Shown: positions 1-64,000 of the stretch, in pieces | Numbering within the stretch: the first letter of the stretch is position 1 | Layout of the letters: each line of letters opens with the position of its first letter | Assembly: GCF_002968295.1 (NCBI RefSeq) | Contig: NZ_CP134399.1 | Coordinates: 4,526,001-4,590,000, forward strand | DNA from: Mycobacterium sp. ITM-2016-00317 | Lineage (GTDB): Bacteria; Actinomycetota; Actinomycetes; Mycobacteriales; Mycobacteriaceae | Reading direction: 5' to 3' | DNA: 64,000 nt | Notes under the pieces: generated by a model | What the model was told of the DNA's origin: nothing | The model's input: only the letters and a program-made list of their open reading frames with translations | The model's database searches: none | Position numbers and translations under genes: made by a program

Positions 1-453
1 CCCCGTAGGCCTTGATCAGCCGCGCGGCCTGGATGACGCGGATGCCGCCGTCAGCGGTGCTGCAGGTGACCCGCACGCCGCCGTCGGCTCGTCGGACCGG
101 AAGTCCCAGCCGTAGCGTTCGTCGACCGTCACCCGCTTCCTGATCTCGTCGAGGCAGTGCTGCAGGTGGTCCAGGACCTCGTCCTTGGTGGCCAGGTACG
201 ACGGCGCCCTGCCCAGGGTCCAGGCGATGTTCCCGGCGGTGAACATCGGGTGCGGCTGGTGCAACCGCACATAGGGATACGTGTCGTTCCACATCCCGCC
301 GACCCGGCCACGCCGGTCGACGAGGATGATCTTCTGCCCGCGGCCCAGGTACCGGCCGGCGGCGAACAACGCGTTCAGTCCGGCCAGACCGGCGCCGACG
401 ACGCAGAGGTCGCACGTGTCCGTCTGGGTGCTGTGCTGGTCGGTGACGGACAC
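1..453 (-). pseudogene. flavin-containing monooxygenase, N-terminal part, frameshifted, runs off left edge
   Basis: The start is a GTG at 453-451 preceded by a perfect AAGGAGG ribosome site. The protein opens with a Rossmann FAD-binding motif (VVGAGLAG, about residues 18-25) and an FMO/BVMO-like GGMWNDTYPY stretch, so it should be a flavin monooxygenase or related NAD(P)/FAD oxidoreductase. Around 81-90 the frame breaks: the direct frame ends in a low-quality tail at 16, while the next frame continues sensibly (DGGVRVTCSTADGG then IRVIQAARLIKAYG) to base 1. One missing C after GAGCC would restore it. The gene continues beyond the window. I cannot tell substrate class from the fragment, and I favour a sequencing indel over true decay. 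Confidence 0.7.
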
Positions 454-546
454 GGCGGCCTCCTTCTGCGCGGTGTGTTGTCAGTGTGAGCGCCCGGGCC
501 GGCAAGGGCATAGGTGGTCGACTACCTGATTTCCGCCCGCGCGGGG

Positions 547-978
547 TCAGGGGGTGGCCCTGCGCATCCGGCGCCATCCGAGGTACTGCAGGTCGGCGAA
601 CGCCAGCGTGTAGACACCGGTGGCGAGCACCACCGCCACCCCGGCCGTGGTCAGCGTCCACACATCGGTGAGCACGATCGCCACCGCGGCCACGGTGTAG
701 AGCAGGTTGGCCGCGATCACCACCAGGCCCGCGACATCCAGCTTCGGCAGCGCGGCCAGGCCGTACACCACCACGCCGTAGGCGATGAAGAATGCGGCCA
801 GCGCGTATTCGATGGTCGTTGTGGTGCCCGACAGCTCGGCCAGCCAGCCGGCCAGCGGAAGCGCGGCCAGCCCGGCCACGCCGGTCAGTACCGCGTCGGC
901 GCGCATGCCCAGCCGCAGCAGCGAGTCGGTCGACTCGTGCAGTCGGGCGGAGACCGTGGTGGTCATCGAGTTGGTCAT
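547..978 (-). CDS. small four-helix integral membrane protein, function unknown
   Basis: 143 residues from the ATG at 978, chosen over a longer upstream reading because AAAGGA sits 6 nt before it and the upstream extension is arginine-rich junk. Four hydrophobic segments are visible (roughly residues 25-45, 52-72, 78-98 and 103-123), with short charged ends, so it is an inner-membrane protein. No catalytic motif is visible. It lies downstream of and parallel to the monooxygenase start region but is separated by about 90 bp, so co-transcription is not evident. Could be a DoxX-like or general stress membrane protein; I do not recognise a specific family. Confidence 0.7.
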   Translation of the reverse strand: MTNSMTTTVSARLHESTDSLLRLGMRADAVLTGVAGLAALPLAGWLAELSGTTTTIEYALAAFFIAYGVVVYGLAALPKLDVAGLVVIAANLLYTVAAVAIVLTDVWTLTTAGVAVVLATGVYTLAFADLQYLGWRRMRRATP

Positions 979-1119
979 GGTGAGTCCTTTCCTGGCACTG
1001 TCTCGGAAGTGCGGCCCGCGGTGACGGCGGCCACGTCCTGACGGTGCGCGGAACTCACTGCCAACTCGACCCCGGACGCTGCCAGACACTGCCAACCGCA
1101 GGTCAGCCCTGGTGCCGGG

Positions 1120-2468
1120 TCAGCGTGCGGTGACGACGCTGCTGCGCAGATCGGTGGCGATGACGCGCGCGGCCGTGTTCTGCCAGTTGTGCAGCGACCG
1201 CTGCGGGACCTCGGCGACCAGCCAGTGCCACGCCTGGCGGGCGACCGGATCCAGGCCCGCCGCCGTCGCGTTCTGGGCGTAGGCGCGCACGCCGACCACG
1301 TACGGGAAGTACAGCGCGTTGTAGTGCCGCCACTGCTCGGTGGTGCCGAAGTCCCCGCCGTCGCGCGGTTTGAGCGCGGCGATCCGTTCGGCCAGCAGCG
1401 CCCGCAGTTCGATGGCCCGCTCCAGCGGCTGATCCGGCGCCCCGCGGCGGGCCAGCCGCTCGTCGATGACCGGCAGCGCGGTCAGCGGGCTGGCGACGAG
1501 CTTGGACAGGTCGCCGTAGTGGCCGAGCGCACGACGGGTGACCCGGGCGAAGGTGTCCTCGTCCATCCCGTCCAGCGGGCTGGACGAGCGCAGCGGCAGC
1601 GCAGCCTCGGTGCCGCGCAGCGCCGCCCGGTCGGCGCGCAACGCGGGTGAGCCGGAGAACGCCAGCCGGTCCAGCAGCCCGGCCAGCGGGTCGGCCAGCA
1701 CGTTGATCGCGATCGCGACCGCCAGGCTGGTGAACAGCAGCACCACCAGCGTGGTGTCCGGCCCGCCACGGCCAGACCGATCAGCAGCTGACCGCCGAAC
1801 AGGACCGCGACGACGGCCGTGCCTGCGAACGAGCGCAGCATGTCTTTGCGCAGCGCCTGGCCCTCGTCGAACGCGTCACCGATCGCGACGGCCACACCGA
1901 GCAGCGCGACGTCGACACCGGTGGACGCCAACGCCAGCCAGCTGGGCACCAGGCCCAGCGGGATGATCAGGATCGCGTTGCCGAGCGCGAAGAACAGCGT
2001 GGCCACCACGACGAACCCGACCACCGGCCGGGGCTGCGACCGCCGGGCCGCGGTCTGGATCATCAACCCCAGCGACGGCACCGAGACCGCGGCGAACATC
2101 ACCCAGTGCCCGAGCCGCAGCGGGCCCTCGACGTCACCCGCAAGCGCGGCTCCGGCGAACGCGACGGCCGCGACGCAGCCCACCAGCGCGGCCTCCCCGG
2201 CCCGGCTGCGCCAGGTGTCGCGCGGCCGCGACAGCTCGAGCAGCACCGCGAACCATGCGATGCCGGGCAGCGCGACGAGGTAGATCTCGACGCGGCTGAG
2301 CACCTCGGCGCCGCTGACCACGCGGACGGCGTCGAGTGCCACCACGAGCGCGAAGCTGGTCAACCCGACCGCGGCCAGCACCAGCACGGCCTTGCGCGGA
2401 TTGCGCGCGAGCAGATAAAGCCCCAGCCACCAGCTCAGTGCGAACACCGAGGCCGACAGCGCGAGCAT
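1120..2468 (-). pseudogene. multi-pass membrane protein with soluble C-terminal domain, frameshifted
   Basis: Reconstructed length is about 449 residues. The N-terminal half (start ATG at 2468, one base after the uppS stop, so probably translationally coupled) has seven or eight hydrophobic helices; the C-terminal 200 residues are soluble and alpha-helical. The frame breaks near 1759-1763: the first frame reads GLAVAGRTPRWW, the other resumes as TTLVVLLFTSLAVAIAIN. Restoring one C in GGGCCGG gives a smooth GLAVAGPDTTLVVLL. No enzymatic motif is seen. Located directly downstream of the isoprenyl diphosphate synthase, so a role in envelope lipid handling is possible but only by context. Confidence 0.7.
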
Positions 2469-2469
2469 G

Positions 2470-3267
2470 TCAGCGGCCGAAACGCCGGTGCCGGGCGCTG
2501 TAGTCGCGCAGCGCACGCAGGAAGTCGACCCGCCGGAACTCCGGCCAGTACGCCTCGGTGAACCACATCTCCGAATAGGCGCTCTGCCACAACAGGAATC
2601 CGGACAGCCGCTGCTCCCCCGAGGTGCGGATCACCAGATCGGGGTCGGGCTGGCCGGAGGTGTACAGGTTCTCCGAGATCGCCTCGGCGGTCACGGCTTC
2701 GATCAGGCCCTCGCCGGTGACGCCGTTGGCCATCTCCTTGCTCAGCAGGCCGCGGACCGCGTCGACGATCTCCTGCCGACCGCCGTAGCCGACGGCGACG
2801 TTGACGTGGAAGGACCCGGCAGGGGCGGTGTCACTCGTCGAGGAGACCGCCTCACGCAGCCGGCGCGCCGGCTCCTCCCCGAGCAGCTCCAGATCGCCGA
2901 CGGTGCGCACACTCCAGTGGTTGGCCGGCGCGCAGATCTCCTCGACCACCTCGGTGATGATCTCGATCAGCGCCGCCAGTTCGTCGTCGTCGCGCTGCAG
3001 GTTCTCGGTGGACAGCAGGTACACGGTGGCCAGTTCGATGCCGGCCTCCTGGCACCAGCGCAGCATCTCGGCGATCTTGCCTGCGCCCGCCCGGTAGCCG
3101 AAGCTGACGTCGTCGTGACCCAATTCACGGGCCCACCGCCGGTTGCCGTCGCACAGAACGGCAATATGGCGGGGTAGTTCCGCGCGCGACGCCGTGAGCC
3201 CCTGTCGCAGACGCATCTCGTAGAGCCGGTACATCGGCTCCTTGAGGCGCCGCGGAATAAGGTCCAC
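2470..3267 (-). CDS. uppS: short-chain Z-isoprenyl diphosphate synthase (Rv1086-type)
   Basis: Cis-prenyltransferase that condenses isopentenyl diphosphate with an allylic diphosphate; the M. tuberculosis relative Rv1086 makes (Z,E)-farnesyl diphosphate used for decaprenyl phosphate. Family motifs are all present: DGNRRW at residues 40-45 (Asp40 binds Mg-diphosphate), LSTENLQR, VGYGGRQEIVDA and the C-terminal PDLVIRTSGEQRLSGFLLWQ with the RxSG..R signature. I chose GTG 3267 rather than ATG 3273: it aligns with the Rv1086 N-terminus (VDLIPRRLKEP) and lies 8 nt after a -10 box TAGTCT, a leaderless arrangement. 265 residues, normal for the family. Followed one base later by the membrane-protein gene. 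Confidence 0.92.
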   Translation of the reverse strand: MDLIPRRLKEPMYRLYEMRLRQGLTASRAELPRHIAVLCDGNRRWARELGHDDVSFGYRAGAGKIAEMLRWCQEAGIELATVYLLSTENLQRDDDELAALIEIITEVVEEICAPANHWSVRTVGDLELLGEEPARRLREAVSSTSDTAPAGSFHVNVAVGYGGRQEIVDAVRGLLSKEMANGVTGEGLIEAVTAEAISENLYTSGQPDPDLVIRTSGEQRLSGFLLWQSAYSEMWFTEAYWPEFRRVDFLRALRDYSARHRRFGR

Positions 3268-3275
3268 GATCATTC

Positions 3276-3285
3276 AGACTACTGT
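3276..3285. promoter_or_regulatory. overlapping divergent -10 elements between uppS and hly3
   Basis: The minus strand reads TAGTCT (3281 to 3276), 8 nt before the uppS GTG. The plus strand reads TACTGT (3280-3285), about 40 nt before the hly3 ATG. The two hexamers share two bases, so polymerase could occupy only one promoter at a time. Position and sequence are seen; mutual exclusion is inference. Confidence 0.45.
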
Positions 3286-3324
3286 GGCGCGAGGTGAAAC
3301 CAGCCCACAGCCAGCGGAGGTGAC

Positions 3325-4056
3325 ATGCCCACATCCCTCGAACCGTGGTACACCGCCGATTCCCCGCGGGACCCCGAGGATCTGCCCGAAGCGGTCGCCG
3401 AAGGCGTCGCCCAGTACCTGGGCAAGCCGAGGTTACGGGGCTGGATCCACGTGTATTCGGCGGTCATCGCGGTCATCTGCGGCGCGACGCTCGTCGCGGT
3501 GTCGTGGTCGACGCAGTCCACCAGGGCCGGGATCGCGACGCTCGTCTACACGCTGACGATTGTGGCGATGTTCACCGTCAGCGGGGTCTATCACCGGGTG
3601 AACTGGACCTCGGTCACCGCGCGCAAATGGATGAAGCGCGCCGACCATTCGATGATCTTCCTGTTCATCGCGGGCAGTTACACCCCGTTCGCGCTGCTGG
3701 CGCTGCCCGAACGCGACGGCATGGTGCTGCTGTGGATCGTGTGGGGCGGCGCGCTGGCGGGTGTGGCGCTGAAGATGCTCTGGCCGTCGTCGCCGCGCTG
3801 GCTCGGGGTGCCGCTCTACATCCTGCTGGGCTGGGTCGCGGTGTGGTTCATCGGCCCGATCATGCAGGGCGCCGGGACGGCCGCGGTGGTGCTGCTGATC
3901 GTCGGCGGTGCGCTCTACAGCGTCGGCGGGGTGCTGTACGCACTCAAGTGGCCGAACCCGTGGCCCGCGACGTTCGGGCACCACGAGTTCTTCCACGCCT
4001 GCACCGCAGTCGCGGCGATCTGCCATTACATCGCGATGTGGTTCGCCGTCTACTAG
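3325..4056 (+). CDS. trhA: hemolysin III family (TrhA/PAQR-like) membrane protein
   Basis: 243 residues with seven predicted membrane helices and the HlyIII/PAQR signature residues: SGVYHR near residue 87, RADHSMIF with a conserved Asp-His, and [12 protein letters not shown] near the C-terminus, whose histidines bind metal in this superfamily. Family members are inner-membrane proteins implicated in membrane-fluidity or energetics homeostasis; haemolysis itself is not a safe inference. Counterpart of Rv1085c, and divergent from uppS exactly as in M. tuberculosis. ATG at 3325 has GGAGG upstream. A palindromic repeat follows 12 bp after the stop and may act as its transcript end. Confidence 0.9.
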
Positions 4057-4068
4057 CGTCCCACCCCC

Positions 4069-4128
4069 GCGAGCGTGCGTGTCTGCGGGCAACTCGCCGG
4101 GGAAATGGCCGACTTTGCGCACGCTCGC
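4069..4128. repeat. 60-bp REP-like palindrome after hly3
   Basis: Perfect 11-bp inverted arms, GCGAGCGTGCG at 4069-4079 and CGCACGCTCGC at 4118-4128, enclose a 38-nt loop. The arm ends resemble those of the two 58-bp palindromes at 20176 and 21131 (GCGAG.GTGCG), so the three may belong to one repeat family. No T-run follows on the plus strand, so it is not a classic terminator. Confidence 0.65.
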
Positions 4129-4146
4129 GCCGCGTCGGACGGCAGG

Positions 4147-4515
4147 CTAGAGCTGCGTGATGTTCTGCGGGCCCCAGTAAGCCTTCATCGACGTGATCTG
4201 ACCGTCGCCGTCGAACGCCATCACCTCGATGGGTTCGATGCGCATCGTGCCGCCCACCGTGATCGCGAAGACGAAGGCCGCCTCGTGGCCGCCGGCGCGG
4301 AAGCTCAGCAACTCGGTGGTGATCGCGGCGCCCGCGACGTTCTTGTAGAACCCGGCGATGGCCTGCCGCCCGATGTGCACCTCGCCGCCGCCCACCGGAT
4401 CTTCGAGGGTGGCGTCCTCGGCGTAGAGCGCGGCGACCGCGTCGGCGTCACCGCCGGCGACGGTGTCGAGATAGCGCTGGACAAAACCCTGCAACACATC
4501 CGGCTCGAAACTCAT
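4147..4515 (-). CDS. SnoaL/ketosteroid-isomerase-like (NTF2 fold) protein
   Basis: 122 residues; the whole protein is one NTF2-like domain. The N-terminal helix (VLQGFVQRYLDTVAGGDADAV) followed by AALYAEDATLEDPVGG is the typical steroid delta-isomerase start, with Asp near residue 37 in the position of the family's catalytic base, and the C-terminal strand MKAYWGPQNI is also characteristic. Annotated relatives are called steroid delta-isomerases, but the fold is used for many reactions and the substrate here is not shown. I chose ATG 4515 over the in-frame GTG 4524. It ends its own small unit between the palindrome and the DUF255 gene, whose stop lies 10 bp away, both on the minus strand. Confidence 0.8.
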   Translation of the reverse strand: MSFEPDVLQGFVQRYLDTVAGGDADAVAALYAEDATLEDPVGGGEVHIGRQAIAGFYKNVAGAAITTELLSFRAGGHEAAFVFAITVGGTMRIEPIEVMAFDGDGQITSMKAYWGPQNITQL

Positions 4516-4525
4516 GAGCGGCACG

Positions 4526-6538
4526 CTACACGGAGGGCCTCAGTGCGGTGGCGAGATCCTCGACGGTGGTGACAGGCATGTCACAGACCCGGCCCCGGCA
4601 CACGTAGGCGGCGTCCGCGCCGCCGACGCGAGGCCGGTCCCGCAGCAGCTCAGACGAATTCACCTCACCGCCGATCACGACGGCCCCGCCGGGCGCCAGC
4701 CTGCGCGCGGCGGTCAACAGCGCCGAGTCCGGCCCGCCGGCGACGGCGATCTGGATAGGCCCGCGCACGCCGGCCTCGGCAACGGCGAGCCAGTGTCCGG
4801 CCGAGCGCGCGGCGCGGGTCAGCAGCACGGTGGCCGCGGACAGCGTGGCCTCGGCGGCCACCGAATACCGCTGGGCGGCAGGACCGGCGGCCAGGTGCGC
4901 GGCCAACTGCAGCGCCTCGGCGGTCAGCGACGCACCCGAGGGCGTGGCACCGTCGAGCGGGTCCGACGGGCGGAGCACCAGCTGCTCGGCGTCGTCGGCG
5001 GCGTCGAACCATCGGCCGGGGACGCCGGGATCGGCGAAGTGCTCGAGCGCGAGATCCAGCAGCCGGCACGCGTGGTCCAGCCATTGCTGCTCCGCGGTCG
5101 CCTGGTGCAGCGCCAGCAGCCCGGTGGCCAGCGCGGCGTGATCCTCCAGCACCGCCACGCTGTCGCCGACCACACCGCCGAGGCTGGAGCGCCGGAGCCT
5201 GCCGTCGACCACATGCACCGCGAGTACCCGGCGGGCGCATTCGATTGCGGCGTCGAGGTATTCGGGCCTGTCACACGCGAACGACGCCTCGGTGAGCGCG
5301 GTGATCGCCAGCCCGTTCCACGCGGTCACCACCTTGTCGTCGCGCGCCGGCTGCGGCCTGCCCAGCCTCGCCGAGCGCAGCGCGGCGCGCACACGCTCGA
5401 AGCGGTCCCGGCCGGGATCGGAGTGCCCGGTGCTCGCGGGCAACTGCAGCACTGACGCGCCCGCTTCGAAGGTTCCGGTCTCGGTGACCCCGAAAACCTC
5501 CGCCGCCCAACGCCCGTCGGTTTCACCGAGCACGTCGACGAGTTGCCCAGGCGTCCACACGTAGGTCAGGCCCTCCACCCCGGCGGTGTCGGCGTCCAGC
5601 GCCGAGCAGAACATCCCGTCGGCGCGCAGGTCGTCGATCAGGAATGCCGCGGTCTCTTCGACCACCTTGTGCGCCAGTGGATTTCCGGTGATCCGGGCCC
5701 AGTGCGCGTAGACCCGCAGCAGCTGGGCGTTGTCGTAGAGCATCTTCTCGAAGTGCGGCACCACCCACGCGGCGTCGACGCTGTAGCGGGCGAATCCGCC
5801 GCCGAGCTGGTCGTAGATTCCGCCGCGGGCCATCGCCTCGCAGGTCTGCGACACCGGCGCCAACGACGCGCCGGTGCGTTCGTGGTGACGCAGCAGCGCC
5901 TCGAGCAACGACGACGGCGGAAACTTCGGCGCCCTCCCGAAACCGCCGTTGACGGTGTCGAAGTCGCGCAGCACGGTCGCCACCGCCTCGTCGCACATCT
6001 CGGCGGTGACGGGCGGACCGCCGCCGGGCAGGCCCGCGGCCATCGACCGCAGCTCCCCCGCGATCTTGTCCGACGTCTCCTCCACCTCGGCGCGGCGCGT
6101 GCGCCACGTCTCGGTGACCGCGGCCAGCAGCTGCAGGAAGTTGTCCTTCGGGTAGTAGGTGCCGCAGAAGAACGGGCGCCCGTCAGGGGTCAGGAAGCAA
6201 GTCATCGGCCAGCCGCCCTGGCCGGTCAGCGCCACCGTCGCGTTCATGTACACCGCGTCCAGGTCCGGCCGCTCCTCGCGGTCGACCTTGATGCAGACGA
6301 AGCCGGCGTTCATCGCCGCGGCCACGTCGTCGTCGGCGAAGGATTCGTGGGCCATCACATGGCACCAGTGGCAGGCCGAATAGCCGACCGAAAGCAGGAT
6401 CGGCACGTCGCGTTCGGCAGCCAGCGCCAGCGCGTCCGGTGTCCACTGCTGCCAGTGCACCGGGTTGTCGGCATGCTGCCTCAGGTACGGGCTGGTCGCC
6501 CGCGCCAGGGTGTTCGTCGAGCCGTCAGCTCGAGCCAC
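4526..6538 (-). CDS. thioredoxin-domain DUF255 protein (YyaL/Rv1084-type)
   Basis: 670 residues, matching the usual length of about 670. N-terminal thioredoxin-like DUF255 domain with NPVHWQQW and the CHWCHVM motif (CxxC at residues 56-59), then GGWPMTCFLTPDGRPFF; the rest is an alpha/alpha barrel of the six-hairpin glycosidase type, including KMLYDNAQLLR and DDKVVTAWNGLAI. Family function is unsettled; disulphide chemistry or sugar/polyol epimerase activity has been proposed. I chose GTG 6538, which gives the family-like start ([18 protein letters not shown]) and overlaps the upstream gene by 14 bp, implying an operon with the small membrane protein and mca, as in M. tuberculosis. Confidence 0.88.
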   Translation of the reverse strand: MARADGSTNTLARATSPYLRQHADNPVHWQQWTPDALALAAERDVPILLSVGYSACHWCHVMAHESFADDDVAAAMNAGFVCIKVDREERPDLDAVYMNATVALTGQGGWPMTCFLTPDGRPFFCGTYYPKDNFLQLLAAVTETWRTRRAEVEETSDKIAGELRSMAAGLPGGGPPVTAEMCDEAVATVLRDFDTVNGGFGRAPKFPPSSLLEALLRHHERTGASLAPVSQTCEAMARGGIYDQLGGGFARYSVDAAWVVPHFEKMLYDNAQLLRVYAHWARITGNPLAHKVVEETAAFLIDDLRADGMFCSALDADTAGVEGLTYVWTPGQLVDVLGETDGRWAAEVFGVTETGTFEAGASVLQLPASTGHSDPGRDRFERVRAALRSARLGRPQPARDDKVVTAWNGLAITALTEASFACDRPEYLDAAIECARRVLAVHVVDGRLRRSSLGGVVGDSVAVLEDHAALATGLLALHQATAEQQWLDHACRLLDLALEHFADPGVPGRWFDAADDAEQLVLRPSDPLDGATPSGASLTAEALQLAAHLAAGPAAQRYSVAAEATLSAATVLLTRAARSAGHWLAVAEAGVRGPIQIAVAGGPDSALLTAARRLAPGGAVVIGGEVNSSELLRDRPRVGGADAAYVCRGRVCDMPVTTVEDLATALRPSV

Positions 6539-6851
6539 GTTCCGTCCCGTCGGCCGGGTTCTCGGTCGCCAGGTCGGGGTCGCCGCCGGACTCGCCGTCA
6601 CCCGTCTTGACCTCGCCGGCTTTGCGCTCGCCTGCCGGCTCGTCGCCCTCGGTTTCGGCCGCGCCGAAGGACTTCGGCAGCTTGCGCAGGTGCCGGTTCA
6701 TCGACCACACAAGCAGGAACACCGCGATGAGCAACAGCACCACGATGATCAGCCCGAACGGGCTGGCCTTGCCGAAATCCGGCCCGGTCTGACGCGGCCC
6801 GTCCTGGGCCACCGTCATCAGGTCCATGCCCGTCATGAGCAGGTCATTCAT
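6525..6851 (-). CDS. single-pass membrane protein, Rv1083-type
   Basis: 108 residues: a short N-terminus, one strong transmembrane helix (about residues 32-51, [16 protein letters not shown]), then a charged, Glu/Gly/Lys-rich cytosolic tail starting [14 protein letters not shown] 6851 overlaps the mca stop by 8 bp, and its own stop lies inside the DUF255 gene start, so the three genes are tightly coupled. No function is known to me; the conserved linkage to mca in mycobacteria suggests an accessory role in the same transcript rather than a shared pathway. Confidence 0.82.
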
Positions 6852-7719
6852 CGCGTCCCTCAATCCCGGCGAACAGGTTGGTCTCGGGCAGTTCCACCGG
6901 CACCCGTGACCTGGCCAACTCGTACTCTTCGGTCGGCCACAACCGCTGCTGCCACTCCATCGGTGTGGTGAAGAAAAAGCTCTTCGGGTCGATCTGCGTG
7001 GCGTGCGCGAGCAGCGCCTCGTCCCGTTGGGCGAAGTACTTGCTGCACTCGATCCGGGTGGTCACCCGCTTGGCCAGGAGATCCTCGTCGGGGTCCCAGC
7101 TCTCCAGCCACTTGCCGAACGGACCTTCCTGCCCGTGCTTGGCGAACTCGTCCTGCAGGACCTGCATGCGCTGCCGCAGGAACCCGTGGTTGTAGTACAG
7201 CTTCGACACGTCCCACGGCCTGCCGGCGTCCGGGTAGAGCAGGTGGTCGCCCGCGGCCTCGTAGGCGGCGACGGACACCTGGTGGCACTTGATGTGGTCC
7301 GGGTGCGGATAGCCGCCGTTCTCGTCATAGGTGGTCATGACGTGCGGCTTGAAGTCCCGGATCACCTTCACCAGCGCCTCGGTGGGCACCTCCAGCGGTT
7401 CCAGCGCGAAGCACCCCTCGGGCAGCGGCGGCAGCGGATCGCCCTCGGGCAACCCGGAGTCGACGAAGCCCAGCCAGTGGTGCTCGACGCCGAGGATCTG
7501 GGCGGCTCTGGCCATCTCGTCGCGGCGGATCTCCGGCATCCGGCCGTGCACCTCCGGCAGGTCCATCGCCGGATTGAGGATGTCGCCGCGTTCCCCACCG
7601 GTCAGCGTCACGACCATGACGCGCACGCCCTCATCGACGTAGCGCGCCATCGTCGCGGCACCCTTGCTGGACTCGTCGTCCGGGTGCGCATGGACGGCCA
7701 TCAACCGCAGTTCGCTCAA
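6844..7719 (-). CDS. mca: mycothiol S-conjugate amidase
   Basis: Cytosolic zinc amidase that cleaves mycothiol-toxin conjugates, releasing a mercapturic acid for export and GlcN-Ins for mycothiol recycling. LmbE-type fold: AHPDDE at residues 11-16 supplies His and Asp zinc ligands, and [13 protein letters not shown] supplies the third histidine. 291 residues against about 288 in M. tuberculosis (Rv1082). The start is a TTG at 7719 ([15 protein letters not shown]), which aligns with the family N-terminus and has AAGGACC upstream; longer readings run into the divergent promoter region. First gene of the mca-membrane protein-DUF255 operon. Confidence 0.95.
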
Positions 7720-7785
7720 CCTGGTCCTTCTCAGCTGGTCACCTGCTTGCCCACTCACGCTTCGGTTCAACCACGCGAGTGGCCT

Positions 7786-7791
7786 TATAGT
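7786..7791 (+). promoter_or_regulatory. candidate -10 box for the DUF4307 gene
   Basis: TATAGT in the mca/DUF4307 divergent spacer, about 45 nt before the chosen ATG. No convincing -35 is visible, as is common in mycobacterial promoters. Confidence 0.3.
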
Positions 7792-7836
7792 TCCAGGTCT
7801 AGTAGACCCATCCGACCGACGGGCATGCAAAACGAG

Positions 7837-8255
7837 ATGATCGACCGTCCCACCGAACGCTACGGACGACAGCGGCTCAGCCGGCGTACCCGCCGTTGGG
7901 TCGTCATCGGATTGACGGCGCTCGTGGTGGTCACCGGCATCGCCATCGCCGCCGTCGCGTTCGTCCGCTTCGGCTCCGGCGACGTCAAGGGCGAACTCGC
8001 CGGATATCAGGTGCTCGATCCCCACACCGTCGAGGTCACCGTCAGCGTGACCCGCGACGACCCGTCGCGACCGGTGGTCTGCATCGTGCGCGCCCGGTCT
8101 TACGACGGTGACGAGACGGGCAGGCGCGAGGTGCTGGTGCCGCCGTCGTCGGACAAGACCGTGCAGGTCAAGGCCACCGTCGAGACGAGCCGGCGGTCGT
8201 GGGCGACGTGTACGGGTGCGGCACCGACGTTCCGGGCTACCTGGTCGGAGGCTGA
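7837..8255 (+). pseudogene. DUF4307 membrane protein (Rv1081c-type), frameshifted near 8191
   Basis: Reconstructed at about 140 residues: basic N-terminus ([19 protein letters not shown]), one membrane helix (about residues 23-45) and an extracytoplasmic beta domain with [20 protein letters not shown] and a terminal [14 protein letters not shown]. The two cysteines probably pair outside the membrane. The direct frame goes wrong after VETSRRS, whereas the next frame gives [16 protein letters not shown] then TGA at 8253-8255; restoring one C in AGCCGGCGG joins them. I take this as a sequencing error. Alternative start ATG 7825. Divergent from mca and upstream of greA, as in M. tuberculosis. Confidence 0.72.
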
Positions 8256-8314
8256 CGACCGGCCTGGCGGCCCACCGGCAGCGGCAAAAATCCGACGTTG
8301 GGCTCGCCCGGCGG

Positions 8315-8323
8315 TGCTATGCT
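8315..8323 (+). promoter_or_regulatory. extended -10 promoter of greA
   Basis: TGC-TATGCT, an extended -10, ends 7 nt before the base that starts an 8-bp inverted repeat (ATACACGG 8330-8337 and CCGTGTAT 8350-8357, loop 12). If transcription starts near 8330, the greA leader is about 160 nt and begins with this hairpin. The elements are seen; use is inferred. Confidence 0.45.
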
Positions 8324-8490
8324 GGCCCGATACACGGTTCCTGCTGGGGCCGTGTATTGCTGCATTCTGAGCTCAGAACCGACGCTCGCGATGGCGGCAG
8401 TACACGCAGGAGCTTCCCAGCGCCGTGGCGGAGTTTTCCAATCTTCTGCAGCCGTACAGCGTGGAAGCACACAAACGACAGGAGCAGGAC

Positions 8491-8985
8491 ATGACCGACA
8501 CCCAGGTCACCTGGCTGACCCAAGAGTCCCACGACCGCCTCAAGGGCGAGCTCGACCAGCTGATCGCCAACCGTCCCGTCATCGCCGCCGAGATCAACGA
8601 CCGCCGCGAAGAGGGCGACCTGCGTGAGAACGGCGGCTACCACGCCGCCCGCGAGCAGCAGGGCCAGGAAGAGGCCCGTATCCGTCAGCTGCAGGAGCTG
8701 CTCAACAACGCCAAGGTCGGCGAGGCCCCGAAGCAGTCCGGCATCGCGCTGCCCGGCTCGGTGGTGAAGGTGTACTACGACGACGACGAGAGCGACACCG
8801 AGACCTTCCTGATCGGCACCCGGGAGCAGGGCGTCAGCGACGGCAAACTCGAGGTGTACTCGCCGAATTCGCCGCTCGGCGGCGCGCTGCTCGACGCGAA
8901 GGTCGGCGAATCACGCTCCTACACCGTGCCCAGCGGCAACACCGTCAAGGTGACCCTGGTCAGCGCCGAGCCGTATCACGGCTGA
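8491..8985 (+). CDS. greA: transcription elongation factor GreA
   Basis: 164 residues, the standard length. It binds in the RNA polymerase secondary channel and stimulates cleavage of backtracked RNA. N-terminal coiled coil (residues about 5-80) carries [22 protein letters not shown], with the acidic tip residues (EEGD, E) that coordinate catalytic Mg; the C-terminal FKBP-like domain contains [22 protein letters not shown] 8491 follows GGAGCAGG. It is preceded by an unusually long leader and an extended -10 promoter. Relative order to the DUF4307 gene and metB matches M. tuberculosis Rv1080c. Confidence 0.97.
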
Positions 8986-9035
8986 GCCCGCGGCGGCGGA
9001 TGCCCGGTGACCGGCGCGGCCCGCTGAGGCCGCGT

Positions 9036-9041
9036 TAGTCT
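9036..9041 (+). promoter_or_regulatory. -10 box of leaderless GPP34 transcript
   Basis: TAGTCT, then 6 nt (CCGACG), then the ATG at 9048; no ribosome site precedes the start. The geometry places the transcription start at or next to the A of the ATG. Confidence 0.5.
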
Positions 9042-9047
9042 CCGACG

Positions 9048-9719
9048 ATGGCGCAGATTGCAGAGGACCTGTTCCTGCTGCTCGTCGACAACGCGTCCGC
9101 CCAACCCGGCCTGGACGGTCCGCGCCGCGAGCGTGCGCTCGCGGCGGCGATACTGCTCGACCTGGCCTTCGCCTGCCGGGTTCGGCCTGCCGTCGACGGC
9201 GAGTCGATCCCGGCGGGCCGGCTGGTCGCGCTGGAGGCCGCCGGTCCGATGGACCCGGTGACGGGTGCGGCGTTCGAGGTGGTGCGCGCCCGGCCCCTCG
9301 CTCCCGGCGCGGCGCTCAAGGCGCTGGCGAAAAACAGTGAGAAGCTCGTCGTCGACGAACTGGAGCGGACCGGTCAGATTCGTCGGATCGCCCACTCGGG
9401 CAAGCTGTTCCGGCGTTCGTACGCGTATCCGCTGACCCACCGCGACCGGGCGACCGCGGCGCGCGGCGCGTTGATGGCCGCCCTGTTCGACCGGCGACCG
9501 CCCGGCCCGGCGACGGCCGGCGTGATCACCGTGCTGCACGCGGTCGACGGCCTCGGCGCGCTGCTGAGCCTCAACGACCGCGGCTGGCGCTGGGTGCACG
9601 CCCGCGCCGGAGAGATCGCCGGCGGCAGTTGGGTCGACGAGTCCGTGACGGGCCTGCCGGAGATCAACCTCGCGGTCACCGCGTCCGCGGTGCGGCAGGC
9701 GCTGGCCCAGCTGGCCTAG
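9048..9719 (+). CDS. GOLPH3/VPS74 (GPP34) family protein
   Basis: 223 residues, one all-helical GPP34 domain: it opens AEDLFLLLVDNA and contains LAAAILLDLAFACRVRP, then KNSEKLVVDELERTGQIRR and a C-terminal LLSLNDRGWRWVHARA segment, the usual pattern of bacterial members. In eukaryotes the family binds PI4P and Golgi glycosyltransferases; bacterial function is not established, although mycobacteria do make phosphoinositides. A leaderless start is indicated by the -10 box 6 nt upstream. Its TAG stop shares the CTAG tetramer with the convergent metB stop. Not part of the M. tuberculosis order, so an insertion relative to that genome. Confidence 0.85.
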   Translation: MAQIAEDLFLLLVDNASAQPGLDGPRRERALAAAILLDLAFACRVRPAVDGESIPAGRLVALEAAGPMDPVTGAAFEVVRARPLAPGAALKALAKNSEKLVVDELERTGQIRRIAHSGKLFRRSYAYPLTHRDRATAARGALMAALFDRRPPGPATAGVITVLHAVDGLGALLSLNDRGWRWVHARAGEIAGGSWVDESVTGLPEINLAVTASAVRQALAQLA

Positions 9720-10897
9720 CCGCCAGAGCCGAGCGCCTGCTCGACGTCACCGAGCAGGTCGGCGACGTCCTCGATGCCGACGGACAGCCGGACCAGATCG
9801 TCGGGCACCTCCAACTGGGACCCTGCGGTCGACGCGTGCGTCATCGCGCCCGGGTACTCGATCAGCGACTCCACCCCGCCCAGCGACTCCGCGAGGATGA
9901 AGATCTCGGTGCGGGCGCAGAAGTCGCGCGCGGCCTGCGGGCCGCCGCGCAGCCGCACGGACACCATGCCGCCGAACCCGCTCATCTGGCGGGCCGCGAC
10001 GTCGTGGTTGAGGTGGCCGGGCAGACCCGGGTACAGCACCGTGGTGATCGCAGGATGCTCGGCGAGGAACTCGGCGATCGCCAGCGCGTTCTCGCTGTGT
10101 CGCTGCATCCGCAGCGGCAGCGTCTTGAGCCCGCGGATGGTCAGGTACGCGTCGAACGGTCCCGGCACCGCGCCCGCGCCGTTCTGCAGGAATGCGAACG
10201 CCGCGTCGAGGGATTCGTCGTCGGTCAGCAGCGCGCCGCCGACGACGTCGGAGTGCCCGCCGATGTACTTGGTCGTCGAGTGCAGCACGATGTCGGCGCC
10301 CAGCGGCAGCGGCTGCTGCAGCGCGGGAGAGGCGAACGTGTTGTCCACCAACACTTTCGCGCCCGTGGCGGCGCCCACCTCGGCGATGCCGGCGATGTCG
10401 GCGATCGTCAGCAGCGGATTGGTCGGGGTCTCGATCCAGATCAGCTTCGTGCGTTCGGTGACGGCTGCGCGCACCCGGTCCAGGTCCGACAGCGCCACCG
10501 CGGTGTAGCTGATGCCCCACAGGCTGAACACCTTGTCGATGAGCCGGAAGGTGCCGCCGTAGGCGTCGTCGGGGATCACCAGGTGGTCACCTGGGCGCAG
10601 CACGGCGCGCAGCACGCAGTCGGTGGCCGCCATGCCCGAGCTGAACGCGCGTCCGTAGGTCGCGCCCTCCATCGCCGCAAGCGCACCCTCCAGCACCGAG
10701 CGGGTCGGGTTGCCGGTGCGGGCGTACTCGAAGCCGCCGCGCAGCCCGCCGACCCCGTCCTGGGCGAAGGTCGAGCTGGCGTAGATCGGGGGGTTGACCA
10801 CCCCGGTCGCCGGATCGGGACGGTATCCGGCGTGGATGGCCCTGGTGGCCGGTCCGTAAGCCCGGTAATGGTCCGAGGCGCTGCGCTGCTCACTCAT
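9716..10897 (-). CDS. metB: cystathionine gamma-synthase (trans-sulfuration PLP enzyme)
   Basis: 393 residues. PLP fold-type I enzyme of the Cys/Met metabolism family: it joins O-succinylhomoserine and cysteine to cystathionine, or can act as a gamma-lyase, since the family is hard to split by motif. Seen: TRAIHAGYRPDPATGVVNPPI at the start, YARTGNPTR, the PLP-binding LHSTTKYIGGHSD with its lysine, and GGVESLIEYPGAMTHAS near the end. ATG 10897 lies 7 nt after -10 box TAGCCT, so leaderless. Only 31 bp separate it from the divergent acyl-CoA dehydrogenase gene. Equivalent of Rv1079, with cbs nearby. Confidence 0.93.
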   Translation of the reverse strand: MSEQRSASDHYRAYGPATRAIHAGYRPDPATGVVNPPIYASSTFAQDGVGGLRGGFEYARTGNPTRSVLEGALAAMEGATYGRAFSSGMAATDCVLRAVLRPGDHLVIPDDAYGGTFRLIDKVFSLWGISYTAVALSDLDRVRAAVTERTKLIWIETPTNPLLTIADIAGIAEVGAATGAKVLVDNTFASPALQQPLPLGADIVLHSTTKYIGGHSDVVGGALLTDDESLDAAFAFLQNGAGAVPGPFDAYLTIRGLKTLPLRMQRHSENALAIAEFLAEHPAITTVLYPGLPGHLNHDVAARQMSGFGGMVSVRLRGGPQAARDFCARTEIFILAESLGGVESLIEYPGAMTHASTAGSQLEVPDDLVRLSVGIEDVADLLGDVEQALGSGG

Positions 10898-10904
10898 GCC
10901 GCCA

Positions 10905-10910
10905 AGGCTA
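10905..10910 (-). promoter_or_regulatory. -10 box of leaderless metB transcript
   Basis: TAGCCT on the minus strand (10910 to 10905), followed by 7 nt and the metB ATG. On the plus strand TACAAC (10917-10922) lies 6 nt before the divergent dehydrogenase ATG and may be its own leaderless -10, making a back-to-back pair in 31 bp. Confidence 0.45.
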
Positions 10911-10928
10911 GCGGTGTACAACTTGGAC

Positions 10929-12119
10929 ATGTCCGTCCACCAGTCATCGTCGGCGACCTCCACTCTCGAAACCCTCCTCGACCTCGACTCGCTGCTCAGC
11001 GCCGAGGACCGGGACCTGCGCACGATGGTGCGCGAGTTCGGCGAACAGCGGCTACGCCCGCACGTCCCGGACTGGTTCGACAGCGGGGTGGTCCCGGTGC
11101 GTGAGCTCGCCCTGGAGTTCGGCAAGCTCGGCCTGCTCGGCATGCACCTGACCGGCTACGGCTGCGGCGGGTCGTCGGCGACCGCCTACGGGCTGGTGTG
11201 CCAGGAGCTCGAGGCTGTCGACAGCGGGCTGCGCAGCCTGGTCTCGGTGCAGGGTTCGCTGGCGATGTACGCCATCCACCGCTGGGGCAGCGAGGAGCAG
11301 CGCACGCAGTGGCTGCCCGGGATGGCGGCAGGCGAGTTGATCGGCTGCTTCGGCCTGACCGAACCGGACTACGGCTCCAACCCGGGCGGCATGCGCACCA
11401 CCGCCCGCCGCGACGGGTCGGACTGGATCCTCAACGGCTCGAAGATGTGGATCACCAACGCCTCGGTCGCCGACGTCGCGGTGATCTGGGCACGCTCCAA
11501 GGAGGGCGTGGTCGGGTTCGCGGTGCCGACCTCGACACCCGGGTTCCACGCCACCGAGATGACGCGCAAGCTGTCGCTGCGGGCGTCGGTCACCTCCGAG
11601 ATCCACCTCGACGACGTCCGCGTGCCCGAGGACGCGAGACTGCCGGAGGCTGCGGGCCTCAAGGCCCCGCTGAGCTGTCTGTCGGAGGCACGGTTCGGGA
11701 TCGTGTTCGGCGCCGTCGGGGCGGCCAGGGACTGCCTGCAGGCGACGCTGGACTACGTCGGCACCCGGGCGGTGTTCGACCGGCCGTTGTCCAGTTATCA
11801 ACTCACGCAGGCCAAGATCGCGGATATGGCAGTGGAGCTCGGCAAGGCGCAACTGCTCGCCCTGCACCTGGGCCGGCTCAAGGACGCGGACCGGATCCGG
11901 CCCGAGCAGGTCAGCGTCGGCAAGCTCAACAACGTCCGCGAGGCCATCGAGATCGCCCGCCAGTGCAGAACCCTGTTGGGCGCCAACGGGATCACCCTGG
12001 AGTATCCGGTCCTGCGGCACGCCAACAACCTGGAGTCGGTACTGACCTACGAAGGCACCTCGGAGGTGCACCAGCTGGTGATCGGCGAGGCGCTCACCGG
12101 GGTCAGCGCGTTCCGCTGA
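10929..12119 (+). CDS. acyl-CoA dehydrogenase, glutaryl-CoA dehydrogenase-like
   Basis: 396 residues from ATG 10929. Flavoprotein that oxidises an acyl-CoA; similarity in the C-terminal region (RTLLGANGITLEYPVLRHAN then NLESVLTYEGTSEVHQLVIG) is closest to glutaryl-CoA dehydrogenases of lysine/tryptophan breakdown. Seen: FAD-binding GCFGLTEPDYGSNPGGM, WITNAS, and the catalytic glutamate of YEGT near residue 378. It is divergent from metB and its end overlaps the RDD gene by 17 bp convergently. This position is an insertion compared with the Rv1078-Rv1079 junction as I remember it. The exact substrate is not proven. Confidence 0.88.
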   Translation: MSVHQSSSATSTLETLLDLDSLLSAEDRDLRTMVREFGEQRLRPHVPDWFDSGVVPVRELALEFGKLGLLGMHLTGYGCGGSSATAYGLVCQELEAVDSGLRSLVSVQGSLAMYAIHRWGSEEQRTQWLPGMAAGELIGCFGLTEPDYGSNPGGMRTTARRDGSDWILNGSKMWITNASVADVAVIWARSKEGVVGFAVPTSTPGFHATEMTRKLSLRASVTSEIHLDDVRVPEDARLPEAAGLKAPLSCLSEARFGIVFGAVGAARDCLQATLDYVGTRAVFDRPLSSYQLTQAKIADMAVELGKAQLLALHLGRLKDADRIRPEQVSVGKLNNVREAIEIARQCRTLLGANGITLEYPVLRHANNLESVLTYEGTSEVHQLVIGEALTGVSAFR

Positions 12120-12597
12120 CGCACACCGTGCCGACGAGCTTGTCGGCCAGCGTCTGGCGCCTGGCGTCCCACAGCGGGAACAGGAAACCGACGAAGCAGA
12201 TCACCGCGTCGACCAGGTGCACCAGCTGACGCAGCAGCGAGGCGCCGAATCCGACCGGTTGCCAGGTCTTTTCGTCGACCACCCGGAACCGCAGCACCGT
12301 TTTGCCGAGGCTGGCACCGGTGGCGCCCTGGCGGTAGCCGTGATTCCACACCAGGTAGCCGAGCGTGAACAGCAGCATCGCGACGGCCAGCAGATCGATC
12401 GCCGGGGTGGTGACCGACCGGCACGAGACGCCGCCGTTGTCGTAGGTGACGCAGTCCACCGCGGTGCCGGTGACGGCCACCGTCTCCCAGATCGCCCAGG
12501 CGAGGAAGACCGGGACGGCGTCGACCGACCACGCGGCCACCCGCGCCCACCACGAGGTGTAGGCCCGCCTCGGCAGCCTCGGCGCAGTCCGGTTCAC
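12103..12597 (-). CDS. RDD family membrane protein (Pra C-terminal domain-like)
   Basis: 164 residues from GTG 12597. One RDD domain: an early Arg-containing helix (WWARVAAWSVDAVPVFLAW), a loop with two cysteines (CVTYDNGGVSC), a second helix, then the conserved WNHGYRQGATGASLGKTVLR and DAVICFVGFLFPLWDARRQT. The domain strongly resembles the membrane half of M. tuberculosis Pra (Rv1078), which there carries a proline-rich prefix; here no such prefix is present and the neighbouring gene has one instead. Function of RDD proteins is not settled; transport has been suggested. Stop overlaps the convergent dehydrogenase. Confidence 0.85.
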   Translation of the reverse strand: MNRTAPRLPRRAYTSWWARVAAWSVDAVPVFLAWAIWETVAVTGTAVDCVTYDNGGVSCRSVTTPAIDLLAVAMLLFTLGYLVWNHGYRQGATGASLGKTVLRFRVVDEKTWQPVGFGASLLRQLVHLVDAVICFVGFLFPLWDARRQTLADKLVGTVCVSGTR

Positions 12598-12686
12598 CGC
12601 CCCATCATCCCCGGAGCGCACTGCGGCCCAACGCAATGTCGGCGTGCCCGCATCAGGCGGGCACGCCGACATCGTTCAGAACGGGG

Positions 12687-13667
12687 TTACGGGACTGCGG
12701 GGGCGACGAATCCGCCGTTGAGAGTCCGGTAGGTGTAGACCAGCATCAAGGTGGCCACCGGGCCTGCGACGAGCAGACCCACACCGCACAGCAGCGCGCC
12801 GACCAGCACCAGCGCGATGGTGGTGAGCCAGATCAGCAGCACGGGACCGACGTTGGACTTGGCGGTGTCGAAGCTCGACCTGATCGCGTCCATCGGCGCC
12901 AGGTTGCGGTCCAGCACCGCGATGGTGGTGAACATCAGCAGGAAGCTGGCGATCACACCCGGCACGATGCACAGGAAGAAACCGATGGTGGTGATCACGC
13001 CGACGATCAGCCCGGCGATGACCACGTTGCCGATGTTGCGCGGCCGGAAGAACGACCCGACCGTGACCTGCTGGCCGTTGGCGATGTCGAAGATGCCGCC
13101 GAGGAACGCCGACTGGATGGCGGCGCCGACGAGCAGCGACAGGAACCAGCCGACAATGGCCACCAGGATGCCGGCCACGCCGGTGGAGGCGTAGGAGAAC
13201 GACAGACCGCTGTCGTCGGCGACGTAGCTCGTGTCCCCTGGCGAGACCAGCATCTGGACGACGTTGATGATGCCCTGCAACGCGATCAGCACGACACCGA
13301 ACACCAGCGTCGCGACGATCAGCGGGACGGCGTTCTTGGTGAACTTGTTCCACGCCCAACCGAACGTGTCGCCGACGGACACCGACGGACCGCCCATCGG
13401 CGGGTAACCCGGCGCGGGCGGCGGAAAGCCGCCCTGCGGGCCGAAGCCGCCGGTGGGCATTCCCGGGGGCGGGGGCGGCGGGTAGCCGCTGGGATCCTGG
13501 GGCGGCGGGAAGCTACCACCGGGCGGCGGGCCGAAGCCGCTGCCGGGCGGGGGCGGCGGGTAGCCGCCGGGTGGCGGAGGCGGGTAGTTGCCGCCGGGCG
13601 GGGGCGGCGGGTAGCCGCCGGGTGGCGGAGGCGGGAAGTTGCCGCCGGGCGGCGGAGTGTCTGTCAT
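12687..13667 (-). CDS. proline-rich N-terminus fused to a multi-helix membrane domain
   Basis: 326 residues. Residues 1-95 are a Pro/Gly/Tyr repeat region built on GGYPPPPP and GGNYPPPPP; residues about 105-326 hold five or six membrane helices (DTFGWAWNKFTKNAVPLIVA, then GIFDIANGQQVTVGSFFRPR) resembling the DUF975/GlpQ-membrane-domain type. It occupies the place of pra (Rv1078) between cbs and metB, but only the prefix, not the membrane part, looks like Pra. The prefix suggests exposure or protein-protein interaction at the envelope. ATG 13667 follows AGGAGATAGCC. A 51-bp exact tandem duplication lies within the repeat. Confidence 0.82.
   Translation of the reverse strand: MTDTPPPGGNFPPPPPGGYPPPPPGGNYPPPPPGGYPPPPPGSGFGPPPGGSFPPPQDPSGYPPPPPPGMPTGGFGPQGGFPPPAPGYPPMGGPSVSVGDTFGWAWNKFTKNAVPLIVATLVFGVVLIALQGIINVVQMLVSPGDTSYVADDSGLSFSYASTGVAGILVAIVGWFLSLLVGAAIQSAFLGGIFDIANGQQVTVGSFFRPRNIGNVVIAGLIVGVITTIGFFLCIVPGVIASFLLMFTTIAVLDRNLAPMDAIRSSFDTAKSNVGPVLLIWLTTIALVLVGALLCGVGLLVAGPVATLMLVYTYRTLNGGFVAPAVP
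13542..13643 (-). repeat. 51-bp tandem repeat (two copies) in proline-rich coding region
   Basis: Units 13542-13592 and 13593-13643 differ by one base (GGGTAG against GGGAAG). Each encodes 17 residues, in frame, so copy-number change would lengthen or shorten the proline-rich prefix without frameshift. Confidence 0.8.
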
Positions 13668-13947
13668 GGCTATCTCCTGATCTCGGTCGCGAACGTCACC
13701 GCGCGCGAACCGTCCCCTTCATCGGTGTGCGTGGCATGACTGTGGAAGTTCGAAACTCGATGCCTGTGGAGCCTCTGCCGACCGCTTGCGTGGAAGGTAA
13801 CCGACAGGGCCACCGGGATCAACGACTTTCCCGCAGAGAGCGGCGGTCGATCGATGATGGACCCCCTCCGCTCGCGCATGGCTGGACAAGCGTGCTCACA
13901 TTACCTGAGCAACGCCGCCGAACAGGGGTTTCCCGCGCGCGAGCGCG

Positions 13948-15341
<1,394 letters not shown>

Positions 15342-15413
15342 ACGTCCATGGTCTCAGGCCCGCCATCGAGTATCTAGGCGGCCTCCGGCCGCGGGCAGCC
15401 AGGCGGCCTCCTG

Positions 15414-16484
15414 CTACCAGGTGGCCTCGCGGATGTACTCACCGATCTGCTTGATCGACCGGGCCGCTTCGGACACCACAGGCGCCCCGAGCTGGAAGAC
15501 GTGCATCTGGCCGGGCCAGACCCGCACCTCCACCGGCACGCCGGAGGCGGCCAGCAGCCGGGCCGCCTTGCGGGCGTCGCTGAGCAGCACCTCGGATCCG
15601 GACACGTGGATCAGCGTGCGCGGCAGCCCGGGTTCGATGTGGTCGAGCGGTTCGTAGACCTCTTCCGGCCTGCCGCCGACGATCCGGCGCTCGGCGGCCG
15701 CCTCGATGAGTTCGACCAGGGCATGGAAGGCCTTCGGCGGGAACATCGCATCGCCGCGGGCGTTCGGGTGTTCGGCACGGGCCTCGTTGTCGATCTCGAA
15801 CAGCGGCGACATCGTCACGATCGCGGCAGGCGTTTCCCCGACGAACCCGTTGATGCCCTCGGCCTGGAGCCGCTCGGCCAGCGACAGCGCCAGGTAGCCG
15901 CCCGCGGAATCACCGGCCAGCACGATCTGGTCGGGTTCGTAGCCCAGCTCCCGCAGCCATTTGTAGCCGTCGTAGCAGTCCTCCAGCGCGGTGCCGACAG
16001 AGTGCTTGGGGATCATCCGGTAGTTCACGACGAGCACCGGCGCGTCCGCGCATTTGGACAGCGCGGTCACCAGCCGGCCGTGGGTGTTCACCCCGCAGGT
16101 GAGGAAGGCTCCGCCGTGCAGGTAGAGAATCACGCTCCGGTTGCCATCGGCGGGCAGCACGCCGGCGGCGCGGACCAGTTGGGCGTTGCAGTGCGGCAGC
16201 CCGATGGTGGCCCGCACGGTGCCGGGGGCGGGCTTGAGCACGCGGGCGGCGAAATCGAGCGCACCCCACGGCCACGGCAGCTTGGGCGCGTAGCTGCCAA
16301 CGGTCAGGAACGGTTTGATGGTGGCCATCGCGGCCAAGCCCATGAGGCGGCCGGCAATGCTCGGACCGTCCTCGACCACCTCGACGGGCGCGCCGTCGGA
16401 GACCGGGAAGCGACGAGCCTTCTGCGCTCTAGCTGCCGTTACGCCCCGCCCTGAGGGGCTGGGGATCTTGCTTGGTGCCGTCAT
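15414..16484 (-). CDS. lipU: alpha/beta hydrolase, hormone-sensitive-lipase family (LipU-type)
   Basis: 356 residues from ATG 16484. Esterase/lipase with the family oxyanion-hole motif YLHGGAFLTC and nucleophile elbow GDSAGGYLALSL; the catalytic Asp lies in the HVSGSEVLLSDA region and the His in GQMHVFQL. The N-terminal 70 residues precede the hydrolase domain and are basic; M. tuberculosis LipU (Rv1076) is shorter. It is next to cbs in the same orientation with a 70-bp gap, and divergent from the SGNH hydrolase. The shared 190-bp spacer is AT-rich for this genome. Substrate unknown; short-chain esters are typical of the family. Confidence 0.88.
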   Translation of the reverse strand: MTAPSKIPSPSGRGVTAARAQKARRFPVSDGAPVEVVEDGPSIAGRLMGLAAMATIKPFLTVGSYAPKLPWPWGALDFAARVLKPAPGTVRATIGLPHCNAQLVRAAGVLPADGNRSVILYLHGGAFLTCGVNTHGRLVTALSKCADAPVLVVNYRMIPKHSVGTALEDCYDGYKWLRELGYEPDQIVLAGDSAGGYLALSLAERLQAEGINGFVGETPAAIVTMSPLFEIDNEARAEHPNARGDAMFPPKAFHALVELIEAAAERRIVGGRPEEVYEPLDHIEPGLPRTLIHVSGSEVLLSDARKAARLLAASGVPVEVRVWPGQMHVFQLGAPVVSEAARSIKQIGEYIREATW

Positions 16485-16664
16485 CGCCACCACTTCCTAC
16501 GACGTTGTAGTCCGGGATAAGCCGAGTTATTCAGCCAAGCTCGTCACTTAGCTTGACACATGTAACCACTATCACAATGGGTTAAACGCTTTTGGTACCG
16601 CAGTCGATACCGCACTGTGATCGGCGATCTCGTGCGCCCCGCCGACATCCGCGCGGCCGCGGCC

Positions 16665-16670
16665 TAGACT
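16665..16670 (+). promoter_or_regulatory. -10 box of leaderless SGNH-hydrolase transcript
   Basis: TAGACT, then 6 nt (TGCGGC), then GTG 16677. No ribosome site is present between. Same geometry as several other genes in the window. Confidence 0.55.
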
Positions 16671-16676
16671 TGCGGC

Positions 16677-17663
16677 GTGGGCATCCTCGGACGTGCTCCC
16701 GGTGCTCATGCACCGCGCCGTTCCACGGTCGCTCTGGCGGCCGCAGCAACGCTGGCTTCCACCGGCACCGCCTACGTCGGCGCCCGTAATCTGCTCAACG
16801 GTCAGGCGGAGCAGACGCGGCGGGTGATCCCGAAGTCCTGGGACGTGCCACCCCGCGCCGACGGCGTCTACTCCCCCGGCGGCGGCCCGCCCGAACGCTG
16901 GCACCGCGGCGTCGAGTTCGACCTGCACCTGATGATCTTCGGCGACTCGACGGCCACCGGGTACGGCTGCGCGGTCGCCGATGAGGTGCCGGGAGTGCTG
17001 CTGGCGCGTGCGCTGGCCGCCGAATCCGGCAGGCGAATCCGGTTGAGCACCAAGGCCATCGTCGGCGCCACCTCGAAGGGGCTGTCCGGGCAGATCGACG
17101 CGATGTACGTCGCGGGTTCCCCGCCCGACGCCGCCGTCATCATGATCGGCGCCAACGACATCACCAGACCCCACCGCGTCGGCCCGTCCGCCCGGCGGCT
17201 CGGGCGGGCCGTGCAGCGGTTGCGGGCCGGCGGCGCCGTCGTCGTGGTCGGCACCTGCCCGGACTTCGGCGTGATCACCGCGATCCCGCAGCCGCTTCGG
17301 TTCGTGGCCCGCAGCCGCGGGTTGCGCCTGGCCCGCGCCCAGGCGGCCGCGGTGCGCGCCGTGGGCGGGGTGCCGGTGCCGTTCTCCGACCTGCTGGCGC
17401 CGCACTTCTACCAGACCCCTGAGCTGCTGTTCTCGCCGGACATGTTCCATCCGTCGGCGGCCGGCTACCAACTGGCCGGCGTGCAGCTGCTGCCCGCACT
17501 CTGTAATGCGTTGGGCGAGTTCGTGACCGGCACTCCGGCCGAAGCGGCGCTGGAATCCCGGGCCGGCGAGGACGGTTCGCTGCTGTCTCGGCTCGGCGGG
17601 TTGAGCCGCTTGTGGCGGCGCTCGACCGGGGTGCCCGCACCGATCGTGGTGCCCGCGGGCTAG
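16677..17663 (+). CDS. SGNH/GDSL-type esterase (Rv1075c-type)
   Basis: 328 residues, GTG start. An N-terminal hydrophobic segment (about residues 13-35, STVALAAAATLASTGTAYVG) is a signal peptide or anchor, so the enzyme acts at the cell envelope. SGNH blocks are visible: FGDSTATGYG (Ser near residue 90), a Gly in block II, MIGANDIT (Asn near 159) and SPDMFHPSAAGY with the Asp-His pair near 257-260. Its M. tuberculosis counterpart is a cell-wall GDSL esterase. The C-terminal 60 residues are poorly conserved and Arg/Ser-rich. A KstR-like operator begins 7 bp after its stop, belonging to the next gene. Confidence 0.88.
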   Translation: MGILGRAPGAHAPRRSTVALAAAATLASTGTAYVGARNLLNGQAEQTRRVIPKSWDVPPRADGVYSPGGGPPERWHRGVEFDLHLMIFGDSTATGYGCAVADEVPGVLLARALAAESGRRIRLSTKAIVGATSKGLSGQIDAMYVAGSPPDAAVIMIGANDITRPHRVGPSARRLGRAVQRLRAGGAVVVVGTCPDFGVITAIPQPLRFVARSRGLRLARAQAAAVRAVGGVPVPFSDLLAPHFYQTPELLFSPDMFHPSAAGYQLAGVQLLPALCNALGEFVTGTPAEAALESRAGEDGSLLSRLGGLSRLWRRSTGVPAPIVVPAG

Positions 17664-17669
17664 GTTTTT

Positions 17670-17683
17670 CAGAACACGTTCTA
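17670..17683. promoter_or_regulatory. KstR-like operator upstream of the thiolase
   Basis: CAGAACACGTTCTA matches the KstR consensus TNNAACNNGTTNNA at every fixed base except the first. It lies 25 bp before the thiolase ATG. The core GAACACGTTC is identical to that of the site at 31361. Confidence 0.5.
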
Positions 17684-17708
17684 CCGGTTGAACCTTGAGG
17701 AGCCCGCC

Positions 17709-18926
17709 ATGCCCGAAGCCGTCATCGTCGCCACCGCCCGCTCCCCCATCGGCCGGGCCAACAAGGGCTCGCTGGTCTCGATGCGCCCCGACGACCTCGC
17801 CGCGCAGATGGTCAAGGCCGTGCTCGACAAGGTGCCGTCGCTGGATCCCCGCGACATCGACGACCTGATGATGGGCTGCGCGCAGCCCGCCGGGGAGGCC
17901 GGCTACAACATCGCCCGCGCGGTCGCCGTCGAGCTCGGGTACGACTTCCTGCCCGGCACCACCGTGAACCGGTACTGCTCGTCGTCGCTGCAGACCACGC
18001 GGATGGCGTTCCACGCGATCAAGGCCGGCGAGGGCCACGCATTCATCTCCGCCGGTGTGGAGACGGTGTCGCGGTTCGGCAAGGGTGCCGCCGACGGCGC
18101 CCCGGATTCGAAGAACCCGATCTTCGCCGACGCGCAGGCCCGTTCCGAGGAAGCGGCCGCCGGGGCCAGCGAGTGGCACGACCCCCGCGAGGACGGCCTG
18201 CTGCCCGACGTGTACATCGCGATGGGCCAGACCGCCGAGAACGTCGCCGCGTTCACCGGCATCAGCCGTGAGGACCAGGACCACTGGGGCGTGCGCTCGC
18301 AGAACCGCGCCGAGGAGGCCATCAACAGCGGGTTCTTCGAGCGTGAGATCGTGCCGGTGACGCTGCCCGACGGCACCGTGGTGTCCAAGGACGACGGCCC
18401 CCGCGCCGGCACCAGCTACGACAAGATCAGCCAGCTCAAGCCGGTGTTCCGGCCCAACGGCACGATCACCGCCGGCAACGCGTGCCCGCTCAACGACGGC
18501 GCCGCCGCGGTGGTCATCATGAGCGACACCCGCGCCAAGGAGCTGGGCCTGACCCCGCTGGCGCGCATCGTGTCGACGGGCGTGTCGGGGCTGTCGCCGG
18601 AGATCATGGGCCTCGGCCCGATCGAGGCCGTCAAGAAGGCACTGGCCAACGCGAAGATGAGCATCTCCGACATCGACCTGTACGAGATCAACGAGGCGTT
18701 CGCGGTGCAGGTGCTCGGCTCGGCGCGCGAGCTCGGTATGGACGAGGACAAGCTGAACGTGTCCGGCGGCGCGATCGCGCTGGGGCATCCGTTCGGCATG
18801 ACCGGCGCCCGGATCACCGCCACGCTGCTGAACAACCTGTCCACCTACGACAAGACGTTCGGCATCGAGTCGATGTGTGTCGGTGGCGGGCAGGGCATGG
18901 CGATGGTCGTGGAGCGGCTCTCCTGA
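17709..18926 (+). CDS. fadA3: acetyl-CoA acetyltransferase / thiolase (FadA3-type)
   Basis: 405 residues. Thiolase that cleaves 3-ketoacyl-CoA or condenses acetyl-CoA. Seen: NRYCSSSLQTTRMA with the acyl-accepting Cys near residue 90, EINEAFAVQVL, SGGAIALGHPFGMTGAR with the catalytic His, and the C-terminal CVGGGQGMAMV with the second Cys. ATG 17709 is preceded by GAGGAG. Corresponds to Rv1074c by position. A KstR-like operator sits directly upstream, suggesting control by the sterol-catabolism repressor and a role in degrading steroid or branched side-chain acyl-CoA; that is inference. It is followed by purT, which has its own promoter. Confidence 0.93.
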   Translation: MPEAVIVATARSPIGRANKGSLVSMRPDDLAAQMVKAVLDKVPSLDPRDIDDLMMGCAQPAGEAGYNIARAVAVELGYDFLPGTTVNRYCSSSLQTTRMAFHAIKAGEGHAFISAGVETVSRFGKGAADGAPDSKNPIFADAQARSEEAAAGASEWHDPREDGLLPDVYIAMGQTAENVAAFTGISREDQDHWGVRSQNRAEEAINSGFFEREIVPVTLPDGTVVSKDDGPRAGTSYDKISQLKPVFRPNGTITAGNACPLNDGAAAVVIMSDTRAKELGLTPLARIVSTGVSGLSPEIMGLGPIEAVKKALANAKMSISDIDLYEINEAFAVQVLGSARELGMDEDKLNVSGGAIALGHPFGMTGARITATLLNNLSTYDKTFGIESMCVGGGQGMAMVVERLS

Positions 18927-18940
18927 GCCCGTCCGGGTCA

Positions 18941-18946
18941 TAGACT
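18941..18946 (+). promoter_or_regulatory. -10 box of purT
   Basis: TAGACT with 9 nt before the purT ATG at 18956, so a leaderless or near-leaderless transcript. Confidence 0.45.
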
Positions 18947-18955
18947 TCTGTTCCG

Positions 18956-20221
18956 ATGACCACCATCGGAACGCCGCTGTCACCGCGCGCCACGAAAGTC
19001 ATGCTGCTCGGCTCTGGGGAGCTCGGCCGCGAAGTGCTGATCGCGCTGCAGCGCCTCGGCGTCGAGACCATCGCCGTCGACCGCTACGACAACGCGCCGG
19101 GCCAGCAGGTCGCCCACCATGCGCGAACGATCACCATGTCGGACCCCGACCAGTTGCGCGCGCTGATCGAGGCTGAGCGCCCGGATCTGGTGGTGCCGGA
19201 GATCGAGGCGATCGCGACGCCGGTGCTCGAGGAGCTCGAGGCCGAGGGCGTGGTGAAGGTGGTCCCGACGGCGCGCGCGGCCCGGCTGACCATGGACCGC
19301 GATGGGATCCGTCGCCTCGCGGCCGAAACCCTCGGTCTGCCTACCAGCCCGTACCGGTTCTGCGATTCGCTGGCCGAGCTCGAGGCGGCCATCGAGATCG
19401 TCGGCATCGGGTATCCGTGCGTGGTCAAACCGGTGATGAGCAGCTCCGGCAAGGGCCAGTCGAAGATCGACGGACCCGACGATGTCGCCCCGGCCTGGGA
19501 GTACGCGATGGCGGGCGGCCGGGTCAGCCAAACCCGGGTCATCGTCGAGGGCTTCATCGATTTCGACTACGAGATCACGCTGCTGACCGTGCGGGCCCGC
19601 GGCGCCTCCGGCGAGGTGGAGACGCAGTTCTGCGAACCCATCGGGCACCGGCAGGTCAGCGGCGACTACGTGGAGAGCTGGCAGCCGCACCCGATGCCGG
19701 CCGCCGCGCTGGAACGCGCCCAACAGATCGCCGCTGCGGTCACCGGGAATCTCGGCGGGCAGGGCATCTTCGGCGTGGAGCTGTTCGTCAAGGGTGACCA
19801 GGTCTGGTTCAGCGAGGTCAGCCCACGCCCGCACGACACCGGCATGGTGACGATGGTGACGCAGTGGCAGAACGAGTTCGAGTTGCACGCCCGGGCGATC
19901 CTGGGCCTGCCGGTGGACACCACGCTGAGGTCCCCGGGCGCCAGCGCGGTGATCTACGGCGGCGTGGACGCCGAGGGCGTGGTGTTCGACGGCGTCGACG
20001 CCGCCCTGCAGGTGCCGCACACCGACATCCGGCTGTTCGGCAAGCCGGAGAGTTTTGTGACCCGCCGGATGGGAGTGGCGCTGGCCTACGACGACAACGT
20101 CGACAGCGCCCGGCGCCATGCCCTCGAGGCGGCGGCCGGGTCACGCCGCGGGTCCCCTGACCGCTCGGTTCTGCCGCGACAGTGCGCTCAGATCGCGAAT
20201 CTCGCAGAAGTCAGGCGCTGA
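18956..20221 (+). CDS. purT: formate-dependent phosphoribosylglycinamide formyltransferase 2
   Basis: ATP-grasp enzyme making formyl-GAR from GAR, formate and ATP in purine synthesis. Seen: [47 protein letters not shown] (ATP loop), [22 protein letters not shown] and the C-terminal LFGKPE. As read the protein is 421 residues and ends with an odd Arg-rich tail running through a palindromic repeat. If one C is missing at about 20137 (GCGGCCGGG), the end becomes AAARVTPRVP with stop at 20158-20160, giving about 401 residues, closer to the usual 392-400. I consider the shorter end more likely. Absent from this position in M. tuberculosis as I recall it. Confidence 0.88.
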
Positions 20222-21064
20222 GCGCACTCTCGCGGCGTAGGCGCGCGCCACACGCCTGAGGATGTCGCTGGTGGTATTCGATTTCACGACGCGGATCCGC
20301 GTCCATTCGATCTCGTCGAGGTCCTCGGCGCGCTGAATGTCGTGCGCGAACTGCACCGGGTCGACGCGGTGCTGGTCGCCGTCATACTCGACCGCCAGCT
20401 TCAGGTCCTCCCAACCCATGTCGAGGTAGTAGCGCCGTCGGCCGTCGGCGCTGGTCACCGGGATTTGGGTGGACGGGCGCGGGAACCCGGCGCGGATCAG
20501 CAGGAGGCGCAGCCACGTCTCGCGCGGGGACTGTGCCCCCGGATCGTGAAGGCCCAGCGCCTCTACGAGCTGGCGCATCCCGCGCTTCCCGGAATGGCGG
20601 TCCTGCGCCCAGCGCAGCAGCTCCACGGCGTCGAAAACCGCCGCGTGGCCCAGCGCGTCGAGCCTCTGGACCGCGACGTCGAGCGAACCTCGGCGGCCCA
20701 GGTCGAACGCGGTGCGCGGCACGCTGGTCACCGGCAGCCCGTGCCGGCGGGTGATCTCGTCGGGGTGCAGGTCCTGCTTGAGGGATCGGATGCCCCGCGG
20801 CGCGCGGCTGTTCGACCAGACCAGTTCGATCGGCTGCGAGTCCTCGACGTAGCGCGCCCCGTGCAGCGCCGATGCCGTGAGACCGGCCAGCACGCCGCCG
20901 CGCCGTGACCAGAGCCAGGCGGCTGTGGCCCGGTGCTGCATGCTCAGCTCGATGCCGGGGCGGGTGTACACATCGGGATAGAGCGCGACGTACCTGGTGC
21001 GCAGCAGGTGCTTGCGGACGAGCCCGCCCGACACCGCTTCGCTTCCGATGAAGGGCATCTGCAT
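20141..21064 (-). CDS. DUF559 (PD-(D/E)XK-like) protein with AbiEi-like N-terminus
   Basis: 307 residues from ATG 21064. N-terminal part ([20 protein letters not shown], then [15 protein letters not shown]) looks like the AbiEi-type winged-helix antitoxin/regulator; the C-terminal third ([21 protein letters not shown], then [11 protein letters not shown]) is the DUF559 nuclease-like core with D..E-Y-D-G and a following hydrophobic strand, as in Vsr-like endonucleases. Such orphan genes are frequent in mycobacteria; no partner gene is adjacent. The last 30 codons lie inside a palindromic repeat, and a second copy of that repeat stands 67 bp before the start, so the gene is framed by direct copies. 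Function unknown. Confidence 0.8.
20176..20233. repeat. 58-bp palindromic repeat, left copy
   Basis: Arms GCGACAGTGCGCTCAG (20176-20191) and CTGAGCGCACTCTCGC (20218-20233) pair at 15 of 16 positions around a 26-nt loop. Direct copy of the element at 21131; only the arms are conserved between copies. It overlaps the 3' end of the DUF559 gene and, as read, of purT. Confidence 0.75.
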
Positions 21065-21130
21065 GTGTAGAGAATGGCGGGCCGCCGGCGTGCCGCGCAG
21101 CCTCGAGGTCTGCGCTCTGTGCATAACTCC

Positions 21131-21188
21131 GCGACAGTGCGCCCAGAGCGCCGATCCGCCGGAAGGCACGCGCTGAGCGCACTCTCGC
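21131..21188. repeat. 58-bp palindromic repeat, right copy
   Basis: Arms GCGACAGTGCGCCCAG (21131-21146) and CTGAGCGCACTCTCGC (21173-21188) pair at 14 of 16 positions. Same length and orientation as the left copy, 955 bp away, bracketing the DUF559 gene. Loop sequences differ. Confidence 0.75.
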
Positions 21189-21208
21189 ACCCGTCACGCG
21201 CGCACGAA

Positions 21209-21238
21209 AAAGGGCGCCCACGTTCGTGGACGCCCTTT
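21209..21238 (-). terminator. intrinsic terminator of the Bax-inhibitor gene
   Basis: Read on the minus strand, AAAGGGCGTCCACG pairs with CGTGGGCGCCCTTT with one mismatch (14-bp stem) and ends in CCCTTTTTCG, a U-run. It lies 15 bp after the stop of the upstream gene at 21253. Confidence 0.75.
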
Positions 21239-21252
21239 CTCTGGCCGAACTG

Positions 21253-22104
21253 CTAGTCGTTGTTGAAGTAGCTGAGCAGGCGCAGGATCTCCAGGTACAG
21301 CCAGACCAGGGTGACGGTCAGGCCGAGGGCGATGCCCCACGCAGCCTTCTCCGGGGCGCCGGCGCGGACCATCTGGTCGGCGGCGTCGAAGTCGATCAGG
21401 AAGCTGAACGCGGCCAGGCCGATGCACAGCAGCGAGAAGCCGATGGCCAGGGCGCCACCGTCACGCAGGCCCAGGCCCGCACCGCCACCGACACCGAACA
21501 GGCCCAGCACCAGGTTCATCAGCATCAGGGCGACGACGCCGAACAGCGCGGCGACCATCATGCGGGTGAACTTCGGGGTGACGCGGATGGCGCCGGTCTT
21601 GTAGACGACGAGCATGCCGAAGAACACGCCGAGCGTGCCGACGATCGCCTGCGCGATCATGCCCACGCCACCGACGGACGCGATGTTGGCGATGATGAAC
21701 GACACCGCACCGAGGAACAGGCCCTCCAGCGCCGCGTAGCTCAGCACGATCGCCGGGTTGTCCTGCTTGCGGCCGAACGTCGCGACGAGCACGAGGGCGA
21801 GGCCGCCGAGCGCACCCACCAGGGTGAACGGCATGGCCAGGCTGAGGTTGCCGCTGACCAGGAAGTAGGACACCACCGCGACGGCCGTCAGCACGCCGAG
21901 CGTCATGCCGGTCTTCATCACGACATCATCGATGGTCAGCGCACGCGAGACACCCGCCTGCTGCCGGTCCGGGTACTGCGTGACGTACGGATCGGCGTGT
22001 ACTGCCTGCGTACCGTAGCCGGCGGCTCCGGTACCGAATTGCGCGTAGCCGCCCTGCTGCCCCTTGGGCAACGTGCGGAACACCGGGTTGCTGCTTTCGC
22101 GCAC
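21253..22104 (-). CDS. Bax inhibitor-1/YccA family membrane protein
   Basis: 283 residues from GTG 22104, which has AAGGAC upstream. After a soluble Gly/Gln/Tyr-rich N-terminus of about 60 residues come seven membrane helices (first around VVMKTGMTLGVLTAVAVVSYF). The region FTLVGALGGLALVLVATFGRK and the ending DFDAADQMVRAGAPEKAAW followed by LVWLYLEILRLLSYF is the typical UPF0005/YbhL-type pattern; the Asp pair corresponds to the pH-sensitive di-aspartyl site of the family's calcium-leak channels. Counterpart of Rv1072. An intrinsic terminator follows. Role in bacteria is not firmly known. Confidence 0.9.
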   Translation of the reverse strand: MRESSNPVFRTLPKGQQGGYAQFGTGAAGYGTQAVHADPYVTQYPDRQQAGVSRALTIDDVVMKTGMTLGVLTAVAVVSYFLVSGNLSLAMPFTLVGALGGLALVLVATFGRKQDNPAIVLSYAALEGLFLGAVSFIIANIASVGGVGMIAQAIVGTLGVFFGMLVVYKTGAIRVTPKFTRMMVAALFGVVALMLMNLVLGLFGVGGGAGLGLRDGGALAIGFSLLCIGLAAFSFLIDFDAADQMVRAGAPEKAAWGIALGLTVTLVWLYLEILRLLSYFNND

Positions 22105-22276
22105 CGTCGGGTCCTTCCTGTCTCTATGTGTCGTAATGCCTCGACCTGTGAGGATCACACGGTCAACGTTCGAGGTTCCCGGACAGTTCCCGGCGGCGAT
22201 CGTCAAGATCAACCGGTCACTTCCCAGTTCCTTCACAGGAACCTTACCCGGGCTGGGCCCGACCCGGGAGACGATC

Positions 22277-22282
22277 TAGATT
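22277..22282 (+). promoter_or_regulatory. -10 box of leaderless echA9-echA8 operon
   Basis: TAGATT, then 7 nt, then GTG 22290. This spacing argues for GTG 22290 as the start instead of the upstream in-frame TTG 22281, which overlaps the box. Confidence 0.55.
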
Positions 22283-22289
22283 GCTATCC

Positions 22290-23333
22290 GTGGACGAAAA
22301 CAAGGATGTCCTAGTAACTGCGGCCGGCGGCATCGGCCGCATCACGCTCAACCGGCCCAAAGCGATCAATTCGCTGACCCACCCGATGGTGGACACGATC
22401 GCGCGAACGCTGACGGCCTGGGAGTCCGACGACGCGGTCGACGCCGTCGTGGTCTCCGGCGCCGGCGACCGCGGCCTGTGCGCGGGCGGCGACGTGGTGG
22501 CGATCTACCACGACGCGAAGACCGGTGGCACCGGGTCCCGCCGGTTCTGGCACGACGAATACCTGCTCAACGCCTATATCGGCCGCTACCCGAAGCCCTA
22601 CGTCGCGCTGATGAACGGCATCACGATGGGCGGCGGGGTGGGGATCAGCGCGCATGGCAGCGTCCGCGTGGTCACCGAGACCACGAAGATGGCGATGCCC
22701 GAGGTCGGCATCGGGTTCATCCCCGACGTCGGCGGCACCTACATCCTGTCGCGCACCCCGGGCCTGCTCGGCGTGCACGCCGCGCTGACCGGCGCGCCGT
22801 TCTCCGGCGCCGACGCCATCGCGATGGGATTCGCCGACCACTTCGTCCCGCAGGATCGCCTGGGGGCGTTCGTCGACGCGATCGAGGCCGACGGAGTCGA
22901 CGCCGCAGTGGCCGCTTTCGCCGAGAAGCCGCCCGCGAGCGCATTGCTGGCCCAGCGGGAGTGGATCGACCGTTGCTACGCCCAGGAGACCGTCGCCGAC
23001 ATCGTCGCCGCGCTGCACGACCACGGCGGCGCGGCGGCCGAGGCGGCGGACCTGATCGCGTCGCGGTCCCCGGTCGCGGTCTCGGTCACGCTGGAAGCGG
23101 TGCGCCGCGCGGCGAAGCTGGACACACTGGAAGACGTGCTGCGCCAGGAGTTCCGGGTCTCGTGCGCGTCGCTGCGCTCGCACGACCTCGTCGAGGGCAT
23201 CCGGGCGTTGCTCATCGACAAGGACAAGAACCCGAAGTGGTCGCCCGCCTCACTGCCGGACGTGACCTCAGCCGACATCGACGCGTACTTCGTCTCCGCC
23301 GATCCCGACATCAATTTCGAGGAGCAGTCATGA
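22290..23333 (+). CDS. echA9: enoyl-CoA hydratase/3-hydroxyisobutyryl-CoA hydrolase family (EchA9-type)
   Basis: 347 residues from GTG 22290. Crotonase fold of the longer hydrolase subtype: [14 protein letters not shown] for the first oxyanion loop, [14 protein letters not shown] for the second, and the catalytic-region Glu/Asp in [21 protein letters not shown], then a C-terminal hydrolase-type extension ([26 protein letters not shown]). Such enzymes hydrolyse 3-hydroxyisobutyryl-CoA in valine breakdown. It overlaps echA8 by ATGA, so both are one operon from a leaderless promoter. Counterpart of Rv1071c. Confidence 0.92.
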
Positions 23334-24103
23334 CCTTTGAGACCATCATCGTCGAGCGCGACGACCGGGTCGCCACCATCACGCTGAACCGGCCGAAGGC
23401 GCTCAACGCGCTCAACAGCCAGGTCATGCACGAAGTCACCACCGCCGCAGCCGAACTCGACGCGGACCCGGGCGTCGGGGCCATCATCGTCACCGGCAAC
23501 GAGAAGGCGTTCGCCGCCGGCGCCGACATCAAGGAGATGGCCGGCCTGTCGTTCGCCGACGTCTTCTCCTCGGACTTCTTCGCCGCGTGGGGCAAGTTCG
23601 CCGCGACACGCACCCCGACGATCGCCGCGGTCGCCGGCTACGCGCTGGGCGGCGGCTGCGAGCTGGCGATGATGTGCGACATCCTGATCGCCGCCGACAC
23701 CGCGAAGTTCGGTCAGCCCGAGATCAAGCTCGGCGTGCTGCCCGGCATGGGCGGATCGCAGCGGCTGACCCGCGCCATCGGCAAGGCCAAGGCGATGGAC
23801 CTGATCCTGACCGGCCGCAACATGGGCGCCGAGGAGGCCGAGCGCGCCGGGCTGGTGTCCCGTGTGGTACCGGCCGACACGTTGCTGGAAGAGGCCCGGT
23901 CGGTCGCGGGCACCGTCGCGGGCATGTCGCTGTCGGCGTCCCGGATGGCAAAGGAGGCCGTCGATCGCGCGTTCGAGACCACGCTGACCGAGGGCCTGCT
24001 CTACGAGCGCAGGCTGTTCCACTCGGCGTTCGCCACCGACGACCAGACCGAGGGTATGAACGCGTTCACCGAGAAGCGGTCGCCGAACTTCACGCATCGC
24101 TAG
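23330..24103 (+). CDS. echA8: enoyl-CoA hydratase
   Basis: 257 residues, the standard size. Hydrates trans-2-enoyl-CoA in beta-oxidation. Crotonase blocks: [23 protein letters not shown] (oxyanion hole), [15 protein letters not shown] and [19 protein letters not shown] with the two catalytic glutamates, and a C-terminal helix with [13 protein letters not shown] 23330 overlaps the echA9 stop (ATGA) with GGAG upstream. Counterpart of Rv1070c. Its TAG stop forms the first three bases of the -10 box of the next gene. Confidence 0.96.
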
Positions 24104-24106
24104 AGT
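24101..24106 (+). promoter_or_regulatory. -10 box fused with the echA8 stop codon
   Basis: TAGAGT: its TAG is the echA8 stop, and 6 nt later comes GTG 24113 of the next gene. The downstream gene would thus be leaderless although it abuts the operon. Confidence 0.5.
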
Positions 24107-24112
24107 TCATGC

Positions 24113-25825
24113 GTGACCGATACCGGTGAAGCCCCCGCCGCGGTGACCGGCGAGGCGCCGGCGCGCGAGGAATCGACCCCGCCTCGACCCGCATGGTGGG
24201 TTCGCCACTACACCTTCACCGGCACCGCGATCGGTTTCATCTTCGTGTGGTTCTCGCTCACGCCGTCGCTGCTCCCGCGTGGCCCGCTGTTCCAGGGCCT
24301 GGTCAGCGGCGGCGCGGGCGCGATCGGCTACGGGCTCGGGGTCTTCGCGGTATGGCTGGTGCGGTTCATGCGATCCAAGGACAGCAGCCCGCCGGCGCCC
24401 CGGCGGGCCTGGGCGGCGCTCGTCGTGATCGCGGTGATCGGGATGGTCGTGATGGTCGTCCAGTTCCACGACTGGCAGGACGACGTCCGCGACCTGATGG
24501 GCGTTCCGCGCCTGACCTTCTGGGATTACCCTCTGGCAGCGGCGCTTTCGGTGGTGATCCTGTTCGTGCTCGTCGAGATCGGGCAGCAGGTCGGCATATT
24601 CACGCGGTTCCTGGACCGCCAGGTCCGGCGGGTGGCCCCGCCGCGGGTGGCGGCGGTCGTGGTGGTCGCGCTGTTGCTGGCGTTGACGGTGGCACTGCTC
24701 AACGGCGTGGTGGTGCGGGTCGCGATGAGCACGATCAACAAGACGTTCGCCGCGGTCAACGACGAGGCCGATCCCGACTTCGCCGCGCCCACAACGGATC
24801 TGCGCTCCGGCGGACCGCAGTCGCTGGTGAGCTGGGAGTCGCTCGGCCACCAGGGCAGGATCTTCGTCGCCGGCGGCCCGTCGGTCGAGGAGCTCACCGA
24901 GTTCAACGGGTCTGCCGCGACCGAACCGATCCGCGCGTACGCCGGACTGAACTCGGCCGAGGGCATCAAGGAGACCGCGGCGCTGGCCGCCCGCGAGCTG
25001 CAGCGCACCGGCGGCCTGGACCGTGCCGTCGTCGCGGTGGCCACCACCACCGGCACCGGCTGGATCAACGAGGCCGAAGCCTCTGCGCTGGAGTACATGT
25101 ACAACGGCGACACCGCGATCGTGTCGATGCAGTATTCGTTCCTGCCCAGCTGGCTGTCGTTCCTGGTGGACAAGGAGAACGCCCGTCAGGCGAGCCAGGC
25201 GCTGTTCGAGGCTGTCGACGCGCTGATCCGGGAGATGCCCGAGGCGCTGCGCCCGAAACTGGTGGTGTTCGGTGAGAGCCTCGGCTCGTTCGGCGGGGAG
25301 GCCCCGTTCCTGGCGCTGAACAATCTGATCGCGCGCACCGACGGCGCCCTGTTCAGCGGTCCCACGTTCAACAACACGATCTGGACCGACCTGACCCGCA
25401 ACCGCGATCCCGGCTCGCCGATGTGGCTGCCGGTCTATGACAAGGGCGCCAACGTCCGGTTCGTGTCGCAGGCCCGGGACCTGCAGCGCCCCCACGATCC
25501 GTGGGAGCAGCCCAGGGTGGTCTATCTGCAGCACGCCTCGGATCCGATCGCGTGGTGGAACACCGATCTGCTGTTCACCCGGCCGGACTGGCTTCGCGAA
25601 CCGCGCGGATACGACGTGTCACCGAACATGGAGTGGATCCCGGTGGTGACCTTCCTCCAGGTCAGCGCCGACATGGCGGTGGCGATCGACGTCCCCGACG
25701 GCCACGGGCACGTCTACGTCCGCGACGTCGCCGACGCGTGGGCGTCGATCCTGTTGCCGCCGGGCTGGACGCAAGCCAAGACCGAGAAGCTGCGGGGCAT
25801 GCTCCGCAGCGACGAGAACACCTAG
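24113..25825 (+). CDS. membrane-anchored alpha/beta hydrolase (Rv1069c-type)
   Basis: 570 residues, GTG start. N-terminal third has four or five membrane helices (first FTGTAIGFIFVWFSLTPSLLP, a motif typical of the Abhydrolase_9 N-terminal domain); the C-terminal 360 residues are an alpha/beta hydrolase with VAVATTTGTGWINEAEA, nucleophile elbow VFGESLGSFGGEA (Ser about residue 387), LQHASDPIAWWNTDL for the acid and a terminal GHGHVY for the histidine. The active site probably faces a lipid phase. Lies right after echA8 with its own leaderless promoter. The stop TAG shares CTAG with the convergent rhodanese gene. Confidence 0.9.
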   Translation: MTDTGEAPAAVTGEAPAREESTPPRPAWWVRHYTFTGTAIGFIFVWFSLTPSLLPRGPLFQGLVSGGAGAIGYGLGVFAVWLVRFMRSKDSSPPAPRRAWAALVVIAVIGMVVMVVQFHDWQDDVRDLMGVPRLTFWDYPLAAALSVVILFVLVEIGQQVGIFTRFLDRQVRRVAPPRVAAVVVVALLLALTVALLNGVVVRVAMSTINKTFAAVNDEADPDFAAPTTDLRSGGPQSLVSWESLGHQGRIFVAGGPSVEELTEFNGSAATEPIRAYAGLNSAEGIKETAALAARELQRTGGLDRAVVAVATTTGTGWINEAEASALEYMYNGDTAIVSMQYSFLPSWLSFLVDKENARQASQALFEAVDALIREMPEALRPKLVVFGESLGSFGGEAPFLALNNLIARTDGALFSGPTFNNTIWTDLTRNRDPGSPMWLPVYDKGANVRFVSQARDLQRPHDPWEQPRVVYLQHASDPIAWWNTDLLFTRPDWLREPRGYDVSPNMEWIPVVTFLQVSADMAVAIDVPDGHGHVYVRDVADAWASILLPPGWTQAKTEKLRGMLRSDENT

Positions 25826-26190
25826 ACCAGAACACCTTTGAGCGCGTGGTAGCCGCCGATGACGTCGGTGGCGCGGTGCAGACCGAGTTCCTTGAGCGAG
25901 GCCGCGGCCAGGCTGGAGGTGTAGCCCTCCGAGCACAGCACCACCCACTCCACGTCGTCGTCGACCGCCTGCGGGATCCGGGCGTCGCTGGTGGGGTCGC
26001 ACCGCCACTCCAGCACGTTTCGCTCGATCACCAGGGCCTGCGGCACCTCGCCCTCGGCGGCGCGCTGCGCGGCGGGCCGGATGTCGACCAGCACGGCGCC
26101 CCGGGCCAGTGCCGCGGGCACCTCGTCGGCCGGTAGCCGGGTCAGCGTGGCCCGCGCGTCGGCGAGTACGGCGTCGATTCGGCTGCCCAT
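25822..26190 (-). CDS. rhodanese-like sulfurtransferase
   Basis: 122 residues, a single rhodanese domain. LVDIRPAAQR is the first CDC25/rhodanese motif and WVVLCSEGYTSS holds the persulfide-forming Cys86 with a six-residue active-site loop, as in single-domain sulfurtransferases. ATG 26190 overlaps the cysteine dioxygenase stop (ATGA), so both are translated from one transcript. Together the pair suggests handling of sulfur released from cysteine: sulfinate from the dioxygenase and persulfide transfer by this enzyme. Counterpart of Rv1066. Convergent CTAG overlap with the preceding hydrolase. Confidence 0.9.
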   Translation of the reverse strand: MGSRIDAVLADARATLTRLPADEVPAALARGAVLVDIRPAAQRAAEGEVPQALVIERNVLEWRCDPTSDARIPQAVDDDVEWVVLCSEGYTSSLAAASLKELGLHRATDVIGGYHALKGVLV

Positions 26191-26711
26191 CAGTCGCTCT
26201 CCGGTTTGTCCGTCAGTTCGGTTCGGTTGCGGCGCAACGCGTTCTGCGCGGTGACCTCGTAGTAGGACATCGCGGTCAGCGGCGGCGAGTACGCGTGCAC
26301 GCTCAGCGTCGGCCCCGCGGCCGGGGTGCCGCCGCCGGTCACGCTGTCGCGCGCCCACACCACGTCGTGCACCCAGCCGAGCGGGAACGCCGCCTGGTCG
26401 CCGGCCTCCAGCCTGCGGTCGCGCAAAGCCTCACCGTCCCAGCGGGTTTCGGACAGTGCGCCGGAGACCACGGTGAGCGCGCCCAGCGAGCCGCCGTGGT
26501 CGTGGAGTTCGGTCGAGCGGTGCGGAACCCAGCTGATCAGCCAGACGTCGAGTTCGTCGGTGCCGTGCAGGCGGGTGAACCACCGCTCGGTGGTGGGCAA
26601 CCCGGTGGCGGGCAGCAGGTGGTCGTAGTCGCCGCCGAGGACATCGTCGGCGAAGCGGTCGGTGACGTGCAGCAGGTCGGCGGGACGCAGACGGGTGGGA
26701 GCCAGGATCAT
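26190..26711 (-). CDS. cysteine dioxygenase-type cupin
   Basis: 173 residues. Mononuclear non-haem iron enzyme that oxidises cysteine (or a related thiol such as 3-mercaptopropionate) to the sulfinate. Cupin motif 1 is HRSTELHDHGGSLG, with iron ligands His70 and His72; the third His is His115 in PLGWVHDVVW; VHAYSPPLTAMSYYE is the family's Tyr-containing end. ATG 26711 has GGAGAG upstream. The Cys adjacent to Tyr found in mammalian enzymes is absent, as in most bacterial ones. Forms an operon with the rhodanese. A tiny Cys-Cys ORF lies 48 bp upstream and probably regulates it. Confidence 0.9.
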   Translation of the reverse strand: MILAPTRLRPADLLHVTDRFADDVLGGDYDHLLPATGLPTTERWFTRLHGTDELDVWLISWVPHRSTELHDHGGSLGALTVVSGALSETRWDGEALRDRRLEAGDQAAFPLGWVHDVVWARDSVTGGGTPAAGPTLSVHAYSPPLTAMSYYEVTAQNALRRNRTELTDKPESD

Positions 26712-26759
26712 CGGAGCACTCTCCAGAGAAAGACAGACGGACGGATCAGGGGCAGGCGG

Positions 26760-26801
26760 CTAGGCCTGACAACACTCCTGGGTCCGGGTCACGTCGGTCA
26801 C
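26760..26801 (-). CDS. 13-codon leaderless ORF with tandem Cys codons, candidate cysteine attenuator
   Basis: Peptide VTDVTRTQECCQA, GTG 26801 to TAG 26760. Codons 10 and 11 are both TGT. A -10-like CAGACT (26814 to 26809) lies 7 nt before the GTG and no ribosome site precedes it, which is the leaderless pattern. The stop is 48 bp from the cysteine dioxygenase ATG. Leaderless polycysteine short ORFs upstream of sulfur genes are known in mycobacteria as cysteine-responsive attenuators; finding one before a cysteine-degrading enzyme fits that class but with a catabolic target. It is too short to prove by sequence alone. Confidence 0.6.
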   Translation of the reverse strand: MTDVTRTQECCQA

Positions 26802-26808
26802 GGCGGCA

Positions 26809-26814
26809 AGTCTG
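26809..26814 (-). promoter_or_regulatory. -10-like box for the Cys-Cys ORF and cysteine dioxygenase operon
   Basis: CAGACT on the minus strand, one mismatch from TANNNT, 7 nt before the GTG of the short ORF. Compare TAGACT six nt before GTG 16677. Confidence 0.4.
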
Positions 26815-26925
26815 GCACAGGCCGGCCGCCGGTCGCCAGCGTGGCGGCTTAACGTCACGGTGAATCTATCTCTGCGCAGGTCGGCGTCCAGGCGATTTCC
26901 TGGTGCCGCGGCGGGGGCGGTTGCA

Positions 26926-26931
26926 TAGATT
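26926..26931 (+). promoter_or_regulatory. -10 box of leaderless lpqV transcript
   Basis: TAGATT, then 6 nt (GGCCAG), then ATG 26938. Confidence 0.55.
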
Positions 26932-26937
26932 GGCCAG

Positions 26938-27381
26938 ATGGCCAGGAACTCCCTCCGCACCGTGGGCATCGCAGGCACCGTCGCGTCGGCTGTGGTGCTC
27001 GCATCCGCGTGCTCGTCGGGCACCGAGTCCCCCTCGGAACCGTCTGCCACGTCCCCGGCGACGACCGCGACCACCTCCGCGGCTCCGCCCACGGCCCCGG
27101 CAGGGGTCGGTGTCTCCCCCGGCGGCGTGACCACGGCGGTCAGCGCGCCGGCCGAATCCACCGAGGACGACTACTTCCAGGCGTGCCGGGCTGCGCGGAC
27201 GTGGATGGAACAGCAGGGCGGTGACCCACGGGCACAGGTCGAGCCGTACCTGGGCACCGTGCAGCACGCGGAGTCGGTGGGGCCGGGGACGTTCGACAAG
27301 CGGTGGTCGGAGCTGACGCCCGGCCAGCAGTCCGCGGTGATCGTCGCGGTCGAGGCGGCCGCCGACGCGCTCTGCGGCTGA
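26938..27381 (+). CDS. lpqV: lipoprotein LpqV
   Basis: 147 residues. Lipoprotein signal peptide ending in VLASAC (lipid-modified Cys25), followed by a Ser/Thr/Pro/Ala-rich linker (residues 26-72) and a compact C-terminal domain with DDYFQACRAARTWMEQQGG and two further cysteines (CRAARTW and the penultimate Cys) that may pair. Exported and anchored to the outer face of the membrane. Counterpart of Rv1064c. A TAGATT box 6 nt before the ATG indicates a leaderless transcript. Function unknown; the DUF732-like C-terminal domain is common among mycobacterial exported proteins. Confidence 0.88.
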   Translation: MARNSLRTVGIAGTVASAVVLASACSSGTESPSEPSATSPATTATTSAAPPTAPAGVGVSPGGVTTAVSAPAESTEDDYFQACRAARTWMEQQGGDPRAQVEPYLGTVQHAESVGPGTFDKRWSELTPGQQSAVIVAVEAAADALCG

Positions 27382-27419
27382 CCGCGCGACCGCGGGCGTC
27401 GCGGGCGCAGAATGTCTGC

Positions 27420-28418
27420 ATGCGAGTGGCGTTGGTCCTGGGCAGCGGCGGCGCGCGCGGTTACGCCCACATCGGTGTCATTCACGCGTTGCGCGCACGC
27501 GGCCACGAGGTGGTCGGGATCGCCGGCTCCTCGATGGGCGCGCTGGTCGGCGGACTGGAGGCGGCCGGCAAGCTCGACGAGTTCGCGGAGTGGGCGAGCG
27601 CGCTGACCCAGCGGGCCGTGCTGCGCCTGCTCGATCCGTCCCTCGCCTCGCCGGGCGTGCTGCGCGCGGAGAAGATCCTCGACGCCGTCCGGGAGATCCT
27701 CGGCGACGTCCTCATCGAGGATCTTCCGGTCCCGTTCACCTCGGTGGCCACCGATCTGATCACCGGGAAGTCGGTGTGGATTCAACGCGGTGCGGTCGAC
27801 GGCGCGATCCGCGCCTCGATCGCGATCCCGGGGTTGATCACCCCGCATGTGCTGGACGGCCGCCTGCTCGCCGACGGCGGCATTCTCGATCCGCTGCCGA
27901 TGGCGCCGGTGGCTGCGATCCACGCCGACGTGACCATCGCGGTCAGCGTGTCCGGCGACGACCCGGAGGCCAGTCGCCGCCACCGCGAGTCACGGCCGGC
28001 GACCACCGAGTGGCTGAACCGGATGTGGCGCAGTTCGTCGTCGTTGCTGGACACCAGGGCGGCCCGGACGCTGCTGGACACGCCGACCGGTCGTGCGGTG
28101 CTGGGCCGGTTCGTCGCCGGGGACGACGAACCGCTGGAGGAGGCCGCGCGGGAGTCTGTGGATGGGAACTCCGACGGACATGGCCCCAGCATTCCGAAGC
28201 TCGGCAGCTTCGAGGTGATGGACCGGTCGATCGACATCGCCCAGGCCGCGCTGGCCCGGCACACACTGGCGGCGTATCCGCCCGATCTGTTGATCGAGCT
28301 TCCGCGCACCGTCTGCCGCACCCTGGACTTCCACCGCGCCGCGGAGGTGATCGAGATCGGCCGGGAGTTCGCCGATGCCGCGCTACAGACCCTTGAGGCG
28401 TCCACCTCCGAGGTGTAG
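27420..28418 (+). CDS. patatin-like phospholipase (Rv1063c-type)
   Basis: 332 residues. Patatin/NTE-type lipid acyl hydrolase with a Ser-Asp dyad: LVLGSGGARGYAHIG (oxyanion GGARG at 10-14), GIAGSSMGALVGG (nucleophile Ser38) and LLADGGILDPLP with the catalytic Asp in DGG. The C-terminal 130 residues, after the patatin domain, are helical and mycobacteria-specific. ATG 27420 lies 39 bp after the lpqV stop, so a shared transcript is possible. Convergent with a second patatin gene 14 bp downstream, so two paralogous lipases face each other as in M. tuberculosis. Confidence 0.9.
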   Translation: MRVALVLGSGGARGYAHIGVIHALRARGHEVVGIAGSSMGALVGGLEAAGKLDEFAEWASALTQRAVLRLLDPSLASPGVLRAEKILDAVREILGDVLIEDLPVPFTSVATDLITGKSVWIQRGAVDGAIRASIAIPGLITPHVLDGRLLADGGILDPLPMAPVAAIHADVTIAVSVSGDDPEASRRHRESRPATTEWLNRMWRSSSSLLDTRAARTLLDTPTGRAVLGRFVAGDDEPLEEAARESVDGNSDGHGPSIPKLGSFEVMDRSIDIAQAALARHTLAAYPPDLLIELPRTVCRTLDFHRAAEVIEIGREFADAALQTLEASTSEV

Positions 28419-28432
28419 ACGACCGGCCCGGC

Positions 28433-29302
28433 CTACCGCCGGCCCAGGAACTCCGCGACCCGGTGGGCCTCCCGACGCCCCTGCTCCCGGCCGGCCCGGG
28501 CCGCCGGCTCGCGGCAGGCGGGGTCGAGCGGGTTGGTGCCGAACGCCGCCAGCGAGTCCGCGTCGGCGAACACCGCCAGCGATGCCCCGGGGAAACCGTC
28601 GATCTCCGTGGCGGTGCCGGTTCCCCACGGCGAGGGGCTGTCGGCGCCGGAGGGCACCAGCGCGACCGCGACGCCGCAGTCGCGGGCCGCGACCATGTTG
28701 ACCGTGCTGGCCACCCCTCCGTCCATGAACCGCCGGTCACCGATCGTGACCGGGGGCCACACGCCGGGCACCGCGCAGCTCGCGGCGACCGCGTCGACGA
28801 GATCGACGCCGGAGTCCTTGTCGAACACCGCCAGCTCTCCGGTGGCGATATCGATCGCGGTCACCCGCAGCGTGCGTGCCGGCCACGAGTGCTGCGGCAG
28901 CCGGTGCTCGATCACCGTGCGACGCACCGATTCGGTCACCGTGTCGGTCTCCGCGGCGACCGCGCCGATCTTCTGCAGCTTCTGCTCTTTGGTCGCGTCC
29001 GGGACGAGCATCGCGCTCAGGAACAGCTCGGTGATGGCGTCGATCGAGACGCCCGGGTGGATCTCGTGGGCCCCGTACTCCGGCGACAGTTGACGGTCGA
29101 ACAGCTCCGCCAGCGCGATTCCGCTGCCGATCTGCGCGGCTACCGCGGAGCCGGCCGAGGTCCCGAGCAGCACGTCGGCGGCGAGCAGTTCCTGTCCCGT
29201 TCCGGGCAGCTCGTCGCAGATTCCGAGCAGCACGCCGGTCTCCCAGGCGATGCCGGCCAGTCCCCCGCCGGCGAGCACCAGTGCTCGGTTGGTGTCGGGC
29301 AT
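28433..29302 (-). CDS. patatin-like phospholipase (Rv1062-type)
   Basis: 289 residues. Same fold as the facing gene but a different subgroup: LVLAGGGLAGIAWETG for the glycine-rich oxyanion loop, VLLGTSAGSAVAA with nucleophile Ser49, and DRRFMDGGVASTVN with the catalytic Asp. The region LSAMLVPDATKEQKLQKIGA is a lid-like helical insert. ATG 29302 has AAGGAG upstream and a -10-like TACGAT about 50 bp before it (29356 to 29351), so it may be transcribed alone or read through from the amidotransferase gene. Substrate unknown. Confidence 0.9.
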   Translation of the reverse strand: MPDTNRALVLAGGGLAGIAWETGVLLGICDELPGTGQELLAADVLLGTSAGSAVAAQIGSGIALAELFDRQLSPEYGAHEIHPGVSIDAITELFLSAMLVPDATKEQKLQKIGAVAAETDTVTESVRRTVIEHRLPQHSWPARTLRVTAIDIATGELAVFDKDSGVDLVDAVAASCAVPGVWPPVTIGDRRFMDGGVASTVNMVAARDCGVAVALVPSGADSPSPWGTGTATEIDGFPGASLAVFADADSLAAFGTNPLDPACREPAARAGREQGRREAHRVAEFLGRR

Positions 29303-29364
29303 CCCACGCTCCTTCCCGGCGGGTACCGGAACGGAGCCGCCGTCGCGGCCATCGTAGTGACCGC

Positions 29365-30224
29365 TCAGTGGAGAGCCTGGCCGGCCGCCGCGGCGGGGTT
29401 CAGGTCACCGATCGAGATCCGGTGCCGCGGCGGGGGTATCGCGCCGGGGGTGGAGGTGATGCCGAGGTCGGGGCCGACGTGGATCAGCTCGGCGTCGCCG
29501 AGCAGCCGCCAGGCCGGGTCGTCGTCCATCCGTTCGGTCGCGAACACGACCGACGGCGCGGTGTCGAGGTGGGCCGCCCGTGCGTGGATCCTGTTGGTGC
29601 GCAGCTCGAATGGCGCATGCGCGGCCGGCTCGCGGCGATCCAGTACGAACAGGTCGTGGGTGTCGGGGTAGCGCAGCGCCCACATGTCGGTGGCCGTGCA
29701 CACCAGTAGGTTCACCGCGCAGATCGGGACGTTGGCAGCCAGCCAGTCCATCGCGTCGACGATCCCGGCGCCGACGTCTCCGTTCCGCGACCGGGTGGCC
29801 GCCGTGATGAGCGCGAACACCCGTTCCGAATCGGTCTGGCCGGTCACCAGGTCACTGACGCCGAGTTCGGCCAGCCTGGCGTCGAGGGTGTCGAGGCCCT
29901 CCACCACGCCGTTGTGCGCGCACAGCCGGCCGTCCTGCAGGAACGGATGGGTGTTGGTCATGTCGGGCGATCCGGTGGTCGCGTAACGCACGTGCGCGAT
30001 GAAGGTCGTCCCGGTGAGATTGCGGGCGGCACGGGCGAATTCGGTGTCCTCCCACGCCGCGATGGGCTGCTTCTCGACGATCGCGGCACCGGACGCGTCG
30101 AAGGCGCCCAGGCCGGTGCCGTCGGGATTCTGGTGGCTCTGCCGGGCCAGGCTGTCCGGCGCGTCGAGCAGCCAGAACGTCGCGGTCACCGGCGTTCCCG
30201 CGTGGAGGCCGAACAGCCGGACAT
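29365..30224 (-). CDS. class II glutamine amidotransferase, apparent frameshift at codon 2
   Basis: Ntn-type GATase-2 domain protein of about 286 residues when repaired. Seen: QNPDGTGLGAF, FIAHVRYATTGSPDMTNTHPF, CAHNGVVEG and TGQTDSERVFALI, all typical. The catalytic Cys must be residue 2 after Met removal. From ATG 30224 the sequence reads ATGTCCGGCTG, whereas ATGTGCCGGCTG would give MCRLFGLHAGTPVTATFWLL, the family start. As read, the frame only opens at GTG 30189 and has no catalytic Cys. I expect one missing G. Counterpart of Rv1061; lies between the Rv1062- and Rv1059-type genes on the same strand with gaps of 62 and 50 bp, so probably one operon. Confidence 0.8.
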
Positions 30225-30274
30225 CGGGTCAGTGGTCCGCGGTAGGGGCGGGCATACCCGAATGCTAGCCCGGG

Positions 30275-31336
30275 TCAGCGGTCGGTGCCGGTCTTTTGCG
30301 GTGCCGCTTTGCCGCTGATCAGCGGCAGATCGAGATAGGTGGCGATGCCCGGCGGCGCCGCGCAGACCGCGGGCACCGAATTGACGCAGTGCGCCGCGGT
30401 GCCGACCACTCCGTACTCCGGGCCCTCGCCGCCGACCTCGGACTGAAAGCCCTTGACCGACACCGTGAAATCGGGGTTGCCCCGGACCTCCATCTCGTAG
30501 CGCTGCCCCTCGGGCCCGAAGGTCCAGGCCGGGTCGAGGTTGTCCTCGCCCATCAGCCAGTTGACCGTCACCCTCACCGCCGGTTCGCCGTCGACCAGCG
30601 CCTCCCAGTGGAACCTGCGGCCCGCGACCTGACCCGGCTCGATCGTGCCCATCGGGGAGTCGATCGGCGCGGTGGCCACCGCGATCTCCTGTGTCGCCCG
30701 GATCTTCGGGTCGGCGGCGAAGCCCAGCTGGTCGACACACATGCGGATGGCCTGGATGAACCCGGTGTCGAGCAGTTTCTGCATCGGGCCGGTCAGCGCT
30801 TTGTCCGGGGTGTCCCCGAAGCCCATCACGTGCCGGAGCACGTCGGGCGCCTCGTAGGTGCGCAGATCCGAGAACTCCTCGGCGCGCAGGAATGTCACAC
30901 CGGTGGACATCGCCGACAGCATCAGCGGGAACTTCTCGCTGATCCCGCCGGGCGCGATCCCGGTGCCGTGCAGGGTCGCGTTGCCCGCGACTGCGGCCTC
31001 CCGCATCGCGGCACCGCTGCGCGCACTGGGGTACAGCCAGCCCACCGGGGTGACGACGTTCTTGCCCGACCGCAGCAGCGCCGCGACCTCGTCGGGGTTG
31101 GCCATCAGCGGGGCGTAGATCACCGCGTCGGCGTCCGATGCCAGGATCTCGTCGATGCTGTCGGTGGCGGTGACACCGAGCGGGCCGACCCCGACGATCT
31201 CCCCGACGTCGCGCCCCGCCTTGTCCGGCGAGTGCACCCAGCAACCTGTCAACTTCAGCTCGGGATGCTCCAGCACCGCCTTGACCGCCGCGACGCCGAC
31301 ACCGCCGGTGGCCCACTGCACGACCCGCAACGTCAT
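30275..31336 (-). CDS. NAD(P)-binding oxidoreductase, dihydrodipicolinate reductase-like (Rv1059-type)
   Basis: 353 residues. N-terminal Rossmann fold (VVQWATGGVGVAAVKAVLEHPEL with the nucleotide-binding TGGVG at 10-14, and DAVIYAPLM), then a C-terminal domain containing HGTGIAPGGISEKFPLMLS and GQRYEMEVRGNPDFTVS. This architecture is shared with 2,4-diaminopentanoate dehydrogenases and the large mycobacterial family annotated as dihydrodipicolinate reductase N-terminus proteins, many of which sit in lipid and sterol gene clusters. Substrate unknown. A perfect KstR-consensus operator lies 25 bp before the ATG. Probably first gene of a three-gene unit with the amidotransferase and patatin. Confidence 0.85.
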   Translation of the reverse strand: MTLRVVQWATGGVGVAAVKAVLEHPELKLTGCWVHSPDKAGRDVGEIVGVGPLGVTATDSIDEILASDADAVIYAPLMANPDEVAALLRSGKNVVTPVGWLYPSARSGAAMREAAVAGNATLHGTGIAPGGISEKFPLMLSAMSTGVTFLRAEEFSDLRTYEAPDVLRHVMGFGDTPDKALTGPMQKLLDTGFIQAIRMCVDQLGFAADPKIRATQEIAVATAPIDSPMGTIEPGQVAGRRFHWEALVDGEPAVRVTVNWLMGEDNLDPAWTFGPEGQRYEMEVRGNPDFTVSVKGFQSEVGGEGPEYGVVGTAAHCVNSVPAVCAAPPGIATYLDLPLISGKAAPQKTGTDR

Positions 31337-31360
31337 GTCGTCTCCTCACCGTGCCCCAAC

Positions 31361-31374
31361 TGGAACACGTTCCA
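31361..31374. promoter_or_regulatory. KstR-consensus operator upstream of the Rv1059-type gene
   Basis: TGGAACACGTTCCA is a perfect match to TNNAACNNGTTNNA, with 6-bp inverted arms. It is 25 bp before the ATG at 31336, the same distance as the second site from the fadA3-type start. Confidence 0.6.
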
Positions 31375-31456
31375 ACGACTTCTACACCAGTCGCGGGCGA
31401 ATCGGCCGGAAATCGGCAACCGCGCGTCTGGCCCGGCGCAGCGGGTTCGGTCCGTT

Positions 31457-31462
31457 TACTGT
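31457..31462 (+). promoter_or_regulatory. candidate -10 box of the Ser/Thr kinase gene
   Basis: TACTGT, about 31 nt before ATG 31494, with GAGGAG as ribosome site in between. Confidence 0.3.
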
Positions 31463-31493
31463 GGCTTCGCCGGACGAAACCCGAGGAGCCACG

Positions 31494-32996
31494 ATGACCG
31501 AGCCCGAGCCCCGTTCCCGGGTCGGCTCCCAGATAGGGCCCTACCGGCTGCGGCGCCTGCTCGGCAAGGGCGGCATGGGCGAGGTCTACGAGGCCGAGGA
31601 CACCGTCCGGGAGCGGGTCGTGGCACTGAAGTTGTTGCCCGAGGCGGTCTCTCACGACCCGGTGTTCCGGACCAGGCTCCAGCGGGAGGCACACGCGGCG
31701 GGCCGGCTGCAGGAACCTCATGTGGTGCCGATCCACGACTACGGCGAGATCGACGGGCTGTTGTTCGTCGACATGCGACTCATCGACGGCACCGACCTGC
31801 GCACGATCCTCCGGGAGCGGGGGCCGATGGATCCCGCGCGAGCGACGGCGGTCGTACGGCAGATCGCCTCGGCGCTGGACTCCGCGCACCGCGCCGGCAT
31901 CCTGCATCGCGACGTGAAGCCGGAGAACATCCTGCTCGACCACGACGACTTCGCGTATCTGGTGGACTTCGGCATCGCGAACGCGGCCACCGACGAGACG
32001 CTGACCCAGCTCGGCACGGCCGTCGGGACCTACGCCTACATGGCTCCGGAGCGGTTCGGCGGCGGTGAGGTCGACCACCGGGCCGACGTGTACGCGCTGA
32101 CGTGCGTGCTCTACGAATGCCTGACCGGGGTGCCGCCGTTCCGGGGCGACAGTGTCAGCGCGGTGATCGCGGCTCATCTCAACAATCCGCCGCCGCGCCC
32201 CAGCGCGCAGCGCCCCGGGCTTCCCGCCGGTCTCGACGAGGTCGTCGCCCGTGGTCTGGCCAAGCGTCCGCAGGACCGCTATCCGTCAGCCGGCGAGATG
32301 GCCAGGGCCGCCGCCGATGCGGTGGCCGTCACCTGGCCGCCGATGCCGCCGGGCCGGGAGTCGAAGGGACCGATGGTCGCGTTCCTGGCCGCCGGGGCGG
32401 TGATCGTGTTGACGCTGGCCGGTCTGGGCATCTGGTTGATGGTGCGCTCCGGGGACTCCACGGAGGCGACGGACGCGTCGGACTCGATGGCGGCGCGCAC
32501 CGACGGCGCCGTGCCGACGTCGCCGGAGCCCAGCCGGCGGACCCGGACCGCGACCACCCCGGCCCTGCCGTCGGACTCTGCGGACGAGCAGTTGATGAGC
32601 CTGCTCTCCGGCGGTCACGACAGCTCGAACTGCCAGCCGGTGCAGCCGCCCGCCGCCGGCGCGGTCGCCACCGTGGACTGCACGCAGGCGCTCACCCCCA
32701 GCGGGCCCGCGTTCGCCAGGTACTCGATCTTCGCGGACCGGAACGCGCTCGACGCGGCGTTCAACGAAGCGGTGCAGGTGAACTCCGAGCTGATGCAGTG
32801 CCCCGGCAGCGGCATCGACTCGCCGACGACCTGGCACTACGTCGACAGCCCGGATCAGGTGGTCGGCCAGATCGCCTGCGGCACCTACAACGACAACGCA
32901 GACGTGGTGTGGACCAACGACGAGTACCTGTTGCTGGTCGACGCGCAGGGATCCGATCTGGCGGAGCTGCACAACTGGTGGTTGCAGTACGGATAG
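31494..32996 (+). CDS. transmembrane Ser/Thr protein kinase with PknH-type sensor domain
   Basis: 500 residues. Kinase domain at about 15-280: LLGKGGMGEVYEAED glycine loop, VALKLL with ATP lysine Lys46, ILHRDVKPENILLDHDD, DFGIAN and APERFGGG. A membrane helix follows at about 293-315, then a Ser/Thr-rich linker and an extracellular PknH_C-type domain (from DEQLMSLLSGG) with four cysteines (SSNCQP, VDCTQA, LMQCPGSG, QIACGTY), expected to form two disulphides as in PknH. It should sense an external signal and phosphorylate cytosolic targets. ATG 31494 has GAGGAG upstream. It interrupts the synteny after Rv1059. No target is indicated. Confidence 0.93.
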   Translation: MTEPEPRSRVGSQIGPYRLRRLLGKGGMGEVYEAEDTVRERVVALKLLPEAVSHDPVFRTRLQREAHAAGRLQEPHVVPIHDYGEIDGLLFVDMRLIDGTDLRTILRERGPMDPARATAVVRQIASALDSAHRAGILHRDVKPENILLDHDDFAYLVDFGIANAATDETLTQLGTAVGTYAYMAPERFGGGEVDHRADVYALTCVLYECLTGVPPFRGDSVSAVIAAHLNNPPPRPSAQRPGLPAGLDEVVARGLAKRPQDRYPSAGEMARAAADAVAVTWPPMPPGRESKGPMVAFLAAGAVIVLTLAGLGIWLMVRSGDSTEATDASDSMAARTDGAVPTSPEPSRRTRTATTPALPSDSADEQLMSLLSGGHDSSNCQPVQPPAAGAVATVDCTQALTPSGPAFARYSIFADRNALDAAFNEAVQVNSELMQCPGSGIDSPTTWHYVDSPDQVVGQIACGTYNDNADVVWTNDEYLLLVDAQGSDLAELHNWWLQYG

Positions 32997-33044
32997 CCCC
33001 AGCTACCGTGCTTGGGGAGACCACCACACTGCGAAGGGATCACC

Positions 33045-34232
33045 ATGAGGCGGGTTTTCGTCATCGGTGTCGGCATGACCAAGTTCGAGAAGCCCGGCCG
33101 CAGGGAGGGCTGGGACTATCCGGACATGGCGCGCGAGTCGGGCACCAACGCGCTCGCCGATGCCGGTGTCGACTACACCGAGATCCAGCAGGGCTTCGTC
33201 GGCTACTGCTCAGGCGATTCGACGTCGGGGCAGCGCGCGCTCTACGAACTGGGCATGACGGGCATCCCGATCGTCAACGTGAACAACAACTGCTCGACCG
33301 GGTCGACGGCGCTGTACCTGGCCGCCCAGTCGATCCGGGGCGGGTTGGCCGACTGCGTGCTGGCCCTGGGTTTCGAGAAGATGCAGCCGGGCTCGCTGGG
33401 CAGCAGCGTCGATGACCGCGAGTCGCCGATGAAACGACACATCCTGGCGCTCAACGAGATCGACGCGATGCAGTTCCCGGTGGCGCCGTGGATGTTCGGC
33501 GCGGCCGGGCGTGAGCACATGAAGAAGTACGGCAGCACCGCCGAGCATTTCGCGAAGATCGGCCACAAGAACCACAAGCATTCGGTGAACAACCCGTACG
33601 CGCAGTTCCAGGACGAGTACTCGCTCGACGACATCCTGGCGGCGAAGATGATCTCCGATCCGCTGACCAAGCTGCAGTGCTCGCCGACCTCCGACGGGTC
33701 CGCGGCGGTCGTGCTGGCCGGCGAGGACTACGTCGCCGAGCACGACCTCGCCGGGCAGGCCGTCGAGATCGTCGGCCAGGCCATGACCACCGACTTCGCC
33801 TCGACGTTCGACGGCAGTGCGGCCAACGTCATCGGCTACGACATGAACGTCAAAGCGGCCCAGCAGGTTTACCAGCAGTCCGGGCTCGGCCCCGAGGACT
33901 TCCAGGTGATCGAGCTGCACGACTGCTTCTCGGCCAACGAACTGCTGCTGTACGAGGCCCTCGGGCTGTGCGGCCCCGGCGAGGCGCCCAAGCTCATCGA
34001 CGACGAGGACACCACCTACGGCGGCCGGTGGGTGGTCAACCCGTCGGGCGGGCTGATCTCCAAGGGCCATCCGCTGGGCGCCACGGGCCTGGCGCAGTGC
34101 AGCGAGCTGACCTGGCAGCTGCGCGGCACCGCCGACAAGCGTCAGGTGGACGGTGTCACCGCCGCGCTGCAGCACAACATCGGGCTGGGCGGCGCCGCGG
34201 TGGTCACCGCCTACCAGCGCGCCGAGCGCTAG
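33045..34232 (+). CDS. thiolase-fold lipid-transfer protein (SCP2-thiolase family)
   Basis: 395 residues. Opens [14 protein letters not shown], the standard start of the sterol-carrier-thiolase/lipid-transfer family (for example Rv1627c). [14 protein letters not shown] carries the nucleophilic Cys near residue 83; [18 protein letters not shown] supplies the HDCF histidine, and [20 protein letters not shown] the second His. Family members cleave 3-keto side-chain acyl-CoAs or act with partners such as DUF35 proteins in steroid degradation; no DUF35 gene is adjacent here. ATG 33045 has GAAGGGAT upstream. A strong hairpin follows the stop by 18 bp. Stands alone between the kinase and dctA. Confidence 0.9.
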
Positions 34233-34250
34233 CGGTCCCGCACGCGGAAA

Positions 34251-34280
34251 GGCCCGGTCGGCGCTGAGTCCGACCGGGCC
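34251..34280. terminator. bidirectional hairpin terminator
   Basis: GGCCCGGTCGG (34251-34261) and CCGACCGGGCC (34270-34280) form a perfect 11-bp stem with an 8-nt loop between two convergent genes. There is no U-run, as is common in mycobacteria. Likely ends both transcripts. Confidence 0.7.
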
Positions 34281-34295
34281 GTTCCCACCCGTGCC

Positions 34296-35681
34296 CTACA
34301 CCTTCGCGGGGAGCTTCTCCTGCGCCGGCTCCTGGGCACGCGAGCCGTGGTCCGAGTCGAGCATCGTCAGTTCGTCGAACGGATCCCGGCCTGCCAGCAC
34401 CGCGTTGACCTTGCCGTTGTCGATGGTCTTGGTCCAGGTGCCGACCAGCAGGGTGGCCACCGCGTTGCCGGAGAAGTTGGTCAGCGCGCGGGCCTCGGAC
34501 ATGAACCGGTCGATGCCGACGATGAGCCCGACGCCGTCGAGCAGGTCGGGACGGTGGGCCTGCAGACCGCCGGCCAGGGTGGCCAGGCCGGCACCGGTCA
34601 CCCCGGCGGCGCCCTTGGAGGCGACGATCATGAAGACCAGCAGGCCTATCTGCTCGCTGACGGTCAGCGGATCGCCGAGGGCGCCTGCGATGAACAGCGA
34701 CGCCATCGTCAGGTAGATCGCGGTGCCGTCCAGGTTGAAGGAATAGCCGGTGGGCACCACGACGCCGACCGTCGAGCGGTCCACCCCGAGGTGCTCCATC
34801 TTGGCGATCAGCCGCGGCAGCGCGGACTCCGACGACGACGTCGAGACGATGAGCAGGTACTCGCGGGCCAGGTAGCGGACCAGCTTGAAGATCGACACGC
34901 CCGAGACGAAACGCAGCAGCGAGCCGAGCACACCGAAGACGAAGATCGTGCAGGTCAGGTAGAAGCCGAGCATCAGGGCCATCAGTTGTCCGACGGCCGC
35001 CCAACCGGTCTGCCCGACGACGTTGGCGATCGCGCCGAATGCGCCGATCGGGGCCAGCCACAGGATCATCACCAGGACTTTGAACACCAGCTTCTGCAGG
35101 TGCTCGATGCCGCGCAGGATCGGCTCCCCCGCCGAGCCGAGACCTTGTAGCGCGAACCCGACCAGCAGGGCGATGAACAGTGCCTGGAGCACGCTGCCCT
35201 CGGTCAGTGCCGAGAACATCGAGGTCGGGATGATGCCCTGGACGAAGTCCAGCATGCCGCCGGATTCGTGGGCCTTCTCGGCCAGTTCGGCACCCTTGCC
35301 CGCTGCGCTGTCGGACAGGTTCAGGCCGCTGCCGGGGTGCAGCAGGTTGCCGACGACCAGGCCGATGGCCAGCGCGAACGTCGACATGGCCAGGAAGTAG
35401 ACGAACGCCAGGCCGCCGACCTTGCCGACGGTGGCGGCCTTGCGGACCGATCCGATGCCCAGCACGATCGTGCAGAAGATGACCGGCGCGATCATCATCT
35501 TGATCAGCGCGACGAACATCGTGCCCAGCACCCCGACGCTCTTGCCGACCTCGGGAGCCAGGATGCCGACCCCGACGCCGGCGATCACCGCGATGATGAC
35601 CGCGATGTAGAGCCAGTGGGTGCGGTCGCGTTTCTGCCGCGGCGCCTCGGGCGGTGTCGGTGTGTCGATCGTGGTCGTCAT
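34296..35681 (-). CDS. dctA: C4-dicarboxylate:cation symporter
   Basis: 461 residues, DAACS family. Imports succinate, fumarate or malate with protons or sodium. Eight membrane helices plus two re-entrant loops are expected; family motifs seen are LVVGNLLHPG, STSSSESALPRLIAKME (serine-rich re-entrant loop), VVPTGYSFNLDGTAIYLTMA and the C-terminal GIDRFMSEARALTNFSGNAVATL. ATG 35681 has GGAGGA upstream; a longer reading is out of frame with that site. A CRP-type site lies 58-73 bp upstream. Divergent from putP, with a CitA/CitB-type sensor pair beyond it, which is the usual regulator type of dicarboxylate carriers. Confidence 0.94.
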   Translation of the reverse strand: MTTTIDTPTPPEAPRQKRDRTHWLYIAVIIAVIAGVGVGILAPEVGKSVGVLGTMFVALIKMMIAPVIFCTIVLGIGSVRKAATVGKVGGLAFVYFLAMSTFALAIGLVVGNLLHPGSGLNLSDSAAGKGAELAEKAHESGGMLDFVQGIIPTSMFSALTEGSVLQALFIALLVGFALQGLGSAGEPILRGIEHLQKLVFKVLVMILWLAPIGAFGAIANVVGQTGWAAVGQLMALMLGFYLTCTIFVFGVLGSLLRFVSGVSIFKLVRYLAREYLLIVSTSSSESALPRLIAKMEHLGVDRSTVGVVVPTGYSFNLDGTAIYLTMASLFIAGALGDPLTVSEQIGLLVFMIVASKGAAGVTGAGLATLAGGLQAHRPDLLDGVGLIVGIDRFMSEARALTNFSGNAVATLLVGTWTKTIDNGKVNAVLAGRDPFDELTMLDSDHGSRAQEPAQEKLPAKV

Positions 35682-35738
35682 CGGGCTGTCCTCCGGGCTC
35701 AACTTGGGCGAAACGTCTGAAAGGATGCTCTGCCAGGA

Positions 35739-35754
35739 CGTGAGCCAGGTCACG
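35739..35754. promoter_or_regulatory. CRP-family binding site in the dctA-putP spacer
   Basis: CGTGAGCCAGGTCACG: GTGA-N6-TCAC with 5-bp inverted arms, the CRP half-site arrangement. It is 58-73 bp upstream of the dctA start and about 195 bp before putP, so dctA is the likelier target. Confidence 0.5.
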
Positions 35755-35949
35755 TTTTAGTTCATTTAGTGCAGGAGCTCGCGGTCGGGAACCACGCGGA
35801 CGATCACCGGGTCTTGTTCTTCGCGACAAATCGGGGGCGGGTTTCCGATGTAATCGGCCAAGAGGTTCGAATCACATCCCTGCTTTAGTGATCTTGAACA
35901 TTCGGGCGCCCCGTCGTAGTCCGCCACCAACCGGAACGAGGACATCGAG

Positions 35950-37494
35950 ATGACCGACCGCACTTTTCAGATGCTGGCGATCGGGCTGTACTTCGCCCTG
36001 ATGCTCGCGATCGGTTACTACGCCTTCCGCCGTACCAGTGACCTCGACGACTACATGCTCGGCGGCCGCAAGCTCAAACCCGGCGTCGCGGCCCTGTCCG
36101 CGGGAGCCTCCGACATGTCCGGTTGGCTGCTTCTCGGCGTCCCCGGCGCGATATACGCCACCGGTCTGGTGGAGGCGTGGATCGTGATCGGGCTGGTGAT
36201 CGGCGCGTATCTCAACTGGCGGTTCGTCGCTCCGCGGCTTCGGGCCTACACCGAGATCGCCAACAACTCGATCACCGTACCGAGCTTCTTCGAGAACAGG
36301 TTGCGTGATCATTCGCATGTCCTGCGGATCTCGGCAGGCGCGATCATCCTGGTTTTCTTCACGTTCTACGTATCGTCGGGAATGGTCGCCGGCGGCGTGT
36401 TCTTCGAAACCTCGTTCGGCTCGTCGTATGTGACGGGCATGCTGCTGGTCGCCGGAGTCACCCTGTGCTACACCCTCTTCGGCGGATTCCTCGGCGCGTC
36501 GCTCACCGATGTGGCGCAGGCGCTGCTGATGCTTGCGGCCCTCATCGCGATTCCGGTCGCCGCGATCATCGCCGCCGGCGGACCCGGTGAAGTGCTCAGC
36601 CTGGTTCAGGCCGCCGACGCCGCGCACAACGCAGCCAACGCCGGTGACGAAATCCACCGCACCTCACTGTTCTTCGGCGGGAGTTTCCTGGCCATCATGT
36701 CCGCAGCCGCCTGGGGGCTGGGCTATTTCGGTCAACCCCACATCATCGTCCGGTTCATGGCGATGCGGTCGGCTGCCGACGCAAAAGCGGGCCGCCGCAT
36801 CGGCATCAGCTGGATGCTGCTCACCGCCGCAGGCGCGATCACCACCGGGTTCGCGGGCCTGGCGTACTTCTACGGCCGGGGCGAGACGCTGGACAACCCG
36901 GAGACGGTCTTCCTGCGTCTGGCGCAGGTTCTGTTCCACCCCTTCATCGCCGGAATCGTCCTCGCCGCGGTACTGGCGGCCATCATGTCGACGATCTCAT
37001 CGCAGCTCATCGTCTGCTCGTCTGCTCTGGTGGAGGACATCTACCGCGCGTTCGGCAAGGAGGCCAGCCCGACGAGGTTGGTCACCTACGGCCGGCTCGG
37101 GGTGCTGATCGTCGCGGTGCTGGCGATCTTGCTCGCCCTGAACCCGGACGGTTCGATCCTCGACCTCGTTGGCTTCGCGTGGGCCGGCTTCGGCGGAGCG
37201 TTCGGCCCGCTGATCATCTTGTCGCTGTTCTGGCGCAGGTTGACTTCCGCCGGGGCGATCGCCGGCATGGTCACCGGCGCCGTGGTGGTCGGCGTCTGGG
37301 GCCAGACCGACGCGCTGTCCAGTGTCATGTACGAGATCGTTCCGGCCTTCGTCGCGTGCGCTGTCGTCGCCGTCGTCGTATCGCTGTTCACCGCGCGTGA
37401 CGACGAGGACATTCAGCGCGAGTTCGACGAGATGGCCGAATCAGTCCGCGGCGAAGCCGTCCAGGACGAGAACCCGGTGCGGCAGGCTACCTGA
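35950..37494 (+). CDS. putP: sodium:solute symporter, proline permease type
   Basis: 514 residues, about 13 membrane helices. SSS-family motifs: DLDDYMLGGRKLKPGVAALS, GASDMSGWLLLGVPGAIY (the PutP-type ASDMSGWL sequence), FGQPHIIVRFMA and ISSQLIVCSSALVEDIYR. The residues point to PutP, the Na+/proline carrier, more than to other SSS members. The C-terminal 30 residues are acidic and cytosolic. ATG 35950 is preceded by GAGGAC. No proline dehydrogenase or delta-1-pyrroline-5-carboxylate dehydrogenase gene is next to it, so import may serve nutrition or osmoprotection. Confidence 0.9.
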   Translation: MTDRTFQMLAIGLYFALMLAIGYYAFRRTSDLDDYMLGGRKLKPGVAALSAGASDMSGWLLLGVPGAIYATGLVEAWIVIGLVIGAYLNWRFVAPRLRAYTEIANNSITVPSFFENRLRDHSHVLRISAGAIILVFFTFYVSSGMVAGGVFFETSFGSSYVTGMLLVAGVTLCYTLFGGFLGASLTDVAQALLMLAALIAIPVAAIIAAGGPGEVLSLVQAADAAHNAANAGDEIHRTSLFFGGSFLAIMSAAAWGLGYFGQPHIIVRFMAMRSAADAKAGRRIGISWMLLTAAGAITTGFAGLAYFYGRGETLDNPETVFLRLAQVLFHPFIAGIVLAAVLAAIMSTISSQLIVCSSALVEDIYRAFGKEASPTRLVTYGRLGVLIVAVLAILLALNPDGSILDLVGFAWAGFGGAFGPLIILSLFWRRLTSAGAIAGMVTGAVVVGVWGQTDALSSVMYEIVPAFVACAVVAVVVSLFTARDDEDIQREFDEMAESVRGEAVQDENPVRQAT

Positions 37495-37585
37495 CCACAG
37501 CCCGCGTGATCGCGCTGTCGTTCACCATCGGTGCACCCACCGGTCTGCAAGGATGCCTTGCGGGGACATGAGCGGGAGGAGGCCG

Positions 37586-39157
37586 ATGAGAACGACCCGG
37601 CCCCCGTCCCGGTCGCCGTGGCCGCGCTCGCTGGCCGGGCAGGCGATCGTGTTGCAGATCCTGGTGATCGCGGTGATCGTGCTGGCGGGCAGTGCGCTGG
37701 CGGTGCTGGATGCCCGGCACGACGGGGATGCCGCCGCCGAGCAACAGGTGCTGGGCATCGCAACCGCGCTGGCCGACTCACCGTCGACGGCCGAGGCGAT
37801 CGGGTCCGGACGGGCCACCGAGATCCTGCAGCCGGTGACCGAGTTGGTGCGCAGGCAGACCGACATCGCGTTCATCACGATCATGGCGCCCGACCGCACC
37901 CGGTTCACCCACACCGACCCGACGCAGATCGGCGGCGCCTATCTGGGCAACATCGGGCCCGCACTCGAGGGGCGGACGTTCACCGAGGTGTACACCGGCA
38001 CGCTGGGCCCGTCGATCCGCGCGGTGGCCCCCGTGCACGACGCCGACGGCCGGGTCGTGGGTCTGGTCGCCGCGGGCATCCTTCAGCAGAGCCTGGCCGA
38101 CCGCTGGCAGGCGCAGTGGCCGATGATCGCCGCGATCAGCGTTGGCGCCCTTGCCATCTCACTGGTCGGGGTATGGGGCATCCGCCGTCGCCTTCTGCGC
38201 CAGACCCGCGGCCTCGGTCCCGACGAGCTGCGGGTCATGTACGACCACCACGACGCGATCCTGCACTCGGTGTCCGAGGGCCTGATCGTGCTGGACCGAT
38301 CGGGGGTCGCGGTGGTCAACGACGAGGCCCGCCGCCTGTTGTCGCTTCCCGCCGGCGCGGTCGCGCAGTCGGATCTGCCGGAGTTCTTGCGCACCTACAA
38401 CCCGGGCGCCCGCGACGAGGTCCACGTCACCGACGACCGGGTGCTGGTGGTGAACCGGTCCCGGGTGCGTTCGGACGCGCACGGCTCCGAGGTGGTGACG
38501 ATCCGCGACCGCACCGAATTGCAGGGTGCGCTGGGCGAACTCAACTCGCTCAAGGTGTTGACGGACTCGCTGCGGGCGCAGGCCCACGAGGCGGCGAACA
38601 AGCTGCACACCATCGTCACGATGGTGGAGATGGGTCGCCCCGACGAGGCCGTCCGGTTCGCCACCGCCGGGCTCCAGTTGTCCCAGCTGCTCGTCGACCG
38701 GTTGTCCAGCGCGGTCGGTGAGCCCGCACTGGTGGCTCTCCTGCTCGGTAAGGCGGCCCAGGCCGACGAGCGCGGGATCGAGCTGACGATCACCGAGGAT
38801 TCCGAACTGCCCGCCGACGACCTGTTGTTGACGGGGCAGGAGATGGTCACTGTCGCCGGGAACCTGATCGACAACGCGATGGACGCCTGCGATCCCGACG
38901 ATCCGTGGGTGGAGGTGACCGTGCACCAGGACTCGCAGCGGCTGCTGATCCGGGTCGCCGACAGCGGAGTAGGCATGGACGACGGCACATTCGAGACGGC
39001 CATGCGTCGCGGGTACTCGACGAAGTCCGGCGAGGACGCCGCTCAGCACGGGCTGGGGCTGGCGCTGGTGGCCCAGGTGGTGAAACGGCACGGCGGGCAG
39101 CTCACCGCGGACGTGACCTACGGCTCCGTCGTGACGGTGACGGTGACGCGCCCGTGA
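37586..39157 (+). CDS. sensor histidine kinase, CitA/DcuS family
   Basis: 523 residues. Membrane helices at about 21-41 and 177-200 enclose an extracytoplasmic PAS-like (CitA/sCache) domain with DIAFITIMAPDRTRFTHTDP and GRVVGLVAAGI, the usual signature for citrate/C4-dicarboxylate sensing. A cytosolic PAS follows (ILHSVSEGLIVLDRSG), then a Spo0B-like dimerisation region with the phospho-accepting His in QAHEAANKLHTIV, and an ATPase domain (NLIDNAMDAC, DSGVGMDDG, HGLGLALV). ATG 37586 is favoured by GGGAGGAGG over ATG 37568. Overlaps the regulator gene by GTGA. Proximity to dctA suggests it controls dicarboxylate uptake. Confidence 0.92.
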   Translation: MRTTRPPSRSPWPRSLAGQAIVLQILVIAVIVLAGSALAVLDARHDGDAAAEQQVLGIATALADSPSTAEAIGSGRATEILQPVTELVRRQTDIAFITIMAPDRTRFTHTDPTQIGGAYLGNIGPALEGRTFTEVYTGTLGPSIRAVAPVHDADGRVVGLVAAGILQQSLADRWQAQWPMIAAISVGALAISLVGVWGIRRRLLRQTRGLGPDELRVMYDHHDAILHSVSEGLIVLDRSGVAVVNDEARRLLSLPAGAVAQSDLPEFLRTYNPGARDEVHVTDDRVLVVNRSRVRSDAHGSEVVTIRDRTELQGALGELNSLKVLTDSLRAQAHEAANKLHTIVTMVEMGRPDEAVRFATAGLQLSQLLVDRLSSAVGEPALVALLLGKAAQADERGIELTITEDSELPADDLLLTGQEMVTVAGNLIDNAMDACDPDDPWVEVTVHQDSQRLLIRVADSGVGMDDGTFETAMRRGYSTKSGEDAAQHGLGLALVAQVVKRHGGQLTADVTYGSVVTVTVTRP

Positions 39158-39843
39158 TCACCGTGCTGATCGTCGAGGACGAACCGCTGATCGCCGACGC
39201 GCATCAGGCCTATCTGCAACGGCTGCAAGGCTTTTCGGTGGCAGCGGTGGCGCATACGGCGCGGGACGCGATGCGGGCGGCCGCCACGGCCGCGACCACG
39301 GACACGCCGATCGACCTCGTGCTGCTCGACATCGGCCTGCCAGACGCCAACGGCATCGCTCTCGCGTCGGCGCTGTCGGGGCTGCGGCCGGCGCCGGACA
39401 TCATCACGATCACCTCGGAACGGGACCTGGAGATGGTGCGCGCCGCGGTGGGACAGGGCGCGCTGGCGTATCTGCTCAAGCCGTTCACCTTCGCCGCGTT
39501 CCGGGACCGCCTCGAGCGCTACCGCCGTTACCGCGAGGCACTGCCGGCGGGCACGGATGCGGCCAGCCAGGCCGAGGTCGACCGCGCGCTCGCGGAGTTA
39601 CGCGTGGGGCCGGACCGGGCGGCCGCGCCGAAGGGCGCGTCACCGGGCACCAACGACGAGATCGCCCGTGCCGTGCGCGATTCGGCAGACGGGGTGACCG
39701 CCGACGAGGTCGCCAAACAGGTCGGGGTGTCCCGGGTGACCGCGTGGCGCTATCTCGAACGTCTCGCCGACGACGGCACGGTGCGCCGGCAGACCGAGTA
39801 CGGCAAGGCGGGACGGCCCAAGACGCGGTATCAGTGGCGGTGA
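39154..39843 (+). CDS. response regulator, CitB/DcuR family
   Basis: 229 residues, GTG start overlapping the kinase stop. Receiver domain residues 1-120: LIVEDEPLIADAHQ acidic pocket, LLDIGLPDANG with phospho-acceptor Asp near residue 58, and AYLLKPF with the conserved Lys. The C-terminal part, DEIARAVRDSADGVTADEVA followed by SRVTAWRYLERLADDGTVRR, is a winged helix-turn-helix of the CitB type. It should bind DNA after phosphorylation; dctA and possibly putP are the neighbouring candidates. Confidence 0.93.
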   Translation: MITVLIVEDEPLIADAHQAYLQRLQGFSVAAVAHTARDAMRAAATAATTDTPIDLVLLDIGLPDANGIALASALSGLRPAPDIITITSERDLEMVRAAVGQGALAYLLKPFTFAAFRDRLERYRRYREALPAGTDAASQAEVDRALAELRVGPDRAAAPKGASPGTNDEIARAVRDSADGVTADEVAKQVGVSRVTAWRYLERLADDGTVRRQTEYGKAGRPKTRYQWR

Positions 39844-39852
39844 GCCGCCGGT

Positions 39853-40941
39853 TTACGCCGGGGCGGCCTGCAGCGTGCGCGAGGCGTGGAGCGCGTGCGG
39901 GTCGGTCGCCAGGAACTGCGTGTACAGCGACTCGATGGTCGACTCGACGGCGAACACGCTGACCTCACCGGAATAGTCGGCGACGTACAGCCGCGCGCTG
40001 TCGGCGCCCTGCGCAACGCAGGACGGCCGCGTGCCGACGGTGAGCGCGTCGACGATCTCCAGGCTGAGCGTGCACAGCACCGCGACGCGGTCGTAGTCGA
40101 CGATGTAGGCGCGGGTCTGGTCGGCGCTCATCGACAACCGGGTCGGTGCGCCACCGAGGGCCACCCGGTCGGTCACCCGCATGGTGTCCAGGTCCAGGAC
40201 GTGGACGGCGCCGCCGACCGCGCGATCGGAGGTCAGCAGGTAGACCGCGCCCCCGGCGTAGGCGATGTCGCGGATCGGCGGACCGATCGGCACGACCCGG
40301 CGGACCTGCGAGGTTTCGGTGTCCACGACGATCAGCCGGCTGCCCACCGCGTCGGTGACTGCGGCGTAAACCCGCTTGCCGTTGGGGTCGGCGCACAGCG
40401 CGTCCACGTTGGCAGCGGGGCCGGAGCCGATGCCGATGGTGCCGACCCGCTCGGCGGTGACGTCGATGACCGCGATGTCGACGCTGTCCTGCGCGCCGCG
40501 GGCGGCGTACACGCGCTTGCCGTCGGCGTCGACGGTCAGCGCGGTGACCGCGAAGGCTAACGGGTAGGTGGCCACGACGGCGCGGCTCTCCAGGTCGATC
40601 ACCTTGACGGCGTCGAAGCTCTCGGCTGCCACGCTGACGAAGGCCCGGTCGTCGGACACCGCGACGGCGGTGGGCTCGCCGTCCACCGCGACGGTGGCGA
40701 CCACGGCCAGCGTGGTGTTGTCGATCAGCGACACGCTGCCGTCGGCCGGGTTGGCGACCGCGACCGTGCCGTGGCCGGCGGCGATGTCGGCGATCGGCCC
40801 GCGTGCCACGGTGAGCTGCCGGTCCGGCGCCACGTCGGTGGGTGAACTGGCCGAGGTCTTCGCGCGCGAGCCCTCGGCCACACGCGCCGCAGTTTTACCT
40901 CTGGGCATCAGACGCCCCATCAGTCCCGAAAAGTTTGCCAT
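39853..40941 (-). CDS. YncE-like seven-bladed beta-propeller protein
   Basis: 362 residues. After a basic Ser/Ala-rich N-terminus of about 45 residues without a clear signal peptide, the protein is a run of four-stranded repeats of the YVTN/YncE type, e.g. GTVAVANPADGSVSLIDNTT, DGKRVYAARGAQDSVDIAVI and PNGKRVYAAVTDAVGSRLIV. Such propellers bind other proteins or DNA; no catalytic residues are evident. ATG 40941 has GGAGGTACC upstream and a -10 box TAATCT 42 bp before it. Ends 9 bp from the convergent response regulator stop. Function unknown. Confidence 0.82.
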   Translation of the reverse strand: MANFSGLMGRLMPRGKTAARVAEGSRAKTSASSPTDVAPDRQLTVARGPIADIAAGHGTVAVANPADGSVSLIDNTTLAVVATVAVDGEPTAVAVSDDRAFVSVAAESFDAVKVIDLESRAVVATYPLAFAVTALTVDADGKRVYAARGAQDSVDIAVIDVTAERVGTIGIGSGPAANVDALCADPNGKRVYAAVTDAVGSRLIVVDTETSQVRRVVPIGPPIRDIAYAGGAVYLLTSDRAVGGAVHVLDLDTMRVTDRVALGGAPTRLSMSADQTRAYIVDYDRVAVLCTLSLEIVDALTVGTRPSCVAQGADSARLYVADYSGEVSVFAVESTIESLYTQFLATDPHALHASRTLQAAPA

Positions 40942-41377
40942 GTGTCGTGGTACCTCCGCCGGCAGCGCGGCTGCCTGGCTCTAGATTACGTCCCGGGGCG
41001 CCCGAACTGGCGCCGCCTGAATCGAGTGTAGCGACGGAAATTCAAGGTCACGCCCCTCGAAGATGACGTCTCACGGAACGGCTCGGCAACCTCTCAGCCC
41101 ACGCTTAGGAAACTTCTCGTGATGGATTTGTGATATTCCCTGGGCAAACATTGAGCAGTGCCTGAACTGGCCTTGAACGGATTCAGCAAGTGTTCAGCGA
41201 AAATTGGAAGAAAACATGTTCGTAACGAATTCTTAGCTTTCCCGCCCAAAGTGAGCGTCAGATCACACCGCGACACGACAGCAAACCCACAGTGAGGATA
41301 GCGCCGGCGGACGAACCGTTGTGCGGCCGCCCACAGTCCCAAGTGTCGACTCTGCGCCGGGGTTCGCTGAAAACGCG
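40942..41377. other. 436-bp intergenic region with a low-GC core
   Basis: The left end has the propeller gene's ribosome site and a minus-strand -10 TAATCT (40988 to 40983). From about 41105 to 41250 the base composition falls well below the genome norm, with runs such as GAAAATTGGAAGAAAAC and paired GATTCAGC/TGTTCAGC. An 82-codon minus-strand ORF there has no ribosome site and unlikely composition. I see no gene; an untranslated RNA or regulatory region is possible. Confidence 0.4.
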
Positions 41378-41785
41378 TCAGGCGGGCTTGGCGCCGCGCA
41401 CCGACGAGACCGTGGTAGCCGGGATCAGCCCCTCGGGGTCACAGAGTTCCAGCACCCGCGAGACGGCGGGGCCGGCCACCACACACCACGTCACGTCTTC
41501 GCGGGCCAGATGTGCGCTGATGGCGTACAGCGCCGAGGCGCCGTCGAACGCCATGAAGTTGACTTCGGTGAGATCGAGCACCAGTGCGGCGTGCCCGCCT
41601 GCGGCTTCCCGCACGGTGTGGGCGAAGAGTTTGGCGTTGCCCGCGTCCACTTCGCCCATGACCGCCACGGTGGCTTGAGTTCGTCCCCCGGAGCCTTCCG
41701 TCCGGCACGCGAACGTCAGGGTCGTCGACGCGATGGCGAAGCGCCGACTGTCCGCCGAGCGGCTACGGATGGACGTGACGGTCAT
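41378..41785 (-). CDS. STAS-domain protein, anti-sigma-factor-antagonist type
   Basis: 135 residues. After a 40-residue N-terminus, a STAS domain: ATVAVMGEVDAGNAKLFAHT, AALVLDLTEVNFMAFDGASA and VAGPAVSRVLELCDPEG. In classical antagonists a Ser in the DxS(S/A)G loop is phosphorylated by the anti-sigma kinase; here the loop reads FDGASAL, so the usual site is altered and regulation may differ. ATG 41785 is 26 bp after the csbD stop, so the two form an operon. Probably part of a general-stress partner-switching network. Confidence 0.8.
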   Translation of the reverse strand: MTVTSIRSRSADSRRFAIASTTLTFACRTEGSGGRTQATVAVMGEVDAGNAKLFAHTVREAAGGHAALVLDLTEVNFMAFDGASALYAISAHLAREDVTWCVVAGPAVSRVLELCDPEGLIPATTVSSVRGAKPA

Positions 41786-41811
41786 TGCAGGCCAACTTAC
41801 CTGCCTGACGG

Positions 41812-42051
41812 TTAGCCCTGCTCGGCTTTCTGCCGCTCTTCGTTGGCCTTGGCAGCGGCGCGAGCGCTTTCGGCCTCGGCCTCCTTCTGCGCGGCTTCGC
41901 GCTGCGCATCGGCCTTGTCCTGCTGGGCCTGCCCCTCGCGTTGCAGGTCATCCCGGCCGGTGACGACGCCTGCGACCTCTTTGGCCTTACCCTTCACACC
42001 CTCGACGACGCCCTTGACGGCTTCTTCCGGACCGGAATTGTTGTCGCTCAC
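41812..42051 (-). CDS. CsbD-like stress protein
   Basis: 79 residues, highly charged, no membrane segment. The N-terminal half (EEAVKGVVEGVKGKAKEVAG then VVTGRDDLQREGQAQQDKAD) is the CsbD pattern; the C-terminal half is Ala/Glu/Lys/Arg-rich and should form a long helix or coiled coil. CsbD proteins are abundant general-stress proteins of unknown mechanism. GTG 42051 has a strong AAAGGAG. A SigF-like promoter lies about 45-70 bp upstream. Upstream of the STAS gene in the same transcript. Confidence 0.82.
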   Translation of the reverse strand: MSDNNSGPEEAVKGVVEGVKGKAKEVAGVVTGRDDLQREGQAQQDKADAQREAAQKEAEAESARAAAKANEERQKAEQG

Positions 42052-42094
42052 GAAACGCTCCTTTGTCTGCGGGGGTCTTTGCGCGAAGCGTCTG

Positions 42095-42120
42095 TTCCCC
42101 GAGGGCCAAAAAGCGAAACC
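42095..42120 (-). promoter_or_regulatory. SigF-like promoter of csbD
   Basis: On the minus strand GGTTT-N15-GGGGAA (42120 to 42095). The mycobacterial SigF consensus is about GTTT-N15-17-GGGTAT, so the -10 half has two mismatches. A stress sigma factor would suit CsbD and STAS genes. Confidence 0.4.
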
Positions 42121-42148
42121 TGCCGCTCACGGCGGTGAAGCCGGGCCG

Positions 42149-42487
42149 TCAGGCCGTGAGGTTCTGCAGCGCGACGTCGAGCGTGGAGAACAAGTCGATG
42201 TAGTCGGCCACCCCGGTGATCTTGAGGGGGCGGCTGGTTGCCGGACCGTCGGCGACGACGGCGAACTTGATCGCGCCGTCGAGCTCTTTACGGGTGATCA
42301 TCAGCACCTGCATACCGGCCGAGCCGAGGAAGTCCACCGCGGTCAGGTCGATGATCAGGCCGTCTGGCCTGCGAGCGAGCGCGGCGGTGACGACCTCCTG
42401 CAGTTGTGGCGCGGTGAGCATGTCGACGGCGCCAGTTGCGACGACGACCACGACACCATCGATCTGGTGTTCGCTGAATTGCTGCAC
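42149..42487 (-). CDS. STAS-domain anti-sigma factor antagonist
   Basis: 112 residues from GTG 42487, which has GACGAGG upstream; earlier in-frame codons give an unlikely Pro/Arg-rich leader. A complete STAS domain: VVVVVATGAVDMLTAPQLQE, GLIIDLTAVDFLGSAGMQVL with the canonical phosphorylatable Ser in LGSAG, and a C-terminal FAVVADGPATSRPLKITGVA. Should bind an anti-sigma factor when unphosphorylated. Third gene of a small cluster with csbD and a second STAS gene. No anti-sigma kinase is nearby. Confidence 0.85.
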   Translation of the reverse strand: MQQFSEHQIDGVVVVVATGAVDMLTAPQLQEVVTAALARRPDGLIIDLTAVDFLGSAGMQVLMITRKELDGAIKFAVVADGPATSRPLKITGVADYIDLFSTLDVALQNLTA

Positions 42488-42866
42488 CTCAAGCCTCGTC
42501 TCGTGGGGTGCGGCCGCGGATCGGACGCACGTGAACTCAAGAGGCTGCAGTCTGAACCCGGGTCGGTGCCGCACGCGACACCGTACACAGGCTATCGGAG
42601 TCCGGGGCTGCACCGGCACAGTAGCCGCCGATTGCGGTCCGGGCCTGCCCAACGGCCTCCGGGCGGGTCATTACGGCACCGCCCGCCGCGTTGTCCGCGG
42701 GGCCGACGCCGACGTTCAACGTCTCACCGCCGGAGCCGATTTGGGCCCGACTCGGCCACCGCCGCCCACCGGCGCGGTCGGCGCCCCCGCCCGCTGACCG
42801 TATTCCGCGGCGCGAGGCCCCTCCCGGGATTAGCGTTCTTGTCAGACACCTACGCGGGGAGGCACC
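42488..42866. other. 379-bp intergenic region before the fused transporter remnant
   Basis: Divergent spacer. The right end has -10-like TAGCGT (42831-42836), then GGGGAGG and ATG 42867, an intact promoter and ribosome site for the chimeric ORF. The rest is GC-rich with no plausible coding frame on either strand. Confidence 0.4.
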
Positions 42867-43391
42867 ATGCGCGCGATGCGGTCACGTCAGGCCGGCAACA
42901 GCCAGGCCACCTCCCCCGGGCGACATCGTCTGCCGGCCGCCGGGACGGCCTCGGCGCAGGAACCCGACTACGTCATCGCCACCGACACCACCTTTGCGCC
43001 GTTCGAATTCCAGGACGCCGGTGGACAACTCGTGGGCATCGACATGGATCTGATCCGTGAGATCGCCGAGGACCAGGACTTCACCGTCGACATCAAGCCC
43101 CTCGGCTTCGACGCCGCCCTGCAGGCGGTGCAGGCCAACCAGGCCGCCGGGGTGATCGCGGGCATGTCGATCACCGACGAACGCAAGGCTGTGTTCGACT
43201 TCTCCGACCCGTACTTCGAGTCCGGGGTGCAGATGGTGGTGGTGACCCACGAGATGGGCTTCGCGCGCGAGGTCGCCTCGCGGGTGATGTTCATGGCCGA
43301 CGGCGACATCGTCGAGGACGCGCCGCCCGGCGAGCTGTTCGACAACCCGAATCATCCGCGGTTGCGCGACTTCCTTTCCAAAGTCCTCTGA
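42867..43391 (+). pseudogene. internal-deletion fusion of amino-acid ABC transporter binding protein and ATPase
   Basis: 174 codons, open. Residues about 33-128 (DYVIATDTTFAPFEFQDAGG, then AGVIAGMSITDERKAVFDFS and DPYFESGVQM) are the N-terminal lobe of a GlnH/HisJ-type solute-binding protein. With no break the sequence then becomes VVVTHEMGFAREVASRVMFM, DGDIVEDAPPGELFDNP and RLRDFLSKVL, which is the C-terminal end of a GlnQ-type ATPase (His-loop onward). The rest of the binding protein, the permease and the Walker motifs are gone: about 2 kb is missing. The signal peptide lacks its hydrophobic core. The product cannot transport. Promoter and ribosome site look intact. Confidence 0.8.
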
Positions 43392-43528
43392 AACCGAGAT
43401 CTCCGAAAAGGATTGGAAACCTCTATGGAATCTCCACCCAGGCTCCAAGCGTCGCAGCGGTCACGTCGCGACGATGGTGGCATCGATATTCGGTCGCGCC
43501 GCTGAGGCGCCGACTCAAGGAGTTACGC

Positions 43529-43813
43529 ATGAAGAAGTCTCTCGCCTCCGTCCTACTCCCGGTCGGTGCGGCGCTCGTACTCGCCGCGCCCGCGCAGGCC
43601 GACACCGCCGCCTCGACGATCAATCAGTTGCGGGCGCAGGGTCACGACGTGCGCATCAGCCGGGTGGGTAACGGCCCGCTGGACCAGTGCAGCGTGATCA
43701 GCGTGCGCAACCTGCCCAGCATCCAGCAGTTCCCGTTCGACGAGGACGACGCCAACGTGTTCACCGTCCGGCCTCGGCAGAAGGTGCATGTGGCGCTGAA
43801 CTGCTCGGACTGA
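43529..43813 (+). CDS. small secreted protein, mycobacterial, function unknown
   Basis: 94 residues. Clear Sec signal peptide (KKSLASVLLPVGAALVLAAPAQA, cleavage after AQA at residue 24), then a 70-residue mature domain beginning TAASTINQLRAQGHDVRISR with two cysteines (DQCSV and the C-terminal NCSD) likely to form a disulphide. This short DxINxLxxxGxxV pattern recurs in several exported mycobacterial proteins. ATG 43529 has AAGGAG upstream. No operon partner; the drug exporter 53 bp downstream has its own -10 box. Function unknown. Confidence 0.82.
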   Translation: MKKSLASVLLPVGAALVLAAPAQADTAASTINQLRAQGHDVRISRVGNGPLDQCSVISVRNLPSIQQFPFDEDDANVFTVRPRQKVHVALNCSD

Positions 43814-43852
43814 TTCGCTCTCCCCGGGCGACCCCGGCCATCGGGGGCGGTC

Positions 43853-43858
43853 TAGGTT
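43853..43858 (+). promoter_or_regulatory. -10 box of the MFS exporter gene
   Basis: TAGGTT with 8 nt before GTG 43867 and no ribosome site, so near-leaderless. Confidence 0.45.
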
Positions 43859-43866
43859 TGGATCCC

Positions 43867-45240
43867 GTGTCCGCGGCGACCCCTTCCCGATCCTCGTTCC
43901 CCCGGGGGATGGCGCTGCTCGTCGCCGGCGCCATGTTCATGGAGATCCTCGACGCGACGATCATCGCCACCGCGATCCCGGCCATCGCCGCGACGTTCGG
44001 GGTGGCTCCGGTGGACGTCAACATCGCCGTCTCGGCCTATCTGCTCACCGTCGCGATCCTGATCCCGGCCACCGGATGGCTGGCCGAAAAGTTTGGCATC
44101 CGGCGGGTCTTCCTCACCGCCATCGTGGTTTTCACGCTGGCCTCGGTGGGCTGTGCGCTGAGCGCGTCACTTCCGATGCTCGTGGCCATGCGGGTGCTGC
44201 AGGGAGTCGGCGGCGCGATGATGGTGCCGGTCGGCCGGCTGGCCGTGCTGCGCTACAGCGACAAGGCCGACCTGGTCCGGGCGATCGCGCTGCTGACCTG
44301 GCCGGCGCTGACCGCGCCGGTGCTCGCCCCCGCACTCGGCGGCGCGATCGCGACCTATGGGTCCTGGCGCTGGATCTTCCTGATCAACATCCCGATCGGC
44401 ATCGTCGGACTTCTGTTGGCGTTCAAGCTGATCCGCGGTGGACCGGCCGCGCAGACCCGGCCGTTCGACTGGCGCGGCCTGCTGCTGCTCGGCGCAGGGA
44501 TCGCCGCAGCGCTGCTGGCCCTGGAGCACATCCGGGTCAGCGGCACCGACTGGTTGATGGTCGGCATCGGCGGGGCGCTGGCCGTCACCCTGCTCGGCGC
44601 TGCGATCTGGCATCTGCGACGCAGCCCGGCCCCACTGATGCGCCTGTCGGTGCTGCGGGTGCGCACGCTGCGCATCACGGTCTCGGGCGGCTCGCTGTAC
44701 CGCCTGGTCATCACCGCGGTGCCGTTCCTGCTGCCACTGTTGTTCCAGCTGGAGTTCGGGTGGTCGGCGTTCACCGCGGGTCTGATGGTGGCGGCGTTGT
44801 TCGTCGGCAACCTGACCATCAAACCGCTCACCACACCGTTGATGCGCCGGTTCGGGATCAAGCGCGTGCTTCTGGTCAACGGGCTGGTCTCGGTCGCCTG
44901 GTTCGGGGTGCTGGCCGCGCTGCAGCCCGGCACCCCGGTGGCGCTGATCGCGGTCGCGCTCTATGTCAGCGGCGCGCTGCGGTCGATCGGTTTCACCGCT
45001 TACAACAGCCTGGCGTTCGCCGATGTCGATGGCGACGAGCTCACCCATGCGAACACGCTGAACGCCACCGTGCAGGAGGTGGCCGCCGGCCTGGGCATCG
45101 CGGTGGCGGCGCTGCTGCTGACCGTGCTGACGTCGTTCTCGTGGGCGTTCGTCGCGCTCGGCGTGCTTCTGGCGCTGACCCTGGTGGAAACGCTGCGGCT
45201 GCCGGGCGACGCCGGCAGGCACGTGAGCGGCGCGCGGTGA
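43867..45240 (+). CDS. MFS multidrug exporter, DHA2 (EmrB-like)
   Basis: 457 residues from GTG 43867. Motif D1-like ILDATIIATAIPAIAATFG in helix 1, motif A WLAEKFGIRRVFLTA after helix 2, motif B LVAMRVLQGVGGAMMVPVGR in helix 4 and motif C-type WPALTAPVLAPALGGAIATY in helix 5 identify a proton-driven antiporter of the drug exporter group. Twelve to fourteen helices are expected. The second half contains AFADVDGDELTHANTLNATV. Substrates are unknown. It stands alone, with no adjacent TetR/MarR regulator. Confidence 0.9.
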   Translation: MSAATPSRSSFPRGMALLVAGAMFMEILDATIIATAIPAIAATFGVAPVDVNIAVSAYLLTVAILIPATGWLAEKFGIRRVFLTAIVVFTLASVGCALSASLPMLVAMRVLQGVGGAMMVPVGRLAVLRYSDKADLVRAIALLTWPALTAPVLAPALGGAIATYGSWRWIFLINIPIGIVGLLLAFKLIRGGPAAQTRPFDWRGLLLLGAGIAAALLALEHIRVSGTDWLMVGIGGALAVTLLGAAIWHLRRSPAPLMRLSVLRVRTLRITVSGGSLYRLVITAVPFLLPLLFQLEFGWSAFTAGLMVAALFVGNLTIKPLTTPLMRRFGIKRVLLVNGLVSVAWFGVLAALQPGTPVALIAVALYVSGALRSIGFTAYNSLAFADVDGDELTHANTLNATVQEVAAGLGIAVAALLLTVLTSFSWAFVALGVLLALTLVETLRLPGDAGRHVSGAR

Positions 45241-45295
45241 CTTTTCGCGCGCGCCTCCCGCAAAAGTCTCGACCACCACTTTAGCCTTGGGTGCC

Positions 45296-45544
45296 GTGAC
45301 CACACTGGCCGAGCCGTCGCTGGCAGAACTGGATTTCGACCCCGAGATCCTGTGCACCTGCCGCAAGTTCTGTGGCCCGCTCGCCCACCCGGCGCAGTGG
45401 TGGGTCACGTTGTCGTGCGGGTGCCCGTATCCAATGTGCCGACGTGCGCTGCGGATCGCCAACGTCCGGCTGAAGGTGCGCCCGTTGGCCTGCAGGCACT
45501 GTGAGACCGACCAGATCGCGATCCGGTCAGTCGTGCCGATCTGA
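45296..45544 (+). CDS. cysteine-rich small protein, probable zinc ribbon
   Basis: 82 residues from GTG 45296. Eight cysteines in pairs: CTCRKFC, SCGCPYPMC and CRHC, with His in LAHPAQWW and CRHC, so one or two structural zinc sites are likely. No membrane segment. A -10-like TAGCCT (45282-45287) is 8 nt before the GTG. Its last 18 bp overlap the convergent TMEM165-type gene end. I do not recognise a named family; the composition suggests binding to nucleic acid or protein. The reading frame is supported by composition and by the leaderless signal. Confidence 0.65.
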   Translation: MTTLAEPSLAELDFDPEILCTCRKFCGPLAHPAQWWVTLSCGCPYPMCRRALRIANVRLKVRPLACRHCETDQIAIRSVVPI

Positions 45545-46288
45545 GGTGCCCGACCCCGCGGTGAGCGGGGACTGCTCGCCGGTGTCGGTGGCGGCCGACG
45601 GCGCCGCCGCGGGCCGGAGCACCGGTGGCCGCAGCCGCTCGGGCAGCGCGCGCAGGATCGCGCCGATCCCGAGCACGAGTGCCAGCGCGGCGAGTGCGAT
45701 GACGATGACCGAAGCCGACGGCAGCAGGTATTCCAGCAGCATGTAGAAGCCGAAGACCAGGAACAGTGCCGCCGCGGTGATCTGGATGAACCGTTCGGGC
45801 AGATGCTTGCCGGCCACCGCCCCGACCAGGATCGCCAGCCCGTCGGCGGCGACCATGCCCAGCGTGGAGCCGATCCACACGCCCAGCCAGTCGCGGTCCG
45901 CGGCGAGCGTGACGGTGGCCAGCATCGTCTTGTCGCCGAGCTCGGCCAGGATGAACGCCGAGGTGACGACGAAGAACGCCGGCGCGGTCGCCTTCGCGGC
46001 GCGCGACGTCTCGTCGTCGGAGAGGCTGTCGCCGCGCAGTGTCCACAGCCCGAAGACGATGAACATCGCACCGGCGATGAGGCCGAGCAGATGTGTCGGC
46101 AGCGCCGCACCGAGGTAATGGCCGATGGCCACCGACAGCACGTGCACCGCGGTGGTGGCCACGGTGATCGCCGAGAGCACCACCCACCAGCGGTAGCGCA
46201 GCGCGAACATCATCGCGACGAGCTGGGTCTTGTCACCCAACTCGGCGACGAAGATGACGGCGAAGCTCAACAACAGGGCGGCGAGCAC
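45527..46288 (-). CDS. TMEM165/GDT1 (UPF0016) family cation exporter, probably Mn2+
   Basis: 253 residues from GTG 46288. Six membrane helices in two homologous halves, each with the family signature ELGDKT (residues 16-21 and about 113-118), whose acidic residues bind the ion. Members move Mn2+ or Ca2+ out of the cytosol in exchange for protons. The C-terminal 40 residues are Pro/Ala-rich. A probable yybP-ykoY manganese riboswitch occupies its leader, which strongly supports manganese as the substrate. Convergent overlap with the Cys-rich gene. Confidence 0.93.
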   Translation of the reverse strand: MLAALLLSFAVIFVAELGDKTQLVAMMFALRYRWWVVLSAITVATTAVHVLSVAIGHYLGAALPTHLLGLIAGAMFIVFGLWTLRGDSLSDDETSRAAKATAPAFFVVTSAFILAELGDKTMLATVTLAADRDWLGVWIGSTLGMVAADGLAILVGAVAGKHLPERFIQITAAALFLVFGFYMLLEYLLPSASVIVIALAALALVLGIGAILRALPERLRPPVLRPAAAPSAATDTGEQSPLTAGSGTSDRHD

Positions 46289-46354
46289 ACAACTCCTCGG
46301 GGTCGGGGCAGGCCGCTCGGAGAAAAGACGCCTCCGGCCGGCAACCCAAACGGT

Positions 46355-46475
46355 CTGTACGGCCGAAGGTCTCGCCCACCGGTCCAGGACCGGTCCGGAC
46401 AACCGGGCCGCACAGCACGCCGCGCAGCCAGTATGTCGATTGCCGATTTGGGGGCTACTCCCCTTCGCTGGCAAC
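46355..46475 (-). ncRNA. yybP-ykoY-type manganese riboswitch
   Basis: The minus strand has the two conserved internal-loop sequences of this class in order: GAAGGGGAGTAGCC (46468 to 46455) and GGGCGAGACCTTCGGCC (about 46377 to 46361), separated by GC-rich pairing segments such as CCGGACCGGTCCTGG. It lies 70 nt before the start of a UPF0016-type exporter, a standard target gene of this class. Boundaries are approximate. Confidence 0.75.
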
Positions 46476-46532
46476 ACCATACCCAGAACCTGGCGCAGCC
46501 GGCAACCGGTACCTCTCGAATCCGACTCTCGC

Positions 46533-46568
46533 ACAATAAGTTTGGGAACACGACCGGCAAAGTTTGGG
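46533..46568 (-). promoter_or_regulatory. promoter with paired direct repeats upstream of the riboswitch
   Basis: Minus strand TTGCCG (46560-46555), 16-bp spacer, TATTGT (46538-46533). Two direct copies of AAGTTTGGG (46538-46546 and 46560-46568), 22 bp apart or two helical turns, flank and overlap it, the layout of an operator. Confidence 0.45.
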
Positions 46569-46599
46569 TACCCTCACTCCGTTCGGCGAGCACCCTGAT

Positions 46600-46968
46600 T
46601 CACCCCACGGCTTCGGCGAAATACACGGTGGCCCCGACCGCCAACAGCAGGTAGGCGGCGGGGAAGGCGATGTTGTGGAACACCCGGGTGCGCACGTGCA
46701 CTCCCACCGCGCCGACGAAGAACCCGACCAGACCGACCGCGGCAGCCAGGCCCAACCACGGCGCGGCGACCAGACCGATCAGCAGGCCGACCGCACCCGC
46801 CAGTTTCAGCGCTGCCAGGTACGGGATCCACCGCGGTGCCACACCGACTTCGGCGGAGTTGGCCAGCACGAACTGCGCGCGGGCCAGGTCGGCGATGCCG
46901 ACCGCCGCATTGGCGGCCGCGCAGATGAGCGTCACAGCCGCCAGTGCGGTGCCCGCAAGGCCTGTCAC
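46600..46968 (-). CDS. DoxX-like membrane protein
   Basis: 122 residues from GTG 46968. Four membrane helices; ARAQFVLANSAEVGVAPRWI between helices 1 and 2 and AALKLAGAVGLLIGL are the DoxX-like pattern. Function is uncertain; relatives support redox-related membrane systems. The best ribosome site (GGGAGGG) instead precedes ATG 46997, which reads ten codons (TSITTGHRP) and then meets TGA overlapping the GTG. Either this is a tiny coupled leader peptide, or one G is missing from CGGCCGTGAC, joining the two into one N-terminus; I lean to the latter. Divergent from the ECF sigma factor gene. Confidence 0.75.
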   Translation of the reverse strand: MTGLAGTALAAVTLICAAANAAVGIADLARAQFVLANSAEVGVAPRWIPYLAALKLAGAVGLLIGLVAAPWLGLAAAVGLVGFFVGAVGVHVRTRVFHNIAFPAAYLLLAVGATVYFAEAVG

Positions 46969-47068
46969 GGCCGGTGTCCCGTCGTTATGCTCGTCATGTC
47001 GCCCTCCCGGATCGCTCGTCGTTGTCCTCTCACTTCTGATGACGATCCGCACGCGGGAAAGGTGACCG

Positions 47069-47938
47069 GTGCCGACCTCCCAGTTCGAAGAACAGCGCCC
47101 CCGACTGTTGTCGCTGGCCTACCGGCTCCTCGGTTCGGTGCACGACGCCGAGGACGCGGTCCAGACCGCGTGGGTCCGTGTCGCGACCGCCCCCGGCGCC
47201 GAGATCAGCAATGTGCCGGCGTACCTCACCAGAGTGGTCACCAACGTGTGCCTGGACCAGCTGCGCGAACGTCAGCGCCGAGATCGGCTGACCCAGCGCG
47301 CCGAGCCGGCCGCGACCGAGACGTGGGCCGCCGACGAGGAGTTCCTCCGGCGCGAGGCGGTCGGGCGCGCGCTGATGGTTCTGCTGTCCCGGCTCGCCCC
47401 GACGCAGCGGGCGGCCTACGTGCTGCATGACCTGTTCGCCGTCCCGTTCGACGAGATCGCCGGCATCTTGGGCGTGACGCCGGCCGCCGCGAAGAAGCAC
47501 GCGAGCCGGGCACGGGCCCGGTTACGTCCCGACGTGGCGGAGGCCGACATCCCGGGTGCTGCCGCCGACCGCGAGGTCGTCGAGGCCTTTCTGCGTGCCG
47601 CCGCGGGCGGCGACGTTCTCGGTATGGTCGCGCTGATGGCACCGGAATGCGTCCGGATCGCCGACCCGGAGCTGCTGCCCCCGGGGACACCGTCCACCGT
47701 GTCCGGCGCCTGGGCGGTCGCCGAGGAGACGCGCCTGTTCGCCGAGCGCATCCGCTGCCGGGTGCCGATGCGGCGCAACGGTCATCTGGTCGACCTCATC
47801 GCGCCCGGCGGTCATCCCCTGGCGGCGATCGACGTCGACGTCCGCGCCGGTCTGGTCGCACACATCACCATCTCCGCCGTGCGCGGCGGTGATGTCCTGG
47901 CGGCCGCGAATCAGCTCTCGACGAAGTGGGACTTGTAG
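47069..47938 (+). CDS. ECF sigma factor with C-terminal SnoaL-like domain (SigJ/SigI-like)
   Basis: 289 residues from GTG 47069. Region 2: RLLSLAYRLLGSVHDAEDAV then QTAWVRV, and NVPAYLTRVVTNVCLDQLR; region 4: LSRLAPTQRAAYVLHDLFAV, PFDEIAGILGVTPAAAKKHA. A C-terminal NTF2-like domain (residues 170-285) replaces a separate anti-sigma factor, as in ECF41 and SigI/SigJ. The DGGGK motif of classical ECF41 members is not visible in the corresponding place (VRIADPELLPPGTP), so it is a divergent subgroup. No anti-sigma gene is adjacent; the divergent DoxX-type gene is the natural target. Its end overlaps the amidase gene by 28 bp. Confidence 0.9.
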   Translation: MPTSQFEEQRPRLLSLAYRLLGSVHDAEDAVQTAWVRVATAPGAEISNVPAYLTRVVTNVCLDQLRERQRRDRLTQRAEPAATETWAADEEFLRREAVGRALMVLLSRLAPTQRAAYVLHDLFAVPFDEIAGILGVTPAAAKKHASRARARLRPDVAEADIPGAAADREVVEAFLRAAAGGDVLGMVALMAPECVRIADPELLPPGTPSTVSGAWAVAEETRLFAERIRCRVPMRRNGHLVDLIAPGGHPLAAIDVDVRAGLVAHITISAVRGGDVLAAANQLSTKWDL

Positions 47939-49269
47939 ACCTGGCCGTGCACACCGACGGTCCTGTCGACCACCTGCGACACCGAGAAGTCCGCCGCCGC
48001 AGACAGATACGCGTAGGCGGTGGCCCGGTCCATACCCTGGTCGGTCTCCAGGAAGTCGAGCGCGTTGACGACCGCGCGGCGCATCGCGATGTCGAGGTCG
48101 CTGCCCTGACCGCCGATCGACCCGTCCGGGTCGGACAGGCCGATGGGCACCCACGCGTCGGCGGTCTCGCCGAACGGGTAGCGGTAGGCCACCGACGGGG
48201 CATCGCCGGAACCGGGCTTGCACACCGAGAGGCGGTAACTGCCGCGCAGCGAACCCTCCATGGCGGTGAGCGCAACCTCACCGTCGCCCATCGCCATGTG
48301 CGGATCCCCCACATAGAACAGCGCGCCTTCGGCGAACACCGGCAGATAGAAGGTGGCTCCTTCACCGAGCAGCCGGATGTCGATGTTGCCGCCGCCCAGG
48401 GTCGGCGGAATGGAGTTCGCGGACGCCGCGGTCGGGTCGGTGTCCTGTGAGTAGGCCACCCCCATCATGCCCATGAAGGGGCGCAACGGGAATCGCACCC
48501 GCGCCGCCCCGTAGGTCATGACGCCGTGACCGTCCTCCACCGCGGTGAACGTCGACACGTTGCCGTACTTGGTGGGGTCGGGGTTGGGCCTGCCGTCGGT
48601 GGCCACCGGCGGCATGACCTCGGCGAGGCTGATACCGGCCGGCGCCTCCTTGTCCGGGGTGCGTGCCAGCGCGCCCTTGCCGTGCCTGCTCGACACCACG
48701 CCGTACGGCACCCGCGGAACAGCCTGCAGGATCTCGATTTTCAGCACATCGCCGGGTTCGGCGCCCTCCACGAACACCGGACCGGTGACCACGTGCGGGC
48801 CGTCCTTGTCGAAGTTCCTCGGCGTGCGGTTGTACTCGGCGGCGATGGCGATGGCGTCCTGCAGCACGTCGGCCTCGGACACGCCCTGGGCGCCGAAGTA
48901 TTCGACGGGGTTGCGACCCTGGTCTTCCAGGATGCCCTCATGGCTGACCGCATCGATGGTCACGGTCTGGCCCGACCTCATCCGCAGCGCCGGCGCCGCG
49001 TGCACGGTCGGCACATAGCCCCACAGCACCTGGTCCGGCACCGACTGCAGGTAGTGGTCCCCGGTCGGGTCCCCGTCCCCGGGCTGGAGGATGGTGAAGT
49101 TCGCTCCTGCGGTCGTGTTGTCCGGTGAGCTGGACGACGATCCCGACGAGCAGGCCGCCACCCCGACGACACCGGCGCCCGCGCCGACGGCCGCGACGGC
49201 GCGGAGGAAGTCCCGCCGGCCGAGCCCCGACCAGAGGGTTTCGGCGGCTTCTCGAGCGAGTTCAGACAC
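47911..49269 (-). CDS. acetamidase/formamidase family lipoprotein, Tat-exported
   Basis: 452 residues. N-terminus has a twin-arginine motif (GRRDFLRAV, Arg18-Arg19) and a lipobox ending VAAC (Cys40), so it should be folded in the cytosol, exported by Tat and anchored. The rest is an FmdA/AmdA hydrolase: VTIDAVSHEGILEDQGRNP, GPVFVEGAEPGDVLKIEI, GDPHMAMGDGEVALTAMEG and DVAMRRAVVNALDFLE-like segments. These enzymes release ammonia from short amides. An exported lipoprotein form is unusual and suggests an extracytoplasmic substrate. Upstream, across a gene remnant, is glnII, which would use the ammonia. ATG 49269. Confidence 0.88.
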   Translation of the reverse strand: MSELAREAAETLWSGLGRRDFLRAVAAVGAGAGVVGVAACSSGSSSSSPDNTTAGANFTILQPGDGDPTGDHYLQSVPDQVLWGYVPTVHAAPALRMRSGQTVTIDAVSHEGILEDQGRNPVEYFGAQGVSEADVLQDAIAIAAEYNRTPRNFDKDGPHVVTGPVFVEGAEPGDVLKIEILQAVPRVPYGVVSSRHGKGALARTPDKEAPAGISLAEVMPPVATDGRPNPDPTKYGNVSTFTAVEDGHGVMTYGAARVRFPLRPFMGMMGVAYSQDTDPTAASANSIPPTLGGGNIDIRLLGEGATFYLPVFAEGALFYVGDPHMAMGDGEVALTAMEGSLRGSYRLSVCKPGSGDAPSVAYRYPFGETADAWVPIGLSDPDGSIGGQGSDLDIAMRRAVVNALDFLETDQGMDRATAYAYLSAAADFSVSQVVDRTVGVHGQVYKSHFVES

Positions 49270-49352
49270 AGGGCGGCACCTTTCACGCGGCAGACAACTG
49301 CGCGTGAGGCTTCCCGCTGGGTGTTTCCGGCCCGAAACCGGTGTGCTAACTC

Positions 49353-49544
49353 CTTGTTGCCGATGCCAGGCAGAATCCCGGCCAGACGAACCCCCTGCTG
49401 CCGGCGGCGGTCGTGGTCACCGGCGCCGACGGGTACACCGCGACGCTGTCCTGGGCCGAGATCGCCCCCGCGGTGTCCCCCAGACCCGCGATGCTCGCCT
49501 TCGTCGAGGACACCAGGGTCCTCGATCGGACATCCGTGACGTGA
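49353..49544 (+). pseudogene. fragment resembling the C-terminal part of an oxidoreductase molybdopterin-binding protein
   Basis: An open plus-strand frame without start codon or ribosome site reads NPGQTNPLLPAAVVVTGADG, YTATLSWAEIAPAVSPRPAM and LAFVEDTRVLDRTSVT before TGA 49542-49544. The V-x-G-x-D-G-Y-x-A-x-x-S-x-x-E-I pattern is typical of SUOX/YedY-like molybdenum-cofactor proteins. Both the front and the end of such a gene are missing, so it is a relic wedged between two minus-strand genes. Assignment is from pattern memory only. Confidence 0.4.
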
Positions 49545-49558
49545 ACTCTGGGCGAGCG

Positions 49559-50578
49559 TCAGACCAGGCCGGCTTTCTCCAGCGCCGTGGCGCAGGTGTC
49601 CACGATCAGCCGGGTCACCACGTACGGGTCGACGTTCGCGTTCGGACGCCGATCCTCGATGTAACCCTTCTGTTCCACCTCGACCTGCCACGGAATGCGC
49701 ACCGACGCGCCGCGATCGGACACGCCGTAGCTGTATTTGTCCCACGGCGCGGTCTCGTGCGCGCCGGTGAGCCGGGCCTCGACCCCGATCCCGTAGTTGG
49801 TGATGTGCTCCAACGGTTTTCCATCGCGGCCCAGCGCCTCGGCGGCTTCGATGACCGCGTCGTAGCTTTCCCGCATCTTCCTGGTGGAGAAGTTGGTGTG
49901 CGCACCGGCGCCGTTCCAGTCGCCCTTGGCCGGTTTGGGGTCCAGCGTGGCCGAGAGTCCGAAGTCCTCGGAGGTCCGGTACAGCAGCCAGCGCGCGACC
50001 CAGAGCTGGTCGGCGACGTCCAGCGGACCCAGGGGCCCGACCTGGAACTCCCACTGGCCGGGCATCACCTCGGCGTTGATGCCGGAGATCGCCAGCCCGG
50101 CTGCCAGACAGTTCTCCAGGTGTTTCTCCACGGTGGGGCGGCCGCAGATCTCGTCGGTGCCGACGCCGCAGTAGTAGCCGCCCTGTGGAGCCGGGAAGCC
50201 GCCGTCGGGGAAGCCGAGCGGGCGGGACCCCTTGAAGAAGGTGTATTCCTGCTCGATACCGAAGAGCGGCTCCTGGGCGGCGTGCCGCTCGGCGACCTCG
50301 CGCAACGCGGCGCGGGTGTTGGACTCGTGCGGGGTGTTGTCGGTGTGGAAGACCTCGCACAGCACGATTATGTCGTCGCCCCCGCGGATCGGGTCCGGGT
50401 ACGACGCGACCGGCTGCAGCACCCGATCCGAGGCGTGGCCTTCGGCCTGGTTGGTGCTGGATCCGTCGAAGCCCCAGACCGGCGGCTCGCTACCGGTGGG
50501 CAGGATCTTGGTCTTCGACCTCAGTTTGGCCGTCGGCCGGGTGCCGTCGATCCAGATGTATTCGGCTTTGTAGGTCAT
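49559..50578 (-). CDS. glnII: glutamine synthetase type II (eukaryote-like)
   Basis: 339 residues, far shorter than the 470-residue GlnA, matching GSII. Makes glutamine from glutamate, ammonia and ATP. Seen: EYIWIDGTRPTAKLRSKTKI, PVWGFDGSSTNQAEGHASD, EVMPGQWEFQVGP (metal ligands), GAGAHTNFSTRKMR and DRRPNANVDPYVVTRL. ATG 50578 has AAAGGAG upstream. Actinobacterial GSII enzymes supplement GlnA1 under nitrogen limitation; they lack the adenylylation loop. It is 38 bp downstream of the propeller-type esterase gene, so may share its transcript. The amidase beyond could feed it ammonia. Confidence 0.94.
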   Translation of the reverse strand: MTYKAEYIWIDGTRPTAKLRSKTKILPTGSEPPVWGFDGSSTNQAEGHASDRVLQPVASYPDPIRGGDDIIVLCEVFHTDNTPHESNTRAALREVAERHAAQEPLFGIEQEYTFFKGSRPLGFPDGGFPAPQGGYYCGVGTDEICGRPTVEKHLENCLAAGLAISGINAEVMPGQWEFQVGPLGPLDVADQLWVARWLLYRTSEDFGLSATLDPKPAKGDWNGAGAHTNFSTRKMRESYDAVIEAAEALGRDGKPLEHITNYGIGVEARLTGAHETAPWDKYSYGVSDRGASVRIPWQVEVEQKGYIEDRRPNANVDPYVVTRLIVDTCATALEKAGLV

Positions 50579-50616
50579 GGATTTCGTTCTCCTTTGGTGA
50601 TGTGTAATCGCAGCTC

Positions 50617-51549
50617 TCACAGTGCGAATGCCAGGAATTGAGAGATCTGCCGGTCCGAGAAGTTGTCGTCACTGACCAGCACCAAGGACTGCCGACCGTC
50701 GGGAAGCACGGGTCCGAGAGTGAGGCCCTCCACGTTGTCGGGTGTGCCGAGTGCCGGGATCGCGGCCAGGTCGGCGACGAGCCGCTTCGGGATCGGCGAG
50801 ATGTCGGTCGCCCCGGTGAGCTCGGCGCGGAACAGACGGACCTGCAGCTTCAAACCTCTGCTGCCCGCACGCTCCATCACCAGCAGGACCTCGTCGGACA
50901 GCGCCAGGATGTCGGAGACGCCGTTCCCCTCGGTGCCCGGCGGCGCAGCCTCGACTTGATAGCCGCACTGCGCCAACCCCTTCCGGCGCTCCACATCGAA
51001 CTTGGCGATCCGGATCAGCGCACCGCCACCGGCATGCGCCGGCTCTCCGTCCTCCCATCGCGGCTCCTCCATCGCCGCATAGAGAAAGCGTCCGTCCGGC
51101 GAAAGCGTCAGACCCTCCAGCGAACCGTTGGGTCGGGCGCCACGACGCTGATCCCGGGACAGCCTGAGATGCGCGGGCAGGCGGAATTCACCACGGTAGC
51201 TCCCGTCGAGCCCGGCGATCCTGATCCAGGGGTCCAGCGGGACGAAGCCCTCCGACGACCAGTACAGCTGCTGCCGTGCGACATCGAAGGCAATGCCCTC
51301 GGGATCGGGCGCGATCACCGAGGTATGCAGCAGCGGTTGCACGTCGACGATCGACACATCACGAATGCCGCTGAGCGACAGGGCGATACGGACAGTGTAG
51401 AAGCGTGCACTGCCGCGCACCGACCGGTCGTCGCAGATCACGTAGTAAAGCCTGCGGTCCGGGTCGTAGGTGATGGCCGAGAGACCGCCGACGACGGTGC
51501 CGTCGAATGTCGTCCCGTGAGGCAACGTCTTCTGACCCAAAAACTGCAT
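50617..51549 (-). CDS. esterase-like/phytase-like propeller protein
   Basis: 310 residues. No signal peptide is visible from ATG 51549. GGLSAITYDPDRRLYYVICD, PEGIAFDVARQQLYWSSEG, SLEGLTLSPDGRFLYAAMEE and DNVEGLTLGPVLPDGRQSLV are the repeated blades of the esterase-like activity of phytase family. The family name rests on weak activity; true substrates are unknown. ATG lies 3 bp after the stop of a small upstream ORF, implying coupling, and glnII follows 38 bp downstream. Note that related proteins are usually exported, so the N-terminus could be longer in the organism. Confidence 0.82.
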   Translation of the reverse strand: MQFLGQKTLPHGTTFDGTVVGGLSAITYDPDRRLYYVICDDRSVRGSARFYTVRIALSLSGIRDVSIVDVQPLLHTSVIAPDPEGIAFDVARQQLYWSSEGFVPLDPWIRIAGLDGSYRGEFRLPAHLRLSRDQRRGARPNGSLEGLTLSPDGRFLYAAMEEPRWEDGEPAHAGGGALIRIAKFDVERRKGLAQCGYQVEAAPPGTEGNGVSDILALSDEVLLVMERAGSRGLKLQVRLFRAELTGATDISPIPKRLVADLAAIPALGTPDNVEGLTLGPVLPDGRQSLVLVSDDNFSDRQISQFLAFAL

Positions 51550-51552
51550 GCG

Positions 51553-51789
51553 TCACAGCCGGTACATCTCGCGTGCCATCGCGGCGTTCTCCATGTAGTC
51601 GGTGCGCCGCGGCGGGTACCGCCTCTTCGGCGAGTCACCGCCGGATCGGCGCTGCGCGCTCCGCACGCGGCGGAACCGCGCCAGGAAGCCCTCGGGTGTG
51701 GCGCCGGCGCGGGTTTGCGGTTCCGCGTAGACGGGAATGCGCAGAAAGGACGCGCTCGCCCCGCTATGTGTGTCGATACTCGGTGTCAC
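51553..51789 (-). CDS. small basic protein, function unknown
   Basis: 78 residues from GTG 51789. Arg-rich (FLARFRRVRSAQRRSGGDSP then KRRYPPRRTDYMENAAM) with no membrane segment or known motif. Support is mainly context: its stop is 3 bp from the ATG of the phytase-like gene, and a minus-strand TAGGAT (51841-51836) about 47 bp upstream could be its -10. It may be a real leader gene or only a spurious frame. I do not recognise it. Confidence 0.45.
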   Translation of the reverse strand: MTPSIDTHSGASASFLRIPVYAEPQTRAGATPEGFLARFRRVRSAQRRSGGDSPKRRYPPRRTDYMENAAMAREMYRL

Positions 51790-52163
51790 GCAGCAAGCAT
51801 CCAAGTGCGCGCACTCGACAGCTAGGCCGCGAATATCCTAGTAGGAGTTCCACTACCCCTGCGCCCCTTGATGGTTGCCGAACGCCAGGGTGGCAGCACC
51901 CAGCCTAGTAACACTGGTCCCTTCCAGCCGCTGGTCGGCCGGCCTTGACTCTGTGTCGGACACGCACACTTTCTCCCCGACGATCTCCGAGGCCGACACA
52001 TGGTTCAGAGCCGCGCGCGGACCCCATGGGTCTCGCGGCAGCCGCCGAACAGGCATCTGGACGACAACTTCAGTGAGAAGCAGGCCACCCAGTTTCACGC
52101 ATTCGCGTTGGGCAGCGCCGCCGGAACGGCGAACCCCCTCCACACCCCGAGAGAAAACCGCTC
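51790..52163. other. 374-bp divergent intergenic region before fadD
   Basis: No convincing coding frame. Plus strand has TTGACT (51945-51950) followed by the perfect palindrome GTGTCGGACAC (51953-51963), a possible operator of a fatty-acid regulator; GAGAG precedes the fadD ATG. The minus strand has TAGGAT near 51840 for the small basic ORF. Confidence 0.4.
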
Positions 52164-53816
52164 ATGACCGCTCTGGACAGTTCGCCGCATCCGCTCTACG
52201 CCAACATGTTCGACCCCGGCGCCGGTCCGCCGACGATCACCGAGGCGTTCCTGTCCCAGGTCGACCGGCGCGGGAACGCGCCCGCCATCCTGGACGAGCG
52301 GCTCGATGTCGTCTTCACGTGGCGCCAGTACGGTACGGCCGCACGGCGCGCTGCGTCGGGCCTGCGAGTCATCGGGCTGCGCCGCGGCGACACCGTCGGC
52401 CTGCTGCTGACCAACCGGCCCGAGTTCCACGTCGCCGACATCGCCGTCCTGTTGGCCGGCGGCACACCGTTCTCCCTGTACCAGTCCTCGGCCCCTGAGC
52501 AACTGGCCGAGATCCTGTCCAACTCGATGTGTCGCGTCGTCGTCACCGAGCCGCAGTTCGAGTCGACGTTGCAGGCTGCGCTGAGACTCGTCGACGCCCC
52601 CGCACCACACGTCGTCACCGTCGGAACGAGTTCGTGGACGTCACTGATGGCCACACCACCCGCCGAACCGGACCGTCATGCCGGTCTACCGACCGACCTC
52701 GCCACCGTGGTCTACACCTCCGGCACCACCGGCACCCCGAAGGGCGCCGAACTGACCCACCACGCCATCATGACCACCGCCACGCATCTCGCGAAAGACC
52801 TAGGGGTGCGCCGTGACATGCGGTCCATCTCGTACCTGCCTATGGCGCACATCGCCGAACGAATCGCCTCCCACTACCTGCCGATGATCACGGGTTCCAG
52901 CATTGTGTGCTGCCGCGACGCCCGACGCCTGCTGCCGCTGCTGAACCAGACCCAGCCGGAGATCTTCTTCTCCCCGCCCCGGTTGTGGGAGAAGCTCAAG
53001 GCGGCCACCGCACGGGCCGTCGAGGCCGGTGTCGACCCTGAGGTGATCCGCGACAAGATCGGCCTTGGACGCATCGAGGTCGCCCTCGTGGGTGCGGCGC
53101 CCTGCCCGCCTGGTGTCGTCGACTACTTCCGCTCGATCGGTGTCCCGTTGCGGGAGATCTACGGGGTGACGGAAACAGCGGGCGTCGTCTCGATCTCCAC
53201 CCTCGACGATGCCGGCTGCGTCGGTATGCCGTTGCCGCACAACGAAATCCGTGTCGCCGAGGACGGCGAACTCTTCGTCCGCAGTGCAGCGGTGATGCTG
53301 CGCTACCGCGACCGGCCGGAGGCGACGAACCTCGTACTCGACGCGCAGGGCTGGTTGCGCACCGGCGATATCGGCCGGATCGACGACGACGGCAGGATCT
53401 GGATCCTCGACCGCAAGAAGGATCTGATCGTCAACAGCAGCGGTGAGAAGGTGTCCCCGGCGAATATCGAGGCCCGGCTGCGTGATGCCGGTCCGCTCAT
53501 CGAGCATGCCTGCGTCATCGGCAACGGCCGGCCGTACAACGTGGCCCTGATCGTGGTCGACCCGGGACGCGCGGCACAGTATCCGACCGGTGATGCCCTG
53601 GCCGCGGCGGTGCAGGCGCACATCGACCGGGCCAATCAACGGCTGTCGCGGGGCGAGCAGGTCACGAGATTCGCTCTGGTGACCGAGACATGGCTGCCGA
53701 ATTCCGACGAACTCACCGCGACGATGAAACTCAGGCGCCGGGCGATCGTACGCAAGTACGTCGGCCAGATCGACGCGTTGTATGCAGTGCCGTTGGCGGG
53801 TCCGGACCGGCGGTGA
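52164..53816 (+). CDS. long-chain fatty acid-CoA ligase (FadD-type)
   Basis: 550 residues. Adenylate-forming enzyme that activates a fatty acid to acyl-AMP and then acyl-CoA. Seen: ATVVYTSGTTGTPKGAELTH (P-loop), ISYLPMAHIAERIASHY (typical of the FadD15/FadD11 long-chain group), EIYGVTETAGVVS, WLRTGDIGRIDDDGRIWILD and the KDLIVNSSGEKVSPANIE linker motif. It is slightly short for the group (about 600), with a shorter N-terminus. ATG 52164. A membrane protein gene follows 48 bp downstream. Confidence 0.9.
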   Translation: MTALDSSPHPLYANMFDPGAGPPTITEAFLSQVDRRGNAPAILDERLDVVFTWRQYGTAARRAASGLRVIGLRRGDTVGLLLTNRPEFHVADIAVLLAGGTPFSLYQSSAPEQLAEILSNSMCRVVVTEPQFESTLQAALRLVDAPAPHVVTVGTSSWTSLMATPPAEPDRHAGLPTDLATVVYTSGTTGTPKGAELTHHAIMTTATHLAKDLGVRRDMRSISYLPMAHIAERIASHYLPMITGSSIVCCRDARRLLPLLNQTQPEIFFSPPRLWEKLKAATARAVEAGVDPEVIRDKIGLGRIEVALVGAAPCPPGVVDYFRSIGVPLREIYGVTETAGVVSISTLDDAGCVGMPLPHNEIRVAEDGELFVRSAAVMLRYRDRPEATNLVLDAQGWLRTGDIGRIDDDGRIWILDRKKDLIVNSSGEKVSPANIEARLRDAGPLIEHACVIGNGRPYNVALIVVDPGRAAQYPTGDALAAAVQAHIDRANQRLSRGEQVTRFALVTETWLPNSDELTATMKLRRRAIVRKYVGQIDALYAVPLAGPDRR

Positions 53817-53864
53817 GGTTTACCGTGGGGAGCGCCCGTTCCCCGCGTCGCCCGGAGGATAGCC

Positions 53865-54245
53865 ATGCCGTCAGCCGACAGTCGTCCGTCATCGTGGCCC
53901 TGGCTGCTGGCCTCACGCGTGTTCGCTGTGCTGACCGTCGCGGTGGTGGTCGTGCTGTTCGGGACCGCCGGTCGGCTCGTCCAGGCCCACCAGCTCGAGG
54001 ACATCCACGGCGCCGCGGCGATCGCGCTGCACATCGCTTCCGGCGGTCTGCTGGTAGCGCTGGTCGGGTTGGCCTACGAGCGCAGGCGCGGCTGGTGGGC
54101 CGCCGCACTGGCCGGTGCGCTGTTGGTGTTCACCTTCGTGCAGGCGGCGCTCGGCGAGGGCGCGACGCTGACCCTGCACATCCCGGGCGCGCTGGCCGTC
54201 AGCGCGGCCACGTTCTGGCTCACGGCGTGGCTGCTCGCCAACTGA
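53865..54245 (+). CDS. four-helix membrane protein, function unknown
   Basis: 126 residues with four membrane helices (about 14-36, 44-66, 75-93 and 99-122). The single histidine in each of LVQAHQLEDIHGAA and IALHIAS, plus LTLHIPGAL, could bind haem or metal, a layout reminiscent of small cytochrome-b-like proteins, but this is speculative. ATG 53865 has GGAGGATAGCC upstream. It follows fadD closely in the same direction. Confidence 0.75.
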   Translation: MPSADSRPSSWPWLLASRVFAVLTVAVVVVLFGTAGRLVQAHQLEDIHGAAAIALHIASGGLLVALVGLAYERRRGWWAAALAGALLVFTFVQAALGEGATLTLHIPGALAVSAATFWLTAWLLAN

Positions 54246-54296
54246 CGGACTCGCCGAGGTGGTTTCATCGCGCACCGATCGGACAATTCCCCCGTC

Positions 54297-54446
54297 ATGG
54301 AACCCGAGAATGCCGCCACCCCGAAGGACGCCTCTGAGGCCACCGAGGAGCAGCGCGACCTGCAGGAGCAGTTGGACCACCAGGACGACGACCCGGACGC
54401 GCCGGCGCGAGGGCAGACCTACCGTCAGGTTCCCGGCGAGAACTGA
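54297..54446 (+). CDS. 49-residue acidic protein
   Basis: An ORF starting MEPENAATPKDASEATEEQR and ending GQTYRQVPGEN. Very acidic, with a central QRDLQEQLDHQDDDPDAP segment that should be helical; no membrane part. Its stop is 7 bp before the GTG of the DUF427 gene, and it follows the membrane gene by 51 bp, so it sits inside an apparent operon. The ribosome site is weak. Codon use matches the neighbours, with G/C at third positions. Function unknown; likely real but missed by length-filtered gene finding. Confidence 0.6.
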   Translation: MEPENAATPKDASEATEEQRDLQEQLDHQDDDPDAPARGQTYRQVPGEN

Positions 54447-54453
54447 GAGCAAC

Positions 54454-55227
54454 GTGAGCACCTCGGACCAACCGAACTATCCGCCGCCGGCCGCGGAGCG
54501 GGGCCGGGTCGAACCGGTGCCGCGGCGCATCCGCGGCTACCTGGGCAGCGAACTGGTCTTCGACACCACCGCGGCGCGCTATGTGTGGGAGGTCCCGTAC
54601 TACCCGCAGTACTACATTCCGCTCGCCGACGTGCGCACCGGGCTACTGCGCGACGACGAGCATCCGCAGCGGGTCCAGTTCGGCCCGTCGCGGTTGTACT
54701 CGGTGGTGGCCTGCGGGCGGACCGCCGACGGGGCGGCGCGGGTGTTCGACGACGGGGACGGCCCGGTCGCCGGGCTGGTCAAGTTCGAGTGGGACGCGTT
54801 GACGTGGTTCGAGGAGGACGAACCGATCTATCAGCATCCGCGCAACCCGTACGCGCGGGTGGACGCACTGCGCTCGCACCGCCACGTCGTGGTCGATCTG
54901 GACGGGGTGCGTTTGGCCGACACCCTAAGCCCGATACTGCTGTTCGAAACCGGGCTGCCGACAAGGTATTACATCGATCAGACCGACATCGCCACCGAGC
55001 CTCTGGAACCGTCTGACACGCAGACCGTGTGCCCGTACAAAGGGGTCACCTCGGCCTACTGGTCGGTGCGGACCGGCGGCGGGTTGCACGCCGACCTCGC
55101 GTGGAGCTACCACCATCCGCTGCCCGCGGTCGGCGCGATCGCCGGCCTGGTCGCCTTCTACAACGAGAAGGTGGATCTCACCGTCGACGGCGTACGACTT
55201 CCGCGACCGAAGACCATGTTCGGGTAG
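54454..55227 (+). CDS. DUF427 protein with two tandem domains
   Basis: 257 residues from GTG 54454 with GAGAGCAA upstream. Two DUF427 units: residues about 20-115 (RRIRGYLGSELVFDTTAARY, VWEVPYYPQYYIP) and about 135-250 (VVVDLDGVRLADTLSPILLF, LPTRYYIDQTDI, CPYKGVTSAYWSV). DUF427 forms a small beta fold with a conserved Cys-Pro-Tyr-Lys-Gly motif in the second unit and no proven activity. The N-terminal unit lacks CPYKG. It ends 3 bp before the convergent acetyltransferase stop. Confidence 0.85.
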   Translation: MSTSDQPNYPPPAAERGRVEPVPRRIRGYLGSELVFDTTAARYVWEVPYYPQYYIPLADVRTGLLRDDEHPQRVQFGPSRLYSVVACGRTADGAARVFDDGDGPVAGLVKFEWDALTWFEEDEPIYQHPRNPYARVDALRSHRHVVVDLDGVRLADTLSPILLFETGLPTRYYIDQTDIATEPLEPSDTQTVCPYKGVTSAYWSVRTGGGLHADLAWSYHHPLPAVGAIAGLVAFYNEKVDLTVDGVRLPRPKTMFG

Positions 55228-55230
55228 CTC

Positions 55231-55542
55231 TCACACCCGGTCGGTGATGTCCGCGTACTCCGGGTGCTTGTCGATGTATTCGGCGACCATCCAACAGGTC
55301 GGCACGATGCGTAATCCCTCGTCCCGGGTGACGCGCAGCGCCTCGCCGACGAGAATCGTTGCCAGACCTCGACCTTGGAACTGCGGCGACACCTCGGTGT
55401 GCGGGAAGACCCGCCGGCCGTCGCTGTCGTGGTAGTCGGCGAGTCCGACTTCGCGGCCGTCCACCGCGATCACGAACCGTCCGGGTTCGCGGGTGACGGT
55501 GGTGGCGGCCCCGGTGCGGTCGGGTGGAGTTTCGGCAGTCAT
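55231..55542 (-). CDS. GNAT-type N-acetyltransferase (YidJ/NATD1-like)
   Basis: 103 residues from ATG 55542. Short GNAT domain: RFVIAVDGREVGLADYHD, FPHTEVSPQFQGRGLATILV with the acetyl-CoA-binding Q-x-x-G-x-G/A sequence, and the C-terminal RIVPTCWMVAEYIDKHPEYA ending typical of the DUF4442/NATD1-like subgroup (CxxxxxYxxxHPEY). Substrate unknown. It lies 25 bp downstream of the thioesterase gene on the same strand and probably shares its transcript. Confidence 0.88.
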   Translation of the reverse strand: MTAETPPDRTGAATTVTREPGRFVIAVDGREVGLADYHDSDGRRVFPHTEVSPQFQGRGLATILVGEALRVTRDEGLRIVPTCWMVAEYIDKHPEYADITDRV

Positions 55543-55567
55543 CTGTTCACGATAGATCCGTTGCCGG

Positions 55568-56050
55568 TCACCGCCCTCGGGCCGCGTCACCGCGCAGCGT
55601 CATCACCGTGCTGGTGACGGCCGCGGCGACCTTGCCGTCGGCGCGGACCACCTCGCAGCTGTAGTGGGTGATCGTCCTACCGCGGTGGGTGGGCCACGCC
55701 GACGCGGTGAGGGTGTCCGCCCAGACCGGGCGCAGGAACGCCGCCCGGATGTCGATGCTGGTGAATGTCTCACCGGGCTGCATCAGGGTGGAGTGCGCCG
55801 TGCCGATCGCGGCGTCGGCGAGCTCGACGAGGAAGCCGCCGTGCACCGTGCCCTGTTGATTGCCGTGCCGGGCCGGATCGGTGCTCACCCGCACCGATGC
55901 GGTGCCCTCCCCGACGGAGACGATGCCGAAGTCGAGGAGCTCGGAGATCGCCGTCGGGTAGCGCAGGTGGATCGGCGGCGCGGCGTCGGCGCCGCCGGCG
56001 ATCAGTTCCTTGAGGTGGTCCAGCACGGGCAGCGCGGCGGAATGCGGCAT
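55568..56050 (-). CDS. PaaI-type acyl-CoA thioesterase
   Basis: 160 residues. Hot-dog fold with the PaaI signature NQQGTVHGGFLVELADAAIG (catalytic Asn/Gly-His-Gly-Gly region and Asp/Glu in the central helix) and TSIDIRAAFLRPV for the second strand pair. Hydrolyses small or aromatic acyl-CoAs. ATG 56050 chosen because the upstream frame runs through the divergent operator region. Divergent from the MocR regulator with a 66-bp spacer that contains a TTGTC-N5-GACAA palindrome, so it could be a target of that regulator. Confidence 0.88.
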   Translation of the reverse strand: MPHSAALPVLDHLKELIAGGADAAPPIHLRYPTAISELLDFGIVSVGEGTASVRVSTDPARHGNQQGTVHGGFLVELADAAIGTAHSTLMQPGETFTSIDIRAAFLRPVWADTLTASAWPTHRGRTITHYSCEVVRADGKVAAAVTSTVMTLRGDAARGR

Positions 56051-56089
56051 GGCCCGACGGTAACGAGCTGGCATAGTGCAATCAAAGAA

Positions 56090-56104
56090 TTGTCCTACAG
56101 ACAA
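56090..56104. promoter_or_regulatory. palindromic operator in the thioesterase-MocR spacer
   Basis: TTGTC-CTACA-GACAA, 5-bp perfect arms, 12 bp before the regulator start. A likely binding site for the adjacent GntR/MocR protein. Confidence 0.45.
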
Positions 56105-56116
56105 GGTGGACGTCGG

Positions 56117-57454
56117 TTGCGCATTCACCGCCACGTCGAGGTGGCCGACGACATCGCCGCGCAGATCCGCGCCGGCGTGTTACCGGCGGGCACACGACTG
56201 CCCACCCATCGCGGGCTGGCCGCCGAGCACGGCATCGCGGTGGCCACCGCGACCAAGGTGTACCGCGTGCTCACCGAGGCGGGCCTGATCGTCGGCGAGC
56301 CGGGCCGTGGAACGTTCGTGCGAGATCTCAGCGGGTTCGCCGGGCTGGAGCCACGGCGCGCGACACCGGCGAACCGCGTGGCGGACCTGTCCTTCAACCA
56401 GCCGCTCACCCCAGGCCAGGGGGATCAGTTGCGACGCGCGCTACGCGAGCTTGCCGCCGAGGGGGATCTCGAGGCTCTGCTGATGCAGGAACCGCCCGGC
56501 GGGCGCACCCGCGACCGGGCGGCGGTGGCGACCTATCTGCTCGGTCACGGCATCGACGTCCCCACGCAGGCCGTGGTGCTGACCGCCGGCGGCCAGCAGG
56601 GACTCGACGCCGCCCTGGGCGCGGTGACGACGCCGGGATCGATCGTGGCCGTGGACGCGCTGACTTATCCCGGCGTCAAGCTGGTCGCCGCCGCACGCCG
56701 CCTCGAGCTCGCGCCGGTGCCCGTCGACAGCTCGGGGATGGACCTTGATCACCTCGAGCGGCTGTGTGCACGGCGGCCGGTGTCAGCGGTGTACTGCACT
56801 CCGACACTGCACAATCCACTGGGTTTCGTGCTCGGCACAGCAGAGCGGCGGCGGCTGGCGGCGCTGGCCGCCCGCCACGATCTCACCATCGTCGAGGACG
56901 GGGTCTACGCGTTCCTCGAACCCGGATTGTCACCGATCGCGACGCTGGCGCCCGAGCGCACGTTCTACGTGGGGTCGATGTCGAAGAACCTTGCGCCCGG
57001 CCTCCGCTTCGGCTTCGTGGTCAGTCCGCGGCAGAGCCGTGAGGCGCTGATTCGGGCACTGCGCGCGGGCAGTTGGGGCACCTCGACGGTCGCGGTCGCG
57101 CTGGCCACCCGGTGGCTGACCGACGGGACGGTCGAACAGTGGGAGGCGGCGCGGCGCGACGACGCCCGGCATCGTCAACAGCTGGCCCGCGCCGAACTGA
57201 CTGCACTGGGCTATCACGGGCATCCGGGCTCCTACATCGGTTGGCTGCCGCTGCCCGAGGAGCTGCGCAGCGACGTGCTGGCCCGGCAGCTGGCCGAGGC
57301 GGGGATTCTGGTGTCGACTGCCGACGCGTTCGCGACGACCGGCAGTGTCCCGAATGCGATCCGGTTGGCGCTGGCCACCCCGCGTGAGGGCGAGTTGGTG
57401 CATGCGCTGCGCGAGATCGGCAGACGCATCCGCGCCCATCTGCCATCGGCGTGA
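56117..57454 (+). CDS. MocR-type regulator (GntR winged helix plus aminotransferase domain)
   Basis: 445 residues from TTG 56117, which has AAGGTGG upstream; an earlier TTG at 56090 is in frame but lies in the operator. Residues 1-70 are a GntR wHTH (HVEVADDIAAQIRAGVLPAG, LPTHRGLAAEHGIAVATATK, GRGTFVRDL); residues 95-440 are a fold-type I aminotransferase domain with VLTAGGQQGLDAALGAV, YCTPTLHNPLG, YVGSMSKNLAPGLRFG (PLP lysine in SMSKNL) and a C-terminal ATPREGELVHALRE. Uses PLP or an amino adduct as effector. Probably regulates itself and the divergent thioesterase gene. Confidence 0.9.
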   Translation: MRIHRHVEVADDIAAQIRAGVLPAGTRLPTHRGLAAEHGIAVATATKVYRVLTEAGLIVGEPGRGTFVRDLSGFAGLEPRRATPANRVADLSFNQPLTPGQGDQLRRALRELAAEGDLEALLMQEPPGGRTRDRAAVATYLLGHGIDVPTQAVVLTAGGQQGLDAALGAVTTPGSIVAVDALTYPGVKLVAAARRLELAPVPVDSSGMDLDHLERLCARRPVSAVYCTPTLHNPLGFVLGTAERRRLAALAARHDLTIVEDGVYAFLEPGLSPIATLAPERTFYVGSMSKNLAPGLRFGFVVSPRQSREALIRALRAGSWGTSTVAVALATRWLTDGTVEQWEAARRDDARHRQQLARAELTALGYHGHPGSYIGWLPLPEELRSDVLARQLAEAGILVSTADAFATTGSVPNAIRLALATPREGELVHALREIGRRIRAHLPSA

Positions 57455-57455
57455 C

Positions 57456-58910
57456 TCAGGCGGCCTCGCGCTCGCGAACGTGCCGCTTGTCCGAATCCGG
57501 TTTGCCGTCAGCGTTTTTCCGGTGCGGCTTCGCGTCCCCGGGTTTGGGGTCGCCACTTTTCGTGCCGTCACCCGGCCGCGGCTTGGCCGGAACCGGCGCG
57601 CGCCCGGCGTCGTCGTCGCCGGGGTCCTCCGAGGCGACGTCACCGCTGTCGTCGACGTGTCCCCTCCGCACGTCGTCGGTCGGCGGTGACGTCGCCTCGG
57701 TGTCGCCGGAAATCTCAGGCTCACCCGTAGACGATTTCGCCTTGTCCGCAACGGATGTGGCCACGTCCTCGTCGCGCGAGGGCGCCTTCGTCTCGGCGCT
57801 CCGCTCGATGGTCGGCTCGATGGTCGGCTCGGTGGTCGGCTCCTCAGTGCCGGGCATCCCCGGGATCTCGGTTCCGGGGTTCGTCGGCCCGGGACGGGTG
57901 GCTCCCGGCGGGACGGGGATCAATGCCGAGCACAGGCCGCACTGGGTGCCCAGCACGAACGGATTGAACGCGGTGTTCAAGCCCCGGATGAACCCGGTGA
58001 TCGTGTTGACGATCATCGTCAGGCTCGGCAGTTTGATCCGGCTGAAATCCGGTGTTTCGGTGAGTGATTCGAAGAAGTTCTGGAACGGTGCGCCGATGTC
58101 GAGCCTGGAGTTCTGCTTCGACCAGGATTCGGTCTCGCCGTCGGGATCCTTGATGTCGCACAGCCCGTCCGTCGTGCAGGTGATCGGGTTCTCGACCTCC
58201 GGGAACGTGTAGCCGCCGGGCGAGAAGAGCTCCACGATGTGGCCCAGGTTGAACATCTTCGACAGGAGCTGGCCGGGGCGGTCGCAGCCCCCGGTGTTGA
58301 GGCCGGTGCACCCCACGTCCATCGGGAGCTGGGACGCCGCCACCGTCGCCAGGATGTTGCCCAGCCCCACCGAGAGCGCGGGGAAGGGCAGCAGCACGTT
58401 GACCAGCGACTGGTACCGGGCGATATCCGCCGCGTCGGTGCCCAGCACGTTGAACGGGTGGTAGACCCACCAGCTGCCGCCGTACTCGAGGTCGGCCGTC
58501 AACCCGACCACCTCGGTCTGATTCAGGTCCACGCCGTCTCGGGAGTTGACGAAGGCAAATCCGCTGTCCGAACGGTCGCCGAGGTTGACGTCGCCCTGCC
58601 CGAGGGCGTTGAAGAAGTTGTAGGGCACGTTGGCCAGCGCGATGAACAGGTTCGCCGGAATGTTGAAGATGCTCGGCGCCGCCTCGGCGCGAACTTCGGC
58701 CGTCTGTGCGGGGCTGTGCGCGCCATCCGCCGGCTCGCACAGTGCGGTGGCGGTCGGGGCGCAGGACTCGACGGTGGCCGCGGCGGTGAGGGTGACGTCG
58801 ATGCCGGCAGCCCGCACCTGGGCCGGCGGCGCAGCGACCGGGGCGACCGCGATGGCGCCCGCGCCGAGCAGCGCGATGCCCACGCTGACGAAGGAACGGC
58901 GCAATGGCAT
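57456..58910 (-). CDS. secreted mycobacterial protein with disordered C-terminal tail
   Basis: 484 residues. Signal peptide at 1-35 (LRRSFVSVGIALLGAGAIAV, cleavage near VRAAG). Residues 75-330 form a conserved core: SIFNIPANLFIALANVPYNF, GGSWWVYHPFNVLGTDAAD, LPMDVGCTGLNTGGCDRPGQ and PITCTTDGLCDIKDPDGE, with several paired cysteines fitting an oxidised exterior. Residues about 355-484 are a low-complexity Pro/Glu/Asp/Lys-rich tail. I have seen the NIPYNFF...WWVY...NVLGTDP pattern in exported mycobacterial paralogues without known function. ATG 58910. The 200-bp upstream region is AT-rich with repeats. Its stop is 1 bp from the MocR stop. Confidence 0.82.
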   Translation of the reverse strand: MPLRRSFVSVGIALLGAGAIAVAPVAAPPAQVRAAGIDVTLTAAATVESCAPTATALCEPADGAHSPAQTAEVRAEAAPSIFNIPANLFIALANVPYNFFNALGQGDVNLGDRSDSGFAFVNSRDGVDLNQTEVVGLTADLEYGGSWWVYHPFNVLGTDAADIARYQSLVNVLLPFPALSVGLGNILATVAASQLPMDVGCTGLNTGGCDRPGQLLSKMFNLGHIVELFSPGGYTFPEVENPITCTTDGLCDIKDPDGETESWSKQNSRLDIGAPFQNFFESLTETPDFSRIKLPSLTMIVNTITGFIRGLNTAFNPFVLGTQCGLCSALIPVPPGATRPGPTNPGTEIPGMPGTEEPTTEPTIEPTIERSAETKAPSRDEDVATSVADKAKSSTGEPEISGDTEATSPPTDDVRRGHVDDSGDVASEDPGDDDAGRAPVPAKPRPGDGTKSGDPKPGDAKPHRKNADGKPDSDKRHVREREAA

Positions 58911-58960
58911 CGGCACCCCTTCCGGTGACGGATGTGAACGGCGAACAGCACTGAAGATAG

Positions 58961-59094
58961 CCAGCAATCTCCAAGATCACAGCAATCTAACGCCGGAAAA
59001 TTGACCATTCTTTCAAGATCAACAATAAGCGCTGCTCAACGCCAGTGTTTAATAGCGCTAATAATTGCGGATATAAGCTACCCAGCAATCTCCA
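58961..59094. repeat. AT-rich spacer with direct repeats
   Basis: CCAGCAATCTCCA occurs at 58961-58973 and 59082-59094, with a partial copy CAGCAATCTA at about 58980. The segment between is low in GC compared with the rest of the window. It contains the probable minus-strand -10 TAGATT (58989-58984) of the secreted-protein gene, so the repeats may be regulator sites. Confidence 0.5.
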
Positions 59095-59117
59095 TATTGA
59101 CGCCTGTGAAATGTCTG

Positions 59118-60293
59118 TCAGGGAGCGCAGCTATCGGGTGAATCGCCGTTCATCACGGCGTCCACGAACTTCTGCACATCCGTCAGGGAGGGGGCGATGA
59201 CGCCCCGATGGTCCAGTCCGGGATAGACCCGGTAGTCGACCGCGACGCCCCTGGCACACAAGGCCTTCGCCAACTTGTCGACACCGGCCGGGGACACCGC
59301 GGCATCGGCGGTGCCCTGCACGATCATCACCGGCACCTGCGGGGTGAGATGAATCGGGTCCTGCGCGTCGAGGTATGCCCGCAGCCCGCCGACGTCAGCG
59401 TCGGGTGCGATCACCTGCGACGCCGGCACGGTGGGGACGGCATCGATCTGGCGGACGCACTCGGTGCGGGCCGCGGTGAGCAGCGGGCGCGCCTGACTGG
59501 TGAAGATCGCGTCGGGATCGATCGAAGGATCCACCACCGCGGCGCCGAGCACCAGCAACGGGAGAAACCGTTGCACCGCGTCGACATCGACGCGACCCTC
59601 GCGGAGCAGATCGACGCCCTGGCCCATGTCCACCCCGCCGGGCGCGATCGCCACCACCCCGACGAGATCGAGGTCAGGGTCACGGGCGGGGCCGTCCTGG
59701 GCGGTGAACAGCGCGGCCTGCCCACCCTGGCTGTGGCCGACAGCCAACCACTCGGTGCCGATGCGGGGATCGAGATGTCGTGCGGCGCGCACGATGTCGG
59801 TGACCGTGTGCGCTTCGCTGACACCGTCGACGTAGGGATGCCCACCGGGGGTGCCCAATCCCTGGTAATCGGTTTGCACGACGGCGAACCCGCGGGTGAG
59901 CCAGCTGTCGAGCATGGGGTGGACCACGCTGACGTAGTCGTGGACCAGTCCGTCGACGGTGTCGGCCGACGGAGCGCAGGTGTCGGCGTAGCCGGTGGTG
60001 CCGTGCGCCCAGCTGACCACCGGCCAGCCGGCTTCCGGCGGCTCGGTCGTCGGGACGGATACGGTGCCCGACACGACAATGGGCTCGCCGTGCGAATCGT
60101 CGGAAACGTAGGTGATCAACCGGGTTTCGGCGGCACTGGGCAGAGCCGCGGCGGTGGTCAGCGGACGTGCGGTGAGCAATTGACCGGCCCGCAGTTCAGG
60201 TTCAGGTCCGGGTTCTTCGGTGGCGCTGGAGCAACCGGCCAGGAGGGTCAGTGCCGCCACCGCCGCGAGCCAGGGCCGCGCCCGCTCAGCCAT
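59118..60293 (-). CDS. lipoprotein secretory lipase (LIP family)
   Basis: 391 residues. Lipoprotein signal ending LTLLAGC (Cys21). Alpha/beta hydrolase: VVSWAHGTTGYADTCAPS for the oxyanion region, FAVVQTDYQGLGTPGGHPY, nucleophile elbow WLAVGHSQGGQAALFT, VQGTADAAVSPAGV for the Asp and GLDHRGVIAPS for the His. Same family as fungal secretory lipases and several mycobacterial LipY-unrelated lipases. Acts outside the membrane on esters or triacylglycerol. ATG 60293 overlaps the dehydrogenase stop by 8 bp, forming an operon with the SDR. Confidence 0.9.
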   Translation of the reverse strand: MAERARPWLAAVAALTLLAGCSSATEEPGPEPELRAGQLLTARPLTTAAALPSAAETRLITYVSDDSHGEPIVVSGTVSVPTTEPPEAGWPVVSWAHGTTGYADTCAPSADTVDGLVHDYVSVVHPMLDSWLTRGFAVVQTDYQGLGTPGGHPYVDGVSEAHTVTDIVRAARHLDPRIGTEWLAVGHSQGGQAALFTAQDGPARDPDLDLVGVVAIAPGGVDMGQGVDLLREGRVDVDAVQRFLPLLVLGAAVVDPSIDPDAIFTSQARPLLTAARTECVRQIDAVPTVPASQVIAPDADVGGLRAYLDAQDPIHLTPQVPVMIVQGTADAAVSPAGVDKLAKALCARGVAVDYRVYPGLDHRGVIAPSLTDVQKFVDAVMNGDSPDSCAP

Positions 60294-61080
60294 CGAGCGA
60301 CTGCCGACGGCTGGCCGCGATAGGGCTCTGCGCGGTCAGGCCGCCGTCGAGAACCAAAGTCTGGCCGGTCATGTAGCGAGACTCGTCGGAAGCGAGGTAC
60401 ACCATGGCCCACCCGATGTCCTCGGGAGACCCGATCAGGTCGAGCGCATTGTGGCCGCGGATCTCGGCGATGGCCTCTGCCGACAGATTGTTCTGCAGCG
60501 CGGGTGTCATGATGGCGCCCGGAGCGACTGCGTTGCAGCGCACACCATTTCGCCCGTACTGGGTGGCGATGTACTGGGTGAGCCGGATGACGGCGGCTTT
60601 GGCCGCACCGTAGGCGCATTGCAGGGTGTCCCCTGCCAGGCCGGCAACGGACACGGTGTTGATGATCGAACCACCCCCGTCGGCGATCATGTGCGGCAGT
60701 GCCAGTTGGGAGGCGACCACGGTGCTGCGCGCGTTCAGCGCCATCGTCCTGTCCCACTCGGCAAGGTCGAGATGCAGAAGATCGAGGTCCTTGCGGGGAT
60801 TGCTGCCGCCGACGTGGTTGCAGAGCACATCGATGCCGCCGAACTCGGTGACGGCGCGATCGATCATGACCTTGATCGATCCCTCGTCCAGCACGTCGAC
60901 CGCCGTGCCGACTGCGCCGTCACCGATCTCGGCAGCAGTCGCGGCGGCGGCGTCGGCGTTGAGATCGGCGATGAGGACCGAGGCGCCCTCGGCGACCATC
61001 AGCTCGGCGGCGGCGCGCCCGATGCCGCTGGCCGCACCGGTGATGACGACCCTCTTGTTCTTCAGACGGTTCTCCGACAT
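60286..61080 (-). CDS. short-chain dehydrogenase/reductase
   Basis: 264 residues. Classical SDR: VVITGAASGIGRAAAE (TGxxxGxG), Asp in LIADLNAD favouring NAD(H), CNHVGGS in place of NNAG, catalytic Ser in NTVSVAG, and YGAAK with Tyr and Lys. C-terminal PEDIGWAMVYLASDESRYMT then GQTLVLDGG is typical. Substrate unknown; the co-transcribed lipase suggests lipid- or sterol-derived alcohols. ATG 61080. The spacer to the divergent permease is about 200 bp. Confidence 0.92.
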   Translation of the reverse strand: MSENRLKNKRVVITGAASGIGRAAAELMVAEGASVLIADLNADAAAATAAEIGDGAVGTAVDVLDEGSIKVMIDRAVTEFGGIDVLCNHVGGSNPRKDLDLLHLDLAEWDRTMALNARSTVVASQLALPHMIADGGGSIINTVSVAGLAGDTLQCAYGAAKAAVIRLTQYIATQYGRNGVRCNAVAPGAIMTPALQNNLSAEAIAEIRGHNALDLIGSPEDIGWAMVYLASDESRYMTGQTLVLDGGLTAQSPIAASRRQSLDG

Positions 61081-61284
61081 TGTCCCCAACCCGTCGCCCC
61101 CAACCCGTCGTTCGCACGCGGCCCTCTGCCGCTGCGCTCAAGGCTAGGCCCGGCGTACACCGGAGTGGGCGCATCTCGGCGTCACGGGCACCCCCAAAGC
61201 TTTCCATCGCAAGCAGCCGAGTGGTCGGACCGCGGTTTGGGTACTCCGGCCGGGCTGGGTACACATCGGCGTCGGAGGTTCCTC

Positions 61285-63117
61285 ATGAGCGCGGCACCAA
61301 CCCTGAAGAAGGGCCTCAACCAACGCCAGCTGACCATGATCGCCATCGGCGGGGTGATCGGCGCCGGCCTGTTCGTGGGTTCGGGCGTGGTCATCGGCGA
61401 CACCGGGCCGGGCGCGTTCCTGACCTACGGCATGGCCGGCGTGCTGATCATCATGGTGATGAGGATGCTCGCGGAGATGGCGGTGGCCAATCCGTCGACC
61501 GGATCGTTCGCCGACTACTCACGCAATGCGCTGGGTCAGTGGGCGGGATTCTCGGTCGGCTGGCTGTACTGGTATTTCTGGGTCATCGTGGTGGGCTTCG
61601 AGGCGATCGCCGGGGCCAAGATCATCCAGTACTGGATCGACGTACCCCTGTGGTTGTCCGCGTTGATCTTCATGGTGCTGATGACGGCGACCAACCTGTT
61701 CTCCGTCGCGTCCTACGGTGAGTTCGAGTTCTGGTTCGCCGGCATCAAGGTGGCCGCGATCATCGCGTTCATCGCGCTGGGCGCGGCGTTCGTGTTCGGC
61801 CTGTGGCCTGACAAATCTGCGGACTTCTCGAACCTGACCAGTCACGGCGGCTTCATGCCCCTGGGCTTCGGCGTGATCACCGTGGGCATCGTCACCGTCA
61901 TCTTCTCCATGGTCGGCGCGGAGATCGCGACGATCGCCGCGGCCGAGTCCCAGGATCCGGAGCGGGCGGTGGCCAAAGCCGCCAACTCGGTGATCGTGCG
62001 CATCCTCATCTTCTACGTCGGGGCGGTGCTGCTGCTGGTGCTCATCGTTCCGTGGAACGACGAGAGCGTGGCCGCATCGCCGTTCGTCGCGGCGTTCACC
62101 GCGATGGGCATTCCGTACGCCGACCACGTGATGAATGCCGTCGTGCTGACCGCCGTGCTGAGCTGCCTGAATTCGGGCATGTACACGGCGTCTCGGATGC
62201 TCTTCGTGCTCGCGGCACGCCGCGAGGCGCCCGCGGCACTGGTCAAGGTGACTCGGCGAGGGGTGCCGGCTAATGCGATCCTGGCGTCCTCGGTCGTCGG
62301 CTTTTTCTGCGTGATCGCCGCGGCGGTGTCCCCCGACACGATCTTCGCGTTCCTGCTGAACTCCAGCGGCGCGATCATCCTGTTCGTCTACCTGCTGATC
62401 GCGATCTCGCAGATCGTGCTGCGCTACCGCACCCCCGACTCCAAGCTGCGGGTGAAGATGTGGCTGTTCCCGGTACTTTCCGTGCTGACCGCGGTGGGGA
62501 TCGTCGCCATCCTGGTGCAGATGTTCATCGACAGCGCGCTGCGCTCCCAGTTGGTGCTCAGCCTGCTGTCCTGGGCGGTGGTGTTGCTGCTCTTCGCCGC
62601 GAACAAGTGGTTCGTCAAGAAACGCCCGAGGCCCGCCGACAGTGCCACCGACCACCCTCCGGCCGGCGCGCCACACCGAGTGTTGGTGCTTGCCAACCAG
62701 ACCGTCGATTCCGACGAGCTGCTGGCGGAGCTGAACCGCATCGGCGCCGATCGGGACGCGCAGTATCTGGTGGTCGTCCCTGCCAGCCCCATCGATACCG
62801 GAGCCGCGGCCACGCACGGGCCGCGCGACGTCTCCGAGGCGACCCAGGAGGCTGCGACCGCCCGGCTGGAGGTCACGCTGGCGGCGCTGCGTGACGAGAA
62901 CCGGGCAGTGGACGGCGAATTGGGTGACTACCGGCCACTGCGTGCGCTGGCGGACGCCGTCGAGAGATTCAGACCGGACCAGATCGTGATCGCGACACTG
63001 CCGCCTGAATTCTCGATCTGGCAGCGCTTCGACGTCGTGGACCGCGCCCGCATCCAGTTCGACGTGCCGGTGACGCATGTGGTCGCGAAGTCCGTTGTGG
63101 GCAACAGGGTTCCGTGA
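61285..63117 (+). CDS. amino acid permease (GABA permease-like) with C-terminal universal-stress-like domain
   Basis: 610 residues. Residues 1-455 are an APC-superfamily amino acid permease with 12 helices: LTMIAIGGVIGAGLFVGSGV in helix 1, MRMLAEMAVANPSTGSFADY, FSMVGAEIATIAAAESQDPE and LSCLNSGMYTASRMLFVLA, close to GabP/AnsP/CycA types. Residues about 470-610 form a soluble domain (HRVLVLANQTVDSDELLAEL, QYLVVVPASP, ERFRPDQIVIATLPPE, RARIQFDVPVTHVVAKS) with a UspA-like layout. ATG 61285 has GGAGG upstream. Its TGA overlaps the ATG of the next gene, a tandem USP, implying joint function. Confidence 0.88.
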   Translation: MSAAPTLKKGLNQRQLTMIAIGGVIGAGLFVGSGVVIGDTGPGAFLTYGMAGVLIIMVMRMLAEMAVANPSTGSFADYSRNALGQWAGFSVGWLYWYFWVIVVGFEAIAGAKIIQYWIDVPLWLSALIFMVLMTATNLFSVASYGEFEFWFAGIKVAAIIAFIALGAAFVFGLWPDKSADFSNLTSHGGFMPLGFGVITVGIVTVIFSMVGAEIATIAAAESQDPERAVAKAANSVIVRILIFYVGAVLLLVLIVPWNDESVAASPFVAAFTAMGIPYADHVMNAVVLTAVLSCLNSGMYTASRMLFVLAARREAPAALVKVTRRGVPANAILASSVVGFFCVIAAAVSPDTIFAFLLNSSGAIILFVYLLIAISQIVLRYRTPDSKLRVKMWLFPVLSVLTAVGIVAILVQMFIDSALRSQLVLSLLSWAVVLLLFAANKWFVKKRPRPADSATDHPPAGAPHRVLVLANQTVDSDELLAELNRIGADRDAQYLVVVPASPIDTGAAATHGPRDVSEATQEAATARLEVTLAALRDENRAVDGELGDYRPLRALADAVERFRPDQIVIATLPPEFSIWQRFDVVDRARIQFDVPVTHVVAKSVVGNRVP

Positions 63118-64000
63118 TGACGATCATCGCGGGCTTCAGCGCCAGCGGTCACGGGCCTGCGCCGCTGCATCTGGCTGCTCAGCTGGCCCGCTGCACGGGA
63201 GACAAGATCGTCGCGGTGGCGGTCGTAGAGCGGCACTGGCCGCGGAGCCTGGATCCGCTCGAGGGCCAGTACCTGGATCATGTCGGCACGCAGGCCCTGA
63301 AGTCGCTCAAAGAGATGGTCGACCAGCTCCCCGGGGGTTTGGAGGTGTGGGCGATGGTCCACCAGGCCGCCTCCGTGCCGGAGGGGCTGACCGAGCTCGC
63401 GGCGGAGATGAACGCGGACATCGTCGTCGTCGGCTCGTCCTCGTCCGGTCTGCTGGGACGGATCGCCCTCGGCAGCGTGACCGATCGGCTCGTCCACACC
63501 GCCGCGATACCCGTGGCCATCGCGCCGCGGGGCTACCCGGCCCAGAGCACGCAGGTGGAGCGGCTGACCGTGGCGTACGGCGGGCAGGCCGACGAGGTCG
63601 GACTGGTCGCCACGACGGCCGAACTCGCCGAGCGGTGGTCGGCGCGCCTGCGAATCGCGTCCTTCACCGTACGGCCGGTGACCATGTTCGGCGGCTCGAT
63701 CGAAACGAGTGCCGAGGACCTGGTGGTCGAGCAGTGGGCTCAGCGCACCGAGGACAACATCATCGGCCAACTGCAGCAGATCCGTTCGGGGGTCGGGCTC
63801 GTCGCTGCCGACGTGGTGATCGGTGCCGGCGCGACATGGCGGGACGCGGTGGAGGCCGTCAGCTGGGAAGCAGGGGACGTCCTGGTACTCGGCTCCGGCG
63901 CGGCAGGCCAGGCGGCCCAGGTGTTCCTCGGCTCGGCCGCGGCGAAAATCCTCCGGCACGCGCCGGTACCGACGATGATCGTGCCGCGGCGCGAGGCAGG
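63117..64000 (+). CDS. tandem universal stress protein, runs off right edge
   Basis: Open from ATG 63117 to the window end, 294 codons visible. Two UspA domains: the first ends with VVVGSSSSGLLGRIALGSVT then DRLVHTAAIPVAIAPRG (ATP-binding G-2x-G-9x-G-S/T pattern), the second with VLVLGSGAAGQAAQVFLGSA, AKILRHAPVPTMIVPR. Likely close to its natural end. It overlaps the permease stop by 1 bp (TGATGA), so they are one operon. USPs bind ATP or small ligands and modulate partners under stress; regulation of the permease is a reasonable guess. Confidence 0.88.
   Translation, partial: MTIIAGFSASGHGPAPLHLAAQLARCTGDKIVAVAVVERHWPRSLDPLEGQYLDHVGTQALKSLKEMVDQLPGGLEVWAMVHQAASVPEGLTELAAEMNADIVVVGSSSSGLLGRIALGSVTDRLVHTAAIPVAIAPRGYPAQSTQVERLTVAYGGQADEVGLVATTAELAERWSARLRIASFTVRPVTMFGGSIETSAEDLVVEQWAQRTEDNIIGQLQQIRSGVGLVAADVVIGAGATWRDAVEAVSWEAGDVLVLGSGAAGQAAQVFLGSAAAKILRHAPVPTMIVPRREA

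Follow-up and report, generated by a model that had tools for sequence, protein, structure and literature searches.

A conserved leaderless cysteine leader upstream of cysteine dioxygenase and rhodanese genes in Mycobacterium and its relatives is a probable cysteine attenuator

Upstream of the cysteine dioxygenase (CDO) gene in the 64,000 nt stretch of Mycobacterium sp. ITM-2016-00317 DNA analysed here (the window) there is a short ORF with two consecutive cysteine codons. The question raised by this locus is what such a leader does on an operon annotated as one of cysteine breakdown. If a ribosome stalled at scarce cysteine switched the operon on, this would be the reverse of the need for an enzyme disposing of surplus cysteine. 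The sequence-only reading of this DNA had left two ways out, that the attenuator works with the opposite sign or that the enzyme has a role under cysteine limitation.

The features of the locus are collected in Table 1. The 13-codon ORF on the minus strand, its TGT-TGT pair, the CAGACT 7 nt before its GTG and the 48 nt between its stop codon and the ATG of CDO (26711) are all where the sequence-only reading had placed them. In the predicted leader hairpin the Cys codons lie in a loop of the 5' arm and the stop codon in the tip. When both strands of the window were scanned for the complete arrangement (extended -10, 6-7 nt, ATG/GTG, in-frame Cys-Cys, stop), the VTDVTRTQECCQA ORF was the sole match at full score, and one weaker match appeared at a relaxed score. 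The sigma-70 consensus scan, in which a -35 was required, gave no promoter match at the leader. No gathering match to Rfam was found anywhere in the window, and a search of eight leader loci gave only two sub-threshold matches to miRNA families. Terminator-like sites (hairpin plus U-tract) number 0 within 26100-27100, which argues against an attenuator of the intrinsic-terminator type. In M. vaccae NBRC 14118 the CDO is 96% identical to that of the window and the leader peptide is the same.

Table 1. Features of the leader, its promoter and the neighbouring genes, in window positions
Feature	Position	Strand	Remarks
Extended -10 promoter element TGC-CAGACT	26809..26817, hexamer CAGACT 26814-26809	-	7 nt upstream of GTG
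Leaderless leader ORF VTDVTRTQECCQA*, 13 codons (asterisk, stop)	GTG 26801, TAG 26762-26760	-	GTG is the predicted transcript 5' end
Tandem TGT-TGT (Cys-Cys), putative sensor codons	26769..26774	-	Within leader ORF
Long imperfect leader hairpin, predicted	26732..26799	-	Ends a few nt before the CDO Shine-Dalgarno
CDO Shine-Dalgarno CTGGAG	26721..26726	-	Predicted inside a small local hairpin GGAG:CUCC
Cysteine dioxygenase type I (CDO)	26190..26711	-	PF05995, 37.2 bits, cut-off 23
Rhodanese-like protein	25822..26190	-	PF00581; start codon overlaps CDO stop (TGATG)
LpqV-family lipoprotein gene	26938-27381	+	PF17301; divergent from leader promoter

A CDO match at E 0.001 or better, a threshold at which distant CDO-like proteins are counted too, is present in 109 of 118 Mycobacterium genomes, 146 of 201 genomes of the family and 143 of 296 genomes of the class. 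For the family and class together 192 CDO loci were compared, some of which are one genome met twice. By a loose criterion, in which any in-frame ATG, GTG or TTG is accepted and a promoter is not required, 172 of these have a tandem-Cys leader upstream of CDO; the same criterion was satisfied by chance in 177 of 4000 random 400-nt stretches of the window (4.4%). Some of the leaders found in this way in other genera (e.g. L160, L162, L175) may be such chance occurrences. Collapsing repeated sequences reduces the 172 leader loci to 154 distinct ones. In Mycobacterium (L001-L110) the Cys-Cys leader is present in 103 of the 106 automatically anchored loci and in all 4 unanchored ones. With the promoter required, it was found in 20 of 20 further Mycobacterium loci, which are mostly lower-identity CDO matches. 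The conservation of the Cys codons upstream of CDO, which had been set beforehand as one test of the idea, is thus present.

The 20 loci without a leader comprise 3 in Mycobacterium, 14 in other genera and 3 at class level. By eye, the three from Mycobacterium (L017, L058, L075) keep an in-frame TGT and have no Cys-Cys, and three others (L153, L158, L164) have a comparable ORF whose single Cys lies in a terminal RRCRS* or RRCRG*. The latter three belong to genus g19, where CDO and rhodanese (L311-L313) apparently occupy separate loci; the rhodanese has an ECCRG* leader and CDO the one-Cys leader. No Cys-Cys leader was found at L165, L167, L170 and L174, of genus g30, the genomes of which have CDO in an open frame of 305-310 codons. 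In two of these genomes (L331, L332) the match to CDO and that to rhodanese share one frame and are separated by 12 nt, as might be expected of a fusion of the two. Ten Mycobacterium genomes without a close CDO match were searched for rhodanese, and at both of the two loci taken further (L322, L323) the leader was found beside decayed remnants of CDO; these loci are uninformative on function.

Of the 154 distinct loci, 135 have an ATG or GTG that is in frame with Cys-Cys and preceded at 6-7 nt by an extended -10. The same placement occurs in the other two frames in 0 loci, though 56 and 125 of the loci have some ATG or GTG in these frames. The leader start was picked by the best promoter score, and the out-of-frame count is the control, its score having been set after the sequences were seen. 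This promoter phase is the one expected of a putative leaderless start. The choice of Cys codon is also unusual: the leaders use TGT 325 times and TGC 23 times, whereas the counts for eight main ORFs of the window genome are 1 and 20 (Fisher p 3.5e-20), a preference that may reflect slower decoding or an open loop. Exact TGTTGT is present in 151 of 174 leaders. In Mycobacterium it is the best conserved stretch of the leader while the other codons drift; for the other genera, 34 of 34 leaders share a longer unvarying stretch, GGAGTGTTGTCG. The letters differ in distant relatives, yet runs of Cys persist (MRCCC*, MCCC*, MCCR*). As judged from these comparisons, the leader upstream of CDO is a real, old and translated-looking cysteine leader, and the leaderless Cys-sensing ORF proposed by the sequence-only reading appears to be conserved far beyond the genus.

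The sign of the predicted regulation was sought in the RNA fold. For the other genera of the family, alignment A1 contains 34 of the 35 distinct leaders of the ECCRG type (L122 was left out), and in these leaders three nested helices are predicted that cover the Shine-Dalgarno (SD) and the start codon of CDO. Helix one pairs leader codons GCAUGAGC with the CDO start region GCUCAUGC, helix two pairs CCAGG with CCUGG of the SD region, and the third is a hairpin right after Cys-Cys that spans the stop codon. The pairing holds in 95.8% of cells, against 35-45% with slid partners. Neither the 17 cells with changes in both partners nor the covariation score of 0.231 was reached by any of 500 shuffles; the numbers of pairs with double changes (4, matched in 124 of 500 shuffles) and of further pair types (15, matched in 489 of 500) are not exceptional.

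From the leader start to codon 3 of CDO, the leaders of the other genera fold with a mean z of -3.98, and 30 of 35 are below -2; single folds include L126 with a z of -5.56 and L122 with -1.55. The predicted cost of opening the SD is 7.97 kcal/mol in the free RNA and 4.41 with a ribosome at Cys-Cys, so that of 35 SD sequences 31 are opened and 3 closed upon stalling; shuffled leaders shift by 0.21. For the 30S footprint the drop on stalling is 8.99, against 1.78 in shuffles, and 35 of 35 are opened. When the long-range duplex was swapped between species, the native combination was lower in 29 of 35. The equivalent swap of the local hairpin was weak (21 of 35), probably because the leaders of the other genera are nearly identical. 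In a distant class-level genus (L186-L189, L192) with the leader MRCCC*, it can be seen by eye that CUCCGG right after the stop codon complements the SD, CCGGAG. Stalling opens 12 and closes 0 of the mixed group of 14 that holds these loci. Two architectures, the three-helix fold and the MRCCC* pairing, therefore lead to the same predicted sign, in which a stall opens CDO. In the other genera the modelled leader predicts induction of the operon when Cys-tRNA is scarce, the same direction as for the polycysteine leaders already known from mycobacteria. A reversed sign as a general rule is rejected for these genera, where stalling is predicted to open the ribosome binding site (RBS).

The Mycobacterium leaders were folded in the same way. 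Opening the free SD costs 4.03, against 4.96 in shuffles, the free SD thus being more open than shuffled. Stalling makes no net change to the SD alone (24 opened and 26 closed of 105), and masking of the SD only is absent on average. The 30S footprint is opened by stalling in 90 of 125 loci and closed in 1, with a mean of 2.86 against 1.61 in shuffles, an excess of 1.25 kcal/mol. At 84 of 105 loci the two arms of the hairpin match each other better in their native combination than after swapping, with a mean z of no more than -1.36 in size. RNAalifold found no consensus structure for alignment A2, which holds 69 of the 105 distinct Mycobacterium leaders, and the species-swap test of the long-range duplex gave no signal in this genus (native lower in 59 of 105). 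The leader of the window, taken over its whole 108-nt stretch, folds no better than shuffles (z -0.27), and the effect of a stalled ribosome on its RBS is smaller than 1 kcal/mol and goes in either direction. These models suggest that the RBS-masking fold is lost or weak in Mycobacterium and is replaced by the long hairpin that ends before the SD. Because the window leader has no fold that beats shuffles and a stalling effect of less than 1 kcal/mol, its sign is taken from its relatives; the operon is taken to be on at low cysteine in Mycobacterium too, as in the other genera, with less confidence.

Two leaders of the published type are present in the window genome, one before a sirA/nirA-type gene (...CTCCCLP*) and one before a cysA2-type operon (...AGCCCCCCSC*), these names being assigned by Pfam family and by the accessible text of Shell 2015 (PMC4633059). 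They were used as controls in Mycobacterium, with only those loci included that had a detected leader (24 of 30 for sirA and 27 of 30 for the cysA2 type). Stalling opened the footprint of the cysA2-type leader in 26 of 27 loci and closed it in 1, the SD alone being opened in 18 and closed in 4. For the sirA leader 5 footprints were opened and 5 closed of 23, with 9 and 2 of 24 for the SD alone. Since the sirA control shows no opening, the RBS-opening test is not decisive.

On balance the leader is probably a cis-acting cysteine attenuator, in which stalling at Cys-Cys turns on CDO and rhodanese under cysteine shortage. RNA polymerase would begin at the GTG and the ribosome would load on the 5' end of the transcript, as the conserved promoter phase suggests. 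When charged Cys-tRNA is available, the ribosome would pass TGT-TGT and leave, and when it is short, the ribosome would stall there. In the other genera the free leader RNA is predicted, from conserved pairing, to pair with the SD and start codon of CDO, and stalling would uncover these and allow expression of both genes. In Mycobacterium, including the window, the sensor and promoter are kept and the masking appears to be replaced by the long hairpin a few nucleotides before the SD. There a stall would clear the landing zone of the 30S subunit modestly, and in the window sequence not detectably.

It can be argued that in Mycobacterium the sign is reversed by Rho. The stalled ribosome would melt the hairpin, Rho would load on the C-rich, G-poor strand and transcription would end before CDO, so that the operon would be silent when cysteine is low and active when it is high, as expected of a disposal pathway. 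The absence of an intrinsic terminator from the locus and the SD that is open already without stalling would fit this, and for the cys leaders of mycobacteria Rho is suggested, as a weak prediction, in the accessible text of PMC1262725. In 105 Mycobacterium loci the spacer is 51% C and 17% G, and upon stalling its unpaired share is predicted to go from 35% to 62%, with a rise in 124 of 125 loci. A C-rich spacer exposed by stalling keeps the Rho-dependent model of opposite sign alive in this genus, but the spacer becomes exposed to an equal degree in the other genera (35 of 35), for which the opposite sign is predicted from the fold, and the Mycobacterium footprint is, as given above, mostly opened and almost never closed by a stall. 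In addition, the spacer, with a mean of 32.5 nt, is short for Rho to load on. Reversal by Rho is therefore considered rather unlikely.

The remaining explanations do without cysteine sensing to differing degrees. The leader could mainly aid the downstream start, by translation coupling or through the stability of the leader RNA, with sensing a minor matter. The small predicted effects of stalling in the window sequence are in keeping with this, as are the stop-to-start gaps, which in the leader loci are mostly about 35-70 nt; such gaps are, however, too long for direct overlap coupling, and neither the conservation of TGTTGT in Mycobacterium amid drifting codons nor the retention of TGT against genome usage would be expected of it. 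This makes a mere aid to the downstream start improbable. It is also conceivable that a regulator binds the conserved letters, as DNA or as RNA, and that the ORF is incidental. Conservation of TGTTGT at the nucleotide level and the invariance of the longer stretch in other genera would suit a binding site. An incidental ORF would not account for a start and promoter that are in phase with Cys-Cys and never out of phase, or for distant relatives that spell their Cys runs with other letters, and we regard this explanation as very improbable. Attenuation by cysteine is the reading retained here.

If the leader is a cysteine attenuator, the nature of its client genes becomes important. Of the CDO loci with sufficient flanking sequence, 152 of 152 have a rhodanese gene downstream in the same orientation. 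A covariance model built from A1, R1, was used to find further leaders; its search filters may lose weak matches and, being built from A1, its matches lean toward the A1 form of the leader. At E 0.01 it matched 61 of 121 genomes of the family, in one place each; only two of the 61 matches are in Mycobacterium, and there was no R1 match in the window's own genome. By coordinates, 39 of the 61 adjoin a full CDO match. Each of the other 22 is followed by a rhodanese-like gene, identified by tblastn in 21 cases and by eye in one, a divergent ORF; for 18 of the 22, no CDO match lies within the stretch examined. For 20 of them (L302-L321) the rhodanese is downstream on the same strand in every case, and 16 have no CDO match within 2.4-2.5 kb; neither of the last two has a CDO match. 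CDO is reduced to remnants behind the leader at L309 and L310, and at L316 and L317 it is divergent (32% identity), with the HDH iron motif not seen. At L303, L309 and L310 a lysyl-tRNA synthetase-like gene, named by eye, follows rhodanese on the same strand.

Some of the genomes with a CDO-less locus hold CDO or a CDO-like protein elsewhere (e.g. G131, G135, G144, G183), which indicates that the genes have been separated in addition to being lost. At the CDO-less rhodanese loci RBS masking is predicted to be strong, for example going from 27.5 free to 12.0 stalled (ten loci, calculated without shuffles). The catalytic-loop Cys of rhodanese is kept in 151 of 151 readable loci with CDO (152 scanned). 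It is Ser in 13 of 16 loci without CDO, and the leader is nonetheless kept. Since rhodanese is retained at CDO-less loci, even in an apparently inactive form, it seems to be the longer-lasting client of the leader, and CDO a frequent but dispensable partner. The sequence-only reading had spoken of an attenuator on a catabolic operon. The leader does precede CDO, but the word catabolic is doubtful because the leader also sits on rhodanese where CDO is absent, and to call this a 'cysteine breakdown operon' is probably misleading.

The CDO itself looks like an active thiol dioxygenase, with cysteine as its putative substrate. The seven solved sequences matched by the window CDO are all named cysteine dioxygenase or a spelling thereof. 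His70, His72, His115, His139 and Tyr141 are present in 192 of 192 loci, Ser137 in 187 (Thr in 5) and Arg47 in 189 (Lys in 2, Gln in 1). We take His70, His72 and His115 to be the 3-His iron site, Arg47 to serve the carboxylate and Ser137-His139-Tyr141 to be the triad; it is the conservation of the iron His residues, His139, Tyr141 and Arg47 that suggests activity. The CDO proteins are nearly free of cysteine. Of 174 loci, 130 had a complete CDO frame; in these the content is 0.12% Cys and 101 proteins have none, and in six neighbours it is 0.81%.

Published expression data bear on the physiology. In Gordonia NB4-1Y, of the same order as the window organism by NCBI taxonomy, a cysteine dioxygenase was more expressed on three organosulfur sources (sulfonates) than on sulfate, according to the accessible text of PMC7661421. 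In a Rhodococcus proteome, two rhodanese-type proteins were down on an organosulfur source, their relation to the operon rhodanese being a candidate one only, and CDO is absent from the proteins listed in the accessible part of that paper (PMC8557817). It seems more likely that the CDO-rhodanese module serves sulfur limitation than that it disposes of surplus cysteine. Whether it can be called a cysteine-starvation module outright is an evenly balanced matter; in that case a leader stalled at scarce Cys-tRNA would switch it on, its durable client would be rhodanese, in some lineages without the catalytic Cys, and CDO would take part in sulfur salvage, perhaps with another thiol. Between the two ways out that were offered at the start, a role under cysteine limitation is thus favoured by the RNA architecture of the other genera over an opposite sign, although Mycobacterium itself shows little or none of the masking fold.

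Cysteine-responsive leader control would in this way be extended to an operon annotated as one of cysteine breakdown. The predicted sign contradicts the annotation, and the physiological role of CDO therefore becomes directly testable. The leader is also a case of one sensor peptide that occurs both where its two client genes are together and where one of them is missing, and that goes, depending on the genus, with different predicted RNA folds.

A leader peptide on an operon for amino-acid degradation has a precedent in E. coli, where tnaC, the leader of the tryptophanase operon, stalls at high tryptophan. The CDO leader resembles tnaC in the annotated function of its operon, but its stall is expected at low cysteine. 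The tna operon is cited in the accessible text of Seliverstov 2005 (PMC1262725), where Cys leaders were predicted on cys operons. Those leaders, including that of cbs of B. longum, are like the CDO leader in being short actinobacterial ORFs with runs of Cys near the stop and in the suggestion of Rho. In the same accessible text (PMC1262725) they differ in their target genes, and no conserved terminator hairpin was found there; the word 'dioxygenase' does not occur in the text of that paper. The uORFC-8-2 motif upstream of cysS in Rhodobacterales shares tandem Cys codons in a leader ORF, but is, in the accessible part of PMC8632094, alphaproteobacterial and associated with an intrinsic terminator, unlike the CDO leader with no terminator-like site. 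Cys-rich upstream ORFs were described in Shell 2015 (PMC4633059) and Smith 2022, and a 2026 paper refers to cysteine biosynthetic genes. The clients in the accessible texts are cysA2, Rv0485, nirA and cysteine biosynthetic genes, and CDO is not named among them. In the accessible parts of the literature searched on CDO with leader, attenuation or sulfur starvation, nothing was found on this locus, the nearest being the Gordonia expression study (PMC7661421).

With the mycobacterial polycysteine attenuators the CDO leaders share a leaderless start, tandem Cys codons near the stop and a position directly upstream of a sulfur operon. Canestrari 2020 reportedly described these attenuators as leaderless polycysteine short ORFs with six responding loci, in which stalled ribosomes are said to unmask the RBS. 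Predicted RBS masking that is freed by stalling is likewise a feature of the CDO leaders of the other genera. The CDO leaders are unlike the polycysteine attenuators in having only two Cys codons, in having CDO and rhodanese as clients rather than assimilation genes, and in a masking fold that is weak or lost in Mycobacterium. Unless already among those six loci, the CDO leader is filed as an addition to the polycysteine-leader class.
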